Shown here: piece by piece, positions 1-64,000 of the stretch
Layout of the letters: each line of letters starts with the position of its first letter
How positions within the stretch are numbered: position 1 is the stretch's first letter
NCBI GenBank assembly: GCA_002839855.1
Contig: PGYV01000008.1
Location: forward strand, 124,001-188,000
Direction of reading: 5' to 3'
Source of the DNA: Candidatus Goldiibacteriota bacterium HGW-Goldbacteria-1
Lineage (GTDB): Bacteria > Oederibacteriota > PGYV01
Length of the DNA stretch: 64,000 bases
Translations under genes and position numbers: made by a program
The notes under the pieces: model-generated
Told to the model about the DNA's origin: nothing
The model's input: only the letters and a program-made list of their open reading frames with translations
Databases searched by the model: none

Positions 1-2
1 CG

Positions 3-683
3 ATGAAGGAAAGGCGCCTTGTGGAAGAGGCCATATATTTAAAGCACAAAGACGGTCACAGGATACCTGTTTTAACCCGGATATCACCGATTTTTACTGA
101 TAACGGTGAAGTGGCAGGCGCTGTGGAAATCTTCAGCGATAACTCATCCAAAATGAGCGCGTTTATGCAGATAGAAAAACTTGAAAAACTTGCTTTTATT
201 GATGAACTTACAGGGATAGGCAACAGAAGGTATTCGGAAATTAAGATAGGCGCCAAACTTGCGGAAATTGAAAGATATGCATGGGCCAGGGATTTTGGGC
301 TGCTCTTTATGGATATAGATAAATTTAAGGATGTTAATGATAAGTATGGCCATGACGCAGGTGATGATGTTCTAAAAATGGTGGCAAAAACACTTGCGGC
401 CAATTTAAGGACTGAAGACTTTATAGGCAGGTGGGGCGGCGAAGAGTTTGTAGCGGTTATTTCGGACGCGGACAATAAAACGCTTTATGCGATAGCGGAA
501 AAGTTAAGGTCGCTTGTGTCGCAGTCCTCGTTGAATACATCTGACGGGACAGTGGCTGTAACAATTTCCATAGGTGCAACAGTTGCGAAAAGGGGAGAAT
601 CCATGGAACAGCTTGTAAAAAGGGCTGACAGGTTTATGTATGAAAGTAAAAATTCGGGAAGAAACTACGTTACAATAGGGTGA
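3..683 (+). CDS. PAS-GGDEF diguanylate cyclase (5' end outside window)
   Basis: C-terminal part of a diguanylate cyclase, which makes cyclic di-GMP from two GTP. The first ~45 residues look like the end of a PAS/PAC sensor domain (LKHKDG...PI..D..G). A GGDEF domain fills residues ~60-226. The active-site motif GGEEF is at residues 145-149 (bases 435-449), with the metal-binding stretch FMDIDKFKDVND upstream. The inhibitory I-site RTED sits five residues before the GG, so product feedback inhibition should be intact. The reading frame is open to the window edge, so the true start lies upstream. A PDE-type HD-GYP gene follows nearby at 1321, giving opposing c-di-GMP activities in one locus. Confidence 0.93.
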   Translation: MKERRLVEEAIYLKHKDGHRIPVLTRISPIFTDNGEVAGAVEIFSDNSSKMSAFMQIEKLEKLAFIDELTGIGNRRYSEIKIGAKLAEIERYAWARDFGLLFMDIDKFKDVNDKYGHDAGDDVLKMVAKTLAANLRTEDFIGRWGGEEFVAVISDADNKTLYAIAEKLRSLVSQSSLNTSDGTVAVTISIGATVAKRGESMEQLVKRADRFMYESKNSGRNYVTIG

Positions 684-684
684 G

Positions 685-1140
685 ATGATGGAACAAAACG
701 AAGCGCTTGAAAAGATATACAAAACGGCAAAGGTTGTAGGTTATATTCTGTTTGCAAGCCTGTTTTTTTATGCGGGGATAGTGGAATTTATTTCCCGCAG
801 GCCGGAAATAGCGGGAAAGACGATAGTGGATTTTGATCCGGTAATGTTAAAGAAAATATTTCTTGTTTTAAGTGTTGTGGTTTATATAATATGCCTGTAT
901 ATCAAGAAGTATTTTTTAAGGAAGGCATCGCTTGGCGGAAGCCAGGCGATTTCATCGCTTTACATATCTTCCGTGTCGGTGCTTATGATATGTCAGGTAC
1001 CCGCCGCGCTGGGGCTTGTTTTATATTTTTCGGCCGGCACCAAACAGGATTTTTACGGGCTGCTTGCTGTTTCTGCCCTTTTATTTGTTATTTTTTTCCC
1101 AAGGTTTCCTGAATGGAAAAAGGTGTTTAAAATAAAGTAG
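685..1140 (+). CDS. small integral membrane protein, unknown function
   Basis: 151 residues with four hydrophobic segments (about 15-35, 50-67, 85-110 and 118-138), so probably an inner-membrane protein with both ends in the cytoplasm. No family was recognised. The start ATG (685, or the adjacent ATG at 688) lies one base after the stop of the GGDEF gene, and the GGGTGAG ribosome site overlaps that stop. This suggests translational coupling with the cyclase and a possible link to its signalling. Function is otherwise not inferable. Confidence 0.8.
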   Translation: MMEQNEALEKIYKTAKVVGYILFASLFFYAGIVEFISRRPEIAGKTIVDFDPVMLKKIFLVLSVVVYIICLYIKKYFLRKASLGGSQAISSLYISSVSVLMICQVPAALGLVLYFSAGTKQDFYGLLAVSALLFVIFFPRFPEWKKVFKIK

Positions 1141-1203
1141 CAGATTACAACTTACAATTATCAGGTTACAGCTGTCAGCTGTTAGTTTGTAGCTTTAACC
1201 TTT

Positions 1204-1280
1204 AACCTGTAACCTGTAACCTGTAACCTGTAACCTGTAACCTGTAACCTGTAACCTGTAACCTGTAACCTGTAACTTGT
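1204..1280. repeat. tandem heptamer array (AACCTGT)n
   Basis: Ten perfect copies of the 7-bp unit AACCTGT followed by one copy with a single mismatch. A degraded lead-in from about 1141 contains the inverse orientation (aggttaca) and can fold back on the array. It fills the gap between the membrane-protein gene and the HD-GYP gene. Related heptamer arrays occur at 14853-14918, 15395-15428 and 43621-43713, so this is a dispersed family. Confidence 0.95.
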
Positions 1281-1320
1281 ACGCTTAATTAGTATCACAA
1301 TCCATTTCCGGAGGTTTGTC

Positions 1321-2826
1321 TTGCCCGAAAAACTTAACGAAAAGAAGCTTATGGAAGAACTTAATAGTTTAAGGGAAAAACTATCCAGTCAGGAAAGCCT
1401 TGAAAAGGAAATAAAGGATTTAAGGCAGTCTCTGAAAAACGCAGAGGAAATAAGCAGCAAGATGGCCATGACTTCACTTGATGCTGTTATGACCATGGAC
1501 CTGTCCGGACAGGTGATTTATGCTTCGGAGCGCGCCGCGCAGCTTTATGGTGCGCAATCAGTTTCGGAGCTAGTGGGAAAAAATGTAAGAATAGCATTAG
1601 ATAGTGAAGATATACAAAGGTTTGACTTAAATATAAAGAAACTTCTATCAGAAGGTTTTGTCAGCGGAAGTGAATATATCATAAAGAAACAGAATGGGGA
1701 GGCTATTTATATTGAGTTAAGTTCCGCTGTTATGAAAGATAACCGGGGTGAACCTGTCGGTTTTATTTCCTCTATACGGGATATAACAAGAAGAAAGAAA
1801 CTTGAACGCGAACTGGTTGAGAACATTAATAAATATAAGACGCTGTTTGAATCCGCGTATGACGCAATAACGGTGCATGAATATTTGCCGGGAGAAACAG
1901 ACGGAAGAATACTGGAAGCAAACGAAGTGGCATGCCGGATGATAGGTTTAAGCAGGGGCCAGCTTCTGAAAAAAAAGCTTTCGGATTTTATGCCGCCTGA
2001 GGCAACCGGAATTTCCAGAAAGGCCGTGCAACAAATAGCCCAAAACGGGCATTGTATTTTTGAGACTGTAGTAAGGGCGGAGCACATAACTTATCAGGCG
2101 GAAGTAAGCGCCCATATGATAGATTTTGCGGGAAAGAAAGCGGTAATTTCCGTAATAAGGGATATAAGCGAAAGAAAGAAAACTGAACGTATACTTGAAG
2201 ACAGCGCCAGGACTGTTCGTAAAATAATGAACGGCATAATAATGGCAATGGAAAAGCTTGTAGAAAAGAAGGATGTTTATACTGTAGGCCATCAGAACCG
2301 TACGGCAGACCTGGCCGCGGCCATTGCCTCTGAAATGGGGCTTGATAAAGACAGGATAGCCGGCATATATATAGCTGCGGTTATTCATGATATAGGCAAA
2401 ATATTTATTTCCGGATCTATTTTAAATAAGAAAGCTAAACTTACAGGCGATGAATACGATATAATTAAACGGCACCCGCAGGCCGGTTTTGACGTGCTTA
2501 AGAATATAGACTTTCCGTGGCCTATAGCGCAGATAGTGCTTCAGCACCACGAAAGGATAAACGGCAGCGGTTACCCCGACGGGCTTAAAGACGGGCAGAT
2601 ACTTCTGGAATCCAGGATAATAAGCATAGCGGATGTGGTGGAGGCAATAACTTTTGAACGTCCTTACCATGAAGCGTATGGCATTGAAAGGGCTCTTGAA
2701 GAAATAGAACGCAACAAAGGTATTCTGTATGATTCGGAAATTGTGGATGTGTGCTTAAAACTTTTCAGGGAAAAGGGTTATGTTTTAAATGATGAACTGC
2801 GGGACAGGGACAGCATAATTTTTTGA
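1321..2826 (+). CDS. PAS-PAS-HD-GYP cyclic-di-GMP phosphodiesterase
   Basis: Probable c-di-GMP-degrading response protein of 501 residues. An N-terminal coiled coil (1-45) precedes two PAS domains (about 48-155 and 168-290). An HD-GYP domain fills ~300-495. The metal-binding HD pair is in HDIGK (356-360), the downstream histidines in HHER (409-412), and the GYP signature at 417-419 with the usual PDGL after it. The TTG start at 1321 is chosen because GGAGG lies just upstream and no better ATG precedes the coiled coil. No receiver domain or membrane segment is present, so input is probably cytoplasmic via PAS ligands. It likely opposes the upstream cyclase. Confidence 0.93.
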   Translation: MPEKLNEKKLMEELNSLREKLSSQESLEKEIKDLRQSLKNAEEISSKMAMTSLDAVMTMDLSGQVIYASERAAQLYGAQSVSELVGKNVRIALDSEDIQRFDLNIKKLLSEGFVSGSEYIIKKQNGEAIYIELSSAVMKDNRGEPVGFISSIRDITRRKKLERELVENINKYKTLFESAYDAITVHEYLPGETDGRILEANEVACRMIGLSRGQLLKKKLSDFMPPEATGISRKAVQQIAQNGHCIFETVVRAEHITYQAEVSAHMIDFAGKKAVISVIRDISERKKTERILEDSARTVRKIMNGIIMAMEKLVEKKDVYTVGHQNRTADLAAAIASEMGLDKDRIAGIYIAAVIHDIGKIFISGSILNKKAKLTGDEYDIIKRHPQAGFDVLKNIDFPWPIAQIVLQHHERINGSGYPDGLKDGQILLESRIISIADVVEAITFERPYHEAYGIERALEEIERNKGILYDSEIVDVCLKLFREKGYVLNDELRDRDSIIF

Positions 2827-2853
2827 TAAATAAATTAAAATGGAGCGTAATTT

Positions 2854-3858
2854 TTGAAAAAAACATTTTTGTTATACTGCTTTGTAACTGTTGTTTTTAT
2901 TTTTTGCGGATGCACGGGAAGTTCCAATCCCGCCGCGGCTTCTTACAGGCCTCCTGTGGCTGCGCCTACCGCGGTGCCGGGAATGGCAAACTGGCAGGAA
3001 ATAGATGTGCCTGTTCAGGTTAAAGGGGTGTATAACCATGCGCTGTTAAAACTTGGCGGCAGCATTGCTGTTATAGGCGGAAAAAGTGAAAATGCATATT
3101 TGAAAGATGTACCGTTAACCGTTGATTTTGAAATCTGGTCAACTTCCGCTGCAAATACAGGTTTTGGTGAAAGGGAAGATTTTGCTTTCTGTACGGATGG
3201 TGGTAAAACTTACGTAATAGGCGGTTATTATAACGATGACAAGGGCGAAAAGTTTTTTAATGACACATGGATTTCATACGGGGCCGTGACTTTTACGGCG
3301 CTTGCCGCGGAAAATACTGCACCGGCGGCGCGCGGTTTAAGGGCGGCTGTTTTTAAGGATAAGCCCCGTTTAAGCGGCGGTTTTGACGGCAAAAAATACA
3401 GCAGTGATGTGTATTATTTTGATAAAGAAAAAGGATGGATAAAGGAAAAAACAGACAGGGAATTATTTAAAACAAGGTCATCGCACGGTTTTATTGTTTT
3501 TGACAATAAATTATGGGTTATAGGCGGAAAAGGGGAAAAAGAGAAATTTTCTGATGTATGGAATTCAACCAATGGCGCTGACTGGGAGGCGGTAACAACA
3601 AGCGCCACGTTTGGGGAAAGGTCGGATTTTGCCTGTTTTGTTTTTGGCGGAAGGATGTGGGTAATGGGCGGGCAGCTTTCGGATGGTAAAGCGGCCGGCG
3701 ATGTGTGGTGGTCAGTTAACGGCAAGGTGTGGATACAGGCGGCCAAGGACGCGTTTCCGGCAAGGTATTCAGCCGGGTTAATATCAGAAGGCGGCGCTGT
3801 TTATCTTTTTGGCGGGAAATCGGACAAAATAAAAAATGACGGATGGTGGTCTAAATGA
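2854..3858 (+). CDS. Kelch-repeat lipoprotein
   Basis: 334 residues. A lipoprotein signal peptide ends in the lipobox FCGC with Cys20 as the lipidated residue. A low-complexity Pro/Ala linker (24-45) leads to a predicted beta-propeller with Kelch-like blades, seen as recurring IGG(K/Y), VIGG, VMGG and LFGG turns with aromatic W.S positions between. Kelch propellers usually bind proteins or glycans; the ligand here is unknown. The TTG start at 2854 is supported by GGAG 10 bases upstream. Its end overlaps the next lipoprotein gene by four bases (ATGA), so the two are probably co-translated. Confidence 0.85.
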   Translation: MKKTFLLYCFVTVVFIFCGCTGSSNPAAASYRPPVAAPTAVPGMANWQEIDVPVQVKGVYNHALLKLGGSIAVIGGKSENAYLKDVPLTVDFEIWSTSAANTGFGEREDFAFCTDGGKTYVIGGYYNDDKGEKFFNDTWISYGAVTFTALAAENTAPAARGLRAAVFKDKPRLSGGFDGKKYSSDVYYFDKEKGWIKEKTDRELFKTRSSHGFIVFDNKLWVIGGKGEKEKFSDVWNSTNGADWEAVTTSATFGERSDFACFVFGGRMWVMGGQLSDGKAAGDVWWSVNGKVWIQAAKDAFPARYSAGLISEGGAVYLFGGKSDKIKNDGWWSK

Positions 3859-4295
3859 AAAAAATCGCGGTAATATTACTGATAATGTTTACTGTTTCGT
3901 GCGGGCAGATATTTATGATGGAAGCGGAAAAAGCCAGGGCAAAAGCCGGGGATTTTCTTTATACGCTGTATAAAATGCAGGACGTGGATGCCGCGTACGC
4001 CATGACAGACCCGAATTTTGAAAATAACAACGGCATAGGCGCGCTGGAAATTGCCTTTGATACCGCAAAGCTAAAATACGGCCGTTTTGAAGGGTTTAAA
4101 GCGGACAGCTATCTGGTGGATTCAAATTCGCGCACCATTGAGCTTTTTTACAGGGCGTTAAGCGAAAAAGGAGTGCTTTATCACAGGCTTACCGTGAGGC
4201 TTGATGAAAAAGGCAAGTACAGAATTACGGGAATGGAAACATCCCCCATAGCTTTTGGGCCTTTCAGGACAGAAAGAAAATTTAAAAGCGAATAA
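3855..4295 (+). CDS. small lipoprotein of unknown function
   Basis: 146 residues with a type II signal peptide (hydrophobic 4-14, lipobox VSCG, Cys17). The mature part is mixed alpha/beta and resembles the NTF2-like or DUF4019-like folds found in many small bacterial lipoproteins (helix DFLYTLYKMQDVDAAYAM, then strands). That fold is an inference from pattern, not a firm match. It overlaps the Kelch lipoprotein gene by ATGA and ends 15 bases before the hemerythrin gene. The partner may be the Kelch propeller. Confidence 0.75.
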   Translation: MKKIAVILLIMFTVSCGQIFMMEAEKARAKAGDFLYTLYKMQDVDAAYAMTDPNFENNNGIGALEIAFDTAKLKYGRFEGFKADSYLVDSNSRTIELFYRALSEKGVLYHRLTVRLDEKGKYRITGMETSPIAFGPFRTERKFKSE

Positions 4296-4310
4296 TAAAG
4301 GGGCGATAAA

Positions 4311-4718
4311 ATGGCTGTTGAATGGAAACCGGAAATGTCGGTGGGTATAGGCGAAGTGGATGTGCAGCACAGAAAGATTATCGGCAAATTAAAGGAACTG
4401 TCTGACGCGCTTGAAAAAAAAGAAGAGCCTGAAACCGCGGCGGGCATCCTTAAATTTCTTGCTGTTTATATTGAAGAACATTTCAGGACAGAAGAAATGT
4501 TTATGCTTAAATATATATATCCGGATTTTAAGGAACATCAGGAAAAACACCTGGGCTTTCTAAAGCGTATCACGCTGCTTTACGATGAACTAAGCACGGG
4601 TAGTATAAAAGGCGATGATATTTATAATGAAAGCATAGCGGTGTATAACTGGTTTGTACTGCATATAGAAAATACCGATAAAAAGATGGGCGCTTTTTTA
4701 AGGGGCAAAATAAGATAA
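4311..4718 (+). CDS. bacteriohemerythrin
   Basis: 135-residue single-domain hemerythrin, an oxygen-binding non-haem di-iron protein. All seven ligands are present: His20 in DVQH, His57 and Glu61 in HFRTEE, His76 and His80 in HQEKH, His118 and Asp123 in HIENTD. Length is normal for the stand-alone bacterial form. Its place between c-di-GMP genes and sensor kinases suggests a role in oxygen sensing or delivery/scavenging, but no fused output domain is present. RBS AAGGGGCG precedes the ATG. Confidence 0.95.
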   Translation: MAVEWKPEMSVGIGEVDVQHRKIIGKLKELSDALEKKEEPETAAGILKFLAVYIEEHFRTEEMFMLKYIYPDFKEHQEKHLGFLKRITLLYDELSTGSIKGDDIYNESIAVYNWFVLHIENTDKKMGAFLRGKIR

Positions 4719-4751
4719 ACTGTTTATGTTTTAAAACTGCAGGGGGCGCAT

Positions 4752-6491
4752 TTGAATATATGGACGGCGGTGCATTTTTCGGCTTTTTTAATTTATTCAG
4801 TGCTTGTTGTCTATGTCATTCTGAAAAATCCAAACGCGGTCATAAACTGGATGCTGGCGGCTGTTTTTCTGTGTATGTGGTTCTGGAGCGGCACAAATAC
4901 AATACTTTATAATTCCTACATATCCCCGCTGACGGCCGATTTTGTGCTTAGGGTTCAGTCGCTGTCGTGGGCTATTTTTCCGGTTTTTTATGCCCTTTTT
5001 TTGTTTCATCTGATGAAGAAAACCGCGGTTCTAAATAATTCGTTTCTGTATATCGCCCTGTTTTTTGTTACGGCATTTTTTCAATTTGGTAATTTTTCCG
5101 GACAGATGCTTATCTGCTGTGACAGAACTTATTTTGGCCTGACGGGAATATGGAAAAATTCTTTTTATGTGTATCTTTTTATAGTTTACAGCGCGGTTGT
5201 TTTCGCAGTACTGATGCTAAACCTTATAAGTTTCATAAGAAAACACAAACAGGGCAATTACAGAAAATCAGCTGAAATAATACTTGGAAGCACTGTTATG
5301 TTTTTTGTGGTTACGGTTATAGTAAGTTTTGTTTTAAAAGCTCTGCGCATTCATATACCTCTTCAGGTGAATATTACCCTTCTTGTATTTGTCGCGGGAA
5401 TAGTTTATGCGGCGGAAAAATACAGTTTTTTTGAGATAAACGCGGAAACTGCCGCAGATAAAATTGTTGAATCAATTGATGAAGGTTTAATACTGACAGA
5501 TATGGACGGGATTGTAGTGGAAGCAAATAAACACGCGGTTGAAATGATGGAGCGGTTTGGCAATCCCCGTGGAAAGAATATATTTGAACTTTTGGGTGAG
5601 AATTCGCTGGTAAAAAGGGTGGCATCAGGCGAAAAAATTATGGAAGAAGAAGCGGTAAGGGAAACGCCGTCAGGAAGAAAGGTTTATACAATATCTGCAG
5701 GGCCGGTGGAGAAGAGGGGCGAAAGGTTTGGCTATATATGCGTCATAAACGATATTACTGCAAGAAAAACAGCTGAAGAAGAACTTAAATATACTATCGC
5801 GGAATTAAAAAAATCTAATGCGGACCTGGAACAATTCGCTAATGTGGCGGCACATGATTTGAAGGAGCCCGCAAGGATGGTGGCAAGCCATGTGCAGCTG
5901 CTGAAGAAGAAAGCTTATGAAAAACTGGATGGCGCTCAAAAGGAGCATATGGATTTTGCCGTTGAAGGCGCGTTTCGGATGAACAGCCTGATAAATGACT
6001 TATTGGATTATGCCGCTATACAGTCCGGTACCGTTAAAAATTCAATGCTGAATCTTGATTTGATTGCAGCCGGCGCTATCGCCGCTCTTAAACAGAATGC
6101 GGATGAAGCGGGCGCTAAAATAACTGTATCAGAAAGCCTTTTAAAAGTATGGGGTGATGAAAAACAGGTAATAAGGCTGTTTGTTAATGTAATAGGTAAC
6201 GCGGTAAAATTCCGGCTTCCGGGGGTAAATCCAAAGATTCAAATTTCGGCCCGGGAGGACGCGGAGTATGTGCGCGTTCAAATAAAGGATAACGGGATTG
6301 GTATTAATGGGGAATATCTGGATAAAATCTTTAACATATTTCAACGGCTTAACCCGCGTGAGCGGTATGAAGGCAACGGCGTCGGCCTTGCCGTCTGCAG
6401 GCGTATAATGGAGAACCACGGCGGCAGAATCCTGGCGGAATCCGCAGGCGAAGGCAGAGGCAGTACGTTTGTGATTGAGTTTAAGAAATAA
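4752..6491 (+). CDS. 7TM-PAS sensor histidine kinase (copy 1)
   Basis: 579-residue membrane sensor kinase. About seven hydrophobic helices fill residues 1-225 (HisK_N/7TM type). A PAS domain (~235-340) follows, then a HisKA dimerisation domain with the phospho-acceptor His368 in AHDLKEPARM, and a HATPase_c domain with N-box NVIGNAVKF, G1 DNGIGI and G2 GNGVGLAV. The TTG start follows AGGGGGC. No receiver domain or response regulator gene is adjacent, so its phosphotransfer partner is elsewhere. The next gene is a full-length paralogue of identical length (579) with the same His368, indicating tandem duplication. Confidence 0.95.
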   Translation: MNIWTAVHFSAFLIYSVLVVYVILKNPNAVINWMLAAVFLCMWFWSGTNTILYNSYISPLTADFVLRVQSLSWAIFPVFYALFLFHLMKKTAVLNNSFLYIALFFVTAFFQFGNFSGQMLICCDRTYFGLTGIWKNSFYVYLFIVYSAVVFAVLMLNLISFIRKHKQGNYRKSAEIILGSTVMFFVVTVIVSFVLKALRIHIPLQVNITLLVFVAGIVYAAEKYSFFEINAETAADKIVESIDEGLILTDMDGIVVEANKHAVEMMERFGNPRGKNIFELLGENSLVKRVASGEKIMEEEAVRETPSGRKVYTISAGPVEKRGERFGYICVINDITARKTAEEELKYTIAELKKSNADLEQFANVAAHDLKEPARMVASHVQLLKKKAYEKLDGAQKEHMDFAVEGAFRMNSLINDLLDYAAIQSGTVKNSMLNLDLIAAGAIAALKQNADEAGAKITVSESLLKVWGDEKQVIRLFVNVIGNAVKFRLPGVNPKIQISAREDAEYVRVQIKDNGIGINGEYLDKIFNIFQRLNPRERYEGNGVGLAVCRRIMENHGGRILAESAGEGRGSTFVIEFKK

Positions 6492-6585
6492 GTTAAGGCG
6501 GAGTTAAAACAATTATTTAGAAATAAACGAAGGTGTAAGCGGTTGGGATGTTATCCGCGGAATTGAATTTTTTAAATGGTTTTGA

Positions 6586-6594
6586 TGGTATAAT
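6586..6594 (+). promoter_or_regulatory. extended -10 promoter of second kinase gene
   Basis: TGGTATAAT with TATAAT at 6589-6594. A poor TTGAAT -35 at 6563 has a 20-base spacer, so recognition would lean on the TGn extension. It lies 42 bases before the TTG start in a 144-base gap, suggesting copy 2 is separately transcribed. Confidence 0.55.
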
Positions 6595-6635
6595 TTATTA
6601 AAGGAAAATATAAAACTGACAGGGGAGGCGCTGAT

Positions 6636-8375
6636 TTGAACGTCTGGACACTCCTTCATTTTTCCGCCTTTGTAATTTATTTCGTTCTGATGATATATAT
6701 AATTGCAAAGAATCCCGGTGCTGTAATTAACTGGCTGCTTGGAATGGTTTTCATCTGTCTGTGGTTCTGGAGCGGGTCTAATGCCCTTCTTTTTAATTCA
6801 TACATAACACAGGAGAAAGCGGATATTATCCTGAAAATTCAGACAATAGGGTGGGCATCTTTTCCGACTTTTTATGTTATTTTTCTTTTATATTTTATGA
6901 AAAAAGAAATTATTCTTAAAAATGTATTTGTTCTGACTTTCTTTTTTGCGATGCCGTTTATATTTGAGGCGGCAGCTTTTTCTGATAAAATGATGGTGTG
7001 CTGCGACAGGACTTTTTTTGGGCTTACAGGCATATGGAACAATTCCCCTTTTGTGTATTTGTTCATCGTTTATTCTTTTGTAATGTTTGCGGTTTCGCTG
7101 GGTATGCTTGTTGTTTTCAGGAACAGGCAGAAGAATATAAATATGAAAAAGTCCGCGGATATAATATTGGCAACAACTATAATGGCTTTTGCGATAACTT
7201 TAATTGTAAGTTTCATACTTAAATGGCTCAGGATTCATGTGCCTTTGGAAGCGAATCTGGTGTTTTTAATTTTTGTAACAGGGATTATCTACGCGGCCGG
7301 TAAATATGATTTTTTTGAAATAAACGCGGAACAGGCTGCGGATAGGATATTGGAATCAGTGGATGAAGGTCTTATTCTGACAGATACACATGGAGTTGTG
7401 ATGCAGGCAAATTCCATGGCAAAACAGATGCTTGGCTTTGAATATAAGGTTGAAAAGGATGATATTTCAGAGATTATTCAGGATGATAAAATATCAGCTA
7501 TGATACTGTCAGGTGAGAAATTTGCGGGCATGGAGTTGTACCGCGGTTCAGGTGAATCTGAAAAAAAGCTGACTTTATCCTCCGCGCCTGTTGATAAAAA
7601 TGGGGAAAGACTGGGTTATTTGTGTGTGATAGACGATGTCACTGAAAAGAGGGCTGCTGAAAGAGGGCTTGAAAAGACAATGAAAGAACTTGAACGGTCA
7701 AATGTGGACCTGGAGCGGTTTGCGTATGTGGTGTCGCACGATTTAAAAGAGCCGTTAAGGATGGTTTCAAACTATATGCAGCTGTTAAAGAGGAAATCAT
7801 ATGACAGGCTTGAAAGCGAGGATCGGGAATACATTGATTTTGCGGTTGACGGCGCTTTAAGGATGAATGAACTTATAAAAGACCTGCTGGATTATTCAAG
7901 GGTAAATACAAGGGGCGGTAAATTTGAACCCGTTGACCTGAATGACGCGGTTGAACATATACTTAATATAATGAAGTTTAAAATAGAGGATGTTAAAGGA
8001 CAGATATTAATACCGCAAACGCTGCCTTCTGTTATGGGTGACGGTATGCAGATAGAACAGGTGCTGCAGAACCTTATTGAAAACGGCCTTAAGTTCAGGA
8101 GTAAGTTAAACACGCCTGTAATTGAAATAACGGCACAGGAAAACGTGTCTTCTGTTATTTTAAGGATAAAGGATAACGGCATAGGCATAGAACAAAGGTT
8201 TCAGGAAAGGATATTTGAAATATTTAAGCGGCTGCACTCCCGGGAGGAATATGAGGGTACGGGTATAGGCCTTGCCATCTGCAAACGTATTATGGAGCGC
8301 CATGGCGGAAGAATTTGGGTGGAATCTGAAGGGGATGAAAAAGGAAGCATATTTGCGGCGGAGTTTAAAAAATAA
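6636..8375 (+). CDS. 7TM-PAS sensor histidine kinase (copy 2)
   Basis: 579-residue paralogue of the preceding kinase: seven hydrophobic helices (1-225), PAS (~235-340), HisKA with phospho-acceptor His368 in SHDLKEPLRM, HATPase_c with N-box NLIENGLKF, G1 DNGIGI and G2 GTGIGLAI. The cores of copy 2 are closer to consensus than copy 1 (SHDLKEPLR against AHDLKEPAR). PAS regions have diverged most, consistent with different inputs. TTG start with GGGGAGG upstream. The gene has its own promoter-like element. No cognate response regulator is nearby. Confidence 0.95.
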   Translation: MNVWTLLHFSAFVIYFVLMIYIIAKNPGAVINWLLGMVFICLWFWSGSNALLFNSYITQEKADIILKIQTIGWASFPTFYVIFLLYFMKKEIILKNVFVLTFFFAMPFIFEAAAFSDKMMVCCDRTFFGLTGIWNNSPFVYLFIVYSFVMFAVSLGMLVVFRNRQKNINMKKSADIILATTIMAFAITLIVSFILKWLRIHVPLEANLVFLIFVTGIIYAAGKYDFFEINAEQAADRILESVDEGLILTDTHGVVMQANSMAKQMLGFEYKVEKDDISEIIQDDKISAMILSGEKFAGMELYRGSGESEKKLTLSSAPVDKNGERLGYLCVIDDVTEKRAAERGLEKTMKELERSNVDLERFAYVVSHDLKEPLRMVSNYMQLLKRKSYDRLESEDREYIDFAVDGALRMNELIKDLLDYSRVNTRGGKFEPVDLNDAVEHILNIMKFKIEDVKGQILIPQTLPSVMGDGMQIEQVLQNLIENGLKFRSKLNTPVIEITAQENVSSVILRIKDNGIGIEQRFQERIFEIFKRLHSREEYEGTGIGLAICKRIMERHGGRIWVESEGDEKGSIFAAEFKK

Positions 8376-8556
8376 CCATAGACGGACATTTATCACGCTT
8401 GAGGCTGTTATTATAACTTGATTTATATGGCGCAAGAATAATGAATTATGGTTTGGAGGATTTATATAAGAGTTTTAAAGATACATATTGATTAATGAAA
8501 TGTTAAAGGATAAAATGACATAAATGCAAGTTAAGACAGCTAAACTTGGTGAGCCG

Positions 8557-11500
8557 ATGAAGAATTTGTCTTTAATAAGTTGTCTTAATGGCGGGATTAA
8601 ATTTATATTTGTTGTATTGCTTACAATTTTATTACCTTCCCTGATAAATGGAGCTGTGACGTATAATACCGCTAATGTTTATAACAATTATCTTATTGGC
8701 TCTGCTTCTGTTTTTAATTACAGCACAAGCGTAAATTCCAACCGGGTACTTGTGCTTACGGCGGTCGTAATGAGCGACAGCATCACCCAGAAAATTAATT
8801 CTATAACTTATGGAGGGCAGTCTTTTACCCCGGTGACAAGGACCGCAAGCGGTCCGGGGGACGGCACAGGCGTAAGCGCGGAGATGTGGTACCTTATAAA
8901 TCCGGCAAGCGGGACAGCGCCTATTACCGTTAGTCAGGGAGAAAGTTCCAGGAAAATTATCGGTGTTGTGGAATATAACGGAGTTGGAAATGTGGGGGAG
9001 TACAGTGCGGTTGACGGTAACAGTAATTCTTTAACAATGCCCTTTACTACGGCTCAGGCAGGAAGCCATATAGCCGGAATTTACGCGCAAAAAAATGATA
9101 AGTTTTCCATGACGTTTACACCGGTAACACCAGGCCTTATTAGTACCTGGCAAAGGCAGAACAAATCCGCAAAAGTTTATATCAGGGGATATGGTTACTC
9201 TCTTCCTGCTTCAGTCGCCGGCGCGTACAGCGTTGTTTTTAATTCCAACCGTACAAGCAACAGCGCCCTTATTGGGCTTGAACTTAAAGCGGCTTTTCCG
9301 ACAGTGGTATCGTGCTCGCCTTCTGTGGGTTATATTGGCGGCGCAAATACTGTTACAATAACAGGAACTAATTTTGACAGCGGTTGTTCGGTGACTGTGG
9401 GCGGTTCCCCCGCCGCGGTCACGTATATTAATTCCACCACCTTAAGAATAATAACACCCGCACATGCAGCCGGCCCGGCGGATATTGTAATTACAAATCT
9501 GGACGGACAAACTGCCACAGGCGCGGGAATGTTCACTTATTCCTCCAGCCGCACGCCTGTATTGTCTTCCTGTGCGCCGGTATCGGGAATAACGCTGGGG
9601 GGCCATACTGTAACACTTTCAGGTTCTTATTTTGTTGAAGGCTGTACGGTTACAATAGGCGGATTTCTCGCGACAGGGGTTGCTTTCGGCGCGTCACAGC
9701 TTACTGCTGTAACTCCGGCGCATGCGGCCGGGCTTGTGGATATAGTTGTGACTAATCCGGACGGTCAGTATGCTGTGCTGCCGGCCGGCTATACTTATAC
9801 AAAACCGCCGCCGCTTGTAACTTCCTGCACACCAAATACTTTGTATTCTGCCGGCGGTCAAAATGTGACGCTGACGGGAAAGTATTTTGTCAGCGGCTGC
9901 AGGATTATAATGGAAGCGGCTGAATACGTTCCTGTTTTTGTTGATACCATGACTTTAAGTTTTACAGCGCCTGCACATGCCGCCGGAGGCGTGGATGTCA
10001 CGGTAAGAAACCCTGACAGCCAGACGGGATCTCTGGTAAATGGCCTTGTTTATTTTGGGCAGCTGCCGCCGTCGGTTATATCATGCCTGCCGGCGTCCGG
10101 TTCAACGCTTGGAGGTCAGACAGTAAGTATAACGGGTTTGGGTTTTATATCAGGCTGCACGGTCAGTGTAGGCGGGACCGAGGCTTCAGGCGTTACCGTG
10201 ATAAATTCAAGTACAGTTCAGTTTACGGCGCCTGCTCACAATGCCGGGACGGTTGACATAGTTTTAACAAATCCTGATACGCAGTCAGCGGTTCTTGCGG
10301 GCGGATATACTTATGCCGTGCCGCCTTCTGTTATTTCCTGCGTTCCGGCTTTCGGAAAAATACAGGGAGGGCTGGGAATAACAATAAACGGTTCTAATTT
10401 TCGCGAAGGCTGCACCGTAATGATGGACGGCGCCTTAATACCTTCAACACGGATTAATTCCGCGCAGATAAGCATCACAACAACCGCGCATGCGGCGGGA
10501 AGCGTGGATGTCAGGGTTTCAAATAACGACAATACTTCCGCGCTGCTTGTAAATGGTTTTACCTATGACGCGAATCCTCCTGTAATATCCCTTAACGGCG
10601 CGGATGATATTACAATAGCCGTGGGAAGTGTGTATACGGAGACTGCCGCGGCGCTTGACGACGTGGATGGCGATGTGACATCCGCAATAACCCAAAACAT
10701 AACTCCTTCAGGTGCGGTTTCAACATTAATGCCACAGGTATATACAATAACCTATGATGTAAATGACAGGGCATTAAACAGCGCTGTACGCCTTACGCGG
10801 ACCGTACGCGTTACTGACCAGACAAAACCCGTGATATCTCTTAATGGCGGCGCTACGGTAACTCTTATGGCTGCTGATACATATATAGAGACGGCTACGG
10901 CTGCCGATAACATAGACGGAGATATAACAGCAAGCATGGCAGTTGTAATAAGGGACAGCGGAAATAATGTGGTGGGAAGTGTTTCAACCGCTGCGCCGGA
11001 AACATATACCATAACTTACAACGTATCAGACAGCGCTTTAAACGCGGCGGACCAGATGGTAAGGACGGTGGAAATTACTTCTGCTTTTCTTACAGGTATT
11101 TCGGTGGCATCGCCCCCGCTAAAACAAGTTTATAAAACAGGGGAAACTCTTGATATAAGCGGGCTGGTAGTTCTGGGAAATTATTCTGATAGCAGCACCC
11201 ATAATGTATATGTGACAGCTGCCAATATATCCGGTTTTGACAGTTCTGCCGCGGCAAGCGGGCAGGTGGTTACTATAACGGCAGGCGTGTTTACCGCTTA
11301 TTTTACCGTTGATATTATTTCGCTGGACAGTGTATTAATTACAAGCCCGGCCTTAAAACTTGTGTATGATATAAATGAACCGCTGGACATAACGGGGATG
11401 GAAGTCACCGGGACATATTCGGATACGTCTTCGGAAATACTTGCAATAACACCTTCAAACATAACGGGGTTTAACAGTGCTGCCGCGGCTTTGTCTCAGG

Positions 11501-13413
11501 AACTGACAGTAACTTACGGGGGGCTTTATGATACTTTTACGGTGGATGTAATTCCATCGCTGGTAAGCATAGCGTTAACCTCGGAGCCGGATAAACTTAT
11601 TTATGATATAGGGGAGGCGCTTAATCTTGCAGGTTTGGCGGTTACCGGCACATATACGGATGGAACCACAAAACAGGAAATTATAAGCGCTGCAAATGTA
11701 ACGGGATTTGATTCTTCTTATGCTGTAAACGGGCAGGTTTTGACAGTTACGGTGGGCGGGAAGACTGCGATATTTGAAGTGGACATAGCGCCTTCTTTGG
11801 CATCCATTGAAATTACGCATCCGGCAAATAAACTTGTATTCAACGTGGGTGATGTGCTTAGTATAACGGGCCTTGTAATTACAGGGACATACACGGACGG
11901 CAATACTAAACAGGAAACAGTGACGCTGTCAGATGTGACCGGGTTTAACAGCACTGTTCCTTTTACGGGGCAGGCGCTTACGGTTACAGTGGGCGGAAAA
12001 ACAACATCTTATTCTATTGATATAGTACAGCCGCTTTTGACAGGAATCATAATTACCACCCCTGCATCAAAACTTATATACAACGAAGGAGACCCGCTTG
12101 ATATAACGGGAATGGTGATAACCGGAACTTATGAAGATTTTAGTACAAAAATTCTTCCTGTAACCACGGATAATGTTACCGGTTTTGACAGTTCTGCCGC
12201 GTCTGCATCACAGGTGCTGACGGTAACATATGAAGGCAAAATAACAACTTATACCATACAGATAAAAGAACCGGCGCCTATGGTGGATGTGTGCGATCCG
12301 GACAGCGGTTTGCCGGCCGGAAATGAAGCGGTTATTTTATACGGCATGAATTTTCAAAACGGATGCACAGTTACCTTTGGCGGAGCTGCTGCCACGGGTG
12401 TTGTATTTGTTGATTCAATGACGCTTAATATGAATACTCCGCCGCACGCGGCAGGGGTTGTAAATATAGTGGTTCTTAATCCGGACGGACAGCAGGGCAC
12501 GGGGGTTGCGGCGTTTACTTATACCGGCGCTACCGCCACATATACCAATACGCCCACAGCAACTGTTACGGCGACTGCCACGTTAACCCAAACAACTGCA
12601 GCTGTGCCTTCTTTAACGGGCACAAAGACGGGTACTGCGTCTGTTACGCTGACATCAACTGTCTCGGCATCTGTAACAGTGACAAAGACATCTACGCAAA
12701 CAGCAACCGCAACGGTATCTGCCACGGTGACTGAATCGGCTACGGCCACAGTTTCAGGGACTTCAACAGAAACAATAACACAAACAACGACGGGGACTAT
12801 AACACAGACAAACACGCCGACATCAACAGAAAGCCCTGTGTTATCGCCCACTTCCACAAGTACTGCCACTCCGACGTCCACGGAAAGCCCTGTGTTATCA
12901 CCCACTCCCACAAGCACTGCCACGCCTTCGTCCACGATAAGCCCTGTGGTATCTGCCACGCCCACAAACACAGTGACATCCACTTCTACCGCAAGCCCGA
13001 CAGCAACAGCAACTGCTACTATTACTTTGACAAATACTCATACACCCACAATAACGCAAACCGGGACGATTACACCCACATCAACAATTACTTTAACAGC
13101 CGCGGCTACAGCTGTACCGGTATTAAAACCGGCGCAGACAGGATCAAGTTATGTGCTGCCGCAGCCGGCAAAAGAATTTATAACTGTTGTGTACGCGTTG
13201 GATGAACAGGCTTGGGTAAAATTGAATATTTATAACGCAGCGGGGATGCCCGTGGCGCAGGCGGAACATAACGGGATTGCATCTGCGGCAAATAATATTA
13301 CACTTGACATAAAAAAATTCGCGCCCGGTGTTTATTATTATGTGATTAATGCCAAAAGCGCGTCAGGCAAAGAAATAAACTTTAAAGCAGGCAAGTTTCT
13401 TGTTGTTAAATAA
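8557..13413 (+). CDS. giant surface protein: TIG, DUF5011, Big_3 and mucin-like repeats with sorting domain
   Basis: About 1,618 residues from the ATG at 8557, chosen over the in-frame ATG at 8524 because it directly precedes a classic signal peptide (MKNLSL...hydrophobic...NGA) and has GGTGAG upstream. From the 8524 numbering the order is: unique N-domain (~45-255); five IPT/TIG domains (~258-685, each opening V(V/I)SC.P); two DUF5011-type domains (PVISLNG...DDVDGD); five Big_3-like domains (KL(I/V)Y..GE.LDI.G); a sixth TIG (~1255-1340); a Thr/Ser/Pro mucin-like stretch (~1340-1530); and a C-terminal beta-sandwich sorting domain. It is probably exported and surface-attached, with the Thr-rich stretch a glycosylation candidate. 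The PorV-like gene follows 18 bases downstream. Confidence 0.9.
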   Translation: MKNLSLISCLNGGIKFIFVVLLTILLPSLINGAVTYNTANVYNNYLIGSASVFNYSTSVNSNRVLVLTAVVMSDSITQKINSITYGGQSFTPVTRTASGPGDGTGVSAEMWYLINPASGTAPITVSQGESSRKIIGVVEYNGVGNVGEYSAVDGNSNSLTMPFTTAQAGSHIAGIYAQKNDKFSMTFTPVTPGLISTWQRQNKSAKVYIRGYGYSLPASVAGAYSVVFNSNRTSNSALIGLELKAAFPTVVSCSPSVGYIGGANTVTITGTNFDSGCSVTVGGSPAAVTYINSTTLRIITPAHAAGPADIVITNLDGQTATGAGMFTYSSSRTPVLSSCAPVSGITLGGHTVTLSGSYFVEGCTVTIGGFLATGVAFGASQLTAVTPAHAAGLVDIVVTNPDGQYAVLPAGYTYTKPPPLVTSCTPNTLYSAGGQNVTLTGKYFVSGCRIIMEAAEYVPVFVDTMTLSFTAPAHAAGGVDVTVRNPDSQTGSLVNGLVYFGQLPPSVISCLPASGSTLGGQTVSITGLGFISGCTVSVGGTEASGVTVINSSTVQFTAPAHNAGTVDIVLTNPDTQSAVLAGGYTYAVPPSVISCVPAFGKIQGGLGITINGSNFREGCTVMMDGALIPSTRINSAQISITTTAHAAGSVDVRVSNNDNTSALLVNGFTYDANPPVISLNGADDITIAVGSVYTETAAALDDVDGDVTSAITQNITPSGAVSTLMPQVYTITYDVNDRALNSAVRLTRTVRVTDQTKPVISLNGGATVTLMAADTYIETATAADNIDGDITASMAVVIRDSGNNVVGSVSTAAPETYTITYNVSDSALNAADQMVRTVEITSAFLTGISVASPPLKQVYKTGETLDISGLVVLGNYSDSSTHNVYVTAANISGFDSSAAASGQVVTITAGVFTAYFTVDIISLDSVLITSPALKLVYDINEPLDITGMEVTGTYSDTSSEILAITPSNITGFNSAAAALSQELTVTYGGLYDTFTVDVIPSLVSIALTSEPDKLIYDIGEALNLAGLAVTGTYTDGTTKQEIISAANVTGFDSSYAVNGQVLTVTVGGKTAIFEVDIAPSLASIEITHPANKLVFNVGDVLSITGLVITGTYTDGNTKQETVTLSDVTGFNSTVPFTGQALTVTVGGKTTSYSIDIVQPLLTGIIITTPASKLIYNEGDPLDITGMVITGTYEDFSTKILPVTTDNVTGFDSSAASASQVLTVTYEGKITTYTIQIKEPAPMVDVCDPDSGLPAGNEAVILYGMNFQNGCTVTFGGAAATGVVFVDSMTLNMNTPPHAAGVVNIVVLNPDGQQGTGVAAFTYTGATATYTNTPTATVTATATLTQTTAAVPSLTGTKTGTASVTLTSTVSASVTVTKTSTQTATATVSATVTESATATVSGTSTETITQTTTGTITQTNTPTSTESPVLSPTSTSTATPTSTESPVLSPTPTSTATPSSTISPVVSATPTNTVTSTSTASPTATATATITLTNTHTPTITQTGTITPTSTITLTAAATAVPVLKPAQTGSSYVLPQPAKEFITVVYALDEQAWVKLNIYNAAGMPVAQAEHNGIASAANNITLDIKKFAPGVYYYVINAKSASGKEINFKAGKFLVVK
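12826..12985 (+). repeat. 54-bp in-frame coding tandem repeat
   Basis: Three copies of a 54-bp (18-codon) unit marked by AAGCCCTGTG at 12831, 12885 and 12939. It encodes the Thr/Ser/Pro linker of the giant surface protein. Copies are close in DNA sequence, so recent slippage or length variation between strains is likely. Confidence 0.85.
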
Positions 13414-13431
13414 AGTGAGGGCATAATAGAC

Positions 13432-14853
13432 ATGAAAAAATTTTTAATTGCAGCCGCGGCGGCAGTAATGCCTGTGTTCTTATGGGCGGCGGTGCAGGAC
13501 AGCGCCGGAGTGATTTTTCCGGAGTTGGAAATAGGGGCTGGCGCAAGGGCGGCAGGTATGTCAGAAGCTTATACGGCCGTTGTTAATGACGCGGGTGCGG
13601 CCTATTGGAATGCCGGCGCGCTTGGGCAGATAAAAAATGTACAGGTCTCACTTGCTTATGACAGGTGGTTTGTTGACACTGCATATCAGCGCCTTATGGC
13701 CGCGGTGCCGGCAGGCCCCGGCGTTTTTGGCGCCGATATTTCTTACATGAATTACGGTTCATTTGAAAGGGTGGATAATCTTGGCGGTACTTATGGCGGG
13801 GCAATAAACCCTTATTATCTTGGCGCGGTTCTGGCATATGGGTTTCCGCTTGGCAGCGGTTTTTATCTTGGCGCCGGAGCTAAATTTATTACAAACTCTC
13901 TTGATAACTCTTCTAACACCGGTTTTGCGGGGGACATCGGGCTGCAGTATGTTTCCGGGATATTATCTTTGGGTTTGACCGGGCAGAACATAGGCGCAGC
14001 CGGGGTGTATTCATTACCTTTAAGTATAAAAACCGGTGCGGCAGTAAAAATTATTAATAATAGAGATCATAATTTTATGGCTTCTGTTGAAGGCAAATAT
14101 ACGCTTAAAGAAATACCATCAGTTGCCGCGGGCGCTGAATATGTTTTGTCGGGGATTTTGGCCATAAGGGGCGGATATAAATTTATGCTTGGGGAAGACA
14201 CGCTGACCGGGCTTAAAGGGTTTTCTGCGGGCGCCGGAATAAAACTTGGAAATTTTGGAATTGATTACGCTTTTGTACCGCATGGAAGCCTTGGAATAAC
14301 ACACAGGGTATCTGCAGCTTATATTTTTGGCGGTCAGCCGGCGGTACTGTCAACAGCACAGCTTGACGAAATGATGGCAAAAGCAGGGGCGGTTGAAGAC
14401 GCCGGAAAGTTAAGTGAAGCGGAACTTAAATACATTGATATTATGCAGATAAATACCGGCTACGCGCCCGCTTATAAGAGGCTTGGTTCTGTGTATTTTA
14501 AACAGGGGCGTAAAGCTGAAGCTATAAAAACTTTTGAAAGTTATTTGAAACTTATGCCCAATGACGCTGCTGTGAAAAAATGGATGCTTAATAATACAAA
14601 AACAAAAGCACAGCTGGATGCAATGATGTTAAAGGCCGGTGCTGTGGAAGACACCGGCAAGTTAAACGAAGCCGAAATTCAGTATAATGTAATAAAAGGG
14701 TACGACGAAAACTATGCGCCTGTGTATAAACGGCTTGGCGCTGTTTATTTCAAACAGGGTAAAAAAGCACAGGCAATAAAGACGTTTGAAAAATATCTGC
14801 TGTTAATGCCCGGCGACGCCGCGGTTATGAAGTGGCTGGAGAAGAATAGGTAG
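13432..14853 (+). CDS. PorV/PorQ-family outer-membrane barrel with C-terminal TPRs
   Basis: 473 residues. A signal peptide (1-20) is followed by the PorV-type opening GAGARAAGMSEAYTAVVNDA and AYWNAGAL. A beta-barrel fills the region to ~300, ending near AYIFGG. After it come two ~85-residue repeats (TAQLDEMM...DAAVKKW and KAQLDAMM...DAAVMKW), each a pair of TPR-like helices that would lie in the periplasm. In T9SS bacteria PorV shuttles C-terminal-signal cargo; here the preceding giant protein has such a C-terminal domain, so a cargo/shuttle pair is a reasonable inference. The TPR extension is not part of classical PorV. Confidence 0.88.
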   Translation: MKKFLIAAAAAVMPVFLWAAVQDSAGVIFPELEIGAGARAAGMSEAYTAVVNDAGAAYWNAGALGQIKNVQVSLAYDRWFVDTAYQRLMAAVPAGPGVFGADISYMNYGSFERVDNLGGTYGGAINPYYLGAVLAYGFPLGSGFYLGAGAKFITNSLDNSSNTGFAGDIGLQYVSGILSLGLTGQNIGAAGVYSLPLSIKTGAAVKIINNRDHNFMASVEGKYTLKEIPSVAAGAEYVLSGILAIRGGYKFMLGEDTLTGLKGFSAGAGIKLGNFGIDYAFVPHGSLGITHRVSAAYIFGGQPAVLSTAQLDEMMAKAGAVEDAGKLSEAELKYIDIMQINTGYAPAYKRLGSVYFKQGRKAEAIKTFESYLKLMPNDAAVKKWMLNNTKTKAQLDAMMLKAGAVEDTGKLNEAEIQYNVIKGYDENYAPVYKRLGAVYFKQGKKAQAIKTFEKYLLLMPGDAAVMKWLEKNR

Positions 14854-14918
14854 TTACAGGTTACAGGTTGCAGGTAACAGGTTGCAGGTTGCAGGTTACA
14901 GGTTGCAGGTTGCAGGTT
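14853..14918. repeat. heptamer array (GTTACAG/GTTGCAG)
   Basis: About eight to nine degenerate heptamers reading GTTACAG or GTTGCAG on the plus strand, directly after the stop of the PorV-like gene. It has the opposite orientation to the array at 15395-15428 on the other side of the four-helix-bundle gene. Confidence 0.9.
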
Positions 14919-15329
14919 CTATTTGGTAATTGTAGTGGTTTTTGAATACTTTTTCCCTAAATAACCTGTGTTTTTTATATATTTGATGAACCCGTTTATC
15001 ATTTTAGATTCCGAAATCAGTATTTCTAGGATTTCATAATAATCTGTGTCCTGAATGTAATTCAATTTTTTTGCGGTGTGCAGCTGGCTTCTTACTTCGC
15101 CGGCTGAACCTTTTGCGTAATATAGAAATTGAATTTGTTCTTTGACGCCGTCTCTTTCATAACCTTCGGCTATATTAGATGTGATGGAAATACAAGCATC
15201 TCGTATTTGTGTCTTTAACGCATAATCTTTTGAGAAAAATCCGGTACTGCTAAGTTCGTAAACCTTCATTGTTATTTCCATACCTTTTTTCCATATGTCT
15301 AATTCTTCAAATGTTTTTAATGTTCCCAT
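14919..15329 (-). CDS. four-helix-bundle protein (S23/IVP family)
   Basis: 136 residues of the S23 'four helix bundle' family (TIGR02436-like). It shows FEELDIWKKGMEI, the central SITSNIAEGYER motif and QFLYYAKGSAGEVRSQL. Members sit as solitary genes or in 23S rRNA intervening sequences; a relative (Avd) works in diversity-generating retroelements. No reverse transcriptase or rRNA is here. The gene lies on the minus strand between heptamer arrays in inverted orientation, as though the array-gene-array block were one insertion between the PorV-like and mrfA genes. Function unknown. Confidence 0.9.
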   Translation of the reverse strand: MGTLKTFEELDIWKKGMEITMKVYELSSTGFFSKDYALKTQIRDACISITSNIAEGYERDGVKEQIQFLYYAKGSAGEVRSQLHTAKKLNYIQDTDYYEILEILISESKMINGFIKYIKNTGYLGKKYSKTTTITK

Positions 15330-15394
15330 AGCACCCCTCTATGTTTTTATTAGAAACTTAAATTTAAATCTGAAACTGTTATTGATTTTATGTT

Positions 15395-15428
15395 TAAACC
15401 TGTAACTTTCAACCTGTAACTTGTAACT
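15395..15428. repeat. heptamer array (CTGTAAC/CTTGTAAC)
   Basis: Short degenerate array of CTGTAAC-like heptamers abutting the 3' end of mrfA. It is inverted relative to the array at 14853-14918 and overlaps the mrfA stop codon by about two bases. Confidence 0.8.
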
Positions 15429-17664
15429 ATTTTACTAAGTATTTAAGAATCTCAATGGAGCCAAGTTTATCTATCGGGTTGTTGCCGTTGCCGCATTTGG
15501 GGGAAAAGACGCAGGCAGGGCAGCCTTTTTCGCACGTGCATGATGACACGTTGTTTAAGGCCAGATTAAGCCAGTCTTTAAAAGATTCAAAAAGTTTTTC
15601 AGAAATACCTATCCCGCCTTCAAAAGTGTCATATACAAATATCATAGGATTGCCGTTTGTATAAGTGCTGTATGACCGTCCGCCAAGGTCTTCTCTGTCG
15701 CACATGGCGATAATAGGCGCCATTCCAATTACCGCGTGTTCCGCTGCGTGCATAGAGCCGTCAAGGTCAAATTGCTGTTTGGATATATTAGCTGCAATTT
15801 CAGGTGAGAAATCAAACCAGACTGATTCCGTGTTAAAGGTTAAGGGCGGCAGCACCAGATTTTCCTGCCCAAGCGTACGGCCCGCTTTTTTCCTTCTGAA
15901 CCCTTTGAAAAATTCCGTGACGTTTACGTCGCCATAGCAAAGGGAAAAACCTTCAAAATCAATTTTCTTTTTCAGGTTAAGTATCCTTACCTCTTCTTCT
16001 GTCACGGGTTCAGTCACATAATCCGCGGTTTTCTTTTCTGCTGTGGCTTCGCCCTGCGAAAGGTTAAGTTCTGTTATTACGTAGCTTTTTCCGTTATATA
16101 AATGCACCGCGCCTTTATGCGCAGTTTCATACGCGCGGCTTAAGGGAAGTTCTTCCAGTATCCTGCCGTCCACCTTTAACTTAATTGACGCAGGCCCGGA
16201 AGAATCAAGCGACACCGCGTCATGCGGGCGCACGCCGCCGGAATAAATAAGGCCGCGTGCTGTGCGTTTTATAACGCCCTGTTTTTCAAGTTCGGGAATT
16301 ATAGCGCCGGCGCCCGTGTCTGAAAAAAGGCCGTTTTTATCTTCTCCCTCTGAAGGGTAAGGCAGCTCTGCAAGCGAGCACAACACCTGACCGGCGGTGA
16401 TATTCGGGTTTTCAAGGGAAACATTCGCGCTTTCAAAAGACTGTGTCATAACCGTTTCCGGGAATTTTAATATGTACTGTTCCATTGCGTCTTCAGACGG
16501 AATAAAAAATATTACAGACTCTTTTCCGCTTCTGCCCGCGCGGCCGGACTGCTGCCAGAAAGAGGAAACCGTTCCGGGGTAGCCCGCCATTATTACGCTG
16601 TCCAATCCGCCTATGTCTATCCCAAGTTCAAGGGCATTGGTTGATATTATGGCTTTTGATTTTCCTGATTTCAAATTATTTTCAATTTCGCGGCGCAGCT
16701 CCGGCGTATAACCTGCCCTGTAAGACGCAATGTCAAGGGAACTGTCTTCCTGGGAAGCCCACATTCTTATGGATTCCGCCATTCTTCTTGATTTGGTAAA
16801 AACCAGCGTCTGCAAATCGCTCTGCGTGCAGGAAAGCAGAATGTCCTTTGCCTGGGTAACCGCGGATTTTTCCGTATTTTTTGCAGCGTCCCAGAAGATA
16901 ATCCTTTTTGCGGCAAGCGGCGCGCCGTTTTCGTTTATCTGTGTAAAGGGCAGCCCTGTCAGTTTATTCATAAACTGCGCGGCGTTTTTAATGGAACCTG
17001 AAGCTGCGGTGACTGCGGGCTTTACCCCGTAGTAGCTGCATATGCGCAGCAGCCGCCGGATTAAAAAAGCGATGTTGGATCCAAACACGCCCCTGTACCT
17101 GTGCGCTTCGTCCAGCACTATCAAACCCAGGCGCGAATAAAAATCCGCGAACTTTGAATGATAGGGAAGTATCTGGTGCAGTTCGTATGGATTTGTGATT
17201 ATTACGGATGCTTCACGGCGCAAGCGCTGTTTTGTACCGGCGTCCGTATCTCCGTCATATACTCCGCTTATGAAGTTTAGCCCTGATAATGAATTCATTT
17301 TTTCAATTGATATCAGCTGGTCATTTGAAAGCGCCTTTGCCGGGTAAATATACAGGCATGACCTGCCCTTTTCAATTTCAGAAAGCGCCGGCAGGTTAAA
17401 AGCAAGGCTTTTGCCAGATGCCGTGGGCGTTGTAAGGACGGAGTTTAAACCCTTATTGTAATTTATAACCGCCTGAGCCTGGTGGATATACAAATTTTTA
17501 AGTGTTAAACCTTCAAGGTATTTTTTCTGCGCCGGCGATAATTCTGCCGGGTCAGCATCGCTATATCGGGCGGGTGTGGCAGGAATTAATAACGATCTTA
17601 CCATCTGGCCGCGGTAATATCTTGAAATTTCTATATCCTGAATTAATGAATCTATCTTGCCCAT
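15427..17664 (-). CDS. mrfA: MrfA/YprA-type DEAH-box DNA helicase with DUF1998
   Basis: 745-residue superfamily 2 helicase, close to the ~750 residues of Bacillus MrfA (YprA). Walker A is TASGKS at 81-86 and the DEAH box is DEAHRY at 185-190. A helicase C domain carries GRAGRSGKES. The C-terminal DUF1998 ends in a four-cysteine cluster (CTC..GCPAC...KC). In B. subtilis MrfA is a 3'-5' DNA helicase working with the nuclease MrfB in mitomycin C adduct excision independent of UvrABC. Here it overlaps mrfB by 13 bases as the second gene of a minus-strand operon. This role is transferred by family and gene order, not shown here. Confidence 0.92.
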   Translation of the reverse strand: MGKIDSLIQDIEISRYYRGQMVRSLLIPATPARYSDADPAELSPAQKKYLEGLTLKNLYIHQAQAVINYNKGLNSVLTTPTASGKSLAFNLPALSEIEKGRSCLYIYPAKALSNDQLISIEKMNSLSGLNFISGVYDGDTDAGTKQRLRREASVIITNPYELHQILPYHSKFADFYSRLGLIVLDEAHRYRGVFGSNIAFLIRRLLRICSYYGVKPAVTAASGSIKNAAQFMNKLTGLPFTQINENGAPLAAKRIIFWDAAKNTEKSAVTQAKDILLSCTQSDLQTLVFTKSRRMAESIRMWASQEDSSLDIASYRAGYTPELRREIENNLKSGKSKAIISTNALELGIDIGGLDSVIMAGYPGTVSSFWQQSGRAGRSGKESVIFFIPSEDAMEQYILKFPETVMTQSFESANVSLENPNITAGQVLCSLAELPYPSEGEDKNGLFSDTGAGAIIPELEKQGVIKRTARGLIYSGGVRPHDAVSLDSSGPASIKLKVDGRILEELPLSRAYETAHKGAVHLYNGKSYVITELNLSQGEATAEKKTADYVTEPVTEEEVRILNLKKKIDFEGFSLCYGDVNVTEFFKGFRRKKAGRTLGQENLVLPPLTFNTESVWFDFSPEIAANISKQQFDLDGSMHAAEHAVIGMAPIIAMCDREDLGGRSYSTYTNGNPMIFVYDTFEGGIGISEKLFESFKDWLNLALNNVSSCTCEKGCPACVFSPKCGNGNNPIDKLGSIEILKYLVK

Positions 17665-18620
17665 TTTTCACCAAGCTTGTTTAAAACCAGCGCCATGGAA
17701 CGCACATCAATAACGTTGTGGGAAGTGATAAGGTTTATGTCTTCGGGTTTGTGCAGTTTAAGCCAGCGGGTGTAATGGTAATCCACTTCAGAACCGTCTA
17801 TGTCATTATCGCGGTACTCTTTTAACAGGTACATTTCCATCTCTTTAAGCGAATGCGCCAAAGCCGCCGAAAACGCGGCCCTGCAGTAATGCAGAAGGTC
17901 AAAGTTAATAAGGCCGGAAAAACGTTTGGCGGCGTTTCTTAATCCGTAATATGAAAAACGCGATACGGTAAACGGCACATCAAAAGATCTGCCGTTGTAT
18001 GTGACAAGCGCTTTGAATTTTGAAGACAGGGTATCCAGATACATAAGGGCTTCATATTCGGCATCGGGGTTTAATGCGGTAAACTGGTTAACGCTGAAAG
18101 TTTTTTTATCAGCGTAGTATCCCGTGCCTATTGTAATTATCTGGGTTTCGGAAAAAAGGCTTCGCGTTTCCAAATCCAGAAACAATAAATCTTTTGGGTC
18201 GTATAAGCCGGACATTAGATAAAAAAGCCTGTTAGAGCCGGATAAACGTGTGCGCAGCCTTTTAGTCAGTTCTTCCGGGGTAAACGATAATATACCCGCA
18301 AGGTCCTGCGCGTGTTGTTTGTGTTTTTCATGGGTTAAGGCGTCCTGTATTTTATTTATACCCGTGCTTTTTAATTTCTCGGCTTTTTTGGCGCGCACAC
18401 CCGGTAAAAGTTCCAGGCAGCACTCGCACTCGTTCTTAAACAGCTCCGCGGGGGGTAATGACGGTGTAATTGCAAAGTCTTCATTATAAGTAAGAAGTTT
18501 TGCCCCTTCCACTTCGGTTATCTGCCCTTTTAAACCGGCTTCTTTAATGGAATATGGGGTTTCTTTTTCCGGTTTTTTTGAAGCTGTAAATTTCTTTAAT
18601 ATATCGGGGTTAAACGCCAT
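17652..18620 (-). CDS. mrfB: MrfB/YprB-type DEDDh exonuclease
   Basis: 322 residues with an RNase H-like exonuclease fold. Catalytic DEDDh residues are visible: Asp149 and Glu151 in FLDLETRS, Asp214 in YNGRSFDVPF, His301 and Asp305 in HNVIDVRS. An N-terminal ~140-residue region has a cysteine cluster (CECC, 65-68) and a helix-hairpin-like LLPGVRAKKAEKLKSTGI. Bacillus YprB has an additional C-terminal TPR region, but this protein stops right after the exonuclease domain. Start ATG has AGGAGA upstream. It is first in the operon and overlaps mrfA, the expected partner helicase. Confidence 0.88.
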   Translation of the reverse strand: MAFNPDILKKFTASKKPEKETPYSIKEAGLKGQITEVEGAKLLTYNEDFAITPSLPPAELFKNECECCLELLPGVRAKKAEKLKSTGINKIQDALTHEKHKQHAQDLAGILSFTPEELTKRLRTRLSGSNRLFYLMSGLYDPKDLLFLDLETRSLFSETQIITIGTGYYADKKTFSVNQFTALNPDAEYEALMYLDTLSSKFKALVTYNGRSFDVPFTVSRFSYYGLRNAAKRFSGLINFDLLHYCRAAFSAALAHSLKEMEMYLLKEYRDNDIDGSEVDYHYTRWLKLHKPEDINLITSHNVIDVRSMALVLNKLGEKWAR

Positions 18621-18647
18621 TCAATTCTCCTGTGTTTTATGTGGCTA

Positions 18648-18656
18648 ATTATATCA
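18648..18656 (-). promoter_or_regulatory. extended -10 promoter of the mrfBA operon
   Basis: On the minus strand TGATATAAT, with TATAAT complementary to plus bases 18648-18653, 28 bases before the mrfB ATG. The -35 region is not consensus, so the TGn extension probably matters. The rest of the 240-base divergent gap holds four CCATA(A/G) direct repeats (18681, 18697, 18712, 18737) and the palindrome ATGGTT-A-AACCAT at 18728-18740, possible operators. Confidence 0.5.
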
Positions 18657-18878
18657 TAAATTAATATATGGCAGATAAGACCATAGAAATATTAACCCAT
18701 AAACTGTTATCCCATAACCAATAAATAATGGTTAAACCATAAAAAAACAGAAGAAGATCAAATTATAGGGTTTTAGTACTGTTTTACCTTTATGGCTTAT
18801 ACGATATGGTTTCCCCCTGTAAACCTTGATTTTGTGCCGTTTTATAAGCTATGCTTGTAATTGCGGGGTGGATTAATT

Positions 18879-19616
18879 ATGAAGATTGCATTTATATCCG
18901 ACATTCACAGCAATTACGATGCTTTAAAAACAGCTGCGGAATTCATAAAGAGCAATAATACGGAAGCTGTGTACTGCGCCGGCGATATTATCGGGTATGG
19001 CGCTCAGCCTAATGAATGCGTGGAGATGTTAAAGGAAATGAGGGTGTTATGTGTAAGGGGTAATCATGAAGATTACTTATTGGGGGAGAAAGATTTTAAT
19101 GGGGTAAACAGGAATGCCAGGGAAGCAATATCCTGGCATCAGGATACGGTAACGGAAAATAATATGAAATACATAAAGGGGCTGAAATATTCTGAGGTGA
19201 TAAAAGAACATTCCATAAAAATTGTTCATGGTTCGCCTTTTTATCCGGAGAATTTTAACTATGTCATGTCCGGAAGGGAAGTGGTTGAAGCCTTTTTATC
19301 GTTTGAAGAACAGATATGTTTAATAGGGCATACTCATATTCCCGCGGCGTTCAGATTTAATGAAGACTCCGGGCTGTATCAGTACAGGTTTGGCAGCAAA
19401 GTACATGTTGAAAAAGGATTCAGGTATATTATTAACATAGGCAGCGTGGGTCAGCCGCGCGACGGCATGCCGCAGGCGGGAGTCTGTTTGTATGACAGTG
19501 GCAGCGGTATTTTTGTAGAAAAAAGGCTTGATTATGATATTCACACCGCGCAGAAAAAAATACTGGACGCAGGCCTTCCCCCGACCCATGCCTACCGCCT
19601 GGCATACGGCCTTTAA
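18879..19616 (+). CDS. YfcE/DUF2437-like metallophosphoesterase
   Basis: About 245-residue calcineurin-like phosphoesterase. Metal-binding motifs in order: SDIHSN (D-x-H), GDIIGYG, GNHED, a VHGSP histidine and GHTH. This class hydrolyses phosphodi- or monoesters; the substrate is unknown. The ATG at 18879 is preferred to the TTG at 18861 since it has GCGGGGTGG upstream and MKIAFISDIH is the normal family start. It is divergently arranged from mrfBA, with no evident functional link. Confidence 0.9.
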   Translation: MKIAFISDIHSNYDALKTAAEFIKSNNTEAVYCAGDIIGYGAQPNECVEMLKEMRVLCVRGNHEDYLLGEKDFNGVNRNAREAISWHQDTVTENNMKYIKGLKYSEVIKEHSIKIVHGSPFYPENFNYVMSGREVVEAFLSFEEQICLIGHTHIPAAFRFNEDSGLYQYRFGSKVHVEKGFRYIINIGSVGQPRDGMPQAGVCLYDSGSGIFVEKRLDYDIHTAQKKILDAGLPPTHAYRLAYGL

Positions 19617-19645
19617 TATTTGGCGGCTACAAAATGGTACTGGAT

Positions 19646-19715
19646 TTGACTTGAAAAAAAAAAAAAAGTATCTATAATGTATTTAGTTTAGTTAATTCTT
19701 AAAATATGAGAATTA
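19646..19715 (+). promoter_or_regulatory. abiE promoter with A-tract spacer and operator
   Basis: TTGAAA (19651-19656) and TATAAT (19673-19678) are separated by a 16-base spacer that begins with an uninterrupted A tract (19654-19667). Just downstream, across the likely start site, lies a perfect inverted repeat TAATTCT (19693-19699) and AGAATTA (19709-19715) with a 9-base spacer. AbiEi antitoxins repress their own operons by binding inverted repeats at the promoter, so this is the probable operator. Confidence 0.75.
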
Positions 19716-19730
19716 GAAGGAATAAATACA

Positions 19731-20522
19731 ATGAATGATAAACAACAGTTTTATAGAGGTATATCAAAAGATGAGCTGAATCTCATTTCCAGAGCGGAAT
19801 ATTCAGGGCTAAAGTTAATAACCGGGGAATTCGCAAATTCAGTTATTGGAGAAAAAAAGAAGACGTCAAATATACTGTCGCGCCTTGTAAATAAGGGCAG
19901 GCTTATTCGTATTAGCCGAGGTAAATATTTTATTGTACCTATCAGGGCTCCAAAGCAGCTTTGGGCTCCCAATGAGTTTATTACTGCAAAGTATTGGATA
20001 GGTACCGGAGATTATTATTTGGGATATTATACTATGTACAATTACTGGGGTTTTACCGGGCAGATACCAAGGTCTGTATATGTTTTAAATACAGAAAAAT
20101 CATACTCTTCGGTTATTAAGGGTGTTGAATACAATGCTGTAAAAATATCCCCGCTTAAATACTATGGAACGGTTGAAATTGAAATTGAGGGCGAAAAGAT
20201 AACGATAAGCGATAAGGAAAGGACGCTTGTGGATTTTATATATAAACCTACAGGAACGTTTGAATCAATGAAACAGATTGTAAAAGAAGTTTTGTCGGGG
20301 ATTGATTATGTGAAGTTATGTGAATATCTGATAAAATATCCGGAAATAGCTGTCAGAAAAAGGGCGGGTTATTTAATACAGGAAGCCGGAGCGGATAATA
20401 AACTGATAGTTAAATTAAAAAAGTCTTTTGATCCGTCCAGAACAAATATAGTCTTGAACCCGTTTAACCGGTCAAGAAAAGGAAAGGTTAACAAAGAGTG
20501 GGGGCTGATAATAAATGATTGA
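19731..20522 (+). CDS. AbiEi-type antitoxin (type IV toxin-antitoxin)
   Basis: 263 residues. An N-terminal winged helix (about 1-70, with TSNILSRLVNKGRLIRISRGKYFI as the recognition/wing part) is the DNA-binding autoregulatory domain. The C-terminal part (WIGTGDYYLGYYTMYNYWGFTGQIP; ISDKERTLVDFIYKP) matches the AbiEi_4/AbiEi C domain that counteracts the toxin. In known systems AbiEi both represses the operon and neutralises AbiEii without stable binding. The reading frame overlaps the toxin gene by eight bases, the normal order. Confidence 0.9.
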   Translation: MNDKQQFYRGISKDELNLISRAEYSGLKLITGEFANSVIGEKKKTSNILSRLVNKGRLIRISRGKYFIVPIRAPKQLWAPNEFITAKYWIGTGDYYLGYYTMYNYWGFTGQIPRSVYVLNTEKSYSSVIKGVEYNAVKISPLKYYGTVEIEIEGEKITISDKERTLVDFIYKPTGTFESMKQIVKEVLSGIDYVKLCEYLIKYPEIAVRKRAGYLIQEAGADNKLIVKLKKSFDPSRTNIVLNPFNRSRKGKVNKEWGLIIND

Positions 20523-21384
20523 GGGTGAAAAACTGAAAGATTTATGCCTTGCTGTTTCCGGGAAGTACGGATTCAGGCCGGCGCTTGTGGAAAAAGATTA
20601 TTACTTAACTGTAATATTAAAAAATATAGAACGGGTGTTAAGGGGGGCTTGTGTTTTTAAAGGAGGGACGCTTTTGAATAAAGCATATCTGGATTATCAC
20701 AGGCTTAGTGAAGATCTGGATTTTTCATACTTGAACTATGAAAGATGTACTACAAGAACGGGCCGCTCCCGGGCAATGTCGCCGATAAGAACGTCCATGA
20801 AGAATTTTATAGCGGAATTTGGAATGAAAATGGAAATTCCTGAAGGGAGGGGTTTTAATAATTCCACACAATATGTTTTTTCTGTGATTTACGATTCTAT
20901 ATTTTTAAATAAACCGGAGAAAATTAAAATTGAAATTTCATTAAGGGCGCCGGTATATGACGCGCCTGTTTTTGTAGATGTTAAACATTTTTTTAAAGAT
21001 GTTTTTACGGGAAGGGACGTTATAGAAGGAGGCAAAGTCCTGTCTTTGACGCTTGCGGAGGCAGCTGCGGAAAAGTTGAAAGCCGCGATAACAAGAAAAA
21101 TTCCGGCCATAAGAGATTTTTATGACCTTAAATATATTAAAAAGTCCGGCTTTGATTTTAATGATTATAAATTCGTAAGTTTATTTAAAAAAAAGATGAA
21201 TGACGAAAATGTAAAAAGTGACTTTAAAGTTGATTTTGGGTTTGATAAGGACAAGGTGAATTTGTTAAAAAAACAGGTGGAAACAGATTTGAAACCTGTT
21301 ATCAGCCCGGATGAGGATTTTAATCTTGATGATGTGTTTGCGGCATTTAATAAAATTTTGGCTGCAGATAAATTTAAACTTTAA
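20515..21384 (+). CDS. AbiEii-type nucleotidyltransferase toxin
   Basis: 289 residues of the AbiEii/DUF1814 nucleotidyltransferase family. Motif 1 is GGT in FKGGTLLNKAY followed by RLSEDLDFSY, giving the catalytic acidic pair. The conserved late segment KLKAAITRKIPAIRDFYDLKYI is present. The toxins modify tRNA by adding nucleotides and give phage abortive infection when the antitoxin is lost. All motifs look intact, so the system should be active. Start ATG overlaps the antitoxin end. Confidence 0.92.
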   Translation: MIEGEKLKDLCLAVSGKYGFRPALVEKDYYLTVILKNIERVLRGACVFKGGTLLNKAYLDYHRLSEDLDFSYLNYERCTTRTGRSRAMSPIRTSMKNFIAEFGMKMEIPEGRGFNNSTQYVFSVIYDSIFLNKPEKIKIEISLRAPVYDAPVFVDVKHFFKDVFTGRDVIEGGKVLSLTLAEAAAEKLKAAITRKIPAIRDFYDLKYIKKSGFDFNDYKFVSLFKKKMNDENVKSDFKVDFGFDKDKVNLLKKQVETDLKPVISPDEDFNLDDVFAAFNKILAADKFKL

Positions 21385-21414
21385 ATAAAAGTAAATGCCT
21401 GTAAAGGAGAAGCA

Positions 21415-22254
21415 ATGAAACCAATAATCGCGGTAATTTATGATTTTGACGGGACGCTGACGCCCGGTTCCATGCAGGACTACACTGTCCTGCCGCAGGT
21501 GGGGATAAAGGGCGCGGATTTCTGGCGTGAGCTGGAAGCCCAGATGAAGAAAACCGGCGGGGATTCCACTCTTACATACCTGCGGATGATACTGGAAAAA
21601 GCGCATAAGGCAGGGGTGCCGCTGACACGCGCGATGCTTGCAAAGCCCGCGAAAAATATAAAGTATTTTAAGGGTGTAAAATCGCACTTCCACAGGTTAA
21701 ACAAATATGTGAAATCGAAAATGCCGGCTGCGGAAATGCGGCATTACATCACTTCCGGAGGCATGAAAGAGATAATACAGGGGACATCCATATTTAAGAA
21801 CTTCTATAATGTTTTTGCGTGCGAGTATTATTACAACCGGCAGGGTAAGGCTGTATTTCCCAATATTGTCGTAAATGACACCAACAAGACGCAGTACATT
21901 TTTCGTATTAATAAAGGAAAGGAAAAACAGGGAGAATCCATAAATGAACATATGGATGAAAAGTTAAGGCCTATTCCTTTTAAAAACATGATATATATAG
22001 GCGACGGTTTAACCGATGTGCCGTCAATGACGGTTGTGCGCGGCGCCGGCGGATATGCTGTCGCGGTGTACGCGCCGGGGGATAAAAAAGGGTATAAGGT
22101 CTGCAGGCAGCTGCTTAAAGCGGGGCGTGCGGATTTAATGGCGGAAGCGGACTATTCGGAAAGTTCAAAACTTACGGCTCTTATAAATATGCTTGCGGAT
22201 AAAATCATCGCGGATGCAAGGTACCGTTTTGAGGCGGAAAAACAAAGGGAGTAG
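21415..22254 (+). CDS. HAD-superfamily phosphatase
   Basis: 279 residues with HAD motif I DFDGTLTPGSM (residues 10-20), motif II TSGG in YITSGGMKEII, and motif IV GDGLTDVPSM. The ~80-residue insertion after motif I suggests a C1 cap. Phosphatase activity is likely because of the DxDGT nucleophile; substrate unknown. RBS AAAGGAG precedes the ATG. It lies between the abiE pair and the SPFH gene without overlap. Confidence 0.88.
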   Translation: MKPIIAVIYDFDGTLTPGSMQDYTVLPQVGIKGADFWRELEAQMKKTGGDSTLTYLRMILEKAHKAGVPLTRAMLAKPAKNIKYFKGVKSHFHRLNKYVKSKMPAAEMRHYITSGGMKEIIQGTSIFKNFYNVFACEYYYNRQGKAVFPNIVVNDTNKTQYIFRINKGKEKQGESINEHMDEKLRPIPFKNMIYIGDGLTDVPSMTVVRGAGGYAVAVYAPGDKKGYKVCRQLLKAGRADLMAEADYSESSKLTALINMLADKIIADARYRFEAEKQRE

Positions 22255-22417
22255 TATTTTGCCTTCACTGCAGCCGTATAACGCCTGTTTTTAAGGGGTT
22301 AAGCGGGATGTATGGTGTTTTTACCGCTGCTGATAAACGAAAAAACTTCAAATAAACATATACAAATATTTATATCTGTTTATAATGTCAGTATAAAAAA
22401 AATAGAGGAGGTACAAG

Positions 22418-23251
22418 ATGGCGGAAGAATTTTACGAAATGAAAAAGGCTTTTAACAGGTTTCCAAAGACAATAATTACGGTTGGTGTTTTGCTGGTTGT
22501 TTTGATATTTTTCAGGCCATGGGCTCTGGTAGGCCCCGGGGAAAGGGGAGTCATGCTGAATTTTGGAGCGGTTGAGGATAAAGTCCTTAATGAAGGCATA
22601 CATTTCAGAATCCCGGTAATGCAGAGCATAGTGACTTTGGATGTTAAAGTACAGAAGGCAATGACGGAAACAATTGCTGCTTCAGCCGACCTTCAGGATG
22701 TCACATCTACGGTGGCGCTTAACTACCACATAATTCCGGACAAAGCCAATAAAGTGTATCAGGAACTTGGAGTTTTATTTAAAGACAGAATTATTGACCC
22801 TGCCATACTTGAAGTGGTTAAGGCTGTAACCGCAAGGTATTCAGCGGAAGAACTTATCACAAAAAGGCCCATAGTCGGCGAAGAGATGAGGATGAAACTT
22901 GAAGAACGTTTAAAACCGTATAATATAGCTGTAGACGCGTTTTCAATTGTGGCTTTCAGTTTCTCAAAAGTATTCACGGAAGCCATTGAAAACAAGCAGA
23001 CCGCCGAACAGCTGGCGCTAAAGGCAAAACGCGACCTTGAACGTATTAAAATAGAAGCGGAGCAGAAAGTTACAGCCGCCCGCGCTGAAGCGGAATCTTT
23101 AAGGCTGCAGAAAGCCAATATCTCTGCCGACCTTATTGAACTTAGAAAGATTGAAGCAAATATGAAAGCGATTGAAAAATGGAACGGCATACTGCCTAAC
23201 GTGACCGGCGCCGGCGCAGTGCCGTTTATAGGCGTGGGCGACAGCAAGTAA
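22418..23251 (+). CDS. prohibitin-like SPFH membrane protein
   Basis: 277 residues. One membrane helix (about 17-33) is followed by the SPFH/band 7 domain (VGPGERGVMLNFGAVEDKVL...EGIHFRIP) and a long charged coiled coil (about 190-250). It resembles prohibitin and HflC, which form rings on membranes and modulate FtsH or other proteases. No hflK or ftsH partner is beside it. A TATAAT element at 22381-22386 precedes the GAGGAGG ribosome site. Confidence 0.92.
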   Translation: MAEEFYEMKKAFNRFPKTIITVGVLLVVLIFFRPWALVGPGERGVMLNFGAVEDKVLNEGIHFRIPVMQSIVTLDVKVQKAMTETIAASADLQDVTSTVALNYHIIPDKANKVYQELGVLFKDRIIDPAILEVVKAVTARYSAEELITKRPIVGEEMRMKLEERLKPYNIAVDAFSIVAFSFSKVFTEAIENKQTAEQLALKAKRDLERIKIEAEQKVTAARAEAESLRLQKANISADLIELRKIEANMKAIEKWNGILPNVTGAGAVPFIGVGDSK

Positions 23252-23317
23252 GGAGGATTGTCAGTCCGGAAATATATATCTGAGAAGACATTAAGAGTGT
23301 CTTAATGAATAATAAAG

Positions 23318-23364
23318 CAGGGGCGCAATACAATCGCGGCAGCGCGAAAGGATTTGCGCCTCTG
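23318..23364 (+). terminator. stem-loop between SPFH and LysE genes
   Basis: CAGGGGCGCAA (23318-23328) pairs with TTGCGCCTCTG (23354-23364), an 11-bp stem with one G-T pair, followed by only TTT. A shorter inverted repeat CATTAAGA/TCTTAATG lies just upstream (23289-23307). The weak T run makes efficient intrinsic termination uncertain; it may instead protect or regulate mRNA. Confidence 0.45.
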
Positions 23365-23399
23365 TTTAATAAAGTACAAAATAATAACGGAGACAGTAA

Positions 23400-24005
23400 A
23401 TGTTCGGGGAAATAGCGGTTAATTTATTGCTTGGGTTTACTCTTGCGGCTCCTATCGGGCCTGTAAATTCAGAAATTATGCGAAGGGGCCTGCAGGGCGG
23501 ATTTAAGCCCGCTTTTTTATTTTCTCTTGGAGCTTGTACGGCGGATTTTATTGTTATGATTCTGGTTTTCTCCGGATTTAAAAATTTTCTGTCGGGCGGG
23601 CCCGCGGAACGTGTGATTTATTTTGCCGGTGTTTTTTTTATAATTTTTCTTGGGGTCAGGTCCTGTATAACCGCTTACGGTATAAAATCACAAAAAACAG
23701 CCGTGATTTACGGTGCGAATTACCTTCACGGATTCCTGCTGACTTTATTAAGCCCCATGACTTTAATATGGTGGACGGGGTTATCCGCTATTGTGTTTAA
23801 AAATTCAGTTTACTTCTGGCTTGCAGGCGGGGCTGCGGTACTTACGGGCGTTCTGCTATGGTCTCTGTTTTTTTCCTCTTTATCAGCTTATGGCAGAAAA
23901 TTATTAAATGAAAAAATCATAAGAATTATATCCCTTGGATCCGGTGTTTTTCTTATAATCTTGGGGATGTTTTTTGCCGTGCAGGGAATAAAGGGAGGTT
24001 TATAA
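23400..24005 (+). CDS. LysE-family amino-acid exporter
   Basis: 201 residues with about six hydrophobic segments and the family N-terminal signature LGFTLAAPIGPVNSEIMRRGL. Members export amino acids or their derivatives. The gene ends one base before the GH3 gene start (TAA then ATG), so the two are probably translationally coupled. If GH3 makes amino-acid conjugates, the transporter could export them; this is inference. Confidence 0.9.
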   Translation: MFGEIAVNLLLGFTLAAPIGPVNSEIMRRGLQGGFKPAFLFSLGACTADFIVMILVFSGFKNFLSGGPAERVIYFAGVFFIIFLGVRSCITAYGIKSQKTAVIYGANYLHGFLLTLLSPMTLIWWTGLSAIVFKNSVYFWLAGGAAVLTGVLLWSLFFSSLSAYGRKLLNEKIIRIISLGSGVFLIILGMFFAVQGIKGGL

Positions 24006-24006
24006 T

Positions 24007-25677
24007 ATGAGATATCTTCTGGAAACGGCAATTAAAATAAAAGGAGCCATGCTTCAGGCGCGCCTTGATAAAGCGGCAGAAAATCCGGAAGGCGCGCAGC
24101 AAAAACTGCTTTTATCTATTCTTAAGAAAAATGCAGCGTGTAAATACGGAAAGGCATATAATTTTTCCGCGATAAAAGATGAAGACGGCTACAGAAATAA
24201 TGTTCCTGTGGTAAGGTACGGCGATATTGAACCGGATATCAGAAAAATGCTTGAAGGTGAAAAGAACATTATGACTTGCGGCCGAATTGTAATGTTCAAT
24301 ATGACTTCAGGAACCGGCGCTTCTCCCAAATATATTCCCATGACAGCGGAAAGTTATAAAAAGACAATGGATCTGACTTTTCACTGGCTGTATGGTGCCA
24401 TAAAAGCGCATCCGAACCTTCTTGCGGGTAAAAATATAGGAATAGCAAACAAAGGTGTTGAAGAATTATCAAAAGGCAATACTGTCTGCGGTTGTTTTTC
24501 CGGAATGGTGCGGTCAGGCGCGGCTTCCCGTTTTGGCGGAATTCATGCAGTACCGGAAGAAGTTTCCATGCTGGGCGACTATAAATCCCGTTATTATCTG
24601 ACTGCAAGGTTTTCTTTTGAACAAAATGTTTCTTTTATCGTCACCCCGTGCCCTCTGACGATAATTAACATGGTAAAAACAGGGATGGAGTACTCCGGGG
24701 TTATAATAGAAAGCATAAGAAAAGGCGTGCTTTTTCCTGAAGGTTTTTTTGCGGGTGAGAAGGCAGGCCCTGCCCTTATAAAAAAACTTTCAAAATACAT
24801 AAAGCCAAATCCCAAAAGGGCGGATGAACTTGAAAGTATTTTAACAAAGCAAGGGCGGCTGATGCCGTACAGTATATGGCCACAAATGCAGCTTATTGGG
24901 TGCTGGACAGCGGGCAACGTGGGTTATAAGGCGGATGAACTGGACTGTTATTTTGGGAAAAGTATTGCCAAAAGGGACCTGGGCTATATAGCCAGTGAGG
25001 CGGCCAGCTCTATTCCTTTTAAAGATAATTATCCCGGGACTGTCCTGGCTGTTCAAAATAATTATTATGAGTTTATTCCGGAAGAACAGGCTGAATCCGC
25101 TTCTTATTCCGTTTTAAGCTGCTGGCAGCTTGAAAAAAATAAGAATTATAAGATACTGCTTACAAACGGCAGCGGGCTGTACAGGTATGATATAGGGGAT
25201 ATAATAAGGGTTGTGGATTTTTATAAAAAGGCGCCGGTGATTATTTTTCAGCGAAAATGTAATGACATAATTGATATAAGCGGTGAAAAAAATCATGTAA
25301 ATCATTTTATGGAAACTTTTGCCGCGATAAAAAAAGAGTCAGGTATTGAAGTCAGGCAGTTTCGGGCTGTGGGCAACGCGGCAAAAAGCAGGTATGAAAT
25401 TTATCTTGATGTTGATGAGAAAGAAGAAATCCGGCAGATGCTGCCGCAGCTGATTGAAAATACGCTTAAAGCGGTTAATCCTGAATATCTGGACGAAAGG
25501 GATTCGGGAAGGCTGGCACCGCCGGTATTTTATTTTATGAAACCGGGATGGGAAGCGCAGATTATGGGGGAACATATTAATAAAGGACGAAGGGATACCC
25601 AGTACAAATGGAAGTCAATGGCGTATGAACCGGACACGAAGGACGGAGAGTTTGTGAAGTGCACAGTCTCTATTTAA
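24007..25677 (+). CDS. bacterial GH3-family acyl-adenylating enzyme
   Basis: 556 residues matching the GH3 auxin-responsive family: ATP-binding MTSGTGASPKYIPMT (residues ~98-112), the RYDIGD motif near residue 395, and a C-terminal region ending YKWKSMAYEPDT. Plant GH3 proteins adenylate carboxylic acids and transfer them to amino acids; bacterial members are little studied and their substrates are unknown. It is coupled to a LysE exporter directly upstream. Full length with no obvious breaks. RBS GGGAGG overlaps the end of the upstream gene. Confidence 0.92.
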   Translation: MRYLLETAIKIKGAMLQARLDKAAENPEGAQQKLLLSILKKNAACKYGKAYNFSAIKDEDGYRNNVPVVRYGDIEPDIRKMLEGEKNIMTCGRIVMFNMTSGTGASPKYIPMTAESYKKTMDLTFHWLYGAIKAHPNLLAGKNIGIANKGVEELSKGNTVCGCFSGMVRSGAASRFGGIHAVPEEVSMLGDYKSRYYLTARFSFEQNVSFIVTPCPLTIINMVKTGMEYSGVIIESIRKGVLFPEGFFAGEKAGPALIKKLSKYIKPNPKRADELESILTKQGRLMPYSIWPQMQLIGCWTAGNVGYKADELDCYFGKSIAKRDLGYIASEAASSIPFKDNYPGTVLAVQNNYYEFIPEEQAESASYSVLSCWQLEKNKNYKILLTNGSGLYRYDIGDIIRVVDFYKKAPVIIFQRKCNDIIDISGEKNHVNHFMETFAAIKKESGIEVRQFRAVGNAAKSRYEIYLDVDEKEEIRQMLPQLIENTLKAVNPEYLDERDSGRLAPPVFYFMKPGWEAQIMGEHINKGRRDTQYKWKSMAYEPDTKDGEFVKCTVSI

Positions 25678-25692
25678 GCTAAAAAATGTAAG

Positions 25693-25719
25693 TTGTCAGA
25701 TATGTTTTTTTGGTATAAT
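25693..25719 (+). promoter_or_regulatory. promoter of lipoprotein gene
   Basis: TTGTCA (25693-25698) and TATAAT (25714-25719) with a 15-base spacer, and TGG immediately before the -10 (extended -10). It is 28 bases upstream of the ATG at 25747 and followed by TGGAGG. Confidence 0.65.
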
Positions 25720-25746
25720 ATAAAAAAATATGGAGGTAATCATTTT

Positions 25747-26319
25747 ATGAAAAAAATTATGATCCTTATTTTATCATTACTTGCAGTCTTTTTCATTTTT
25801 GCTGCCTGTTCCAAATCAAGCTCGCCAAGCGCGCCTGCGGCAGAGCCGTCGGGAAATACGCCGGATGAGGCAATTACAGTTGCGATGGGAAGTTCAATTA
25901 CAGGGCTTACTTTTGACAGTGCATGCGATAAAGACTGGTTTAAAGTATCGGTTACAAACGGTTCTGCATATGTTTTCAGGACTTTTGACCTTACAACCGA
26001 TGAAAATGACCCGGTTGGAACCGGGGATACCGATACGGTGTTGTATGTGTTTGACACTGCCGGTAAGAATGCATTAACAACTTTTGATCTTAATGATATA
26101 CAGACAAATAGTCTGGTATACAATGATGACTGTGCGGTAAATTGCGGTAATGACCCGACAGGCGCGGGGTATTTAAGTACTGTTAATTATTTTGCTGACT
26201 TTACAGGCACGCTTTATTTGCTGGTTATGCCGATTGAATGTGAGGATGGCCCTGATACAGTACTTGCAAATGATGTAAACCCCGGATATTCATTTGAAGT
26301 GTTTGAGGAAGTAATTTAA
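25747..26319 (+). CDS. secreted lipoprotein with PPC-like domain
   Basis: 190 residues from the ATG at 25747, chosen because TGGAGG precedes it and the lipoprotein signal starts there (MKKIMILILSLLAVFF). The lipobox is FAAC with Cys at 19. After a Ser/Pro/Ala linker comes a beta-rich region resembling bacterial pre-peptidase C-terminal domains (SACDKDWFKV...Y.FRTFDL...DTVLYVFD). Such domains are typical of secreted proteins. Monocistronic with its own promoter and terminator. Confidence 0.82.
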   Translation: MKKIMILILSLLAVFFIFAACSKSSSPSAPAAEPSGNTPDEAITVAMGSSITGLTFDSACDKDWFKVSVTNGSAYVFRTFDLTTDENDPVGTGDTDTVLYVFDTAGKNALTTFDLNDIQTNSLVYNDDCAVNCGNDPTGAGYLSTVNYFADFTGTLYLLVMPIECEDGPDTVLANDVNPGYSFEVFEEVI

Positions 26320-26333
26320 GAAATAAATCCAAT

Positions 26334-26382
26334 AAAAAGCCCGGGATAAAACCTTATTGTGTTTTTTTCCCGGGCTTTTTTT
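26334..26382. terminator. bidirectional intrinsic terminator
   Basis: Arms AAAAAGCCCGGGA (26334-26346) and TCCCGGGCTTTTTTT (26368-26382) form a GC-rich stem with T runs in both directions, between convergent genes. It should terminate both the lipoprotein gene and the minus-strand TPR gene. Confidence 0.9.
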
Positions 26383-26680
26383 ATTGCTGCCCCGACTCAG
26401 AGGCTTCGGGGAACATTTTTGCGATGTCTGTTTTTATCCTTAGAACCTTAATCTCATCGCCCTTGGATGCAAAAATCGCAACAACTTTTTCATAAAGGTT
26501 TTTTGATTTGAATTTATCGCCTTTTTCATAGTATGCTTTGGCAAGCGGTTCTATTATATAGGGGTCATCCGGAAAATCAGCATATAAAGTTTCATATTCG
26601 GATACGGCTTTGTCCCAGTTTTTTGTGGCAATATAAACCCGCGCGCACCTTATTAAAACAAGCTTTGTTTTCTCGTTCAT
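26381..26680 (-). CDS. small TPR-like protein
   Basis: 99 residues, all helical, with two TPR-like pairs (VYIATKNWDKAVSEYETLYA and LAKAYYEKGDKFKSKNLYEKV). Probably a cytoplasmic protein-protein interaction module. The stop codon lies inside the terminator right arm. No partner can be assigned; the 210-base gap beyond its start shows no gene. Confidence 0.78.
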   Translation of the reverse strand: MNEKTKLVLIRCARVYIATKNWDKAVSEYETLYADFPDDPYIIEPLAKAYYEKGDKFKSKNLYEKVVAIFASKGDEIKVLRIKTDIAKMFPEASESGQQ

Positions 26681-26890
26681 GTAATCTCCGGTTAAACCGC
26701 TCTATTCATGTTTATCAGATAAGATTTCAAACCCCGCCCTTACTGATATACTACCACTTAACCGCTGCAAAATGGACATATATTTCTACAAAAGCGGCGG
26801 TAAAGTAATGCTGAATACTTGTTAAGGGTATACCGGAATGGTATTAATTAAGTATGTGCTGTTAATCTGTGTAAATCGCGGTTCCGGGCG

Positions 26891-28048
26891 CTAATACCCG
26901 GATTTCATTAATTCCTTGAAAATGCGTACGCCTTCTATAAGTTCTTTTACAGATATTGATTCATCTGCTGTGTGGGAATTTTTATCCTCGCCCGGGCCCA
27001 ATACCACGCAGGGTAATCCTATGGCTGAAAAAGCGCCGGCATCCGTGGCAAACGCCGCGCCTATGGGTGTGCTGTCTAATCCTGCTTTTTTTATTCCTTC
27101 CAGTGTTTTTGTTATAAATGGGCTGCTTAAGTCCTGTGACAAGGGGTTGTCTTTGAAGTCAGATTCTGCTGTTACCTGTAAAGCGGGATCCTGTTTTCTA
27201 AGCCCGCTTATAACTTTTTCCACTTCGGGGATTACTGAATCCACATCTTCCCCCGGCATGACCCTGCGGTCCACGCGTATTATACATTCATCAGGAATTC
27301 CGTTAATCTGGCGGCCGCCGTTTATCATATTTATTGAACATTGCGCTTTTCCGCATAAAGGGTGTGCTGCGGTCAGTCCGGCGATATAGTCTTTTTCAAT
27401 AACATCCATTACTTTTACCATATCCTTAATGGCCGATCTGCCTTTGGACGGGTCAGAAGCGTGTGCCGCAATGCCTTTTACAATTACCCTGAAGTGTCCT
27501 ATGCCCGCGTGCGCGACTATTGGTTTTAAAGAAGTTGGCTCCGCAATTATAACTCCTGCCGGTTTAAACGTAAGTTTTGGCAGCTGCTCTCTGCAGAATG
27601 CCGTGGCGCCGCTGCGCTTTTGTTCCTCGTCCACTGTAAATAAAAGGGCAATATTATTAACCCAATTACCTTCGCTGATTAATTCTTTTAGTGCCCAGAG
27701 AGACGCTGCAATGCTGCCCTTATCATCGTTTGAACCGCGGCCAAGAACACGGCCGTCTTTTTCTTCACCGTAAAACGGGTCAAAATCCATCCCTTCTGCG
27801 GAAACGGTATCCATATGAGCGCAGAACATTATCCATGGCGCATCTTTTTTAAATTCTTTTGTAATAAGAAGGTTGGCAGCGCAGCCGGGAACGTCCAGAA
27901 GCTGCGCTTTTAAACCAAAAGATTTACTTAGTTTTTTTAAGTATTCCCCGATTTTCTGTTCCGCTTTTATTTCACCGGTAATAAACCGGTTGACGGAAGG
28001 AATGCGTACAAGCGCTATTAGAAGTTCTTTTACGGATTTTGGCTGCAT
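26891..28048 (-). CDS. M20-family metallopeptidase (ArgE/DapE/ACY1-like)
   Basis: 385-residue di-zinc hydrolase. Metal ligands are visible in order: CAHMDTV, GRGSNDDKGS, the catalytic VDEEQKRSGA, an AEPT segment and the final NSHTADES. A dimerisation (lid) domain lies at about 180-290. These enzymes remove N-acyl groups or cleave dipeptides, for example acetylornithine or succinyl-diaminopimelate; which substrate cannot be told. Monocistronic, minus strand. RBS AGGAGA is seen before the ATG. Confidence 0.9.
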   Translation of the reverse strand: MQPKSVKELLIALVRIPSVNRFITGEIKAEQKIGEYLKKLSKSFGLKAQLLDVPGCAANLLITKEFKKDAPWIMFCAHMDTVSAEGMDFDPFYGEEKDGRVLGRGSNDDKGSIAASLWALKELISEGNWVNNIALLFTVDEEQKRSGATAFCREQLPKLTFKPAGVIIAEPTSLKPIVAHAGIGHFRVIVKGIAAHASDPSKGRSAIKDMVKVMDVIEKDYIAGLTAAHPLCGKAQCSINMINGGRQINGIPDECIIRVDRRVMPGEDVDSVIPEVEKVISGLRKQDPALQVTAESDFKDNPLSQDLSSPFITKTLEGIKKAGLDSTPIGAAFATDAGAFSAIGLPCVVLGPGEDKNSHTADESISVKELIEGVRIFKELMKSGY

Positions 28049-28084
28049 ACTGTGTCTCCTGATTATTTTAAGTTATTATAACAA

Positions 28085-28226
28085 AAGCAAGGGAGGAAAG
28101 ACAGATAGATGCTTGGAGGGTTGGATGCTTGGATGCTAAAAGCTTAAGGGCTTGGATGGTTAGAGGGTTGGCGGGACGGAGGATTTTGATCCGGCAGGCG
28201 CGGGCTTTAGCCCGGGGCAGTTGATT
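28085..28226. repeat. intergenic repeat cluster: TTGGATGCTTGG units plus GC palindrome
   Basis: 28100-28171 holds degenerate repeats of GGATGCTTGGAGGGTT/ TTGGATGCT type, related to the 16-bp unit at 42294-42329. At 28189-28226 a GC-rich palindrome CGGGCT-TT-AGCCCG (28201-28214) is embedded in GGCAGGCG...GGCAG, related to elements at 42401-42430 and 49447-49650. No gene is present. Confidence 0.75.
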
Positions 28227-28307
28227 TTAAATATATGAACCAGTGAACTATAAGCGGAAGCGAAAAACCGGCAGTTTGGAAGGACAGATGGACTATAAGT
28301 GTTGTTA

Positions 28308-28316
28308 TGTTATAAT
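28308..28316 (+). promoter_or_regulatory. extended -10 promoter of yitT-like gene
   Basis: TGTTATAAT, TATAAT at 28311-28316, 21 bases before the ATG at 28338. No good -35 is visible. Confidence 0.5.
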
Positions 28317-28337
28317 AAAAGAAAAAAGGGAGCGATT

Positions 28338-29186
28338 ATGAAGAGGAAAATATCTGATGCGGCGTATAATATATTTCTTATAACCGCGGGAAGCCTTATC
28401 ACCGCTTTTGCCATAAAAGCTTTTCTTGTGCCTCAGGAATTTATTTCAAGGGGAGCCACCGGTATTTCGCTTATGATTTCATATAAAACGGATATTCTGC
28501 CGCTGGGCGTAATTTACCTTCTGATAAACATTCCTATATTTGCGCTTGGATGGAAATTTGTAGGAAGAAGGTTTACAGTATACTCTCTTATAGGAATGGC
28601 AATATATACGGTGATACTTGGCCTTATGCCTTTTCAGTTTCACATGCAGGATAAGATGTTGTGCGCGGTAATTGCCGGCGGGCTTTCAGGAATAGGCCTT
28701 GCCATTGCGCTGCGTTCGTACGGTTCTGCCGGCGGCGCGGATGTACTTTACATTATAATTAATAAAATGACAGGGATGTCAATTGGCACTTCGTCTATGA
28801 TAATAAACGCGGTAATTATTGGTTCTATGGCCGCGTTTTTTCCGCTGGAAAATGTGCTTTACACGCTGGTGTATATCTTTGTAAATATGTATGTTACTAA
28901 TAAAACTTTTCACGGGTTTGCCCACAGGCGCGCTGTTCTTATAATGTCTGAAAAATCAGATGTTATAGCGGAACATATGAAGAAAGAACGCTTTGCGTTT
29001 ACCATTATTGACAGTAAAGGCGGGTATAAAGGTACACAGCAGAATATTCTGTATTCTGTTGTGGAAAGAAAAAAGATATCATATTTAAAAAGGTCAATTC
29101 TAAAAACAGACCCCAAGGCTTTTATAGCTGTTATGACCGCGGAAGATGTAACCGGAGTGGAAATAGGCAATCAGCCGCATTGGTGA
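28338..29186 (+). CDS. YitT-family membrane protein (DUF161 + DUF2179)
   Basis: About 282 residues from the ATG at 28338, which is preferred to the ATG at 28299 because AAGGGAGCG precedes it and the promoter -10 lies between the two. Five or six hydrophobic segments include YNIFLITAGSLITAFAIKAFLVP and a glycine-rich SAGGADVLYIIINKMTG, typical of YitT. The C-terminal ~85 residues are a cytoplasmic DUF2179 domain (KKERFAFTIIDSKGGYKGTQQNILYSVV). The family is of unclear function, often suggested to be a transporter. Confidence 0.9.
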   Translation: MKRKISDAAYNIFLITAGSLITAFAIKAFLVPQEFISRGATGISLMISYKTDILPLGVIYLLINIPIFALGWKFVGRRFTVYSLIGMAIYTVILGLMPFQFHMQDKMLCAVIAGGLSGIGLAIALRSYGSAGGADVLYIIINKMTGMSIGTSSMIINAVIIGSMAAFFPLENVLYTLVYIFVNMYVTNKTFHGFAHRRAVLIMSEKSDVIAEHMKKERFAFTIIDSKGGYKGTQQNILYSVVERKKISYLKRSILKTDPKAFIAVMTAEDVTGVEIGNQPHW

Positions 29187-29242
29187 ACTTAGACAGTAGA
29201 TATTAGATAGGTGATAGGAGACAGAGCAAAAGGAGATTATAA

Positions 29243-29671
29243 TTGAAGCAGCTTATTGATTTTCAGAATGAATGGGAAATTCTTGCGGAAAAGGGAATGG
29301 CTGATTACAGCGCCTTAACATCAGATGAACGCGTATGGTTTAACTGCCACTCTTTGATGGAACAGGCAGACAGCGGTATTATAAGCTTTTATTATAATGA
29401 AAGCGCTGACCATGTTAATGACACTATAGAGGACCTTGGAAAGATAAAGTTTAATGAACCGGTTGAACTGTTAAAGAAAATAAACAGCCTGTTTCCGGGC
29501 GGTATTGTACCGGACATAGAAAAACGTAATGAGATTATAAACAGCTGGGATAGTGAAGAGTACAACGTAATGTTTGAAGAAATTGACGATAAATTTTACG
29601 CTTTTAAAAAACAGTTTGCTGTAAAAATATTGGATTTTATAATGGATATAGGGCTGGCTTACAGCAAATAA
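29243..29671 (+). CDS. DUF4375/DMP19-like protein
   Basis: 142 residues. SDERVWFNCHSLMEQADSGI followed by FYYN, NDTIEDLGKIKF and the late FPGGIVP...R match the pattern of DUF4375 (DMP19-like) proteins, where the usual NGGF is SGII here. Function of the family is uncertain. TTG start is supported by AGGAG ten bases upstream. It is followed after 14 bases by a secreted protein gene and may be co-transcribed. Confidence 0.72.
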   Translation: MKQLIDFQNEWEILAEKGMADYSALTSDERVWFNCHSLMEQADSGIISFYYNESADHVNDTIEDLGKIKFNEPVELLKKINSLFPGGIVPDIEKRNEIINSWDSEEYNVMFEEIDDKFYAFKKQFAVKILDFIMDIGLAYSK

Positions 29672-29685
29672 AACCGGGGGCAATA

Positions 29686-30315
29686 ATGAAAAGAGGGTTT
29701 CTAATAATATCTGTTGTGCTGTTCTTTGGCGCGGTTTTTGCTTTGGAATACAGCCCTAAAGATTACTGCCCGCTTGAACCGGGATCAAAATGGACATACG
29801 GCCTGTTTAATAAGAAAGAGAATAAACAAAGGGCAGATGTACAGGCAAGTGTTAATAAACCGGAGAAATACGGCAAACTTGAATATTCTCTTTATGAAGT
29901 GCCTTCTCGCGGCATAAGGTGTTTTGTGCGGGCGGATGATGAAGGTATCTGGGTTAAGGCCGCGCAGATGAACCTTCCTGTGCTAAGTTTTATTTACGTC
30001 ACCCTTGAACTTGAAAATGAAGCCAATATATTGGCAGTTCCAATTCAGGCGGGTAAAAAGTGGCGGTATGAGGGCAATGTAAAAGTAAAAACCCTTCTTA
30101 TAATAAATATAAAAGCAAAGGTAATAGTAGATATGGAAAATAAAGGGTTGGAAGAAGTATCAGTAAACGGAAATACTGTAAACGCGTACCATATCAGCGC
30201 GCGTGTAAATAGAAATCTGGTGGATAATAACCCTATGACGGGAAGCTGCTGGATGGCAAACGGTATAGGGCTGGTAAAAGCGGAAACAGCAAATTCCAGA
30301 TTAACAATTAAGTGA
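29686..30315 (+). CDS. secreted protein of unknown function
   Basis: 209 residues with a Sec signal peptide (1-19, ending VFA). The mature protein is beta-rich with motif YCPLEPGSKWTYGL, seen in many periplasmic proteins of DUF-type where a lipocalin-like or LolA-like barrel is suspected, and a second half ending NGIGLVKAE. Not assigned to a named family. It begins 14 bases after the DUF4375-like gene and ends 18 bases before the ankyrin gene, so it may be part of an operon running 29243-34207. Confidence 0.72.
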   Translation: MKRGFLIISVVLFFGAVFALEYSPKDYCPLEPGSKWTYGLFNKKENKQRADVQASVNKPEKYGKLEYSLYEVPSRGIRCFVRADDEGIWVKAAQMNLPVLSFIYVTLELENEANILAVPIQAGKKWRYEGNVKVKTLLIINIKAKVIVDMENKGLEEVSVNGNTVNAYHISARVNRNLVDNNPMTGSCWMANGIGLVKAETANSRLTIK

Positions 30316-30333
30316 TTAACCGGAGGGTAAGAA

Positions 30334-31635
30334 TTGACTGAAGATGAAAGGCTTCTTGAAGCTGCGGAAAAGGGAGACCTTGATGCCGTGAAAGAGGCCG
30401 TAAAAAACGGCGCGGAATTCTATAATGTGGCTATGTTAAAAGCCTCTAAAACAGGCAGCCTTGACGTTATAAAGTATCTGCTGCGAAAAGGCGCGAATAA
30501 TATTCCGGACGCGCTGAAAATGGCGGCAGCCTGCGGCCATGAAGAAACTGTTAAGTACCTGCTGAATAAAACGGATTCAGGATTAAACACGGCGGTTATG
30601 GCTGCGCTGGAAAGCGGCCATAACAATACCGCTGCAATAATGTTAAAAAGCGGTTCGGGAAGCCCGCGTGAACTTCTGGGCTTTGCTTATGACAACAGCG
30701 ATATGGCTTTATATAATGATGTAAAACAAAAGGCGGGCAGAAAATTTACTGTGCTGCTTAAATCTGTTTTAAGCGGAAGGTTTAACGGCGCTAACCGGCG
30801 GCTTGCGGATGAAAAACTTGAAGAATTATTGAATAATGATGATGAAGTGAAATTAACAGCGGTTTTGGACGCGGGGTTTGACCCTGACCACGTAATATTT
30901 TTTAATCAGAGTATTAAAGCGCCGCTTATCCTGTGTGCTTTAGTTGGGGGTAAATTAAAAGCGGGAACGGCGGTTTTAAAACACAAACCTGAAGCGGGAT
31001 TAAAAGGTTATATCTTTTTTAAAGATGAAGAGAAAGAAATTTCTGTTTTTGACCTTCAGAATGTTGAAAATGAATCTTTGTTTGGTCCGGTTTTACTGCA
31101 GGGATATGCAGGGCTTATCAAAACCCGGCCGCTTGAGGTATTAAAAGCGGCTATGCGCGGCGGTAATGAACCTGTGCTGGAAAAAATACTGCGCAATAAA
31201 TCACTCTTAAAGATTTCAGGCGGTGATTTTATTACAGCTGCGCTGCTTGCAGAAAAAAGGGCCCTTGCCGGACGGCTTATTCAAAGCGGAGCTGAATTTA
31301 CGCAGGCAAAGTTTTACACAAAAGAGCAGTACCTGGCAATAGCAATGCTTGCGGATAAAAACGACACAGTAATGCTTTACAGCCTAAACTCCGCCGGGCT
31401 TACAAAGAGGCGGGTAAAATATGATGTAAAGAAAAGCTGGGAAATACCGCTTGTAAAGGCGGCTTTTGACCGGAATTACAGGCTTTTATCTTTGCTGGTA
31501 AAATATTTTTTTGACCCCAATGAAAAAATCAGCGGTGAGACTACACCGCTGTCTTACTGCTCCGTAAACGGGGCGGATATTAAAGCTTTAAGCATACTAA
31601 AACGCCGTGAAGAAAAAGACGGCCAAAACCAATAA
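30334..31635 (+). CDS. ankyrin-repeat protein
   Basis: 433 residues. Ankyrin repeats at the N-terminus are clear (LLEAAEKGDLDAVKEAVKNG; LKASKTGSLDVIKYLLRKGA; KMAAACGHEETVKYLL) with degenerate repeats through the rest. No signal peptide, so cytoplasmic scaffold. TTG start has CGGAGGG upstream. The next gene, an ATP-grasp fusion, starts 17 bases after its stop, suggesting they act together. Confidence 0.85.
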   Translation: MTEDERLLEAAEKGDLDAVKEAVKNGAEFYNVAMLKASKTGSLDVIKYLLRKGANNIPDALKMAAACGHEETVKYLLNKTDSGLNTAVMAALESGHNNTAAIMLKSGSGSPRELLGFAYDNSDMALYNDVKQKAGRKFTVLLKSVLSGRFNGANRRLADEKLEELLNNDDEVKLTAVLDAGFDPDHVIFFNQSIKAPLILCALVGGKLKAGTAVLKHKPEAGLKGYIFFKDEEKEISVFDLQNVENESLFGPVLLQGYAGLIKTRPLEVLKAAMRGGNEPVLEKILRNKSLLKISGGDFITAALLAEKRALAGRLIQSGAEFTQAKFYTKEQYLAIAMLADKNDTVMLYSLNSAGLTKRRVKYDVKKSWEIPLVKAAFDRNYRLLSLLVKYFFDPNEKISGETTPLSYCSVNGADIKALSILKRREEKDGQNQ

Positions 31636-31651
31636 AGCTCCGGAGGTAATT

Positions 31652-34207
31652 ATGAAAGACAGCACGGGAATACCGGGACTTGATAAAATATTAAAAGGGA
31701 TAATTCCCGGCGATAATATTGTCTGGCAGACGGATGTGCTGGAACATTTTCTGCCTTATGTAAAACCATACTGTGCTTACGCGAAGTCGGAAAACAGAAA
31801 ACTGATATATTTTCGTTTTTCCGGACATACGCCTTTTGCCTCTGAAGCGGACGGCGCGCAGGTGCATGTGCTTCGCCCCGAAGAGGGATTTGAAAAATTC
31901 ATAACGCAGATGCATGATGTCATAGGGAAAACAGGGGACGGCGCTTATTACATATTTGATTCGCTCTCTGAACTTGCCGTACAGAACTTCAGCGAAAGCA
32001 TGATAGAAAACTTTTTTGTGCTTACCTGTCCAAGGCTTTTGAAAATGAAGTGTATCGCGTATTTTGTGGTGACCAGCAACCTGAATTCATATCACGCCAC
32101 AAAGCCGATAACAAAGACCACGCAGCTGATACTGGATATATACAGCAGGGACGGCCGCGACTACATTCAGCCGGTGAAGGTTGACGGCAGGTATTCTTCG
32201 GATATGTTTATGCTTCATGAACGCGCGGGGGATGATTTCTTGCCGGTTATGAACAGTTCTGATATCGCGGAAATATCCGCGTCCGAGCCGTGGTATGGGC
32301 TGCAGTCGGCGCCTTACCGGGCTGTGGGGCTGTGGGACAGGCTCTTTATAGAATCTGAAGATGTTATAGAATCGTGCAGGCGCGGGGAATGTTCTCTTGA
32401 TACGGTTAACGCGATATATTTAAGGCAGTTAAAACAGATTTTTTCAACTGATGAAAGAATGCTGGAAATGGCAAAAAAGTTTATTGACCTGCCGGAACTG
32501 ATACGCATATGGAAGCGGACAATAGGCACGGGAATGATTGGGGGCAAATCCGCCGGAATGCTTCTGGCGCACGCTATTTTAAAAAAACATTTTTCGGAAT
32601 ACGCCGGAATCATTGAAAAACATGATTCTTTTTATATAGGTTCCGATATTTTTTATTCTTTTCTTGTGCGTAACGGATGCTGGCACATAAGGCAGCAGCA
32701 GAAAGACCCGGCCACCGTTTATGAACATCTGGAAGAAGCCAAAAATCTTATTTTAAACGGAAAGTTTCAGGAAAGTGAGAAACAGAAGTTTTCGGACATG
32801 CTGGATTATTTTGGGCAGGCTCCTATAATTGTCCGTTCAAGTTCGCTTCTTGAAGACAACTTTGGCAACGCGTTTTCCGGGAAATACGAAAGCATCTTCT
32901 GCGTAAACAATGGCACAAAAGAACAGAGGCTTGAAGAGTTTTTAAAAGCAGTCCGTGTAATCTACGCCAGCACTATGTCTGAAGAAGCGCTGGCTTACAG
33001 GGCAAGGCGTAATGTCCTTGATATGGATGAACAGATGGCGCTTTTGGTGCAGAGGGTTTCCGGAACAAGGTATGAAAATATATTTATGCCGCATCTTGCC
33101 GGCGTGGGATTTTCCTATAATTCCTATAAGTGGGATGAAGACATTGACCCGTCTTCCGGGCTTATACGCCTTGTGTACGGGCTTGGAACCAGGGCCGTTG
33201 ACAGGCATGACGATGATTACACACGGATAGTGGCGGTAAATGCCCCGAAAAAAAGGCCGGAAGGTAATCAAACTGATACGGTAAAGTTCACGCAAAAAAG
33301 AGTGGATGTTCTGGACATTCAGAAAAATGAACTGAAAACGGAGTACTTCACTGATATTATCAAAGAAAACCCGGGAGTAAATCCTGAAATGTTTTCGGTG
33401 GAAAAGGAATTCAACGAAACCCGGTACAGGATAATTAATTTTGATACGGTTATATCAGGCACGGAATTTATAAAAGACATGGGCAAGATGCTGCGCATAT
33501 TAAGGGATAATTATGGCAGCCAGGTGGATATAGAATTTACCGCGAATTTCACGCCGGATAAAAAGTACAGGATAAACCTGCTTCAGTGCAGGCCTCAGCA
33601 TGTCAGAAAGGAAAGCGGAACTTCAAGCATGCTTCCTGCCGCGGATGAAGAAAGAATAATTCTTAAGTCTAAAGGCGGGCTTGTGGGGCAGGGGCGGACA
33701 ATTAAAGTGGACAGGATAATATATGTGGTGCCGGAAATTTATGGGCTGCTGCCCGAACAGGAAAGGTATGCTGTGGCACGGCTGGTGGGAAGGGCCGCTC
33801 ATTTTAAAGAAGAAGCGGGTAAAAATATAATGCTCTTAGGGCCCGGAAGGTGGGGCACGCGCATGGTGCAGCTTGGCGTGCCGGTTGTATTTTCGGAGAT
33901 TAACACGGTATCTGTAATATGCGAAATTGGCAGAATGCATGAAGGCCTTATCCCTGACCTTTCCATGGGAACGCATTTTTTTAATGACCTCGTGGAAATG
34001 AATATTCTGTATATTGGATTCTTTGCGTCGTCGCAGGGTAATATATTAAATGAAAAGTTTCTGCATTCGCTGCCTGATAGTTTTGCGCAGATATTTCCCG
34101 GAGAAAAAAATTATGGTGGCGCCGTCAGGGTGATAGAAAGCGATGATTTAAAGATATATCTTCAGGCGGATCCTGTGAAACAACAGTGCCTGGTATTTGC
34201 CGGATAA
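31652..34207 (+). CDS. KaiC-like (P-loop lost) / PEP-synthase ATP-grasp fusion protein
   Basis: About 851 residues from the ATG at 31652, which has CGGAGG upstream; the longer frame from 31607 overlaps the ankyrin gene and is less likely. The N-terminal ~230 residues open like KaiC/RadA (TGIPGLDKILKGIIPGDNIVW), but the Walker A GxxGxGK(T/S) is absent. Residues ~300-680 match the PEP/pyruvate-binding ATP-grasp domain (GMIGGKSAGM; PIIVRSSSLLEDN; LLQCRPQ). The swivelling phospho-histidine and TIM-barrel domains of PPDK/PPS are missing. Instead a ~190-residue tail with LLGPGRWGTR follows. It probably binds ATP and a phospho-acceptor, but not as a classical PEP synthase. Confidence 0.82.
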   Translation: MKDSTGIPGLDKILKGIIPGDNIVWQTDVLEHFLPYVKPYCAYAKSENRKLIYFRFSGHTPFASEADGAQVHVLRPEEGFEKFITQMHDVIGKTGDGAYYIFDSLSELAVQNFSESMIENFFVLTCPRLLKMKCIAYFVVTSNLNSYHATKPITKTTQLILDIYSRDGRDYIQPVKVDGRYSSDMFMLHERAGDDFLPVMNSSDIAEISASEPWYGLQSAPYRAVGLWDRLFIESEDVIESCRRGECSLDTVNAIYLRQLKQIFSTDERMLEMAKKFIDLPELIRIWKRTIGTGMIGGKSAGMLLAHAILKKHFSEYAGIIEKHDSFYIGSDIFYSFLVRNGCWHIRQQQKDPATVYEHLEEAKNLILNGKFQESEKQKFSDMLDYFGQAPIIVRSSSLLEDNFGNAFSGKYESIFCVNNGTKEQRLEEFLKAVRVIYASTMSEEALAYRARRNVLDMDEQMALLVQRVSGTRYENIFMPHLAGVGFSYNSYKWDEDIDPSSGLIRLVYGLGTRAVDRHDDDYTRIVAVNAPKKRPEGNQTDTVKFTQKRVDVLDIQKNELKTEYFTDIIKENPGVNPEMFSVEKEFNETRYRIINFDTVISGTEFIKDMGKMLRILRDNYGSQVDIEFTANFTPDKKYRINLLQCRPQHVRKESGTSSMLPAADEERIILKSKGGLVGQGRTIKVDRIIYVVPEIYGLLPEQERYAVARLVGRAAHFKEEAGKNIMLLGPGRWGTRMVQLGVPVVFSEINTVSVICEIGRMHEGLIPDLSMGTHFFNDLVEMNILYIGFFASSQGNILNEKFLHSLPDSFAQIFPGEKNYGGAVRVIESDDLKIYLQADPVKQQCLVFAG

Positions 34208-34227
34208 TTTAATTTATGGGAGGTTTT

Positions 34228-34803
34228 ATGTTGAAAGAATTTGTACTTGCTTTTATTCCTGTTTTTGTGGCGGTAAATGTTATAGGGCTTCTGCCCATAT
34301 TTGTATCATTAACCCGAAAACTTAACGCGAAGGAAATTCATAAAACCCTTGTTCAGTCTTTTGTCACCGGGATTTCACTGGCTCTTGTTTTTATTTTTAT
34401 CGGGAAGTGGATTTTTGCCGTGCTTGGCATTACAGTAAATGACTTTATGGTCGCGGGCGGTGTAATTCTTTTTCTGATTGCCCTGCGCGATATATTTAAC
34501 ATAGCAAAGCATATAGGTGAAACGTCCGAAATAGGCGCTGTGCCCATTGGCACTCCGCTTATAGTTGGGCCCGGGGTTTTAACCACATGCCTGATATTAA
34601 CCGCGCAGTACGGTATTATTCCCACCATTGTATCCGTAGTGCTTAATGTCCTTATTGCCGTTTTAGTGTTAAGTTTTTCCAGGACGCTTATTAAAATGAT
34701 AGGCAATACCGGGGTTATGGCTGTGTCGCGTATTATGGCTCTTCTACTTGCGGCAATTGCGGTAATGATGATAAGAAAAGGGCTGGCAGGTATGTTAATG
34801 TAA
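34228..34803 (+). CDS. MarC-family integral membrane protein
   Basis: About 191 residues with six hydrophobic helices, matching MarC (FVLAFIPVFVAVNVIGLLPIFVSLT; AVPIGTPLIVGPGVLTTCLI). The family looks like a transporter but its role is unknown. The ATG at 34228 is chosen over the ATG at 34216 because the GGGAGG ribosome site lies inside the longer alternative. Confidence 0.9.
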   Translation: MLKEFVLAFIPVFVAVNVIGLLPIFVSLTRKLNAKEIHKTLVQSFVTGISLALVFIFIGKWIFAVLGITVNDFMVAGGVILFLIALRDIFNIAKHIGETSEIGAVPIGTPLIVGPGVLTTCLILTAQYGIIPTIVSVVLNVLIAVLVLSFSRTLIKMIGNTGVMAVSRIMALLLAAIAVMMIRKGLAGMLM

Positions 34804-34907
34804 TTTTACCCGTAAAATATAAATAAGCAGAAAAACGCGCGGGTTATTGTTCATTTTTTTTAACTGAAGTTTATGGTTATACCGGTTTAAAATTATATGC
34901 AGTTGAT

Positions 34908-34936
34908 TTGACTTATTTCAGGAACTGTAGTAAAAT
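34908..34936 (+). promoter_or_regulatory. strong promoter of a structured RNA
   Basis: TTGACT (34908-34913) and TAAAAT (34931-34936) with the ideal 17-base spacer. The start of transcription would be near 34943, immediately upstream of three GNRA-capped hairpins and an intrinsic terminator. This is one of the best promoters in the window. Confidence 0.75.
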
Positions 34937-34942
34937 ACATTC

Positions 34943-35069
34943 AAATGAAGCGAAAGCTGACACAGATCGGAAGACTGGGCAAAGAGTAGGCGGGAAACCG
35001 AAGACTAATTGAAAAGTAATCCGGGGTTTATAAATCCAAAAGGTTTATAAATTCCGGATTTTTTATTTT
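34943..35069 (+). ncRNA. candidate structured small RNA or leader with intrinsic terminator
   Basis: From the predicted start near 34943 there are three short hairpins closed by GNRA loops: AGC-GAAA-GCT (34949-34958), CAG(A)TC-GGAA-GACTG (34963-34977) and CGG-GAAA-CCG (34991-35000). The last is flanked by AGT/ACT with an AGG/AAG internal loop that could form sheared G-A pairs. A ~19-bp terminator stem with T run follows (35018-35069). The RNA is ~127 bases. It precedes a 21-codon ORF and a PilZ-like gene. No known riboswitch consensus was matched by eye; it could be a riboswitch, attenuator or free sRNA. Confidence 0.6.
35018..35069 (+). terminator. strong intrinsic terminator
   Basis: AATCCGG, two G-T wobble pairs, TTTATAAA and CC pair with GG, TTTATAAA, TT and CCGGATT (left arm 35018-35037, right arm 35042-35060; bases 38-41 form an AAAA loop, T35 bulges). 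A T-rich tail ATTTTTTATTTTA follows. It ends the candidate structured RNA. Confidence 0.9.
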
Positions 35070-35095
35070 ATAACTTAAATAAAAGGAGGTATGTC

Positions 35096-35161
35096 ATGGA
35101 AAACCCTGATAATGAAAGCAGCGGCATACCGTCCGGCGGTACGGGGCCGTATCCTGCTTAA
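35096..35161 (+). CDS. small ORF, 21 residues, with strong RBS
   Basis: ATG at 35096 with AAAGGAGG ending six bases upstream, an ideal spacing. It encodes 21 residues beginning MENPDNESSG and ending GPYPA, with no hydrophobic part. It sits between the terminator and the PilZ-like gene (which starts 34 bases after its stop). It may be a small protein or a leader peptide for the downstream gene. The strong RBS is the only evidence of translation. Confidence 0.5.
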   Translation: MENPDNESSGIPSGGTGPYPA

Positions 35162-35195
35162 TAAACCCGCCTGAAAAATTAAAGGAGGGACAACA

Positions 35196-35567
35196 ATGAT
35201 TTTCACAGAAATTTTTACGCCGGGATTAAAAGTTAATAAAATTCTTGAAAATGTAACAGTTTCATTTTCGCGCATTGATGAGGTAAATAAAGAAGGAGCT
35301 TTTAAAAAACGCGTTCCGCTTATGCTTAACGCTTATGGTATGAAAGTTCACGGTGATCAAAGCTTGGAAAAAGGCGAGATGGTTCTTGTGGATATTGTGT
35401 GCGGCGAAAATAATACCGTGACGCTTATCGGGGAAGTCGCCGGGGTGAAAAAGCAGAAAGCCGGGGAGGCGTATGAGAATTCTATCGATTTTATCCATAT
35501 GAGCCTTTCGCAAAAGTACCTGCTGAATAAAATCTTAACTGATTTAAAAACAGGCAGGTTGTGTTAA
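35196..35567 (+). CDS. PilZ-like domain protein
   Basis: 123 residues. The pattern KKRVPLMLNAYGMKV...LEKGEMVLVDI and IGEVAGVKK...ENSIDFIHMS follows the PilZ fold (short N-terminal basic stretch, beta barrel, C-terminal helix SQKYLLNKILTDL). The canonical c-di-GMP motif pair RxxxR and DxSxxG is not well preserved, since LNAYGM replaces DxSxxG, so ligand binding is uncertain. RBS AAAGGAGGG precedes the ATG. It lies in the transcription unit following the structured RNA, which makes it the likely regulated gene. Confidence 0.6.
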   Translation: MIFTEIFTPGLKVNKILENVTVSFSRIDEVNKEGAFKKRVPLMLNAYGMKVHGDQSLEKGEMVLVDIVCGENNTVTLIGEVAGVKKQKAGEAYENSIDFIHMSLSQKYLLNKILTDLKTGRLC

Positions 35568-35678
35568 AAACGGCGGCGATGCCGCAGCAAATTACAGGGA
35601 CCAAAGCGGTTTTAAAGACATGACCGGTTTAAGCCGGATCCTGTTAAAAGAAACACGGTAAAAAAACGGAGGTGTGCC

Positions 35679-35849
35679 ATGAAAAAAATGAATGAACAGG
35701 AGACAAAAAATAACAAATTTTTTATAGACTGCAAGTATGAAGCGGATAAATATACGGAAAAGGGATGGGAAGTAAAGGAGGTAAGTTTCTGGGATTACGG
35801 CGGGCCGACATATTTGCTTGTTAAAAAAGACAAAAGAAGGGAAAATTGA
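35679..35849 (+). CDS. small ORF, 56 residues
   Basis: ATG at 35679 with CGGAGGTG upstream; encodes 56 residues (starts MKKMNEQETKNNKF, ends KKDKRREN, stop TGA 35847-35849). The part EKGWEVKEVSFWDYGGPTYL then KK is reminiscent of DUF4177-like short domains in which GW.....Y.L.K recurs. No signal peptide. Function unknown. It is the third ORF after the structured RNA. Confidence 0.62.
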   Translation: MKKMNEQETKNNKFFIDCKYEADKYTEKGWEVKEVSFWDYGGPTYLLVKKDKRREN

Positions 35850-35999
35850 AAAATGCAATGAAAAAAAGCACATAAAATAATCGTGTTAAAAAGAGCCATT
35901 TTTACCCCGATAATTAATGAATGATATTGAGGCAGGATGTGGAAAGGCAAAAAACGGCAGGTTTTTATTCTTTTTAACATGATTCCGGGAAAATTACTC

Positions 36000-36028
36000 T
36001 TGCCAAACGCTTTTCATTATGATATTTT
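36000..36028 (+). promoter_or_regulatory. promoter of rpsF operon leader
   Basis: TTGCCA (36000-36005) and TATTTT (36023-36028) with a 17-base spacer. A start near 36034 would coincide with the first strand of a long base-paired leader. Confidence 0.55.
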
Positions 36029-36033
36029 ATCTC

Positions 36034-36206
36034 TCCACGGCATAAGTATGTTCTTTTACGTATTACAGGTGCGTTAAGGGCTGTTTATGGCGTGGAACCT
36101 TGCGAAGCCAAATTTATTTGGCTTGATAAAGCCGGGTGTTTTCCATCTAAAAACACTTGGATTTATCTGTATTTTTATTGTATTAAGGCGGATAATAATT
36201 TACGCC
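36034..36206 (+). promoter_or_regulatory. structured 5' leader of rpsF operon
   Basis: No gene lies in 35850-36243, but several hairpins do. TCCACGGCATAA (36034-36045) pairs with TTATGGCGTGGA (36085-36096) at 11 of 12 positions, enclosing a smaller hairpin 36046-36051/36058-36063. Then AGCCAAA/TTTGGCT (36106-36123), GGTGTTTT/AAAACACT (36135-36157) and GGCG/CGCC (36187-36206) follow. Many bacteria have an S6-S18-binding leader upstream of rpsF, so autoregulation is likely, though I could not match the known consensus. Confidence 0.5.
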
Positions 36207-36243
36207 GAAAAAAACATTTTTATGAAACGAAAGGAGTCACTGA

Positions 36244-36651
36244 ATGAGAACGTATGAAGCAATTGTTTATTTAAGGCCGACTTTGACTGAAGAGGAAATT
36301 AAGGCCACTTTGGCAAAGGTTAAGAAGACGTTAGAAGAGGTAAAAGGCGAAGTTATAGAAGAAAAAGCGCCGGAAAAGAAGAAACTTCATTTTTTTATGA
36401 AGAAGTTTAAAGACGCTTTTGTATATTACATCAAATTCAAAGTGGATGAAAAACAGGTATTTGATGTCAGGGAAAAATTAAGGCTTACCGAAGAGGTCAT
36501 AAGGTTTATGGTTTCCAATGAAGTTATAATTAAGCTGAAGAAACAAAAGGTCAGAAAACCGAAGAAAGCTGCGGTAGAAACAGCGGTTGAAAAGCCGGCG
36601 CCTGCGGACGTTCCTTCTGAAACATCACAGGGCGGCGGGGAACAGGCATAA
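36244..36651 (+). CDS. rpsF: 30S ribosomal protein S6
   Basis: 135 residues: S6 core at 1-95 (MRTYEAIVYLRPTLTEEEI; FVYYIKFKVDEK) followed by a ~35-residue Lys/Pro/Ala/Glu tail lacking in E. coli S6. It pairs with S18 on the platform of the small subunit. First gene of rpsF-ssb-rpsR-(yybS-like)-rplI-dnaB, an arrangement seen in many bacteria. AAAGGAG lies upstream of the ATG. Confidence 0.96.
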   Translation: MRTYEAIVYLRPTLTEEEIKATLAKVKKTLEEVKGEVIEEKAPEKKKLHFFMKKFKDAFVYYIKFKVDEKQVFDVREKLRLTEEVIRFMVSNEVIIKLKKQKVRKPKKAAVETAVEKPAPADVPSETSQGGGEQA

Positions 36652-36675
36652 AGCGATAAAAGGGAGGTTTGCGGG

Positions 36676-37101
36676 ATGGCTAATTTAAACAGGGTACTTC
36701 TTATGGGAAACCTTACAAGAGACCTGGAGATAAAGTACGTGAAGACGGGGCAGCCGGTTACAAACATAAGGCTTGCTGTAAACCGCGCTTACACGACGCA
36801 GACAGGGGAAAAGAAAGAAGAAGTATGTTTTGTAAACGTTGTCGTGTGGGGTAAGCAGGCGGAAAGCTGCCACACTTATTTAAGAAAAGGCTCTTCCGTG
36901 TTTGTTGAAGGAAGGCTGCAGTCCAGAAGCTGGGAATCGGATGACGGAAAGAAAAACAGCATTCTTGAAGTAGTAGCGGACAGGGTGCAGTTCCTTGACA
37001 GAAAAGGAAAGAAAGACGAAGAATTTACCGGTGAGGATGATACGCAGGGCGCTGACGCGCCGGGCGGAACGCCTTCCGGCGGGGATGACGCCCCGTTCTA
37101 G
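36676..37101 (+). CDS. ssb: single-stranded DNA-binding protein
   Basis: 141 residues. OB-fold domain ~1-105 (MANLNRVLLMGNLTRDLEIKY; VVVWGKQAESC), Gly/Asp-rich linker, and acidic C-terminal tip DDAPF, which in SSB proteins recruits partner repair and replication proteins. Usual tip is DDDIPF. Sits between rpsF and rpsR as in many genomes. RBS GGGAGG. Confidence 0.97.
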   Translation: MANLNRVLLMGNLTRDLEIKYVKTGQPVTNIRLAVNRAYTTQTGEKKEEVCFVNVVVWGKQAESCHTYLRKGSSVFVEGRLQSRSWESDDGKKNSILEVVADRVQFLDRKGKKDEEFTGEDDTQGADAPGGTPSGGDDAPF

Positions 37102-37141
37102 AAATTAAAAAAAATATAAAGTGATTCAGGAGGATATATAA

Positions 37142-37402
37142 ATGGCAATGAAACCACCAGCAGGCGGAATGAAAAGGAATTTTGTATTCAAGAGGGCAAA
37201 AAAGAAAAGGTGCAAACTTTGCACTGCGGGAAAAGATACTGTGGATTATAAAGACGTGGATTTTCTCCGCGGATTTATCACCGACAGGGGCAAGATTATA
37301 CCAAGAAGGGTAACCGGCAACTGCGCCAAACATCAGCGCGCTGTTACAAGGACAGTAAAGAAATCAAGAGAAGCGGGAATGCTGCCTTTTACGGCTGAAT
37401 AA
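37142..37402 (+). CDS. rpsR: 30S ribosomal protein S18, zinc-binding (C+) form
   Basis: 86 residues, with core RGFITDRGKIIPRRVTGNCAKHQR. A CKLC pair near residue 22 and CAKH near 61 together form a CxxC...CxxH zinc site, marking the zinc-containing C+ paralogue rather than the zinc-free C- form. S6 partner is two genes upstream. RBS AGGAGG. Confidence 0.96.
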   Translation: MAMKPPAGGMKRNFVFKRAKKKRCKLCTAGKDTVDYKDVDFLRGFITDRGKIIPRRVTGNCAKHQRAVTRTVKKSREAGMLPFTAE

Positions 37403-37410
37403 GCGGAAAA

Positions 37411-38172
37411 ATGGCAGGCGATATACTTTTTTTTCTGTCCAGCCTGGCTTTTATATTTCTTTTTTTTGGCGCCCTGGATTTTTTTATGCTGGGGCTTATT
37501 AAAAGGCAGGTAGGCTGGGTAAAGGTTATTGTTCTTGGAACCTGTTTTGTGTTTTTATCGGTTCTGGCGCTGTATCTGGTATTTAAAGCTTCTACGGGAC
37601 ATGATATGAAAGAATATATGGACCGGGAGCTTAATAGAAGCGTGGAAGCTGCAGTAGAAGCACAAAGAAAAGCCGGGCTTCCCGAAGCGGACATACAGGC
37701 GGCAAAAAAACAGGTGGAGCTGTTTGTAGTTAAGACCGCTCCGGCATGGTCGATGTTAAGCGTGCTTTTTATGGTTTTTTTAAACTACACTTTCACCAGG
37801 ATGTACGCGCTGAAAAAGTTTGGAATAGAGCACAAAATGGCGCCGTTTTCTTTCTGGTGGCTTGACTTAAAAGTAATGTGGCTGGCACTGGCGGCCATGG
37901 CTGTTCTGGCAGGGCGAGACTTAATAAATAATGAAGCGATGCAGACAGCCGCGATAAACGTGCTCTTTGTACTTGGTAACTTATATTTTCTTATAGGGCT
38001 TTCAGTGGCTTCCTTTTTTATGGATAAAAGGGGAATGCCGGGCTTTGTAAAAATACTTGTTTATATGTCCGCGGTGTTTTTACCGCTTATGTCAGCGGTA
38101 CTTATAGCCACGGGCGCGCTTGATACATGGTTTAGTTTCAGAAAAGCTAAAGCAATAAACATAAAAGGATAA
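37411..38172 (+). CDS. YybS/DUF2232-like membrane protein
   Basis: 253 residues with about seven hydrophobic segments, interrupted by a charged cytoplasmic loop at about 65-105 (YMDRELNRSVEAAVEAQRKAGLP). Position between rpsR and rplI is typical of DUF2232 (YybS) proteins. Function unknown. Starts 8 bases after the rpsR stop. Confidence 0.78.
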   Translation: MAGDILFFLSSLAFIFLFFGALDFFMLGLIKRQVGWVKVIVLGTCFVFLSVLALYLVFKASTGHDMKEYMDRELNRSVEAAVEAQRKAGLPEADIQAAKKQVELFVVKTAPAWSMLSVLFMVFLNYTFTRMYALKKFGIEHKMAPFSFWWLDLKVMWLALAAMAVLAGRDLINNEAMQTAAINVLFVLGNLYFLIGLSVASFFMDKRGMPGFVKILVYMSAVFLPLMSAVLIATGALDTWFSFRKAKAINIKG

Positions 38173-38194
38173 AAAAAACTGTACGGAGGTAATC

Positions 38195-38641
38195 ATGGAA
38201 GTCATATTAAAAGAAAACGTAAAAAAATTAGGAAACGCAGGGGACCTTGTAAAAGTAACTGACGGATATGCCAGGAATTTTCTTTTTCCACAGAACATGG
38301 CTATGCCTGTTTCTGACAAGAACTTAAAATCAATTCAGGAAGAGATGAAAAGGCGTTCTGTCAAGCTTGAAGCCAAAAAAGACAAACTTAAAGAAATGGC
38401 CGGGCAGCTTGAAGGTAAAGAATTTACCGTAAAGAAAAAAGCGTCAGCCGATGACAAACTTTTTGGTTCTGTTACCGAAGCAGACGTGGCAGCGGCAATT
38501 AAAGCGGCCGGTTATGACGTAAATAAAAGCAACATAAAGATGGAATCGCATATCAAAGAAGTTGGAAACTTTGCCGTAAAAGTAAAACTTAAGGGCGACA
38601 TAGAATCCAATGTAGTTCTTTGGGTGGTTAAGGAAGCCTGA
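38195..38641 (+). CDS. rplI: 50S ribosomal protein L9
   Basis: 148 residues: N-terminal domain MEVILKENVKKLGNAGDLVKVTDGYARNFLFP, long connecting helix (~42-75) and C-terminal RNA-binding domain with KLFGSVTEADVAAAI. Length is standard. RBS CGGAGG. Same operon as rpsF. Confidence 0.97.
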   Translation: MEVILKENVKKLGNAGDLVKVTDGYARNFLFPQNMAMPVSDKNLKSIQEEMKRRSVKLEAKKDKLKEMAGQLEGKEFTVKKKASADDKLFGSVTEADVAAAIKAAGYDVNKSNIKMESHIKEVGNFAVKVKLKGDIESNVVLWVVKEA

Positions 38642-38667
38642 ACTAAGCAGGGCAAAGGCGGGCTTTA

Positions 38668-40083
38668 ATGTCTGAAAAAACAATTCAGGGGAAAGTGCCC
38701 CCGCAGAACGCGGAGGCCGAACAGTCCTTGCTTGGCAGCATTCTTCTTCGCGGCCAGGCAATAGACGTGGTCATACCCATAATCACAGCCGAAGATTTTT
38801 ATGATGTCAGGCACAAGAAAATATATTCTGCCATGTTTGAACTGCAGACAGTGGGCGGGGCAATAGACAGCCTGACTCTTATTGACAAACTTAACGGCAC
38901 CGGAGAGCTTGAATCGGTGGGCGGGGCCACATATATTTCCGACCTTTCAAATCTTATGCCCACGTGGATGCACGTGGAAGATTACGCCAAAATAATCCGT
39001 GAAAAAGCTGATTTAAGAAAACTTATAGGCATTTCCGCCGAAATACTGGAGAATTCTTTTGACGAAGAAAAACCTTCCAGAGAAATAATTGAAGCCGCGG
39101 AAAATCAGATATTTTCCATAACAGAAAAAAGCAGGGGTTCGCTGCGCGAAGTAAAAGACATGATTCATGATGTTTACGTGCAGATGGATGAAATGGGAAG
39201 GATGAAGGACGAGCTTATAGGCCTTGAGACCGGATACAAAAAGATAGACGAAGCAACATCGGGGCTTACGGGCGGGTCGCTTGTCATTGTGGCCGCAAGG
39301 CCGTCTTTGGGAAAAACATCGCTTGTGCTTAATATCGCGCACAGGCTTGCCACCAGAAAACAGAAGAATATCCTTTTCTTCAGTTTTGAAATGAGCGCGG
39401 AGGATCTTATAAGAAGGATGCTTGCGACCGGTTCCAGGGTCAGCATTCAGAAGATAAGGACCGGCAAGTACATGACCAAAGAAGAAAAACAGAAGATACT
39501 TGAAGCGGCAGGCGTATTGTCCGAAACAAGGATGTTTATAGACACGGATGATAACGGCGTTTTTGAAATGCGCGCTAAAGTAAGGACTATAATGTCGCAG
39601 TTAAAAAGAGAAAACAAGTCGCTTGACCTTATAATAATAGATTACATGCAGCTGGTAAAACCGGACGCTTCCATTAAATCGCGCGAACAGCAGATTTCCA
39701 CAATATCCAGGGCCATGAAGGCGATGGCAAGGGAAACAAATATCCCGGTAATTGCGCTGTCACAGTTAAACCGGGAATCGGAAAAAAGGGACCGCACCAA
39801 AAGCGGCAAGCGGATAGAACCCAAACTTTCAGACTTGCGCGAAAGCGGCGCCATAGAGCAGGATGCCGACGTTGTTATATTTATTGACCGTGATGATGAA
39901 AAAGACACCGAAGGCGTGGAACAGCAGGGAAGCGCGGAGCGGTTTGTAAAGGTAAGGCGCTGCAGGCTTATAATCGCCAAAAACCGTAACGGCCCAACGC
40001 TGACGCAGCCTGTATTGTTCCTTCCGGAACTTACATGCTTTGAGGAGACCACAGAACTTCAGAATGACGAGGCTTTCAGCTGA
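38668..40083 (+). CDS. dnaB: replicative DNA helicase DnaB
   Basis: 471 residues. N-terminal DnaB domain (~1-120; PQNAEAEQSLLGSIL) and RecA-like domain with Walker A ARPSLGKTSL (residue ~211 on), Walker B IIIDYMQL, and SDLRESGAIEQDADVVIFIDRD. It unwinds DNA ahead of the replisome. Last of the rpsF-dnaB group; its TGA overlaps the alr ATG by one base. Confidence 0.97.
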   Translation: MSEKTIQGKVPPQNAEAEQSLLGSILLRGQAIDVVIPIITAEDFYDVRHKKIYSAMFELQTVGGAIDSLTLIDKLNGTGELESVGGATYISDLSNLMPTWMHVEDYAKIIREKADLRKLIGISAEILENSFDEEKPSREIIEAAENQIFSITEKSRGSLREVKDMIHDVYVQMDEMGRMKDELIGLETGYKKIDEATSGLTGGSLVIVAARPSLGKTSLVLNIAHRLATRKQKNILFFSFEMSAEDLIRRMLATGSRVSIQKIRTGKYMTKEEKQKILEAAGVLSETRMFIDTDDNGVFEMRAKVRTIMSQLKRENKSLDLIIIDYMQLVKPDASIKSREQQISTISRAMKAMARETNIPVIALSQLNRESEKRDRTKSGKRIEPKLSDLRESGAIEQDADVVIFIDRDDEKDTEGVEQQGSAERFVKVRRCRLIIAKNRNGPTLTQPVLFLPELTCFEETTELQNDEAFS

Positions 40084-41186
40084 TGCGTGAAAGATACGAG
40101 TGTAACGCGTGCGCCCATATAGACATGTCCGCGCTGTCGCACAATTTTATCCTTGCCGGCAGGCTGTCCGGCGGGCGGGAAATAATACCGGTTATAAAAG
40201 CCAACGCTTACGGGCACGGCTCTGTTGAAGTTGCCTCTTATCTGACAGAAAATCTTGGGGCAAAAAAACTTGCGGTAGCCAGGGTAAATGAAGGTATTGA
40301 AATCCGAGCAGGGCAGATTAATTCTTCCATTATAATACTTGGTGGTTTTTATGAAGATGAAATTCAGGAATTAATTCACTATAACCTTGAACCTTCTGTA
40401 TATGATATGCCCCTGCTGTGCCTGCTGGATAAAAAAGCCGCCGCGGCAAAAAAAATAATAAAAGTACACCTTAAAATAAACACGGGAATGAACAGGCTTG
40501 GCGTTAAACCCGAAAAAGCCCCTGGATTCATAAATTTTATCAGAAACAGTAATTTTCTAAAACTTGAATCTGTCTACACGCATTTCGCGGATGCCGACCT
40601 TGCCAATGACAAAAGGACAAAAAAACAGTCATTAATACTTGAATCTTTAAAAAAGGCAGCCGGGCCTGATGTGCTTTTTCACGCGGCAAATTCCGCTGCA
40701 ATTTTAAAATATCCTTTCGCGCATTTTGATGCGGTAAGGCCGGGAATTATGATGTACGGTTCGTACTGCGATAAAAAAACAGCCAAATCATTATTGCCGG
40801 TGATGACGCTAAAAACTTCAGTCGCGCAGGTGATTGGCCTTAAGAGCGGCGACAAAGTAAGCTATGGCGGCAGGTACACCGCGCGTAAAAAAGAATATGC
40901 CGCGGTTATTTCCATAGGCTACGGCGACGGCTTCCCGCGTTCTTTATCGGGTAAGGGCGAAGTTATGATTAACGGCAAAAAAAGAAAAGTGCTTGGCACT
41001 GTGTGTATGGACCTGACAGTGGTACAGGCGGACAAAAATGTAAAGCAGGGCGACGCTGTGCTTGTTTTTGGCAGGGATGGAAAAAATATTATGCCCATTG
41101 AAAAAATGGCGGAAGACGCGGGTACCATTGCTTATGAAATTCTTACCGGAATATCCGACAGGGTAAAAAGAATTTATAAATATTAA
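40083..41186 (+). CDS. alr: alanine racemase
   Basis: 367 residues. The PLP lysine is in VIKANAYGHG (residue ~38), the catalytic tyrosine in VSYGGRYTA, and the C-terminal ICMDLT/TVCMDLTVV and EILTGISDRV segments are intact. It makes D-Ala for peptidoglycan. Start overlaps the dnaB stop (TGATG). Confidence 0.95.
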   Translation: MRERYECNACAHIDMSALSHNFILAGRLSGGREIIPVIKANAYGHGSVEVASYLTENLGAKKLAVARVNEGIEIRAGQINSSIIILGGFYEDEIQELIHYNLEPSVYDMPLLCLLDKKAAAAKKIIKVHLKINTGMNRLGVKPEKAPGFINFIRNSNFLKLESVYTHFADADLANDKRTKKQSLILESLKKAAGPDVLFHAANSAAILKYPFAHFDAVRPGIMMYGSYCDKKTAKSLLPVMTLKTSVAQVIGLKSGDKVSYGGRYTARKKEYAAVISIGYGDGFPRSLSGKGEVMINGKKRKVLGTVCMDLTVVQADKNVKQGDAVLVFGRDGKNIMPIEKMAEDAGTIAYEILTGISDRVKRIYKY

Positions 41187-41206
41187 TTCATGACTCCGGA
41201 GAATAG

Positions 41207-41710
41207 ATGATAATACTGGGAATAGATCCCGGCACCGCGCGCTGCGGCTACGGGGTGATAGAAAAAAAGGGAAGCGCTGTCAGGGCCGCGGCTTACGGGC
41301 TTATAGAGACAGACAAAGATATGGAACCCGCCTTAAGGCTTAAAAAGATATATAATGAACTTTCTGATATAATAGATAAATACAAACCGGAATTTGTGTC
41401 AGTGGAAAAACTTTTCTTTAATAAAAATGTGACTACGGCGATAAGCGTTGCGGAAGCAAGGGGTGTAATTCTTCTTTCCGCGGTTTTGGCCGGTGCGCAG
41501 ATAAGGGAATACACACCGATGCAGGTGAAGATGGCGCTTACCGGTTACGGCAAAGCCGATAAAAAGCAGATGCAGGAAATGATAAAAATGCTGCTTGGTT
41601 TAAAGGCGGTTCCAAAACCGGATGATGTGGCTGACGCGCTGGCAATAGCGGTGTGCTGTTCCAGTTTTTATAAGTTTGAAAATTTTAAAAATACAGGCGG
41701 AAAAAAATGA
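41207..41710 (+). CDS. ruvC: Holliday junction resolvase RuvC
   Basis: 167 residues. Catalytic acids lie in LGIDPGTARCGYG, VEKLFF and DDVADALAIA, with KADKKQM in between. Acts with RuvAB to resolve Holliday junctions. Overlaps ruvA by four bases (ATGA). RBS CCGGAGA. Confidence 0.97.
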   Translation: MIILGIDPGTARCGYGVIEKKGSAVRAAAYGLIETDKDMEPALRLKKIYNELSDIIDKYKPEFVSVEKLFFNKNVTTAISVAEARGVILLSAVLAGAQIREYTPMQVKMALTGYGKADKKQMQEMIKMLLGLKAVPKPDDVADALAIAVCCSSFYKFENFKNTGGKK

Positions 41711-42291
41711 TAGCTTTTGTGGAAGGCAGAATAGACAGTCTGGCGGAAAATTACGCTGTTATAGACGTTAATGGTGTGGGCTACGGGATATTTATTTCCG
41801 CTGCCACATATCTTGATATAAAGGACGTAACAGCGCCGGTCAGGCTTTATACTTACATGAATGTCAGGGAAGACGCGCAGGAATTATACGGCTTTATTAC
41901 CCTGCAGGAAAAAGAGACTTTTTTAATGTTAATTTCCGTCAATGGAATAGGCGCCAAAGCGGGAATGACCATACTGGGAAATATTACAATAGACGCGTTA
42001 AAGCGCGCGATTGGCAGCGAAAATATTGAAGCGCTTACAAAGATACCGGGCTTAGGCAGAAAAAAAGCGGAACGCATTATTCTTGAACTTAAGGATAAAT
42101 GTAAATCCATGGCAGTAAAAGAACCAAAAGGCGGAAACATCCCTGACGAAGAAGAATACATACAGGTTTTAACCGCGCTTGGTTTTAATTACGGGCAGGC
42201 AAGGGAAGCGTTAAAGGAAGCGTTAAGGAGTATTGAAGGTACTGCGGATAAAGAAAAAGTAATTAAGGAAGCGCTGAAAAGGCTGGGATAG
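41707..42291 (+). CDS. ruvA: Holliday junction helicase subunit RuvA
   Basis: 194 residues: OB fold (1-65), helix-hairpin-helix pairs (ISVNGIGAKAGMTIL; LTKIPGLGRKKAERIILELKDK) and a C-terminal three-helix domain (EEEYIQVLTALGFNYGQAREAL) that contacts RuvB. The following 288 bases are repeat-rich, unusually separating it from ruvB. Confidence 0.97.
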   Translation: MIAFVEGRIDSLAENYAVIDVNGVGYGIFISAATYLDIKDVTAPVRLYTYMNVREDAQELYGFITLQEKETFLMLISVNGIGAKAGMTILGNITIDALKRAIGSENIEALTKIPGLGRKKAERIILELKDKCKSMAVKEPKGGNIPDEEEYIQVLTALGFNYGQAREALKEALRSIEGTADKEKVIKEALKRLG

Positions 42292-42293
42292 TT

Positions 42294-42539
42294 TTGGATG
42301 CTTAGAGGCTTGGATGCTTAGAGGCTTGGTAAAAGCGAGTTAAGCTATAAGCAGTTAAGCAGAAGCGGTAAGTCGGGCGGTTTAGCAGCTTGGTTTGGAT
42401 TTGGTAGGCGCACCCTTTAGGGTGCGGCAGTTGGTCTAAAAAATGGCAAGTTAAACTATAAGCAGTTAAGCAGAAGCGGAATACATAGCTCGGCGGCTGC
42501 AAAAATAAAGGATTATGTAGGGACAGCGCTCCTGCGCTG
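42294..42539. repeat. composite repeat insertion between ruvA and ruvB
   Basis: Four families are stacked. TTGGATGCTTAGAGGC twice plus TTGG (42294-42329, 16-bp period). The AGTTAAG..ATAAGCAGTTAAGCAGAAGCGG element at 42338-42368 and again 42449-42479. A GC palindrome GCACCCT-TT-AGGGTGC (42410-42425). And a GC-rich stretch GGGACAGCGCTCCTGCGCTGTCC near 42522 (given in parts: GGACAGCGC and GCGCTGTCC). No gene; the short minus-strand frame here is spurious. Confidence 0.85.
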
Positions 42540-42591
42540 TCCGTTAGAACTTTGGATTCAGCATATGATTTAAATTCAAATGGAGAATTGG

Positions 42592-43620
42592 ATGAAAGAC
42601 GACAAAGATACAGAGCGCATAGTGGAAGGGTTTGCGGAGCCGGAAGAGCGGGTACGGGAAAACGCTTTACGGCCCAAACTGCTTACTGATTATATAGGTC
42701 AGGAAAGCGTAAAAGAGAAACTTAAAATATTAATTGAGGCGGCTAAGAAAAGAAAAGAACCGCCGGAGCATATTTTATTTTACGGTCCGCCCGGGCTTGG
42801 AAAGACCACTTTATCGCACATCATTGCCAATGAACTTGGCGTAAATATTAAATCAACAGCAGGGCCTGTAATAGAAAAAGCCGGTGACCTTGCGGCTATT
42901 ATCACCAACCTTGAAGAAAACGACATTCTTTTTATAGACGAGATACACAGGCTTAATCATTCGGTTGAAGAAATAATGTATCCGGCGCTGGAAGACGGCG
43001 TGCTGGATATTGTAATAGGCAAGGGGCCGTCCGCAAAAACATTCAGGATAAATCTGCCTAAGTTCACGCTTATAGGCGCGACCACAAGGGCGGGCATGAT
43101 ATCCGCCCCTTTAAGGGAGCGTTTTGGCGCTGTGTACAGGGTGGATTTTTATGATACTGATTCCATAGCAATTATTTTAAAACGTTCCGCGGAAATTCTT
43201 GGGGTTAAGTCAGACAAAGAGGGTATTTACGAAATTGCAAGGCGCTCGCGCGGGACACCAAGGGTGGCAAACAGGCTGTTAAAGCGCGTAAGGGATTTTG
43301 CGCAGGTTAAAGCGCTTGGCGTTATTGACGTTAAAACCGCAAAGGCCGCGCTTGCCATGCTTGAAATTGATGAAATAGGCCTTGATAATATGGACAGAAA
43401 GGTCATAACCACAATCATAGAAAAATTCAAAGGCGGCCCTGTGGGAATAGAAACCATTGCGGTAGCGGTATCTGAAGAAGCCGATACTATAGAAGATGTG
43501 TATGAACCGTTTTTAATTCAGCTTGGTTTTATTCAAAGGACATCATCCGGGCGCAAGGTTACAGGCAAGGCATATGAACATTTTGGGTATAAGAAACCGG
43601 AAAATGGAGAGTTATTTTAA
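42592..43620 (+). CDS. ruvB: Holliday junction helicase motor RuvB
   Basis: About 342 residues; ATG at 42592 chosen over 42580 because TGGAGAATTGG precedes it. Walker [11 protein letters not shown], Walker B FIDEIHRL, sensor [18 protein letters not shown], and a winged-helix C-domain ([13 protein letters not shown]). Drives branch migration with RuvA. The TAA is followed directly by heptamer-derived repeats. Confidence 0.96.
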
Positions 43621-43713
43621 CTGACAGGTGACAAGTGACAAGTTTCAGGTGACAGGTTACAACTGACGGCTTGCAGTTGGTAACCTGTAACTTGTAACCT
43701 GAAACTTGTAACT
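43621..43713. repeat. palindromic heptamer array after ruvB
   Basis: Degenerate heptamers (GTGACAAG, AGGTTAC) on the left arm (43635-43660) are nearly complementary to GTAACCTGTAACTTG-type units on the right arm (43680-43712), so the whole can fold into a long hairpin. It fills the gap between ruvB and the NUDIX gene and may serve as terminator or mRNA barrier. Confidence 0.85.
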
Positions 43714-43727
43714 AAAAAGGAGATATC

Positions 43728-44180
43728 GTGCAGGATAAAAATATCAGGATACGCGTGGCGGGGATATGCCTGGATAAAAATAACAGGCTGTTGCTGGTCA
43801 ACCACCAGAAGAATGGCAAGTCGTACTGGCTTTTGCCGGGCGGCGGCGTGGAATACGGCGAGACCCTGCACGAAGCGTTAAAGCGCGAGTTTATGGAAGA
43901 GATGTCCCTGAATGTGAAAAAAGCGGGGGAACTGCTTTTTGTCAATGATTCCATATACCCCGGAGGAAAAAGGCACGTTATTAATATGTATTTTAGGGTG
44001 CGGGTATCCGGCGTGTTAAAACCAAACCCTGACCACATCCTGAAAAACGCCGTTTATATGAAAAAAAGTGAATTTAAAAAAATACTGTTTTATCCGGATA
44101 TAAAAAATGATATAATGAGTATGTGGTCAAATAAGTTTATGAAACAGGCGGGATATTTAAAAACTAAGTGGAAAGACTAA
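43728..44180 (+). CDS. NUDIX hydrolase
   Basis: 150 residues. The Nudix box is seen as GGVEYGETLHEALKREFMEE (G-x5-E-x7-REU-x-EE), with MSL where GU is usual. It hydrolyses a nucleoside diphosphate-X compound; which is unknown. GTG start with AAAAAGGAGAT upstream. Followed after 15 bases by the STAS gene. Confidence 0.9.
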   Translation: MQDKNIRIRVAGICLDKNNRLLLVNHQKNGKSYWLLPGGGVEYGETLHEALKREFMEEMSLNVKKAGELLFVNDSIYPGGKRHVINMYFRVRVSGVLKPNPDHILKNAVYMKKSEFKKILFYPDIKNDIMSMWSNKFMKQAGYLKTKWKD

Positions 44181-44195
44181 GGGGAGGTATTAATT

Positions 44196-44540
44196 ATGGA
44201 AGGTTTAAATATTAAGGTTACGGATAAAGGTGATATAAAAGTGGTAAGCTGTCAGGGTTACATTGACACCACCACATCATCCCTTCTTGAAAATAAAATG
44301 GCGGAACTTATTCAGGGCAAAAAATTTAAGATAATAATGGACCTTGGAGAAGTGGACTACATAAGCAGTGCAGGATGGGGTATCTTTATCAGTGAAATTA
44401 AGAACATAAGAAAGAATAAAGGCGACCTGAAACTTGTAAATATGAAGCAGGAAGTAATGGAAATATTTGAACTTCTGGATTTCACGAACATCCTGGAGTA
44501 TTACAAAACCGCGGACGAAGCAGCAAAAAAATTCAAGTAA
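44196..44540 (+). CDS. STAS-domain anti-sigma factor antagonist
   Basis: 114 residues, a complete STAS fold with the phosphorylatable serine in DYISSAGWGIF (SpoIIAA/RsbV-type). No anti-sigma kinase (RsbW type) is adjacent. It ends three bases before the GAF-GGDEF gene, so stress signalling may be coupled to c-di-GMP. RBS GGGGAGG. Confidence 0.93.
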   Translation: MEGLNIKVTDKGDIKVVSCQGYIDTTTSSLLENKMAELIQGKKFKIIMDLGEVDYISSAGWGIFISEIKNIRKNKGDLKLVNMKQEVMEIFELLDFTNILEYYKTADEAAKKFK

Positions 44541-44543
44541 ACT

Positions 44544-46562
44544 ATGGCTAAAAATTACCCGCAAAAAGTGGTCTTAAGGAAGCCAAACGCGAAGGCCGGC
44601 GGGCAGTCGGGCAAAAAAACAATCCTATATTCAGCCGTTGCGGCTGTCTATATTATAAGCGCTGTTGTAAAATTCCCGGACTTACAAATTCCATTATTTA
44701 TATATCCCATACTTTACGGTATATTTTTTACCTATGTGTATTTCACGGAGAAAAAAACAAGAAAGACAGACAAGCCGTTTCAGCTTAAAGCCGCGTTTGG
44801 GGTATTTGCGGGGTGCGTGCTTGCCGCCGCGCTTACCGGCGGATACCTGTCGCCGTTATTATGGTCAATGTATATTCTTGTTTTTGTCCTTTTAAACAGG
44901 GGGTATCACGCTTACGGCGGGTTAATAACGCTTCTTACCCTTATTTCGGTTTTAAGGACCGGCGGTACAGAGCCGCGGTTTTTAATATTTAATGCTGTGG
45001 TGGTTGGCTTCTGCGCGGTGTTGTTTTTAACACGCAGGGAAAATAAAGGCAGCAGGGAAAAGATGATATTTGGGGTGTCTGATACCGGAAAACAGCCGGA
45101 TGATTTAAAAACAGTGGCCGATAATATGCTTAAAAATCTTTATGATGTTTTCAGGCGTTCCATAAAAAGCGAATCAGTGATGCTTTTTCTGCGCGACCAT
45201 GATGATGAAAAAAAATTCCTGCTGATGATGAGCGTCTGCGGTGAAGGCCTTGTGACCGACCCGGAATATAATGTCGGTATCAAGGAAGGGGTGATAGGCA
45301 ACGCTATTTTAAAGGAAGGGTTTAATGTTTTTGATGTGGAAGGGATTCATAAGCCCTATTATAAAAGCGGCGAAGGCGGGGAAAAACTGGCGTCTGTGCC
45401 TGTAATTTTAAATAAACTGATAGGCCTTATAGTCATGGATTTCAAAAAAGAAAACTTTACGGATAATGACACGGTAAGGCCTATGATGGAAGCGCTTGCG
45501 CGTGAAACCGGCAATGTGATAGAAATGCTGGAAATTAACCAGAAGACTTTAAGCAAAGAGCGCAGGGTTTCCAGCCTTTATGAAATATACGGAAAATTAA
45601 ACCTGCTTGAAGGCAAACATAAACTGCTGCAGACTTTCTTTAATGAATCAAGGTCGTTTGATATTGTGTCCGCGTATGTGGCTGAATCCACGGGCGACGG
45701 GAAAACGTTTCAGGTGACAGAGACTTTTAACTATCCTGAACGGGTGAAAGGTTCTCTGGTATCGCCAAAAGAAGATGAAATACTTCGGTATGTTATAGAT
45801 TCGGGAAAAAGTTCCGTGGTAAACGGCTTGAAAGACCGCGGGCAGAAGATAAATTTTGGCATAAGGTCAGACAAGTTTCTAATAGCGCCCTTAAGGGATG
45901 CTGATGAAATTTACGGCGTTATAAAACTGGACAAGGAAGAAGGGGCGTTTTTTACGGAGTTTGAAATTAAAACGCTGGAAATGCTTTTTTCCAGAATTAC
46001 AATGCTGCTTCAGAACGCCAAGCTGTATGAAAAAATAAAAAAGCAGGCCACCCGCGACGGGCTTACAGGGCTTACAAACCACTTAACTTTTCAGGAAAAA
46101 TTAAGGGAAGCAATTGAACGTGTAAATACCGGCGGCAGCAAGTGTGTGTCCCTGCTGCTTACTGACATAGATTTTTTCAAGAAGTTCAATGACAGCTACG
46201 GACATCAGGAAGGCGACAGGGTATTAAAAAAAGTGGCTGATATGCTCATTCACTTTGAACACACGCATCACGGCACTTTCGCGGCGCGCTATGGCGGCGA
46301 AGAATTTGTCTTTGTCCTTGAAAACTACGACCTGGACAGGGCGGCCGGAATAGGCGATGAGATAAGGCGGTACTGTGAAAAAAATCTTCAGGGCGGCAAC
46401 GACAGGGAACAAAAAGCCATTAATTTAAGCATCGGCGTGTGCTCATATCCGGCGTGCGCCGAAGACGCCAGGACACTTATAATGAACGCGGACGAAGCAC
46501 TGTACCTTGCCAAACACAACGGCAGGAACAGGGTGGAAAAGTACGTAAAGACTATCTCATAG
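44544..46562 (+). CDS. membrane GAF-GGDEF diguanylate cyclase
   Basis: 672 residues: N-terminal membrane region (about 30-165, five or six helices), GAF-like sensor (~195-340), a second GAF-like region (~345-495), and GGDEF (~505-665) with GGEEF at 584-588. The I-site position reads HHGT instead of RxxD, so product inhibition via that site is unlikely. Start 3 bases after the STAS gene stop. Produces c-di-GMP in response to GAF ligands or STAS state, by inference. Confidence 0.93.
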   Translation: MAKNYPQKVVLRKPNAKAGGQSGKKTILYSAVAAVYIISAVVKFPDLQIPLFIYPILYGIFFTYVYFTEKKTRKTDKPFQLKAAFGVFAGCVLAAALTGGYLSPLLWSMYILVFVLLNRGYHAYGGLITLLTLISVLRTGGTEPRFLIFNAVVVGFCAVLFLTRRENKGSREKMIFGVSDTGKQPDDLKTVADNMLKNLYDVFRRSIKSESVMLFLRDHDDEKKFLLMMSVCGEGLVTDPEYNVGIKEGVIGNAILKEGFNVFDVEGIHKPYYKSGEGGEKLASVPVILNKLIGLIVMDFKKENFTDNDTVRPMMEALARETGNVIEMLEINQKTLSKERRVSSLYEIYGKLNLLEGKHKLLQTFFNESRSFDIVSAYVAESTGDGKTFQVTETFNYPERVKGSLVSPKEDEILRYVIDSGKSSVVNGLKDRGQKINFGIRSDKFLIAPLRDADEIYGVIKLDKEEGAFFTEFEIKTLEMLFSRITMLLQNAKLYEKIKKQATRDGLTGLTNHLTFQEKLREAIERVNTGGSKCVSLLLTDIDFFKKFNDSYGHQEGDRVLKKVADMLIHFEHTHHGTFAARYGGEEFVFVLENYDLDRAAGIGDEIRRYCEKNLQGGNDREQKAINLSIGVCSYPACAEDARTLIMNADEALYLAKHNGRNRVEKYVKTIS

Positions 46563-46587
46563 ACGATTAACCCATATCCCAACTTTT

Positions 46588-46681
46588 CTAAGCAAAAGCT
46601 ATAAACACTAAGCAATTAAGCTATAGCGTAATACAGTTATTTGGTTGTTCGCTTCTGCTTAATTGCCTATAGCTTAATTCG
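46588..46681. repeat. 'AGTTAAGC' element family (both orientations)
   Basis: CTAAGC..AATTAAGCTATAGCG at 46588-46627 and the inverse copy GCTTCTGCTTAATTGCCTATAG at 46651-46681. The 26-base core 46656-46681 is repeated exactly at 49844-49869, and its reverse complement closely matches 42338-42368 and 42449-42479. Confidence 0.88.
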
Positions 46682-46730
46682 CTCTTTAATCTTCTGTCCC
46701 TCCGTCCCTCTATTTCTAATTATATAGATG

Positions 46731-46768
46731 TTGACAAATAAGTATACACTTTGTATACTTGGGTATAC
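46731..46768 (+). promoter_or_regulatory. consensus promoter overlapped by GTATAC operator
   Basis: TTGACA (46731-46736) and TATACT (46754-46759) with a 17-base spacer. Three GTATAC palindromes begin at 46742, 46753 and 46763, about one helical turn apart. The first two lie in a perfect 9-bp inverted repeat, AAGTATACA (46740-46748) and TGTATACTT (46752-46760). It looks like a repressor operator sitting on the -10. Confidence 0.85.
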
Positions 46769-46805
46769 AGATGCAAGGGTTACTAAAACTCATAGAGGGG
46801 GTTTT

Positions 46806-47606
46806 ATGAAAAGGAAATCAGTAAATGGCTATGAGGATTTTCTAGGTGAAATTAAGCGGCGTATACGCAGGGCGCAGTATGACGCGCTGAAAGCCGTAAA
46901 TAAAAAATTAATTGGATTGTATTGGGATTTGGGAAAGATGATACACGAAAAACAGGTGAAGCTTGGCTGGGGCAAGGGAGTGGTTGAAAATCTGGCAAAA
47001 GATATTCAAAAAGAGTATCCGGGAATACAGGGGTTTTCTGCTGATAATATGTGGAGAATGAGGAAATTATTTCTTATGTATTCTGATAATACAAAACTTG
47101 CACCAATGGTGCAAGAAATAGGATGGACTCACAATGTTGTAATTATGGAATCGTGCAAAGACAACGAAGAACGTGCTTTTTACATTCAGATGACAAAAAA
47201 ATTCGGCTGGACAAAAAATGTGCTTATTCATCAGATAGAAGCAGGGACTTATCTAAGATACCTGAAAAACCAGACTAATTTTAATGAAGCGGTTCCGGAA
47301 AAATATAGAAATCAGGCTAAGCTTGCGGTTAAAGATGAATATACTTTTGACTTTCTTGAACTTCCCGAAGAACACGAAGAAAGAGAACTGGAAAAAGCCC
47401 TGATTGGGAAGATAAATAAATTTTTAACGAGGAATATAAAAAATATCTGCCTTCCGCGGATAAATTTGAAGATAGTTTTTTTGAGGAAGGGGATAAAAAA
47501 GAAGGTGTTGAATAAATTTAAGTTGTCTACAATTTATAGACAAATGTTAATTGGTGTAGGATTTGTGAACTGTTCAGGGAAGGTGCGGTATAATAAGAAA
47601 ATTTAA
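46806..47606 (+). pseudogene. DUF1016/YhcG nuclease gene with deleted catalytic core
   Basis: The N-terminal ~200 residues match DUF1016 N (ALKAVNKKLIGLYWDLGKMI; SADNMWRMRKLFL; LAPMVQEIGWTHNVVIM; YTFDFLELPEEHEERELEKAL). The expected PDDEXK catalytic region is missing. The frame runs on into a basic, un-family-like tail to 47606. From 47429 another frame reads EEYKKYLPSADKFEDSFF...EGVE and stops at 47513-47515, which resembles the usual DUF1016 C-terminus. The simplest view is an internal deletion of the nuclease core with a frame change near 47415-47430. Start ATG 46806 has GAGGGGG. Confidence 0.72.
47589..47594 (+). promoter_or_regulatory. possible recQ -10 element
   Basis: TATAAT inside the end of the DUF1016 remnant, 22 bases before the recQ ATG. 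The -35 region is weak (TTGTGA with a 20-base spacer). Confidence 0.35.
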
Positions 47607-47615
47607 GGGGGATTT

Positions 47616-49406
47616 ATGTCGCCTATTTCGGTTTTAAAGAAAACGTTTGGATATGAAAGTTTCAGGCCGGGGCAGAAAGAGCTTATTGATAATGTCATGG
47701 CTGGAAAGGATTCCATAGGCATCATGCCTACCGGCGCGGGAAAGTCTGTTACTTTTCAGATACCGGCGCGGCTTATGAAGGGGACGGTGCTTGTAATCTC
47801 GCCTTTAATTTCTTTAATGAAAGATCAGGTTGATTCTTTGAACGAATACGGGTTTAAGGCGGTTTATATCAATTCCAGCCTTTCGGCCGCGGAAAAAGAA
47901 AAACGCCTTTTGGAATTTAAAAACGGCGGGTATGAACTTGTGTATCTTGCTCCCGAAGCTCTTGATTCGGGGATTGGCAGTTTTGTTGAGGATTTTCCTG
48001 TTGTGTTGGTTGTTGTTGATGAAGCCCACTGTATCAGCCAATGGGGGCATGATTTCAGGCCTTCTTACAGAAATTTACAGGGGCTTAAAAAGAGGTTTGG
48101 AAATATTCCTGTATTGGCGCTTACTGCCACTGCCACTTCAAAAGTGATAAAAGATATAGGGGAACAGCTGGGAATGGCGTCGCCAAGCGTTTATCGCGGT
48201 TCGTTTTACAGGCCTAACCTTAAAATAGCATGCGCGAAAAAGGGAGGGGATGTTAATGTCAGAAAGTTTGTTTTGGATTACGCGAAAAGCCATGACAAAG
48301 AGAGCGGGATTGTTTACTGCTGGAGCAGAAAACGCGTTGATGGTTTTGCCGAATACCTTCAGAAAAACGGGATAAAGGCGGTGCCTTACCACGCGGGGCT
48401 TAAAGCGGAGCAGCGGGCTGAAAATCAGGATGCGTTTTTGAAAGATGACTGCGATGTTGTTGTGGCAACCATTGCGTTTGGCATGGGGATTAATAAATCC
48501 AATGTCAGATATGTGATACACGCGGATATGCCAAAGACTTTGGAAGGGTATTATCAGGAAATAGGAAGGGCAGGCAGAGACGGACTGGACAGCGACTGTG
48601 TTATGTTTTATTCGTGGGCTGACGTGGTAAATTATGGAATGTTTTTAAAGGATTATATGGATGAAAATGTAAGGGAAGATTTCAGAAAGAAAACAACGGA
48701 TATGTTCCGTATGGCCGAACGGCAAACCTGCAGGCACAGGGAAGTTGTCAGCTATTTTGGCGAGTACATGAATGACTGCGGCGATTCATGTGATGTGTGC
48801 AGGGGGATTACGGTTAAAGAACTTGTCCGGGATGTTAATACTTTGGCGCGGATAAAACCTTTTGAAAGCGGATTTGAAGCAGCCGGCACGCCTGATGAAG
48901 GCCTGTACGAAAGGCTTAGAGTATTAAGAAGAGAACTGGCAAAAAAACAGAACCTGCCCGCGTATATGGTATTCAGCGACAAAGTGCTTAAAACAATGGC
49001 AGATGTAAAGCCGAAAAACGAATCACAAATGCTTGCGATAAGCGGCGTAGGCGGGATGAAATTTTCAAAATACGGGATAAAATTTTTGAATGAAATAAAT
49101 GGTTCAATTGGTGATATTTTGGAATCCGGGGTTTCTTCAACTGTTAAAGCGACGGATTTAACAGAGAAATTAAAACAAAAATATGCGGGCATAAAACTGG
49201 CTAAAAGTGACGGTGATATTACTGATGAACACATCCGTCTTCAAAGAGAAAAGTTCAGGCGGGCATACGAACCGTGGAGTGATGAAGAGGATAAAGATTT
49301 TGCGGCGGCATATGAAGAGACAAAAAGCATATTGGATTTGGGCGTTATATTTCACAGAAATTCCGGAGCAATAAGCTCAAGGATAAAGAAATTAGGCTTG
49401 GGCTGA
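47616..49406 (+). CDS. recQ: ATP-dependent DNA helicase RecQ
   Basis: 596 residues. Walker [33 protein letters not shown], and the zinc cluster (C at [18 protein letters not shown]). HRDC-like domain near 430-500 ([20 protein letters not shown]). A further ~70 residues end in [15 protein letters not shown]...[18 protein letters not shown], a helix-turn-helix-like tail found in some bacterial helicases. RBS AAGGGGG. Repairs replication forks and gaps. Confidence 0.96.
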
Positions 49407-49446
49407 TGCAGGCAGGGACGGCAGCCATGCGGCTTGGTTTGGATCC

Positions 49447-49660
49447 GGTAGCCGCGTCCCTTTAGGGCGCGTGTTTTTGATTTAGTATTACGTAGTGGTA
49501 GACGCGGGTCTTCAGCCTGCGGTATTTTGTTTTGCCTTGGTAGCCGCGTCATTTAGGGCGCATGTTTTTGATTTAGTATTAAGTAGTGGTAGACGCGGGT
49601 CTTTAGCCCGCGGTAGTTTGTTTTGCCTTGGTAGCCGCGTCATTTAGGGTGCGTTGTTTA
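49447..49660. repeat. 91/92-bp tandem repeat of GC palindromes
   Basis: GGTAGCCGCG begins at 49447, 49539 and 49630 (periods 92 and 91). Each full unit contains two palindromes, a CGTC...TTTAGGGCG arm and a GCGGGTC-TT-(C/T)AGCC(T/C)GCG arm, separated by TTTTTGATTTAGTATTA. Related single copies occur at 28189-28226 and 42401-42430. No coding frame is credible here. Confidence 0.92.
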
Positions 49661-49834
49661 AGTATTGTCTATGTTTATAGCAACCATTTAAGTTCAACTG
49701 CCGCGCATAATACCGAACAATTTTGTTATAGGTTCGGTATTAAAAAGGACGCGCATACCAGAGCTAAACCGAACTTTATAGCCGCTGGGCTTCCATCTCT
49801 CTGACCTTTTGCTTCTCCACGGATCTGATTTATT

Positions 49835-49869
49835 CTTCGCTTTTGCTTAATTGCCTATAGCTTAATTCG
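49835..49869. repeat. copy of 'AGTTAAGC' element (inverse orientation)
   Basis: TGCTTAATTGCCTATAGC... spanning 49844-49869 is identical over 26 bases to 46656-46681. It lies about 3.2 kb away, on the far side of recQ. Confidence 0.9.
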
Positions 49870-49902
49870 TTATTACCGAGCCTCCGCCCTTACAGATTTC
49901 CC

Positions 49903-50098
49903 TTTAAAAATTGGTATTTTTATAATATAATTCTGTCATTGCCCCTTAATGGTAATCACGCGCTAACGCGCGCACCACAACAGGGGTTGGAGCCATTTCC
50001 GGCAATCGCCCTTTTAGGGCGCCGGGATAAATCTGCGCGGGATATACCGCGGGAGGCCCGTTTTTGAACCGCTATAGGTTCAGGAGGAAGGCGTAAGT
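49903..50098 (+). promoter_or_regulatory. promoter and GC-rich structured leader of 2-oxoacid oxidoreductase operon
   Basis: TTTAAA (49903-49908) and TATAAT (49926-49931) with a 17-base spacer precede a ~165-base non-coding leader. It can form CGCG-CTAA-CGCG (49969-49980), CGCCCTT/TTAGGGCG (~50007-50021), CGCGG-GATATA-CCGCG (50037-50051) followed by GGCCCG and five T, and GAACC/GGTTC (50066-50081) directly before the AGGAGG ribosome site. It may be an attenuator; no known riboswitch class is matched. Confidence 0.45.
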
Positions 50099-50100
50099 CT

Positions 50101-50322
50101 ATGAAAAAGGGGAAGGTAAAAGTCAGTACGCAGCGGTGCAAAGGATGCAATCTTTGTATCGCGGAGTGCAAGAAAGGTGTTTTAAAACCGGGCAAAATAA
50201 TTAATAAGCTTGGTTATACCGTAGTGGAATTTGAAGACTGCGGCAAGTGTACGGGGTGCATGCTTTGCGCCATAGTATGCCCGGACGCCGCCATTGAAGT
50301 ATTTCTGGAGGCGGATAAATGA
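50101..50322 (+). CDS. 2[4Fe-4S] ferredoxin subunit of 2-oxoacid oxidoreductase
   Basis: 73 residues with two cysteine clusters, CKGCNLCIAEC (Cx2Cx2Cx3C) and CTGCMLCAIVCP (Cx2Cx2Cx3CP) with an extra CGKC. It is the electron-transferring delta subunit, passing electrons from the beta subunit iron-sulfur chain to ferredoxin. The next gene overlaps by four bases (ATGA). Confidence 0.95.
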   Translation: MKKGKVKVSTQRCKGCNLCIAECKKGVLKPGKIINKLGYTVVEFEDCGKCTGCMLCAIVCPDAAIEVFLEADK

Positions 50323-51371
50323 GCGGAAAAATTTTGATGAAAGGCAACATTGCAATAGCGGAAGGCGCGATGGACGCGGGTTGTAAGTTTTACGCCGGCT
50401 ATCCTATAACGCCGCAGAACGAGATTCCCGAATACATGTCAAAACGAATGCCGGAAGCCGGCGGTGTTTTTATGCAGGCGGAAAGCGAATTAATCTCCAT
50501 CAATCTGGTGCTTGGAGCGTCAGCAGCAGGCGCCCGCGCGATGACAACTTCGTCTTCGCCGGGCATGTCGCTTATGCAGGAAGGCATTTCTTACATGGCG
50601 GGATGCGAACTGCCCGCGGTGCTTGTAAATGTAATGCGCGGCGGGCCGGGGCTTGGCAATATAGCGCCGTCGCAGAGTGATTATTTTCAGGCGGTAAAAC
50701 CGGGGCACGGTGATTTTAGAATGATAACGCTTGCGCCTTCAAACATACAGGAAATGTACGACTTTACTTTTGAATCATTTGACCTGGCGGATAAATACAG
50801 AAATCCGGTCATGATTTTAACGGACGGGCTTTTAGGCCAGATGATGGAAACCATAGAACTTAAAAGCGGCAGGAAACCATTGAATCCAAGGCCTGCTTCT
50901 GAATGGGCGCTGACAGGAGCCAAGGGCAGAGAGCCAAGAAAGATTCTTTCGCTTTTAATGAAGCCCGGCGAACTTGAAGCGCACAATTACGAATTATGGA
51001 AAAAATATGACGCCATGAAAAAGGCGGAAGTAAGATATGAACTGACAGGCGCGGAAAACGGATATGACTGCCTGGTAGTGGCTTTTGGAAGCGTGGCAAG
51101 GACTTCAAAGGGTTTAATAAAAGAAAGCGGCAATCTTAAAGCGGCGCTGTTTCGGCCCATATCGCTTTGGCCTTTTCCATACGCCGAATTAAAGGAAGCC
51201 GCAAAGAAAGCAAAAAAAGTTTTTGTCTTTGAAATGAATATGGGACAGATGGTGGAAGACGTAAGGCTTGCGGTGCAGGATGATTCCAAAGTGGAATTTT
51301 TCGGACGGCCGGGAGGCGGGCTTCCCAGTCAGGAAGAGCTGCTGGCTTTCATGAAAGGGAAGGTGAAGTGA
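50319..51371 (+). CDS. vorB: 2-oxoacid:ferredoxin oxidoreductase alpha subunit (VorB/KorA type)
   Basis: 350 residues matching VorB-type pyrimidine-binding subunits: GYPITPQNEIPEYMSKRMPE, AESELISINLVLGASAAGARAMTTSSSPG, LVNVMRGGPGLGN and PVMILTDGLLGQMME. It binds thiamine diphosphate with the beta subunit and oxidises 2-oxoacids to acyl-CoA. VorB-type and 2-oxoglutarate (Kor) enzymes share the fold; substrate is not settled by sequence. Overlaps the ferredoxin gene and abuts the beta gene. Confidence 0.93.
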   Translation: MSGKILMKGNIAIAEGAMDAGCKFYAGYPITPQNEIPEYMSKRMPEAGGVFMQAESELISINLVLGASAAGARAMTTSSSPGMSLMQEGISYMAGCELPAVLVNVMRGGPGLGNIAPSQSDYFQAVKPGHGDFRMITLAPSNIQEMYDFTFESFDLADKYRNPVMILTDGLLGQMMETIELKSGRKPLNPRPASEWALTGAKGREPRKILSLLMKPGELEAHNYELWKKYDAMKKAEVRYELTGAENGYDCLVVAFGSVARTSKGLIKESGNLKAALFRPISLWPFPYAELKEAAKKAKKVFVFEMNMGQMVEDVRLAVQDDSKVEFFGRPGGGLPSQEELLAFMKGKVK

Positions 51372-51372
51372 T

Positions 51373-52113
51373 ATGGAGAAAAAAATATATGGTTTTCCGG
51401 AATCGCTTAAACCCGTATCCACTTCCTACTGCCCGGGATGTTCACACAGCACGGTGCATAAGCTGATAGCGGAAGTAATAGATGAATTAAATGTAAGGGA
51501 AAAGACAATAGGCGTGGCGCCGGTTGGCTGCGCGGTTTTTGCTTATGACTTTTTTAATTTTGATGTGACAGAAGCGCCGCATGGCAGAAATCAGGCTGTG
51601 TCTGCCGCAATTAAAAGGGTGCAGCCGGACAGCGTTGTCTTTTCTTATCAGGGAGACGGCGACCTGGCATCAATAGGAATGGCGGAAACAATACATACCG
51701 CGAACCGCGGCGAAAATATAACTGTGATATTCATCAACAACACGAATTACGGAATGACAGGCGGCCAGATGGCGCCGACATCCCTGCTTGGCCAGGTGAC
51801 CACCACTTCGCCAAAAGGAAGGGACGCGGAGCATTACGGCCATCCTATAAAGATGCTGGAACTTTTAGCGCCGCTTGAAGGTGTAAAGTATCTGGAACGC
51901 GTTAAAGTAACAAACGCCGTGTCAGCTATAAAGGCAAAAAAAGCAATAAAGAAAGCTTTTGAAAACCAGATAAACAACGTGGGATTTTCCATGATAGAAG
52001 TGCTTGGATGCTGCCCCGCCAACTGGAAGATGGACCCTGTGGAAGCAAACTGCTGGGTTGATGAAAAAATGGCGGAGTTTTATCCGCTTGGCGTCGTTAA
52101 AGACGCCGGGTAA
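51373..52113 (+). CDS. 2-oxoacid:ferredoxin oxidoreductase beta subunit (TPP-binding)
   Basis: 246 residues with the cysteine motif YCPGCSH, TPP-binding GDGDLASIGM (residue ~96 on) and NTNYGMTGGQ. C-terminal CCPANW cysteines may help ligate the [4Fe-4S] cluster. Starts one base after the alpha subunit stop. Confidence 0.94.
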   Translation: MEKKIYGFPESLKPVSTSYCPGCSHSTVHKLIAEVIDELNVREKTIGVAPVGCAVFAYDFFNFDVTEAPHGRNQAVSAAIKRVQPDSVVFSYQGDGDLASIGMAETIHTANRGENITVIFINNTNYGMTGGQMAPTSLLGQVTTTSPKGRDAEHYGHPIKMLELLAPLEGVKYLERVKVTNAVSAIKAKKAIKKAFENQINNVGFSMIEVLGCCPANWKMDPVEANCWVDEKMAEFYPLGVVKDAG

Positions 52114-52146
52114 TTAAAAAAAGCACAAATCATAAGGAGAATAACA

Positions 52147-52686
52147 ATGACAGAAAAAATAATGATAGCCGGAAGCGGCGGACAGGGTGTTTTAACTTTA
52201 GGGCTTTTTATTGCAAGGATAGCGGCAATGGAAAAAAAGAACGCGACATGGCTGCCGGCATACGGTGCTGAAAAGCGCGGCGGGTTTTCGCACTGCAGCG
52301 TAATCATCAGCGACGGGGAAATTTTCTCGCCAATGGTGGAAAATCCCGACACGCTTATTGTGTTTGACCAGAGGGCGTATGATACTTATAAAACAAGGGC
52401 AAAGGCGGATACCGTGGTGATTGAAAATTCCACCCTGGTAACAGATGATAATTCTTCGCCGGGGAAAAAGATAAAAATTCCCGCGCTGGAAATGGCAAAT
52501 AAGCTTGATCAGGCAAAGGTAATGAATGTTATTGTGGCGGGCGCTTACGTTGCAGGCAAGAAAATGCTTGGGGCAGACAATGCCATGCAGACAATAAAAG
52601 CTTCGCTTGGAAAAAAAGAAGCAGAGATAATGGAAAAAAACATACAGGCCTTTAAGGCGGGGATGGAATTTGCAGAAAAAAATTAA
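52147..52686 (+). CDS. 2-oxoacid:ferredoxin oxidoreductase gamma subunit
   Basis: 179 residues: GSGGQGVLTLGLFIARIAAMEKKNATWLPAYGAEKRGG, the pattern of the gamma domain that links acyl transfer to CoA. Completes the delta-alpha-beta-gamma operon. RBS AAGGAG. Ends 17 bases inside the start of the GNAT gene. Confidence 0.94.
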   Translation: MTEKIMIAGSGGQGVLTLGLFIARIAAMEKKNATWLPAYGAEKRGGFSHCSVIISDGEIFSPMVENPDTLIVFDQRAYDTYKTRAKADTVVIENSTLVTDDNSSPGKKIKIPALEMANKLDQAKVMNVIVAGAYVAGKKMLGADNAMQTIKASLGKKEAEIMEKNIQAFKAGMEFAEKN

Positions 52687-53188
52687 GAAAGCTTTAACTA
52701 AAATAGCGGGCCGAAAAAAGACTGTGGTAAGAAAAGCCGTGCTTGAAGACGCGGTTTTTATACACGCGGCCATACAAAAATATGCCGCCGCGGCTGACCT
52801 TCTTATTAAACCGCTTGCGGACATATACTCGCAGATAAGGGAGTATTTTATCTGCGAAATAAACGGCAAACCTGCGGGGATAATTGCCCTGCATATTTAC
52901 TGGTCAGACATGGCGGAAATAAGGTCGTTTGTTGTGGAAAAAGAAAACCGCATGGCGGGAGCCGGCAGCATGCTTTTAAAGGCTGCAATGGCTGAAGCAA
53001 AAAAAATGGGAATAACAAAAGTTTTCGCGCTTACAAAAATACCGGATTATTTCAGGAAACACGGATTTAAGGACGAGCAAAAAGCCGCGCTTCCGCAGAA
53101 AATATGGAAAGACTGTTTAAACTGCCCTAAGTTTCCAAACTGCGATGAATCCGCTGTATTATACGATTTTAACGGGGAAAAAGGTTGA
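52670..53188 (+). CDS. GNAT N-acetyltransferase, NAGS-like
   Basis: 172 residues. TTG start overlapping the gamma subunit. Acetyl-CoA loop RMAGAGSMLLKAAM. The C-terminal IWKDCLNCPKFPNCDESAV matches a cysteine-containing end seen in bacterial N-acetylglutamate synthase-type acetyltransferases. It probably acetylates an amino acid, glutamate being the likely one. The final TGA overlaps the next start (TTGA). Confidence 0.82.
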   Translation: MQKKIKKALTKIAGRKKTVVRKAVLEDAVFIHAAIQKYAAAADLLIKPLADIYSQIREYFICEINGKPAGIIALHIYWSDMAEIRSFVVEKENRMAGAGSMLLKAAMAEAKKMGITKVFALTKIPDYFRKHGFKDEQKAALPQKIWKDCLNCPKFPNCDESAVLYDFNGEKG

Positions 53189-56100
53189 AAGACAAAAAAA
53201 AGGAACTGTCGGTAAATTTTGAAATAGTCATCAGAGAAGAAGAAGGAAGGTTCATAGGCGAATGCCGGGAACTGCCCGGCCTTGTGGCAGGCGGCGCCAA
53301 TTCCGGCGAAGTCATCAGGAACCTGAAAGCGGCTATTCCGCTTTATCTGCGTTATGTGCCCAAAGAATCTTTTATTCCTGTTTATGAAAATGAGATTATT
53401 CCCATAATATATGATTTTGAGGAATTTAACGGCCATCTTTACGCCGCCACTAATAAAGACACAGTAATTCGCACTTCTACCGGCGATACAGGTTCGTGGG
53501 AAAGTATAACTGTTGCCAATATTTATTCGCCGTATTTTAACGGGCCGGTGGGTCAGACAAAAAGTTTTGAAAAAGAAGACCTTGGGGATTATACTCCGCA
53601 GGTTTATTGTTTAAAAACATATAATGATTTGGGAACGCCAAAACTTTTCTGCGGCACCAACGCCAGCGGCGGCATTTATGAAAGCCTTGACGGAAAGACG
53701 TGGAGCCTCTCTTTTAACAGCCAGGAAGCAAGGATACACTGCATGGAAGTTTTCAAGGGCAAACTTTTTGCCGGCACTTCCACGGAAGGAAAAATATACA
53801 GTTATAACGGCACGCACTGGGTGATTTCCATAAACACCACTGAACTTGCCGTTACGGCTTTTGGGATATACAGGGACTACCTTTACGCGGGTACATATCC
53901 AAACGGCGTAATTTACAGGACAGCGGACGGCATTAACTGGCAGAAAATTTATGACACAAACCAGTCTTTTGTAAACGGTTTTTATGTCTTTAAAAACAGG
54001 CTTTATGCCTCCACATCAAAGGCCACCGGCGGGCTTATCTTTATGACGGAAGACGGCACCAACTGGGTGGAGAATTTCTTCTCTGAAAAAGACGTAAATT
54101 TTTACGGCTTTGCCTCTTTTTCAAATAATTTATATGTGGGAAGCGGCGATAACGGAAGGATTTACAAATCCCTGGATGGAAAAAGATGGGAACTGGCGTT
54201 TCAGACAGATGAAGAAGACGTACGTTCTCTTAGAATGTTTAACGGGTATCTTTATTTTGGTTCTTCGCCCAAGGGCAGGATTTTTAAGACTACGGTCAGC
54301 AATACTCCGCCGCCCCGCGCGCTTGATATCGCCGTTTCTGAAATAACATCGCACAGCGCCGCAATTAACTGGCGGACTGACAGGGAAGCGCAGACTATAA
54401 TTGAATACGGCATAGATGAAAGTTACGGAAATAATATAATAAACGAAACCATGACGGCAGAGCACAGGATAACGTTAAATAACCTGCGCGCCATGACAAA
54501 ATACCATTTCAGGATACTTACATATTCGGACATGGGAAGCTTTTCCGGAATCATAGACGATTATACCCTTACCACGGCCGCGGCTGTAACGCCTGTAATT
54601 GAATCAGGCTCTCACTCTGCGCAGGAAAAATGGTACAAGAAAAGTGAAGCGGAATTCAAATGGGGGCAGCACCTTGACATAAAACATTACCTTTATATGA
54701 TAGACCAGGAACCGGATACAATTCCGGAACCGTCACAGTGCTCTGTCACGGTTAATGAATCCGTAAATATGAAAAATCTTGATGACGGCGTGTGGTATCT
54801 GCATTTAAGGATAGAAGATAAAGCCGGAAACATAAGCAGTACGGCGTCGCACTTCTGCGTAAAAATAGACACGCAGGCGCTGCCGCCGGTTATATCCTCC
54901 CCGACGCACGAAAAAAGCGATGTCTGGTACTCCAACAACACTCCGGTTTTTACATGGGAAAAACCGCAGGATCTGTCGGGTATTGAAGGGTATTACTACA
55001 TAATTGACGACCTTCCGGGAACTGTGCCCGGCGATAAAAACGGCACCTTTACAATGGCAACGACGGTTAAGTCACAGCCCATAGAAGACGGTGTAAAATA
55101 TATTCACGTGGTTTCCAAAGATGCCGCGGGCAATGTGGGCACAAAGGCGGCTCATTATAAATTCTGCGTTGATACCACGGCATTAATACCGGCCTTATCA
55201 TCACGCACGCATCCCGACGAAGAGTCGTGGTACAACAAATCAAAGGTTGAACTTCATATAGCAAGGCCGCAGGATTTATCCGGTATTGAAGGTTTCTATT
55301 ATACGGTGGACCAGAAGCCGGATACAAAACCGTCAGACACCGACTGGGTATATACAAAAGCCAGCGACATAGAACTGCCGGCAAAAACTGACGGCACGTG
55401 GTATGTTCATTTACGGTCAAAAGATTTTGCGGGAAATATTTCCGCGGAGACCGCGCACTTTAAATTTAAGATAGACACTCAGGCGCTTCCTCCAAACATT
55501 TCTTCGGTGACACACCCTGATTCGCATAAATGGTATAACCTTAAAAAAGCTCAGTTTAAAATTATGCCGCCGGAAGATTTGTCCGGCATTGAAGGGTATT
55601 ATTATCTGATTGATACAAAAGAAAAAAATACGCCGGATGCGACAGCCGCGTGGACGGACAAAGATACTATTTTCTCATCCGATTTAAAAGACGGAGAATG
55701 GTATCTGCACGTAACGGCGCGCGACAAGGCGGGTAATTCCGGGCAGATGGCGTCGCACTACCGCATAAATATTGACACCGCGGCAAAGCCGCCGGCGGTT
55801 TATTCAAGGACGCACCCGGACCAGGAGCAGTGGTATAACAATTCCATACCGGAGCTTCACTGGGACACGCCTGAAGACCTGTCCGGCATAGAAGGATATT
55901 TTTACACCGTTGATAAGAAACATAACACAGTGCCGGTAAAGGAAAACTGCGAATGGACCACCGCAAATCAGGTTACCATTCAGCCCCCGGAAGACGGGAT
56001 ATGGTATTTTCACATTATTTCAAAGGACAATGCCGGCAACACAGGCTGGGAAGCGTTTCATTATAAGCTGAAGATTGACACTAAGGTGGAACAGCCAAGG

Positions 56101-58725
56101 ATAAGTTCTTCCACCCACCCTGATGAAAGCAAGTGGTATAATTCGGGAAAGGTAAAAATAAGCTGGACAGTCCCGCAGGACCTTTCAAAGATAAAGGCGT
56201 TTTATTATCTGTTCTCCAAAGAAAGGCACCTTAAGATATCGCCGGAGCACGCTGTAAAGACGGATATGCGTGAAGCGGAATTAAATGTGGAAGATGAAGG
56301 CACGTATTATTTTCACATAGTGGGCGAGGACAATGCCGGCAATATAGGCGAAGATCCGGCGGTCTTTACGGTGAAAATTGACCTTGTGGCGGAACCGCCG
56401 AAGATAATTTCCACAACGCACGTAAACCCTGAAAAATATTATTCCAATATAAGCCCGGTGTTTGCTGTTGAAAAAATAAACGACATGTCGGGTGTTGACG
56501 GCTACTACTATATTATAGACAGAAATCCTGATACTGTGCCTGACCGCAAGAATTCCAGGTTTGTACAGGACGGCACCATTAAAGTTCCGGACAGGCTGGA
56601 AGACGGCGAATGGTATTTTCATATCCTTACAAAAGACGCGTCCGGCAATATAGGTACGGAAGCCACGCATTTAAGATTCATGATAGAAATAACGCCTCCC
56701 GAAGTAACCATCGCGGAGCTGCCGGAATTTATTAATGCGGAAAAATTTGACGTATCATGGGACGCCCAGGATAAAGAGTCGGGAGTGGCGTGTTTTGACG
56801 TGGAATTCAGGGAAGGCGAAAAAGGAAAGTGGAAGCCTTGGCTTAATGACACAAAGGATAAACAGGCAAAGTTTTCAGGAAGCGACGGCATAAGGTATCA
56901 CTTCAGGGTAAGGGCAAAGGACAATGCCGGCAACTGGTCGCAGTTTATGGAACCGGAAAAAGCCAGCGTAACTGTTGACATAACTCCGCCTACGCCTGTG
57001 ACACAGCTGGTTGCCAAGCCGCAAAAAGGCGGCGAGATACACCTTGAATGGAACAAGTGTTCGGATTCTGTCAGCGGCCTTGCATATTACAGAATTTACA
57101 GATCTTCTGTTTCCGGCCATGCCGGCATGCAGATAAATGACGACGGCGAAACAATTGACACTAAGTTTATTGACGCGTCCAAAGATATAGAAGACGGCAT
57201 AATTTACTATTACACGGTAAGGCCGGTGGACAAAATAGGAAATGAACGCGAAAGCGGAAACAAGCAGGTGCTTGCCATCTGTGACCGCGCCGCAATGCCG
57301 CCGGTGGTGCGCTCCCTTACGCACCCGATGCAGGGCGACTGGTATAATGTAAAAAATATAAAACTTACATGGGATACGCCGCAGGATGCCACAAGAATAA
57401 CAGGTTACTATTATATATTTGACCAGACAGGCACCACCCTGCCGGGTGAAAAGAACGGCACCTGGTTTACCGACAACGAAATTGATTTTAACAACGTATC
57501 TGACGGAACATGGTATTTTCACATTGTATCAAAGGATGAAGCGGGAAATATTTCAGAAGAAGCTTCGCATTACACCATAAACGTGGATACTACAAAACCA
57601 AAACCGCCTGTGGTCACTTCAATTACACATCCGGATTTTAACGGCTGGTACAACGGCAATTCGCCTTCGTTCAGCTGGACGGTTCCCCCTGACCAGGCTG
57701 GAATTGACGGTTATTATTATGTGTTTAACCAGATTAAAAACACGACGCCGCAGCCTTCCACTTCTTCGTGGACAAAAGGCACAATGGCTTCATTTGTGGA
57801 TGTTCCCGACGGCGTATGGTACCTGCACGTGACTGCCAAGGACACCGCGGGAAATATTTCGGAAGAGGCTTCGCATTTTCAGGTAAATGTGGCAATGACG
57901 CCGCCGCCGCCGGCTGTTTTTTCTTCCACTCATCCGGAACAGGATAAATGGTACAGGGACAAATCGGTAAAACTGCAGTGGAAAGCCGCGCAGTACGTAA
58001 ACAGCATAGTGGGTTATTATTATGTCCTTGATAACACAGAAAACACAATTCCCACACCTAAGAACAATAAAACCATGGACACGCATATAGCATATCCGGA
58101 GCTGTCTGACGGCGTATGGTATTTCCACATGCTGTCAATTGATAAAGAAGGCGTGACGGGAAAGACTGCGTATCACTTTAAAATTAAGATTAAAACCAAG
58201 GTAAAGTTAAAGGGTGTGGTCACGCATTCCAACGGTATTATGCCGCTTGCGGGTGCTACTGTAGAGGTCATGAAAGAAGACGGCGCTACCATGGGCATAG
58301 GCATTTCTGATAAGGAAGGGAATTTTGAAGTGGATAACCTTAGCGTTGGAAAGGTAAAGGTGAAAGTGCTTACTAAGAACCTTCCTCCGCAGATGATATA
58401 TGACGTGGAGCTTAATCAGGACGAGCCGGAGAAAATATTAAATATCTCCACGGAAATTTTCGCGTTCTATGAGGAAACTACGGGAAAAATGACTTTCAGT
58501 TACTACATCCCTGAAGACGGGGCTGTGACTATAAAGGTTTATAATGAAGCCGGTAAAATTTTAAGCACGCTTGAAGAAAATAAAAAAGGCAAAATATATA
58601 ATTCCACAGTCTGGGATACGGCCGGTAATGAAGACGGCATCTACCTTTATCAGATATCGGCAAAAGGCAGTGAAAGCGGAAAGATAACCAGGTACGGCAT
58701 AAGGAAGATAAAAAAAGGCAAATGA
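53185..58725 (+). CDS. HicB-like domain fused to a giant propeller/Ig-repeat protein
   Basis: 1,846 residues. The first ~60 are a HicB-like fold (FEIVIREEEGRFIGECRELPGLVAGG...LKAAIPLYLRYV). Then a beta-propeller (~75-375; YAGTYPNGVIYRTADG, FGSSPKGRIFK), one fibronectin-type domain (~380-475), about ten ~105-residue Ig-like repeats (THPDEESWYN...DLSGIEG(F/Y)YY.(V/I)D...DG.WY.H...D.AGN), a second FN3, a carboxypeptidase-regulatory-like domain and a FlgD-type sorting end. No signal peptide is visible at the N-terminus, odd for a secreted design. TTG start. Confidence 0.85.
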   Translation: MKDKKKELSVNFEIVIREEEGRFIGECRELPGLVAGGANSGEVIRNLKAAIPLYLRYVPKESFIPVYENEIIPIIYDFEEFNGHLYAATNKDTVIRTSTGDTGSWESITVANIYSPYFNGPVGQTKSFEKEDLGDYTPQVYCLKTYNDLGTPKLFCGTNASGGIYESLDGKTWSLSFNSQEARIHCMEVFKGKLFAGTSTEGKIYSYNGTHWVISINTTELAVTAFGIYRDYLYAGTYPNGVIYRTADGINWQKIYDTNQSFVNGFYVFKNRLYASTSKATGGLIFMTEDGTNWVENFFSEKDVNFYGFASFSNNLYVGSGDNGRIYKSLDGKRWELAFQTDEEDVRSLRMFNGYLYFGSSPKGRIFKTTVSNTPPPRALDIAVSEITSHSAAINWRTDREAQTIIEYGIDESYGNNIINETMTAEHRITLNNLRAMTKYHFRILTYSDMGSFSGIIDDYTLTTAAAVTPVIESGSHSAQEKWYKKSEAEFKWGQHLDIKHYLYMIDQEPDTIPEPSQCSVTVNESVNMKNLDDGVWYLHLRIEDKAGNISSTASHFCVKIDTQALPPVISSPTHEKSDVWYSNNTPVFTWEKPQDLSGIEGYYYIIDDLPGTVPGDKNGTFTMATTVKSQPIEDGVKYIHVVSKDAAGNVGTKAAHYKFCVDTTALIPALSSRTHPDEESWYNKSKVELHIARPQDLSGIEGFYYTVDQKPDTKPSDTDWVYTKASDIELPAKTDGTWYVHLRSKDFAGNISAETAHFKFKIDTQALPPNISSVTHPDSHKWYNLKKAQFKIMPPEDLSGIEGYYYLIDTKEKNTPDATAAWTDKDTIFSSDLKDGEWYLHVTARDKAGNSGQMASHYRINIDTAAKPPAVYSRTHPDQEQWYNNSIPELHWDTPEDLSGIEGYFYTVDKKHNTVPVKENCEWTTANQVTIQPPEDGIWYFHIISKDNAGNTGWEAFHYKLKIDTKVEQPRISSSTHPDESKWYNSGKVKISWTVPQDLSKIKAFYYLFSKERHLKISPEHAVKTDMREAELNVEDEGTYYFHIVGEDNAGNIGEDPAVFTVKIDLVAEPPKIISTTHVNPEKYYSNISPVFAVEKINDMSGVDGYYYIIDRNPDTVPDRKNSRFVQDGTIKVPDRLEDGEWYFHILTKDASGNIGTEATHLRFMIEITPPEVTIAELPEFINAEKFDVSWDAQDKESGVACFDVEFREGEKGKWKPWLNDTKDKQAKFSGSDGIRYHFRVRAKDNAGNWSQFMEPEKASVTVDITPPTPVTQLVAKPQKGGEIHLEWNKCSDSVSGLAYYRIYRSSVSGHAGMQINDDGETIDTKFIDASKDIEDGIIYYYTVRPVDKIGNERESGNKQVLAICDRAAMPPVVRSLTHPMQGDWYNVKNIKLTWDTPQDATRITGYYYIFDQTGTTLPGEKNGTWFTDNEIDFNNVSDGTWYFHIVSKDEAGNISEEASHYTINVDTTKPKPPVVTSITHPDFNGWYNGNSPSFSWTVPPDQAGIDGYYYVFNQIKNTTPQPSTSSWTKGTMASFVDVPDGVWYLHVTAKDTAGNISEEASHFQVNVAMTPPPPAVFSSTHPEQDKWYRDKSVKLQWKAAQYVNSIVGYYYVLDNTENTIPTPKNNKTMDTHIAYPELSDGVWYFHMLSIDKEGVTGKTAYHFKIKIKTKVKLKGVVTHSNGIMPLAGATVEVMKEDGATMGIGISDKEGNFEVDNLSVGKVKVKVLTKNLPPQMIYDVELNQDEPEKILNISTEIFAFYEETTGKMTFSYYIPEDGAVTIKVYNEAGKILSTLEENKKGKIYNSTVWDTAGNEDGIYLYQISAKGSESGKITRYGIRKIKKGK

Positions 58726-58738
58726 AAGAGAGGTACTT

Positions 58739-59566
58739 ATGGCAAAAAAGTGCAAATCCTGCGGGACGGACAACAGGGATGAAGCAAAGTTCTGCGCTTC
58801 ATGCGGGTCGCCTGTAGCTGCAAATAAAATTAAACCGGTAAAAAAACCTGTATCGCCGGCAGCTATAAAATTCCGTATTATTCTGGCGGTTTCGCTGGTG
58901 CTTGTTGCTGCTGCCATGGTTACGGTTATGTCCAAAGTTAAAGAGGCCGCTCAGTTAAAAACGGTGGAAACCACAAAAGCGCAGTTTGAAGCGCAGGATG
59001 TTTCCGTATTTTCGGGGATTACGCGGAAGGACTTTACGCATCAGGTTTTAAAGTGGCAGGTAACGACAAATGTAATTAAGCAGGTCTACCAGTACGCCAA
59101 GGATTCAGATGACCCGGACTTTATGTTTTCAATGATGGTAAGCCAGCCCGATTTTAAGGAAAAATTACCCCATGCCAATTTCTTAAGCCTGGGGATTTAT
59201 GATAATAGACTTTACGCCGTTAAATACGAATTTGGCGAGACTGAAGAATATTTAAGGCAGGTTGTAAAAGTGCCTGACGGGGAAGCGGTGCTTTACGGCA
59301 GGTACCTTGGATTAAGAAAAGTTTTTGAAAAACTTTTCGGCAGGCCTTCTTTTGTGAAGGAAGACATAAAAAAGTTTCCGTTAAAAGAAAGGCTTAAGTA
59401 TCTTAAGAAGGGAAAGGATAACAACGGCAACCCAAGCAATATTTATATTACCTGGGACCTTGGAAATACCAAAGCGGAACTTGTAATGTTTGGAAGCGGT
59501 GAAAAGGCGCACCTTACTGTGCGTTTCCTTTATATGCCTGTATGGGATATAGTGGGCAAACATTAA
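58739..59566 (+). CDS. zinc-ribbon, single-TM protein
   Basis: 275 residues: CKSC...CASC zinc ribbon (residues 5-25), a membrane helix (about 42-62), and a ~200-residue domain with FLSLGIYDNRLYAVKYEF and GRPSF. The zinc ribbon would be cytoplasmic and the rest outside the inner membrane. Unknown function. It ends directly before the next gene (58739-59566 then ATG 59567). Confidence 0.8.
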   Translation: MAKKCKSCGTDNRDEAKFCASCGSPVAANKIKPVKKPVSPAAIKFRIILAVSLVLVAAAMVTVMSKVKEAAQLKTVETTKAQFEAQDVSVFSGITRKDFTHQVLKWQVTTNVIKQVYQYAKDSDDPDFMFSMMVSQPDFKEKLPHANFLSLGIYDNRLYAVKYEFGETEEYLRQVVKVPDGEAVLYGRYLGLRKVFEKLFGRPSFVKEDIKKFPLKERLKYLKKGKDNNGNPSNIYITWDLGNTKAELVMFGSGEKAHLTVRFLYMPVWDIVGKH

Positions 59567-61558
59567 ATGAAAAATGGCATATCCGCGGGGAATATTTTTA
59601 TTTTCTTTGTGATATCCGCGCTTGCGCTTGTGCCGCTGGCAGTAAATACGGTTTCTTATAATATAGTTCACGTTAAGGATATTATTTTCCTGGTATGCGC
59701 TTTCGGTGCTTTTATTGCCTGGATTTTATCCGGAAGTTCAAAGATTAAAGCTATTACCCTTTTCCCGCTTGTTTATTTTGCGTGGGCATCAGCGTGCGCT
59801 TTGGCAGGCGATTACAGTTATATTTCAATTAAGGCCTTAACTGTTTATGCCGGTATTTTTGTTTTTTTTGCCGCAGTTTCCAACTGCAGGGAGCTTAACC
59901 TTTCAAACATAAGAAACGCTGTGATAATCACGTCTGTAATTCCTGTAATTATAGGTATAGCACAGTCTTTTTTGCCGGGATTATTTAAAGGCTTCATGGT
60001 CTTTGGGGAAAGAATTCCGTCTCTGTTCGGAAATCCGAATTTCTTTGCCGCTTACCTTGTGGCGGTAATTCCAATAACTCTGTGGCGTACGATGTACGGA
60101 CTTGGAAGCGGCAAGTTTTTTAATCTGCTTTTAACCGCAGCGTCAATTTTTTGCCTTTACAAAACGGGTTCCAAAGCCGGCCTTCTGACCGTGGCGGTTG
60201 AATTCATAATACTTATCTGGGCTATCATAAAACAGAGGCAGATTAAAACAACGATAAGGTATTTCATAATCGCGGTAATGGCGGTGCTTACGGTTTTTAT
60301 GACGGCAAAGGCGCTGGGTATAAGCGCACGGGATATTTTAAAGGGTAATCAATGGGAAAAAAATGAATCTGTTTTTTTCAGGGAACAGGTGTGGTCAGGC
60401 ACCTTAAAAATGATAATGGACAGGCCTGTTATGGGGCACGGCCCCGGCGCGTTTACCCTTTCATATCCGCCGTACAGGACAGACAAACTTTTAAAGTGGA
60501 TGGACCAGCATGATTACGAAGTGACGTATCCGGAAAATATGTTTCTTCAGGCGGCCGCAGAGGCCGGATTTCCCGGGCTTATAATACTGCTGGCCATGCT
60601 TCTGTTTATATTGCTTCACTTTTCCAGAGAAGAAAAAGAAGAGACGGATTTTAAAATAGGTTTTGTGGGGCTTTTATTTATAAATATGTTCGGGGTTGAT
60701 TTGAATTACACAGGGTCATATATGTTGGCGGCATTTTACGCGGGAATATTTATGAATGATTATAAAGGCAGGGAATTTAAGTTAAACACTGCGGCGCGTT
60801 ATGTTGTAGCGTCTTTGGCGCTGGCGGTTTTAACGGCGTCAGTAATTTATCACGTAAAAAATGAAATGTCAGATGTTAAACTTAATTCCGCGGTTTATAT
60901 GTCGCGGGACAAAAACTTTAACGCCGCCATAAACGCTTATGAACACTCTGTTAAGTTAAACCCGTATAACTTAACAGCGCTGTATTTTTCCGGCAACGCG
61001 AAAATGGACAGGGCGCTGTCATCGTCCGGATATGAAGCGCTGGAAGATTACAGCAGATTAAATGAATTGGCGCCTAATTATGTCCTGCTGCACTACCGCA
61101 TGGCAAAAGCGTACTACAGGACGGGCAGTGTGCAGAACGCGGAAATGGAGTATAAAAAGATGCTGGCGCTTGACCCGTATTTTATGCCGGCAATAAGCGA
61201 ACTGGCTTATCTTTATTATTTTGACAATAAGGATACCGCCGGCGCGGAAGCGCTGCTGCTTGACGTTATTAAAAAAGAGCCTGATGACCCTTCCTTTTAC
61301 AATAATCTTGGAAATATCTATTTTGGAATGAAAAAGTATGAAGACGCGGTCTTGTATTATAATAAGGCGCTGGAATTAAAACCGTCTGCGGATTATTTTT
61401 ACAACATCGGCTGCGCATATCTGGCGCAGGAAATGCCGGAAAAAGCGGCTGAAGCGCTTGTAAAGGCATCCGAACTTGATGTAAATAAAGCAAATCAGAA
61501 AATACAGGTTATGCTTAATATTGCGCAGGGTCAGTTAATTAAAAAGAAAGGCAGGTAA
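59567..61558 (+). CDS. O-antigen ligase-like protein with TPRs
   Basis: 663 residues. About ten membrane helices to ~430, with the Wzy_C/WaaL periplasmic loop motif MGHGPGAFTLSYPPYR and FPGLIILLAMLL after it. TPR repeats fill ~455-660 (FYNNLGNIYFGMKKYEDAVLYYNKALELKP). Likely glycan polymerase or ligase, or protein O-glycosylation. Starts immediately after the zinc-ribbon gene. Confidence 0.9.
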   Translation: MKNGISAGNIFIFFVISALALVPLAVNTVSYNIVHVKDIIFLVCAFGAFIAWILSGSSKIKAITLFPLVYFAWASACALAGDYSYISIKALTVYAGIFVFFAAVSNCRELNLSNIRNAVIITSVIPVIIGIAQSFLPGLFKGFMVFGERIPSLFGNPNFFAAYLVAVIPITLWRTMYGLGSGKFFNLLLTAASIFCLYKTGSKAGLLTVAVEFIILIWAIIKQRQIKTTIRYFIIAVMAVLTVFMTAKALGISARDILKGNQWEKNESVFFREQVWSGTLKMIMDRPVMGHGPGAFTLSYPPYRTDKLLKWMDQHDYEVTYPENMFLQAAAEAGFPGLIILLAMLLFILLHFSREEKEETDFKIGFVGLLFINMFGVDLNYTGSYMLAAFYAGIFMNDYKGREFKLNTAARYVVASLALAVLTASVIYHVKNEMSDVKLNSAVYMSRDKNFNAAINAYEHSVKLNPYNLTALYFSGNAKMDRALSSSGYEALEDYSRLNELAPNYVLLHYRMAKAYYRTGSVQNAEMEYKKMLALDPYFMPAISELAYLYYFDNKDTAGAEALLLDVIKKEPDDPSFYNNLGNIYFGMKKYEDAVLYYNKALELKPSADYFYNIGCAYLAQEMPEKAAEALVKASELDVNKANQKIQVMLNIAQGQLIKKKGR

Positions 61559-61559
61559 T

Positions 61560-62189
61560 ATGATAAAAATAGCGGTACTTGTATCAGGAGGCGGAAGCAA
61601 TCTGCAGTCGCTTATAGACGCGGTTGAAAACGGATATATAAAAAATGGAAAGATTGAACTTGTTATTTCCAATAAGGCGGATGCTTTCGGCTTAAAGCGG
61701 GCAGAAAAACACGGTATTAAGAGTTTGTTTGTGGATCCTAAAGGATTTAAAAATCCGCAGGAATATGACGCGCACCTTGCAAAGATGCTTAATGCAGCAT
61801 CGATAGGCCTTGTATGCCTTGCCGGCTACATGAAGATACTTACAAAAGAATTTATAGACGGATTTAATAAACCCATAATGAATATTCACCCTGCGTTATT
61901 GCCGTCGTTTGGGGGGAAGGGGTGCTATGGGATTCACGTACACGAAAAAGTCCTTGAATACGGGGCGAAAGTAACAGGGTGCACGGTACACTTTGTGGAT
62001 TACGGCGCGGATACAGGCCCCATAATACTGCAGGAAGCGGTAAGCGTATCCGCGGACGATACTGCCGAAACCCTTCAGAAAAAAGTGCTTGTCTATGAAC
62101 ACAAGCTTTATAAGGAAGCTGTGAAACTTTTCTGTGAAGGCAGAATAAAACTTGAAGGCCGTATTGTAAAAATATCGGGTGATAATTAA
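61560..62189 (+). CDS. purN: phosphoribosylglycinamide formyltransferase
   Basis: 209 residues. VLVSGGGSNLQSLIDAV, and the folate site NIHPALLPSFGGKGCYG with catalytic His and GCTVHFVD. Transfers formyl from 10-formyl-THF in purine synthesis. purH follows after one small gene. Confidence 0.96.
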   Translation: MIKIAVLVSGGGSNLQSLIDAVENGYIKNGKIELVISNKADAFGLKRAEKHGIKSLFVDPKGFKNPQEYDAHLAKMLNAASIGLVCLAGYMKILTKEFIDGFNKPIMNIHPALLPSFGGKGCYGIHVHEKVLEYGAKVTGCTVHFVDYGADTGPIILQEAVSVSADDTAETLQKKVLVYEHKLYKEAVKLFCEGRIKLEGRIVKISGDN

Positions 62190-62191
62190 TA

Positions 62192-62812
62192 ATGATATGC
62201 CCTTCGTGCGGGTATGAATATAAAGACGGAATAAAGGTATGCCCGGACTGCGGTGCCGGGCTTGAACATATAAAAGAGACGGAGCCGGAAAGCAAACCCG
62301 CAGGCGTAATGGATAAAAATGACCTTGTATCAGCGGGGCTTTTTGATGACCTTGCGGAATTTGAGGTATTAAAAAAATATTTAGAAGAAGAAAAAATATT
62401 TTACCACACGGTGGATCATACGCCGTCAAAAGAATCCATGCGGGGGCACGCGCATCTTGCAAGATTCCCTGTATCGTATGAACTTTTTGTTGAAGAAAAA
62501 AGAATTGCAGACGCCAAACAGCTGATTGATGATATAAGGGAAGCACAGGTTGATATATCTGACATGCGCTGGCAGGAAACTGAACCTGATCCGGATATTG
62601 AAACGGCAGAACTTTGCCAGGTGGAAACTGACCTGGAAGCGTCAGTAATGCGTGACATATTAATGCAGGAAGGCATTTACAGTTTTGCCAGAAATAATAC
62701 CCTTCCATTCACAAACGTGATAATGTCTTTTTTTAACAGGAAAGGCAAAGTGACGATAATAGTAAATAAGGAAGACCTGGAAAAAGCTCAAAAAATAATA
62801 AAAGAATTGTAA
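62192..62812 (+). CDS. zinc-ribbon plus two DUF2007-like domains
   Basis: 206 residues. CPSCGYEYKDG..VCPDCGAG zinc ribbon (1-25), then two ~65-residue alpha/beta modules (LAEFEVLKKYLEEEKIFYHTV...FVEEKRIADAKQLI and DLEASVMRDILMQEGIYSF...VNKEDLEKAQKII) of the DUF2007 pattern. Function unknown; it sits between purN and purH and may be carried along. Confidence 0.8.
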   Translation: MICPSCGYEYKDGIKVCPDCGAGLEHIKETEPESKPAGVMDKNDLVSAGLFDDLAEFEVLKKYLEEEKIFYHTVDHTPSKESMRGHAHLARFPVSYELFVEEKRIADAKQLIDDIREAQVDISDMRWQETEPDPDIETAELCQVETDLEASVMRDILMQEGIYSFARNNTLPFTNVIMSFFNRKGKVTIIVNKEDLEKAQKIIKEL

Positions 62813-62835
62813 TTATATAACACGGAGGTAATAGA

Positions 62836-64000
62836 ATGCTTAATGTAAAACGCGCTTTAATAAGCGTATCTGACAAGACGGGAATTGTGGAATTTGCAAA
62901 AGAACTTGAAAAAAAAGGAGTGGAAATTATTTCCACCGGCGGTACTAAAAAAGCCCTGTTGGACGCGGGTATAAAAGCGATAGACATATCTGACGTGACC
63001 GGTTTTCCGGAAATGCTTGACGGAAGGGTAAAGACGCTTCACCCTAAAGTGCACGGCGGACTTCTGGCGCTGCGCGAAAACGCGGAGCATATGGCAACGA
63101 TAGAAAAACACGGCATTAAAACCATAGATATGGTTGTGGTAAACCTGTATCCGTTTAAAGAGGTTATAAAGAAACCTGACATTAAGATAGAAGAAGTTAT
63201 AGAAAACATAGACATCGGCGGCCCTTCAATGGTGCGCTCTGCCGCCAAAAATGCGCAGTCAGTGGCTGTGTTAACTGACAGTAATGACTATCCGAAAATT
63301 CTTGAAGAGATGAACAGCGGCGGAATAAAGCCGGAAACCTTAAATTACCTGCGTGTCAAGGCGTATAAGACAACAGCGGATTATGATGTGTATATTTCAA
63401 ACTACCTTGAAAAAGTCCTTTTAAACCCTCAGGAATTACCCGATAAAGTGCTTATAAGCGCTGATAAAAAGCAGGTGATGCGCTACGGCGAAAACCCGCA
63501 CCAGAAAGCGGCGTATTATGTGTTCCCGGGAGTAAAAGACTTAGGCCCTGCCGCGTGCGAACAGCTTCACGGCAAGGAACTATCCTTTAATAATATAAAT
63601 GATATGGACGCGGCAATGAACATTGCGAAAACATTTGATAATCCGGCTGCGGTAATTGTTAAACACGCAAACCCGTGCGGAGTATCCGAAGCTGCGGATA
63701 TTACAACGGCTTATGTGCAGGCATTTGAAGCTGACCCGCTTTCTGCTTATGGCGGCATCTGCGCTATGAACAGAGTCTGCACTAAAGGGATTGCGGAGCG
63801 GGTGGATAAAATGTTCATGGAAGTGATAGTGGCTCCGGATTACGAACCTGAAGCACTGGAGATATTAAAGAAAAAGAAAAATATCCGGATAATGAAAGCC
63901 GCGGTACAGAAGCCGGTTTTTGAAAATGCAATAAGGTATATGGATATTAAAAAAGTGACAGGCGGACTTTTAATACAGGAGCCTGACCTTAAAAATGTAA
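62836..64000 (+). CDS. purH: IMP cyclohydrolase / AICAR formyltransferase (3' end outside window)
   Basis: 388 complete codons, open at the window end. N-terminal MGS-like cyclohydrolase domain (KRALISVSDKTGIVEFAKEL; NIDIGGPSMVRSAAKN) and the start of the AICAR transformylase domain (RYGENPHQKAAYY; IVKHANPCGV; DPLSAYGG). Last two steps of IMP synthesis. ATG at 62836 with CGGAGG. Confidence 0.96.
   Translation, partial: MLNVKRALISVSDKTGIVEFAKELEKKGVEIISTGGTKKALLDAGIKAIDISDVTGFPEMLDGRVKTLHPKVHGGLLALRENAEHMATIEKHGIKTIDMVVVNLYPFKEVIKKPDIKIEEVIENIDIGGPSMVRSAAKNAQSVAVLTDSNDYPKILEEMNSGGIKPETLNYLRVKAYKTTADYDVYISNYLEKVLLNPQELPDKVLISADKKQVMRYGENPHQKAAYYVFPGVKDLGPAACEQLHGKELSFNNINDMDAAMNIAKTFDNPAAVIVKHANPCGVSEAADITTAYVQAFEADPLSAYGGICAMNRVCTKGIAERVDKMFMEVIVAPDYEPEALEILKKKKNIRIMKAAVQKPVFENAIRYMDIKKVTGGLLIQEPDLKNV

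Follow-up and report, generated by a model that had tools for sequence, protein, structure and literature searches.

A conserved rod-shaped leader RNA, probably a transcription attenuator, before rnk-type and accessory speE genes in Goldbacteria

The window, the whole stretch of 64,000 nucleotides analysed here, comes from Candidatus Goldiibacteriota bacterium HGW-Goldbacteria-1. It contains a short leader with its own promoter, followed by three small open reading frames (ORFs):

34908–34936, forward strand: leader promoter TTGACT-17-TAAAAT; promoter-like counterparts precede the other copies
34949–34958, forward strand: short GNRA hairpin AGC-GAAA-GCU (hairpin 1), from folding; its third pair varies between copies
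34968–35023, forward strand: rod (antiterminator) of 56 nt, with 3-bp helices, mostly purine internal loops and the tip CGG-GAAA-CCG
35018–35060, forward strand: intrinsic terminator of 19 bp, whose base AAUCCG (35018–35023) overlaps the closing strand of the rod
35061–35070, forward strand: U-tract, where the terminated leader is expected to end
35096–35161, forward strand: 21-codon ORF with a strong ribosome site; three of the four genus copies keep its start and first codons
35196–35567, forward strand: PilZ-like protein of 123 aa that lacks the usual c-di-GMP motifs
35679–35849, forward strand: 56-aa protein, function unassigned; its G002 counterpart has 62 aa, is 64% identical and is followed by speE

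A preliminary description of this DNA had proposed a near-consensus promoter with a 17-base spacer, an RNA of about 127 nt that ends in a strong 19-bp terminator, and three downstream ORFs with strong ribosome sites. All of these were confirmed; a U-tract follows the terminator, and the ORFs have 21 codons, 123 aa and 56 aa. The window leader folds better than all of 200 shuffled sequences (z −6.1). Five of the six copies of the RNA described below have the layout of an attenuator, in which a promoter, a leader and an intrinsic terminator precede a gene. In the genus copies, the first gene begins about 20–30 nt past the terminator with no further promoter between them, and the gap from terminator to ribosome site leaves little space for a second one.

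The 21-codon ORF may be incidental. Inside it, GGCAUACC can pair with GGUAUGUC/GGUAUGCC at the ORF's own ribosome site, in the window (35085–35136) and in the same-genus genome G002 (L039 region 4358–4488). The start of the ORF might be masked by this hairpin, which showed no clear gain over shuffles in two of three copies. The naming of the next gene as PilZ-like is weak. Pfam gave nothing for the window protein, and an orthologue matched PilZ with an E value of 0.0022, below the cut-off (18.8 against 22.5 bits). In a structure search with the window-type protein (mean pLDDT 61), many of the top PDB matches were PilZ proteins, but the best E value was 0.18. The usual c-di-GMP motifs of PilZ are RxxxR and (D/N)xSxxG, and both were absent on reading two aligned PilZ-like sequences. 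An 866-aa protein encoded at 31607–34204 of the window combines PPDK_N (PEP-synthase-type ATP-binding, E 2e-48) with a weak KaiC-like start. This unusual fusion is kept in G002 and in the close relative G001.

The preliminary description had divided the leader into three GNRA hairpins. This architecture gave way to a single long rod that overlaps the terminator. The supposed middle 'GGAA hairpin' forms the 5' strand of the rod, and the third hairpin, CGG-GAAA-CCG, is the rod tip and not a domain of its own. Hairpin 1 (AGCGAAAGCU) is present, but its third pair is gone in two of the four genus copies and it is only a side element; it is not recognisable in the copies of G003, a genome from another family of the same order. 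In the genus, the rod reads GGA[AG]ACU[GGG]CAA[AG]AGU[AA]GCGG-GAAA-CCGC[AG]ACU[AA]UUG[AAA]AGU[AA]UCC, where brackets mark internal loops and a short stem topped by a GAAA loop forms the cap. Relative to this pattern, the window rod has lost one pair of the top stem. When folded without the terminator, all four genus copies form a single long stem; one of them had first been folded without its last bases, and its stem closes once they are included. None of 2000 shuffles gave an unbranched stem of 16 bp over the full length.

Comparison among copies lends this fold moderate support. Of the pair cells in the six-member alignment, 91% are standard, and five pairs have changed on both sides; six sequences with few compensatory changes make a small set, however, and the alignment had been made to fit the model. 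Two of the five pairs belong to hairpin 1. Within the rod, CAA/UUG is replaced by CAU/AUG and AGU/ACU by AAU/AUU, and one more compensatory change lies in the top stem. The GGA/UCC and ACU/AGU helices are so far invariant. None of 500 shuffles reached as high a pair score, and sliding the strands by 1–3 columns abolishes it. The window and G002 are 95% identical in the rod and 71% in the PilZ-like gene; upstream of the promoter, identity is about 18% in a poor gapped alignment. Thus the collection of homologues, which the preliminary description had named as a check, did yield covarying pairs and shared downstream genes, in two families.

The six members occur in three Goldbacteria genomes from two families of one order. 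The window genome carries a second copy (82% identical), G002 carries two copies, and two in G003 were found via a covariance model. No further member was found in the other 381 of the 384 genomes searched or in viral contigs. An exact scan for the outer motif in GTDB species genomes gave, beyond the G002 and G003 contigs, ten unrelated matches, which is close to the chance estimate. The one of these ten that scored best with the covariance model, in Shapirobacteria (26 bits), was discarded, as the pattern itself had selected it, one of its helices is broken and it lacks the top. Weak matches of model R1 in other genomes (18–23 bits) were likewise set aside, as model R2 did not recover them. 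Every copy was compared with Rfam at gathering and loose thresholds, and only chance matches were returned. The earlier statement that the RNA fits no known class therefore holds at the level of covariance models, including those of the rnk/greA leader families. Judged from these searches, the RNA is a conserved family absent from Rfam.

In the close relative G001, contig C92 ends and contig C32 starts (L103, L097) between the porin gene and rpsF. An apparent IS element lies at the break, exactly where the leader and its genes would be expected. Because the contigs break there, the absence of the window locus from G001 carries little weight.

The genes behind the leader are partly shared between the families. 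The leader precedes a short GreA/Rnk-family gene in G000-C1, G002-C127 and G003, and not at the window copy. The G000 rnk-type protein matches GreA_GreB (E 1.6e-18), and the rnk-type proteins match the nucleoside diphosphate kinase regulator PRK05753 with E values of 3.1e-24 and 8.1e-28, below the curated cut-off. Among 45 genomes of the phylum, a short Rnk-type protein is clear in three, the same three that hold the RNA. Further matches of the Rnk search were weaker and mostly of GreA length, some of them unassigned, and model R2 found no rod in the genomes of the more distant ones. In the genus, a K+/H+ antiporter gene and mpsC (DUF2294) precede the rnk copy (L038 4406–6264; L040 4297–6155), and G003 has mpsC between rnk and speE2 (L095 7318–7686). 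The association of mpsC with rnk is thus kept across the families despite rearrangement.

The second shared gene is an accessory speE for spermidine synthase, called speE2, which is an extra speE copy in G002 and G003. In G002, the window-type copy is followed by the small ORF, the PilZ-like gene, a 62-aa ORF and, after 11 nt, speE, so that the PilZ-like gene is part of the speE operon. G003 has leader, rnk, mpsC, a second leader and speE, in this order. In both families, the RNA thus stands before an rnk-type gene and before an accessory speE or its operon. The speE2 genes group on a tree with support of 98/97, to be read with caution given long branches. In the genomes inspected, a speB-like gene follows the main speE, and none of the examined loci of the main speE has the leader. 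The whole polyamine pathway was therefore rejected as a target. In the window genome, no speE follows the 56-codon gene and the main copy is the sole speE found; 35850–36243 of the window has none, while G002 has speE between the 62-aa ORF and rpsF (L039 5097–6294). An apparently recent loss of speE2 in the window genome is the simplest reading.

The strand that closes the rod, UCC(G) at 35020–35023, is also the base of the terminator. Since this strand is common to both, a closed rod and a full terminator are mutually exclusive. Each of the five leaders with a terminator keeps this overlap; the G003 terminator stem is divergent except for its base, AAUCC/GGAUU. In computed folding of the transcript up to the rod end, the rod is closed in all five. 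At full length, the minimum is the terminator in all five, and forcing the rod to stay closed costs 3.2–5.1 kcal/mol, in thermodynamic energies that ignore transcription speed and non-standard pairs. The closing helix is likely the switch, because the terminator displaces nothing else of the rod.

We therefore read the leader as a cis-acting transcription attenuator poised between rod and terminator, with a probability of roughly 0.75, and it probably decides whether the downstream genes are read. In the model, RNA polymerase would first make the 56-nt rod, and its closing helix GGA/UCC would shut. While the helix stays shut, the terminator would lack its G+C-rich base and polymerase would read through. 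If the helix opens, the 19-bp terminator would form and an RNA of about 127 nt would be released. The model predicts regulated readthrough, in which stabilisation of the rod would turn the genes on. Of the original idea of a terminating riboswitch or attenuator, the terminating leader survives, along with homologues, covariation and the same genes in two families, but the three-hairpin architecture and the link to c-di-GMP do not. One member fits the attenuator poorly. The speE2 copy of G003 (L043 547–641, reverse strand), which starts inside the mpsC end, has no terminator and one broken rod pair. It would have to act otherwise, perhaps on translation, or be decaying.

Two kinds of signal seem likeliest, and about equally so: autoregulation by a Rnk/Gre-type secondary-channel protein, as in GraL, or a cation- or polyamine-linked signal. 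Each would be a sub-case of the attenuator. If a small molecule or ion is sensed, the rod with its mostly purine loops would be an aptamer that binds a polyamine, a precursor of one or a metal ion, and the ligand would close the rod and switch the genes on. This is possible rather than probable. It would suit the position of speE2 downstream of the leader in both families, as well as loops and helices kept across wide protein divergence (38% identity for rnk, 48% for speE2), and the antiporter and mpsC neighbours hint at ion homeostasis. However, the main speE beside speB lacks the leader in every genome examined, a spermidine ON switch would amount to positive feedback, and the G003 copies vary in their internal loops, which is not expected of a tight binding pocket. 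It is doubtful that the RNA represents a new riboswitch class, with a one-stem sensor of 3-bp helices and purine mismatches that responds to a polyamine-related molecule or ion and controls a Rnk-type regulator and an accessory spermidine synthase.

Alternatively, the Rnk-type protein or another RNA polymerase factor would alter termination in the leader and set its own level and that of speE2. We hold this equally tentatively. The RNA and the short Rnk-type gene co-occur in the same three genomes, and E. coli GreA acts through the GraL leader to repress its own gene, for which the terminator and the sequence preceding it are both needed (PMC6829880). GraL action required catalytically active GreA, however, and was seen in vivo only (PMC6829880), and such autoregulation leaves the sharing of the leader by speE2 unexplained. 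By analogy, Rnk feedback would explain the rnk copies, whereas a cation or polyamine signal would better explain speE2.

Outside the attenuator, the leader could be a trans-acting small RNA with an unregulated terminator. At least four copies have their own promoter and a strong terminator, each genome has two of them, a pattern also seen in some small-RNA families, and GraL also acts in trans. We consider this unlikely, given genus genes that start so close behind the terminator without another promoter, the placement before rnk and speE2 across families, and the strand common to rod and terminator. A c-di-GMP or other known riboswitch class in unusual form is very improbable: a PilZ-like gene does lie downstream in two genomes, but Rfam gave no gathering-score match and none of these classes, c-di-GMP models included, even loosely, the PilZ-like protein lacks the motifs, the rnk copies have no PilZ-like gene and no counterpart of it was found in G003, and the genes shared across families are rnk and speE2.

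The attenuator reading, if right, adds an uncatalogued family in a little-studied phylum, for which no riboswitch paper was found in the literature searched. It also joins an accessory spermidine synthase with an rnk-type gene in a single RNA-controlled group, in two families whose gene order differs. Should a polyamine or a Gre-type protein prove to be the signal, the rod would offer a simple one-stem model in which to test how termination is set by such signals.

Several known systems resemble the proposed switch. RAT antiterminator hairpins, which are bound by BglG/LicT proteins, are imperfect hairpins that overlap a terminator. The overlap is alike, but the rod is about twice as long, and no PTS gene or BglG-type regulator lies beside the copies examined. 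Terminating ON riboswitches, the fluoride class among them, use one strand both in the helix that closes the sensor domain and in the terminator. The strand sharing is again alike, whereas the rod has no sequence or structure match to these riboswitches and no pseudoknot was seen. The published spermidine riboswitch, a close variant of the SAM aptamer (PMC10853860), shares the link to polyamine genes. Identity with it was rejected, as the rod RNA has no SAM-I-type aptamer match and Rfam gave none to the SAM clan. The nearest precedents are the rnk/greA leaders of Proteobacteria and Firmicutes, which have clear antiterminators, with no common feature reported (Naville & Gautheret 2010, PMC2965389). 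These leaders, GraL included, likewise place an antiterminator and a terminator before a greA/rnk-family gene and release a short RNA. The Goldbacteria RNA differs in its sequence, its long rod, its lack of an Rfam match, its phylum and its additional position before an accessory speE or its operon. By this analogy, it probably acts in the same mode as the rnk/greA leaders of other phyla.
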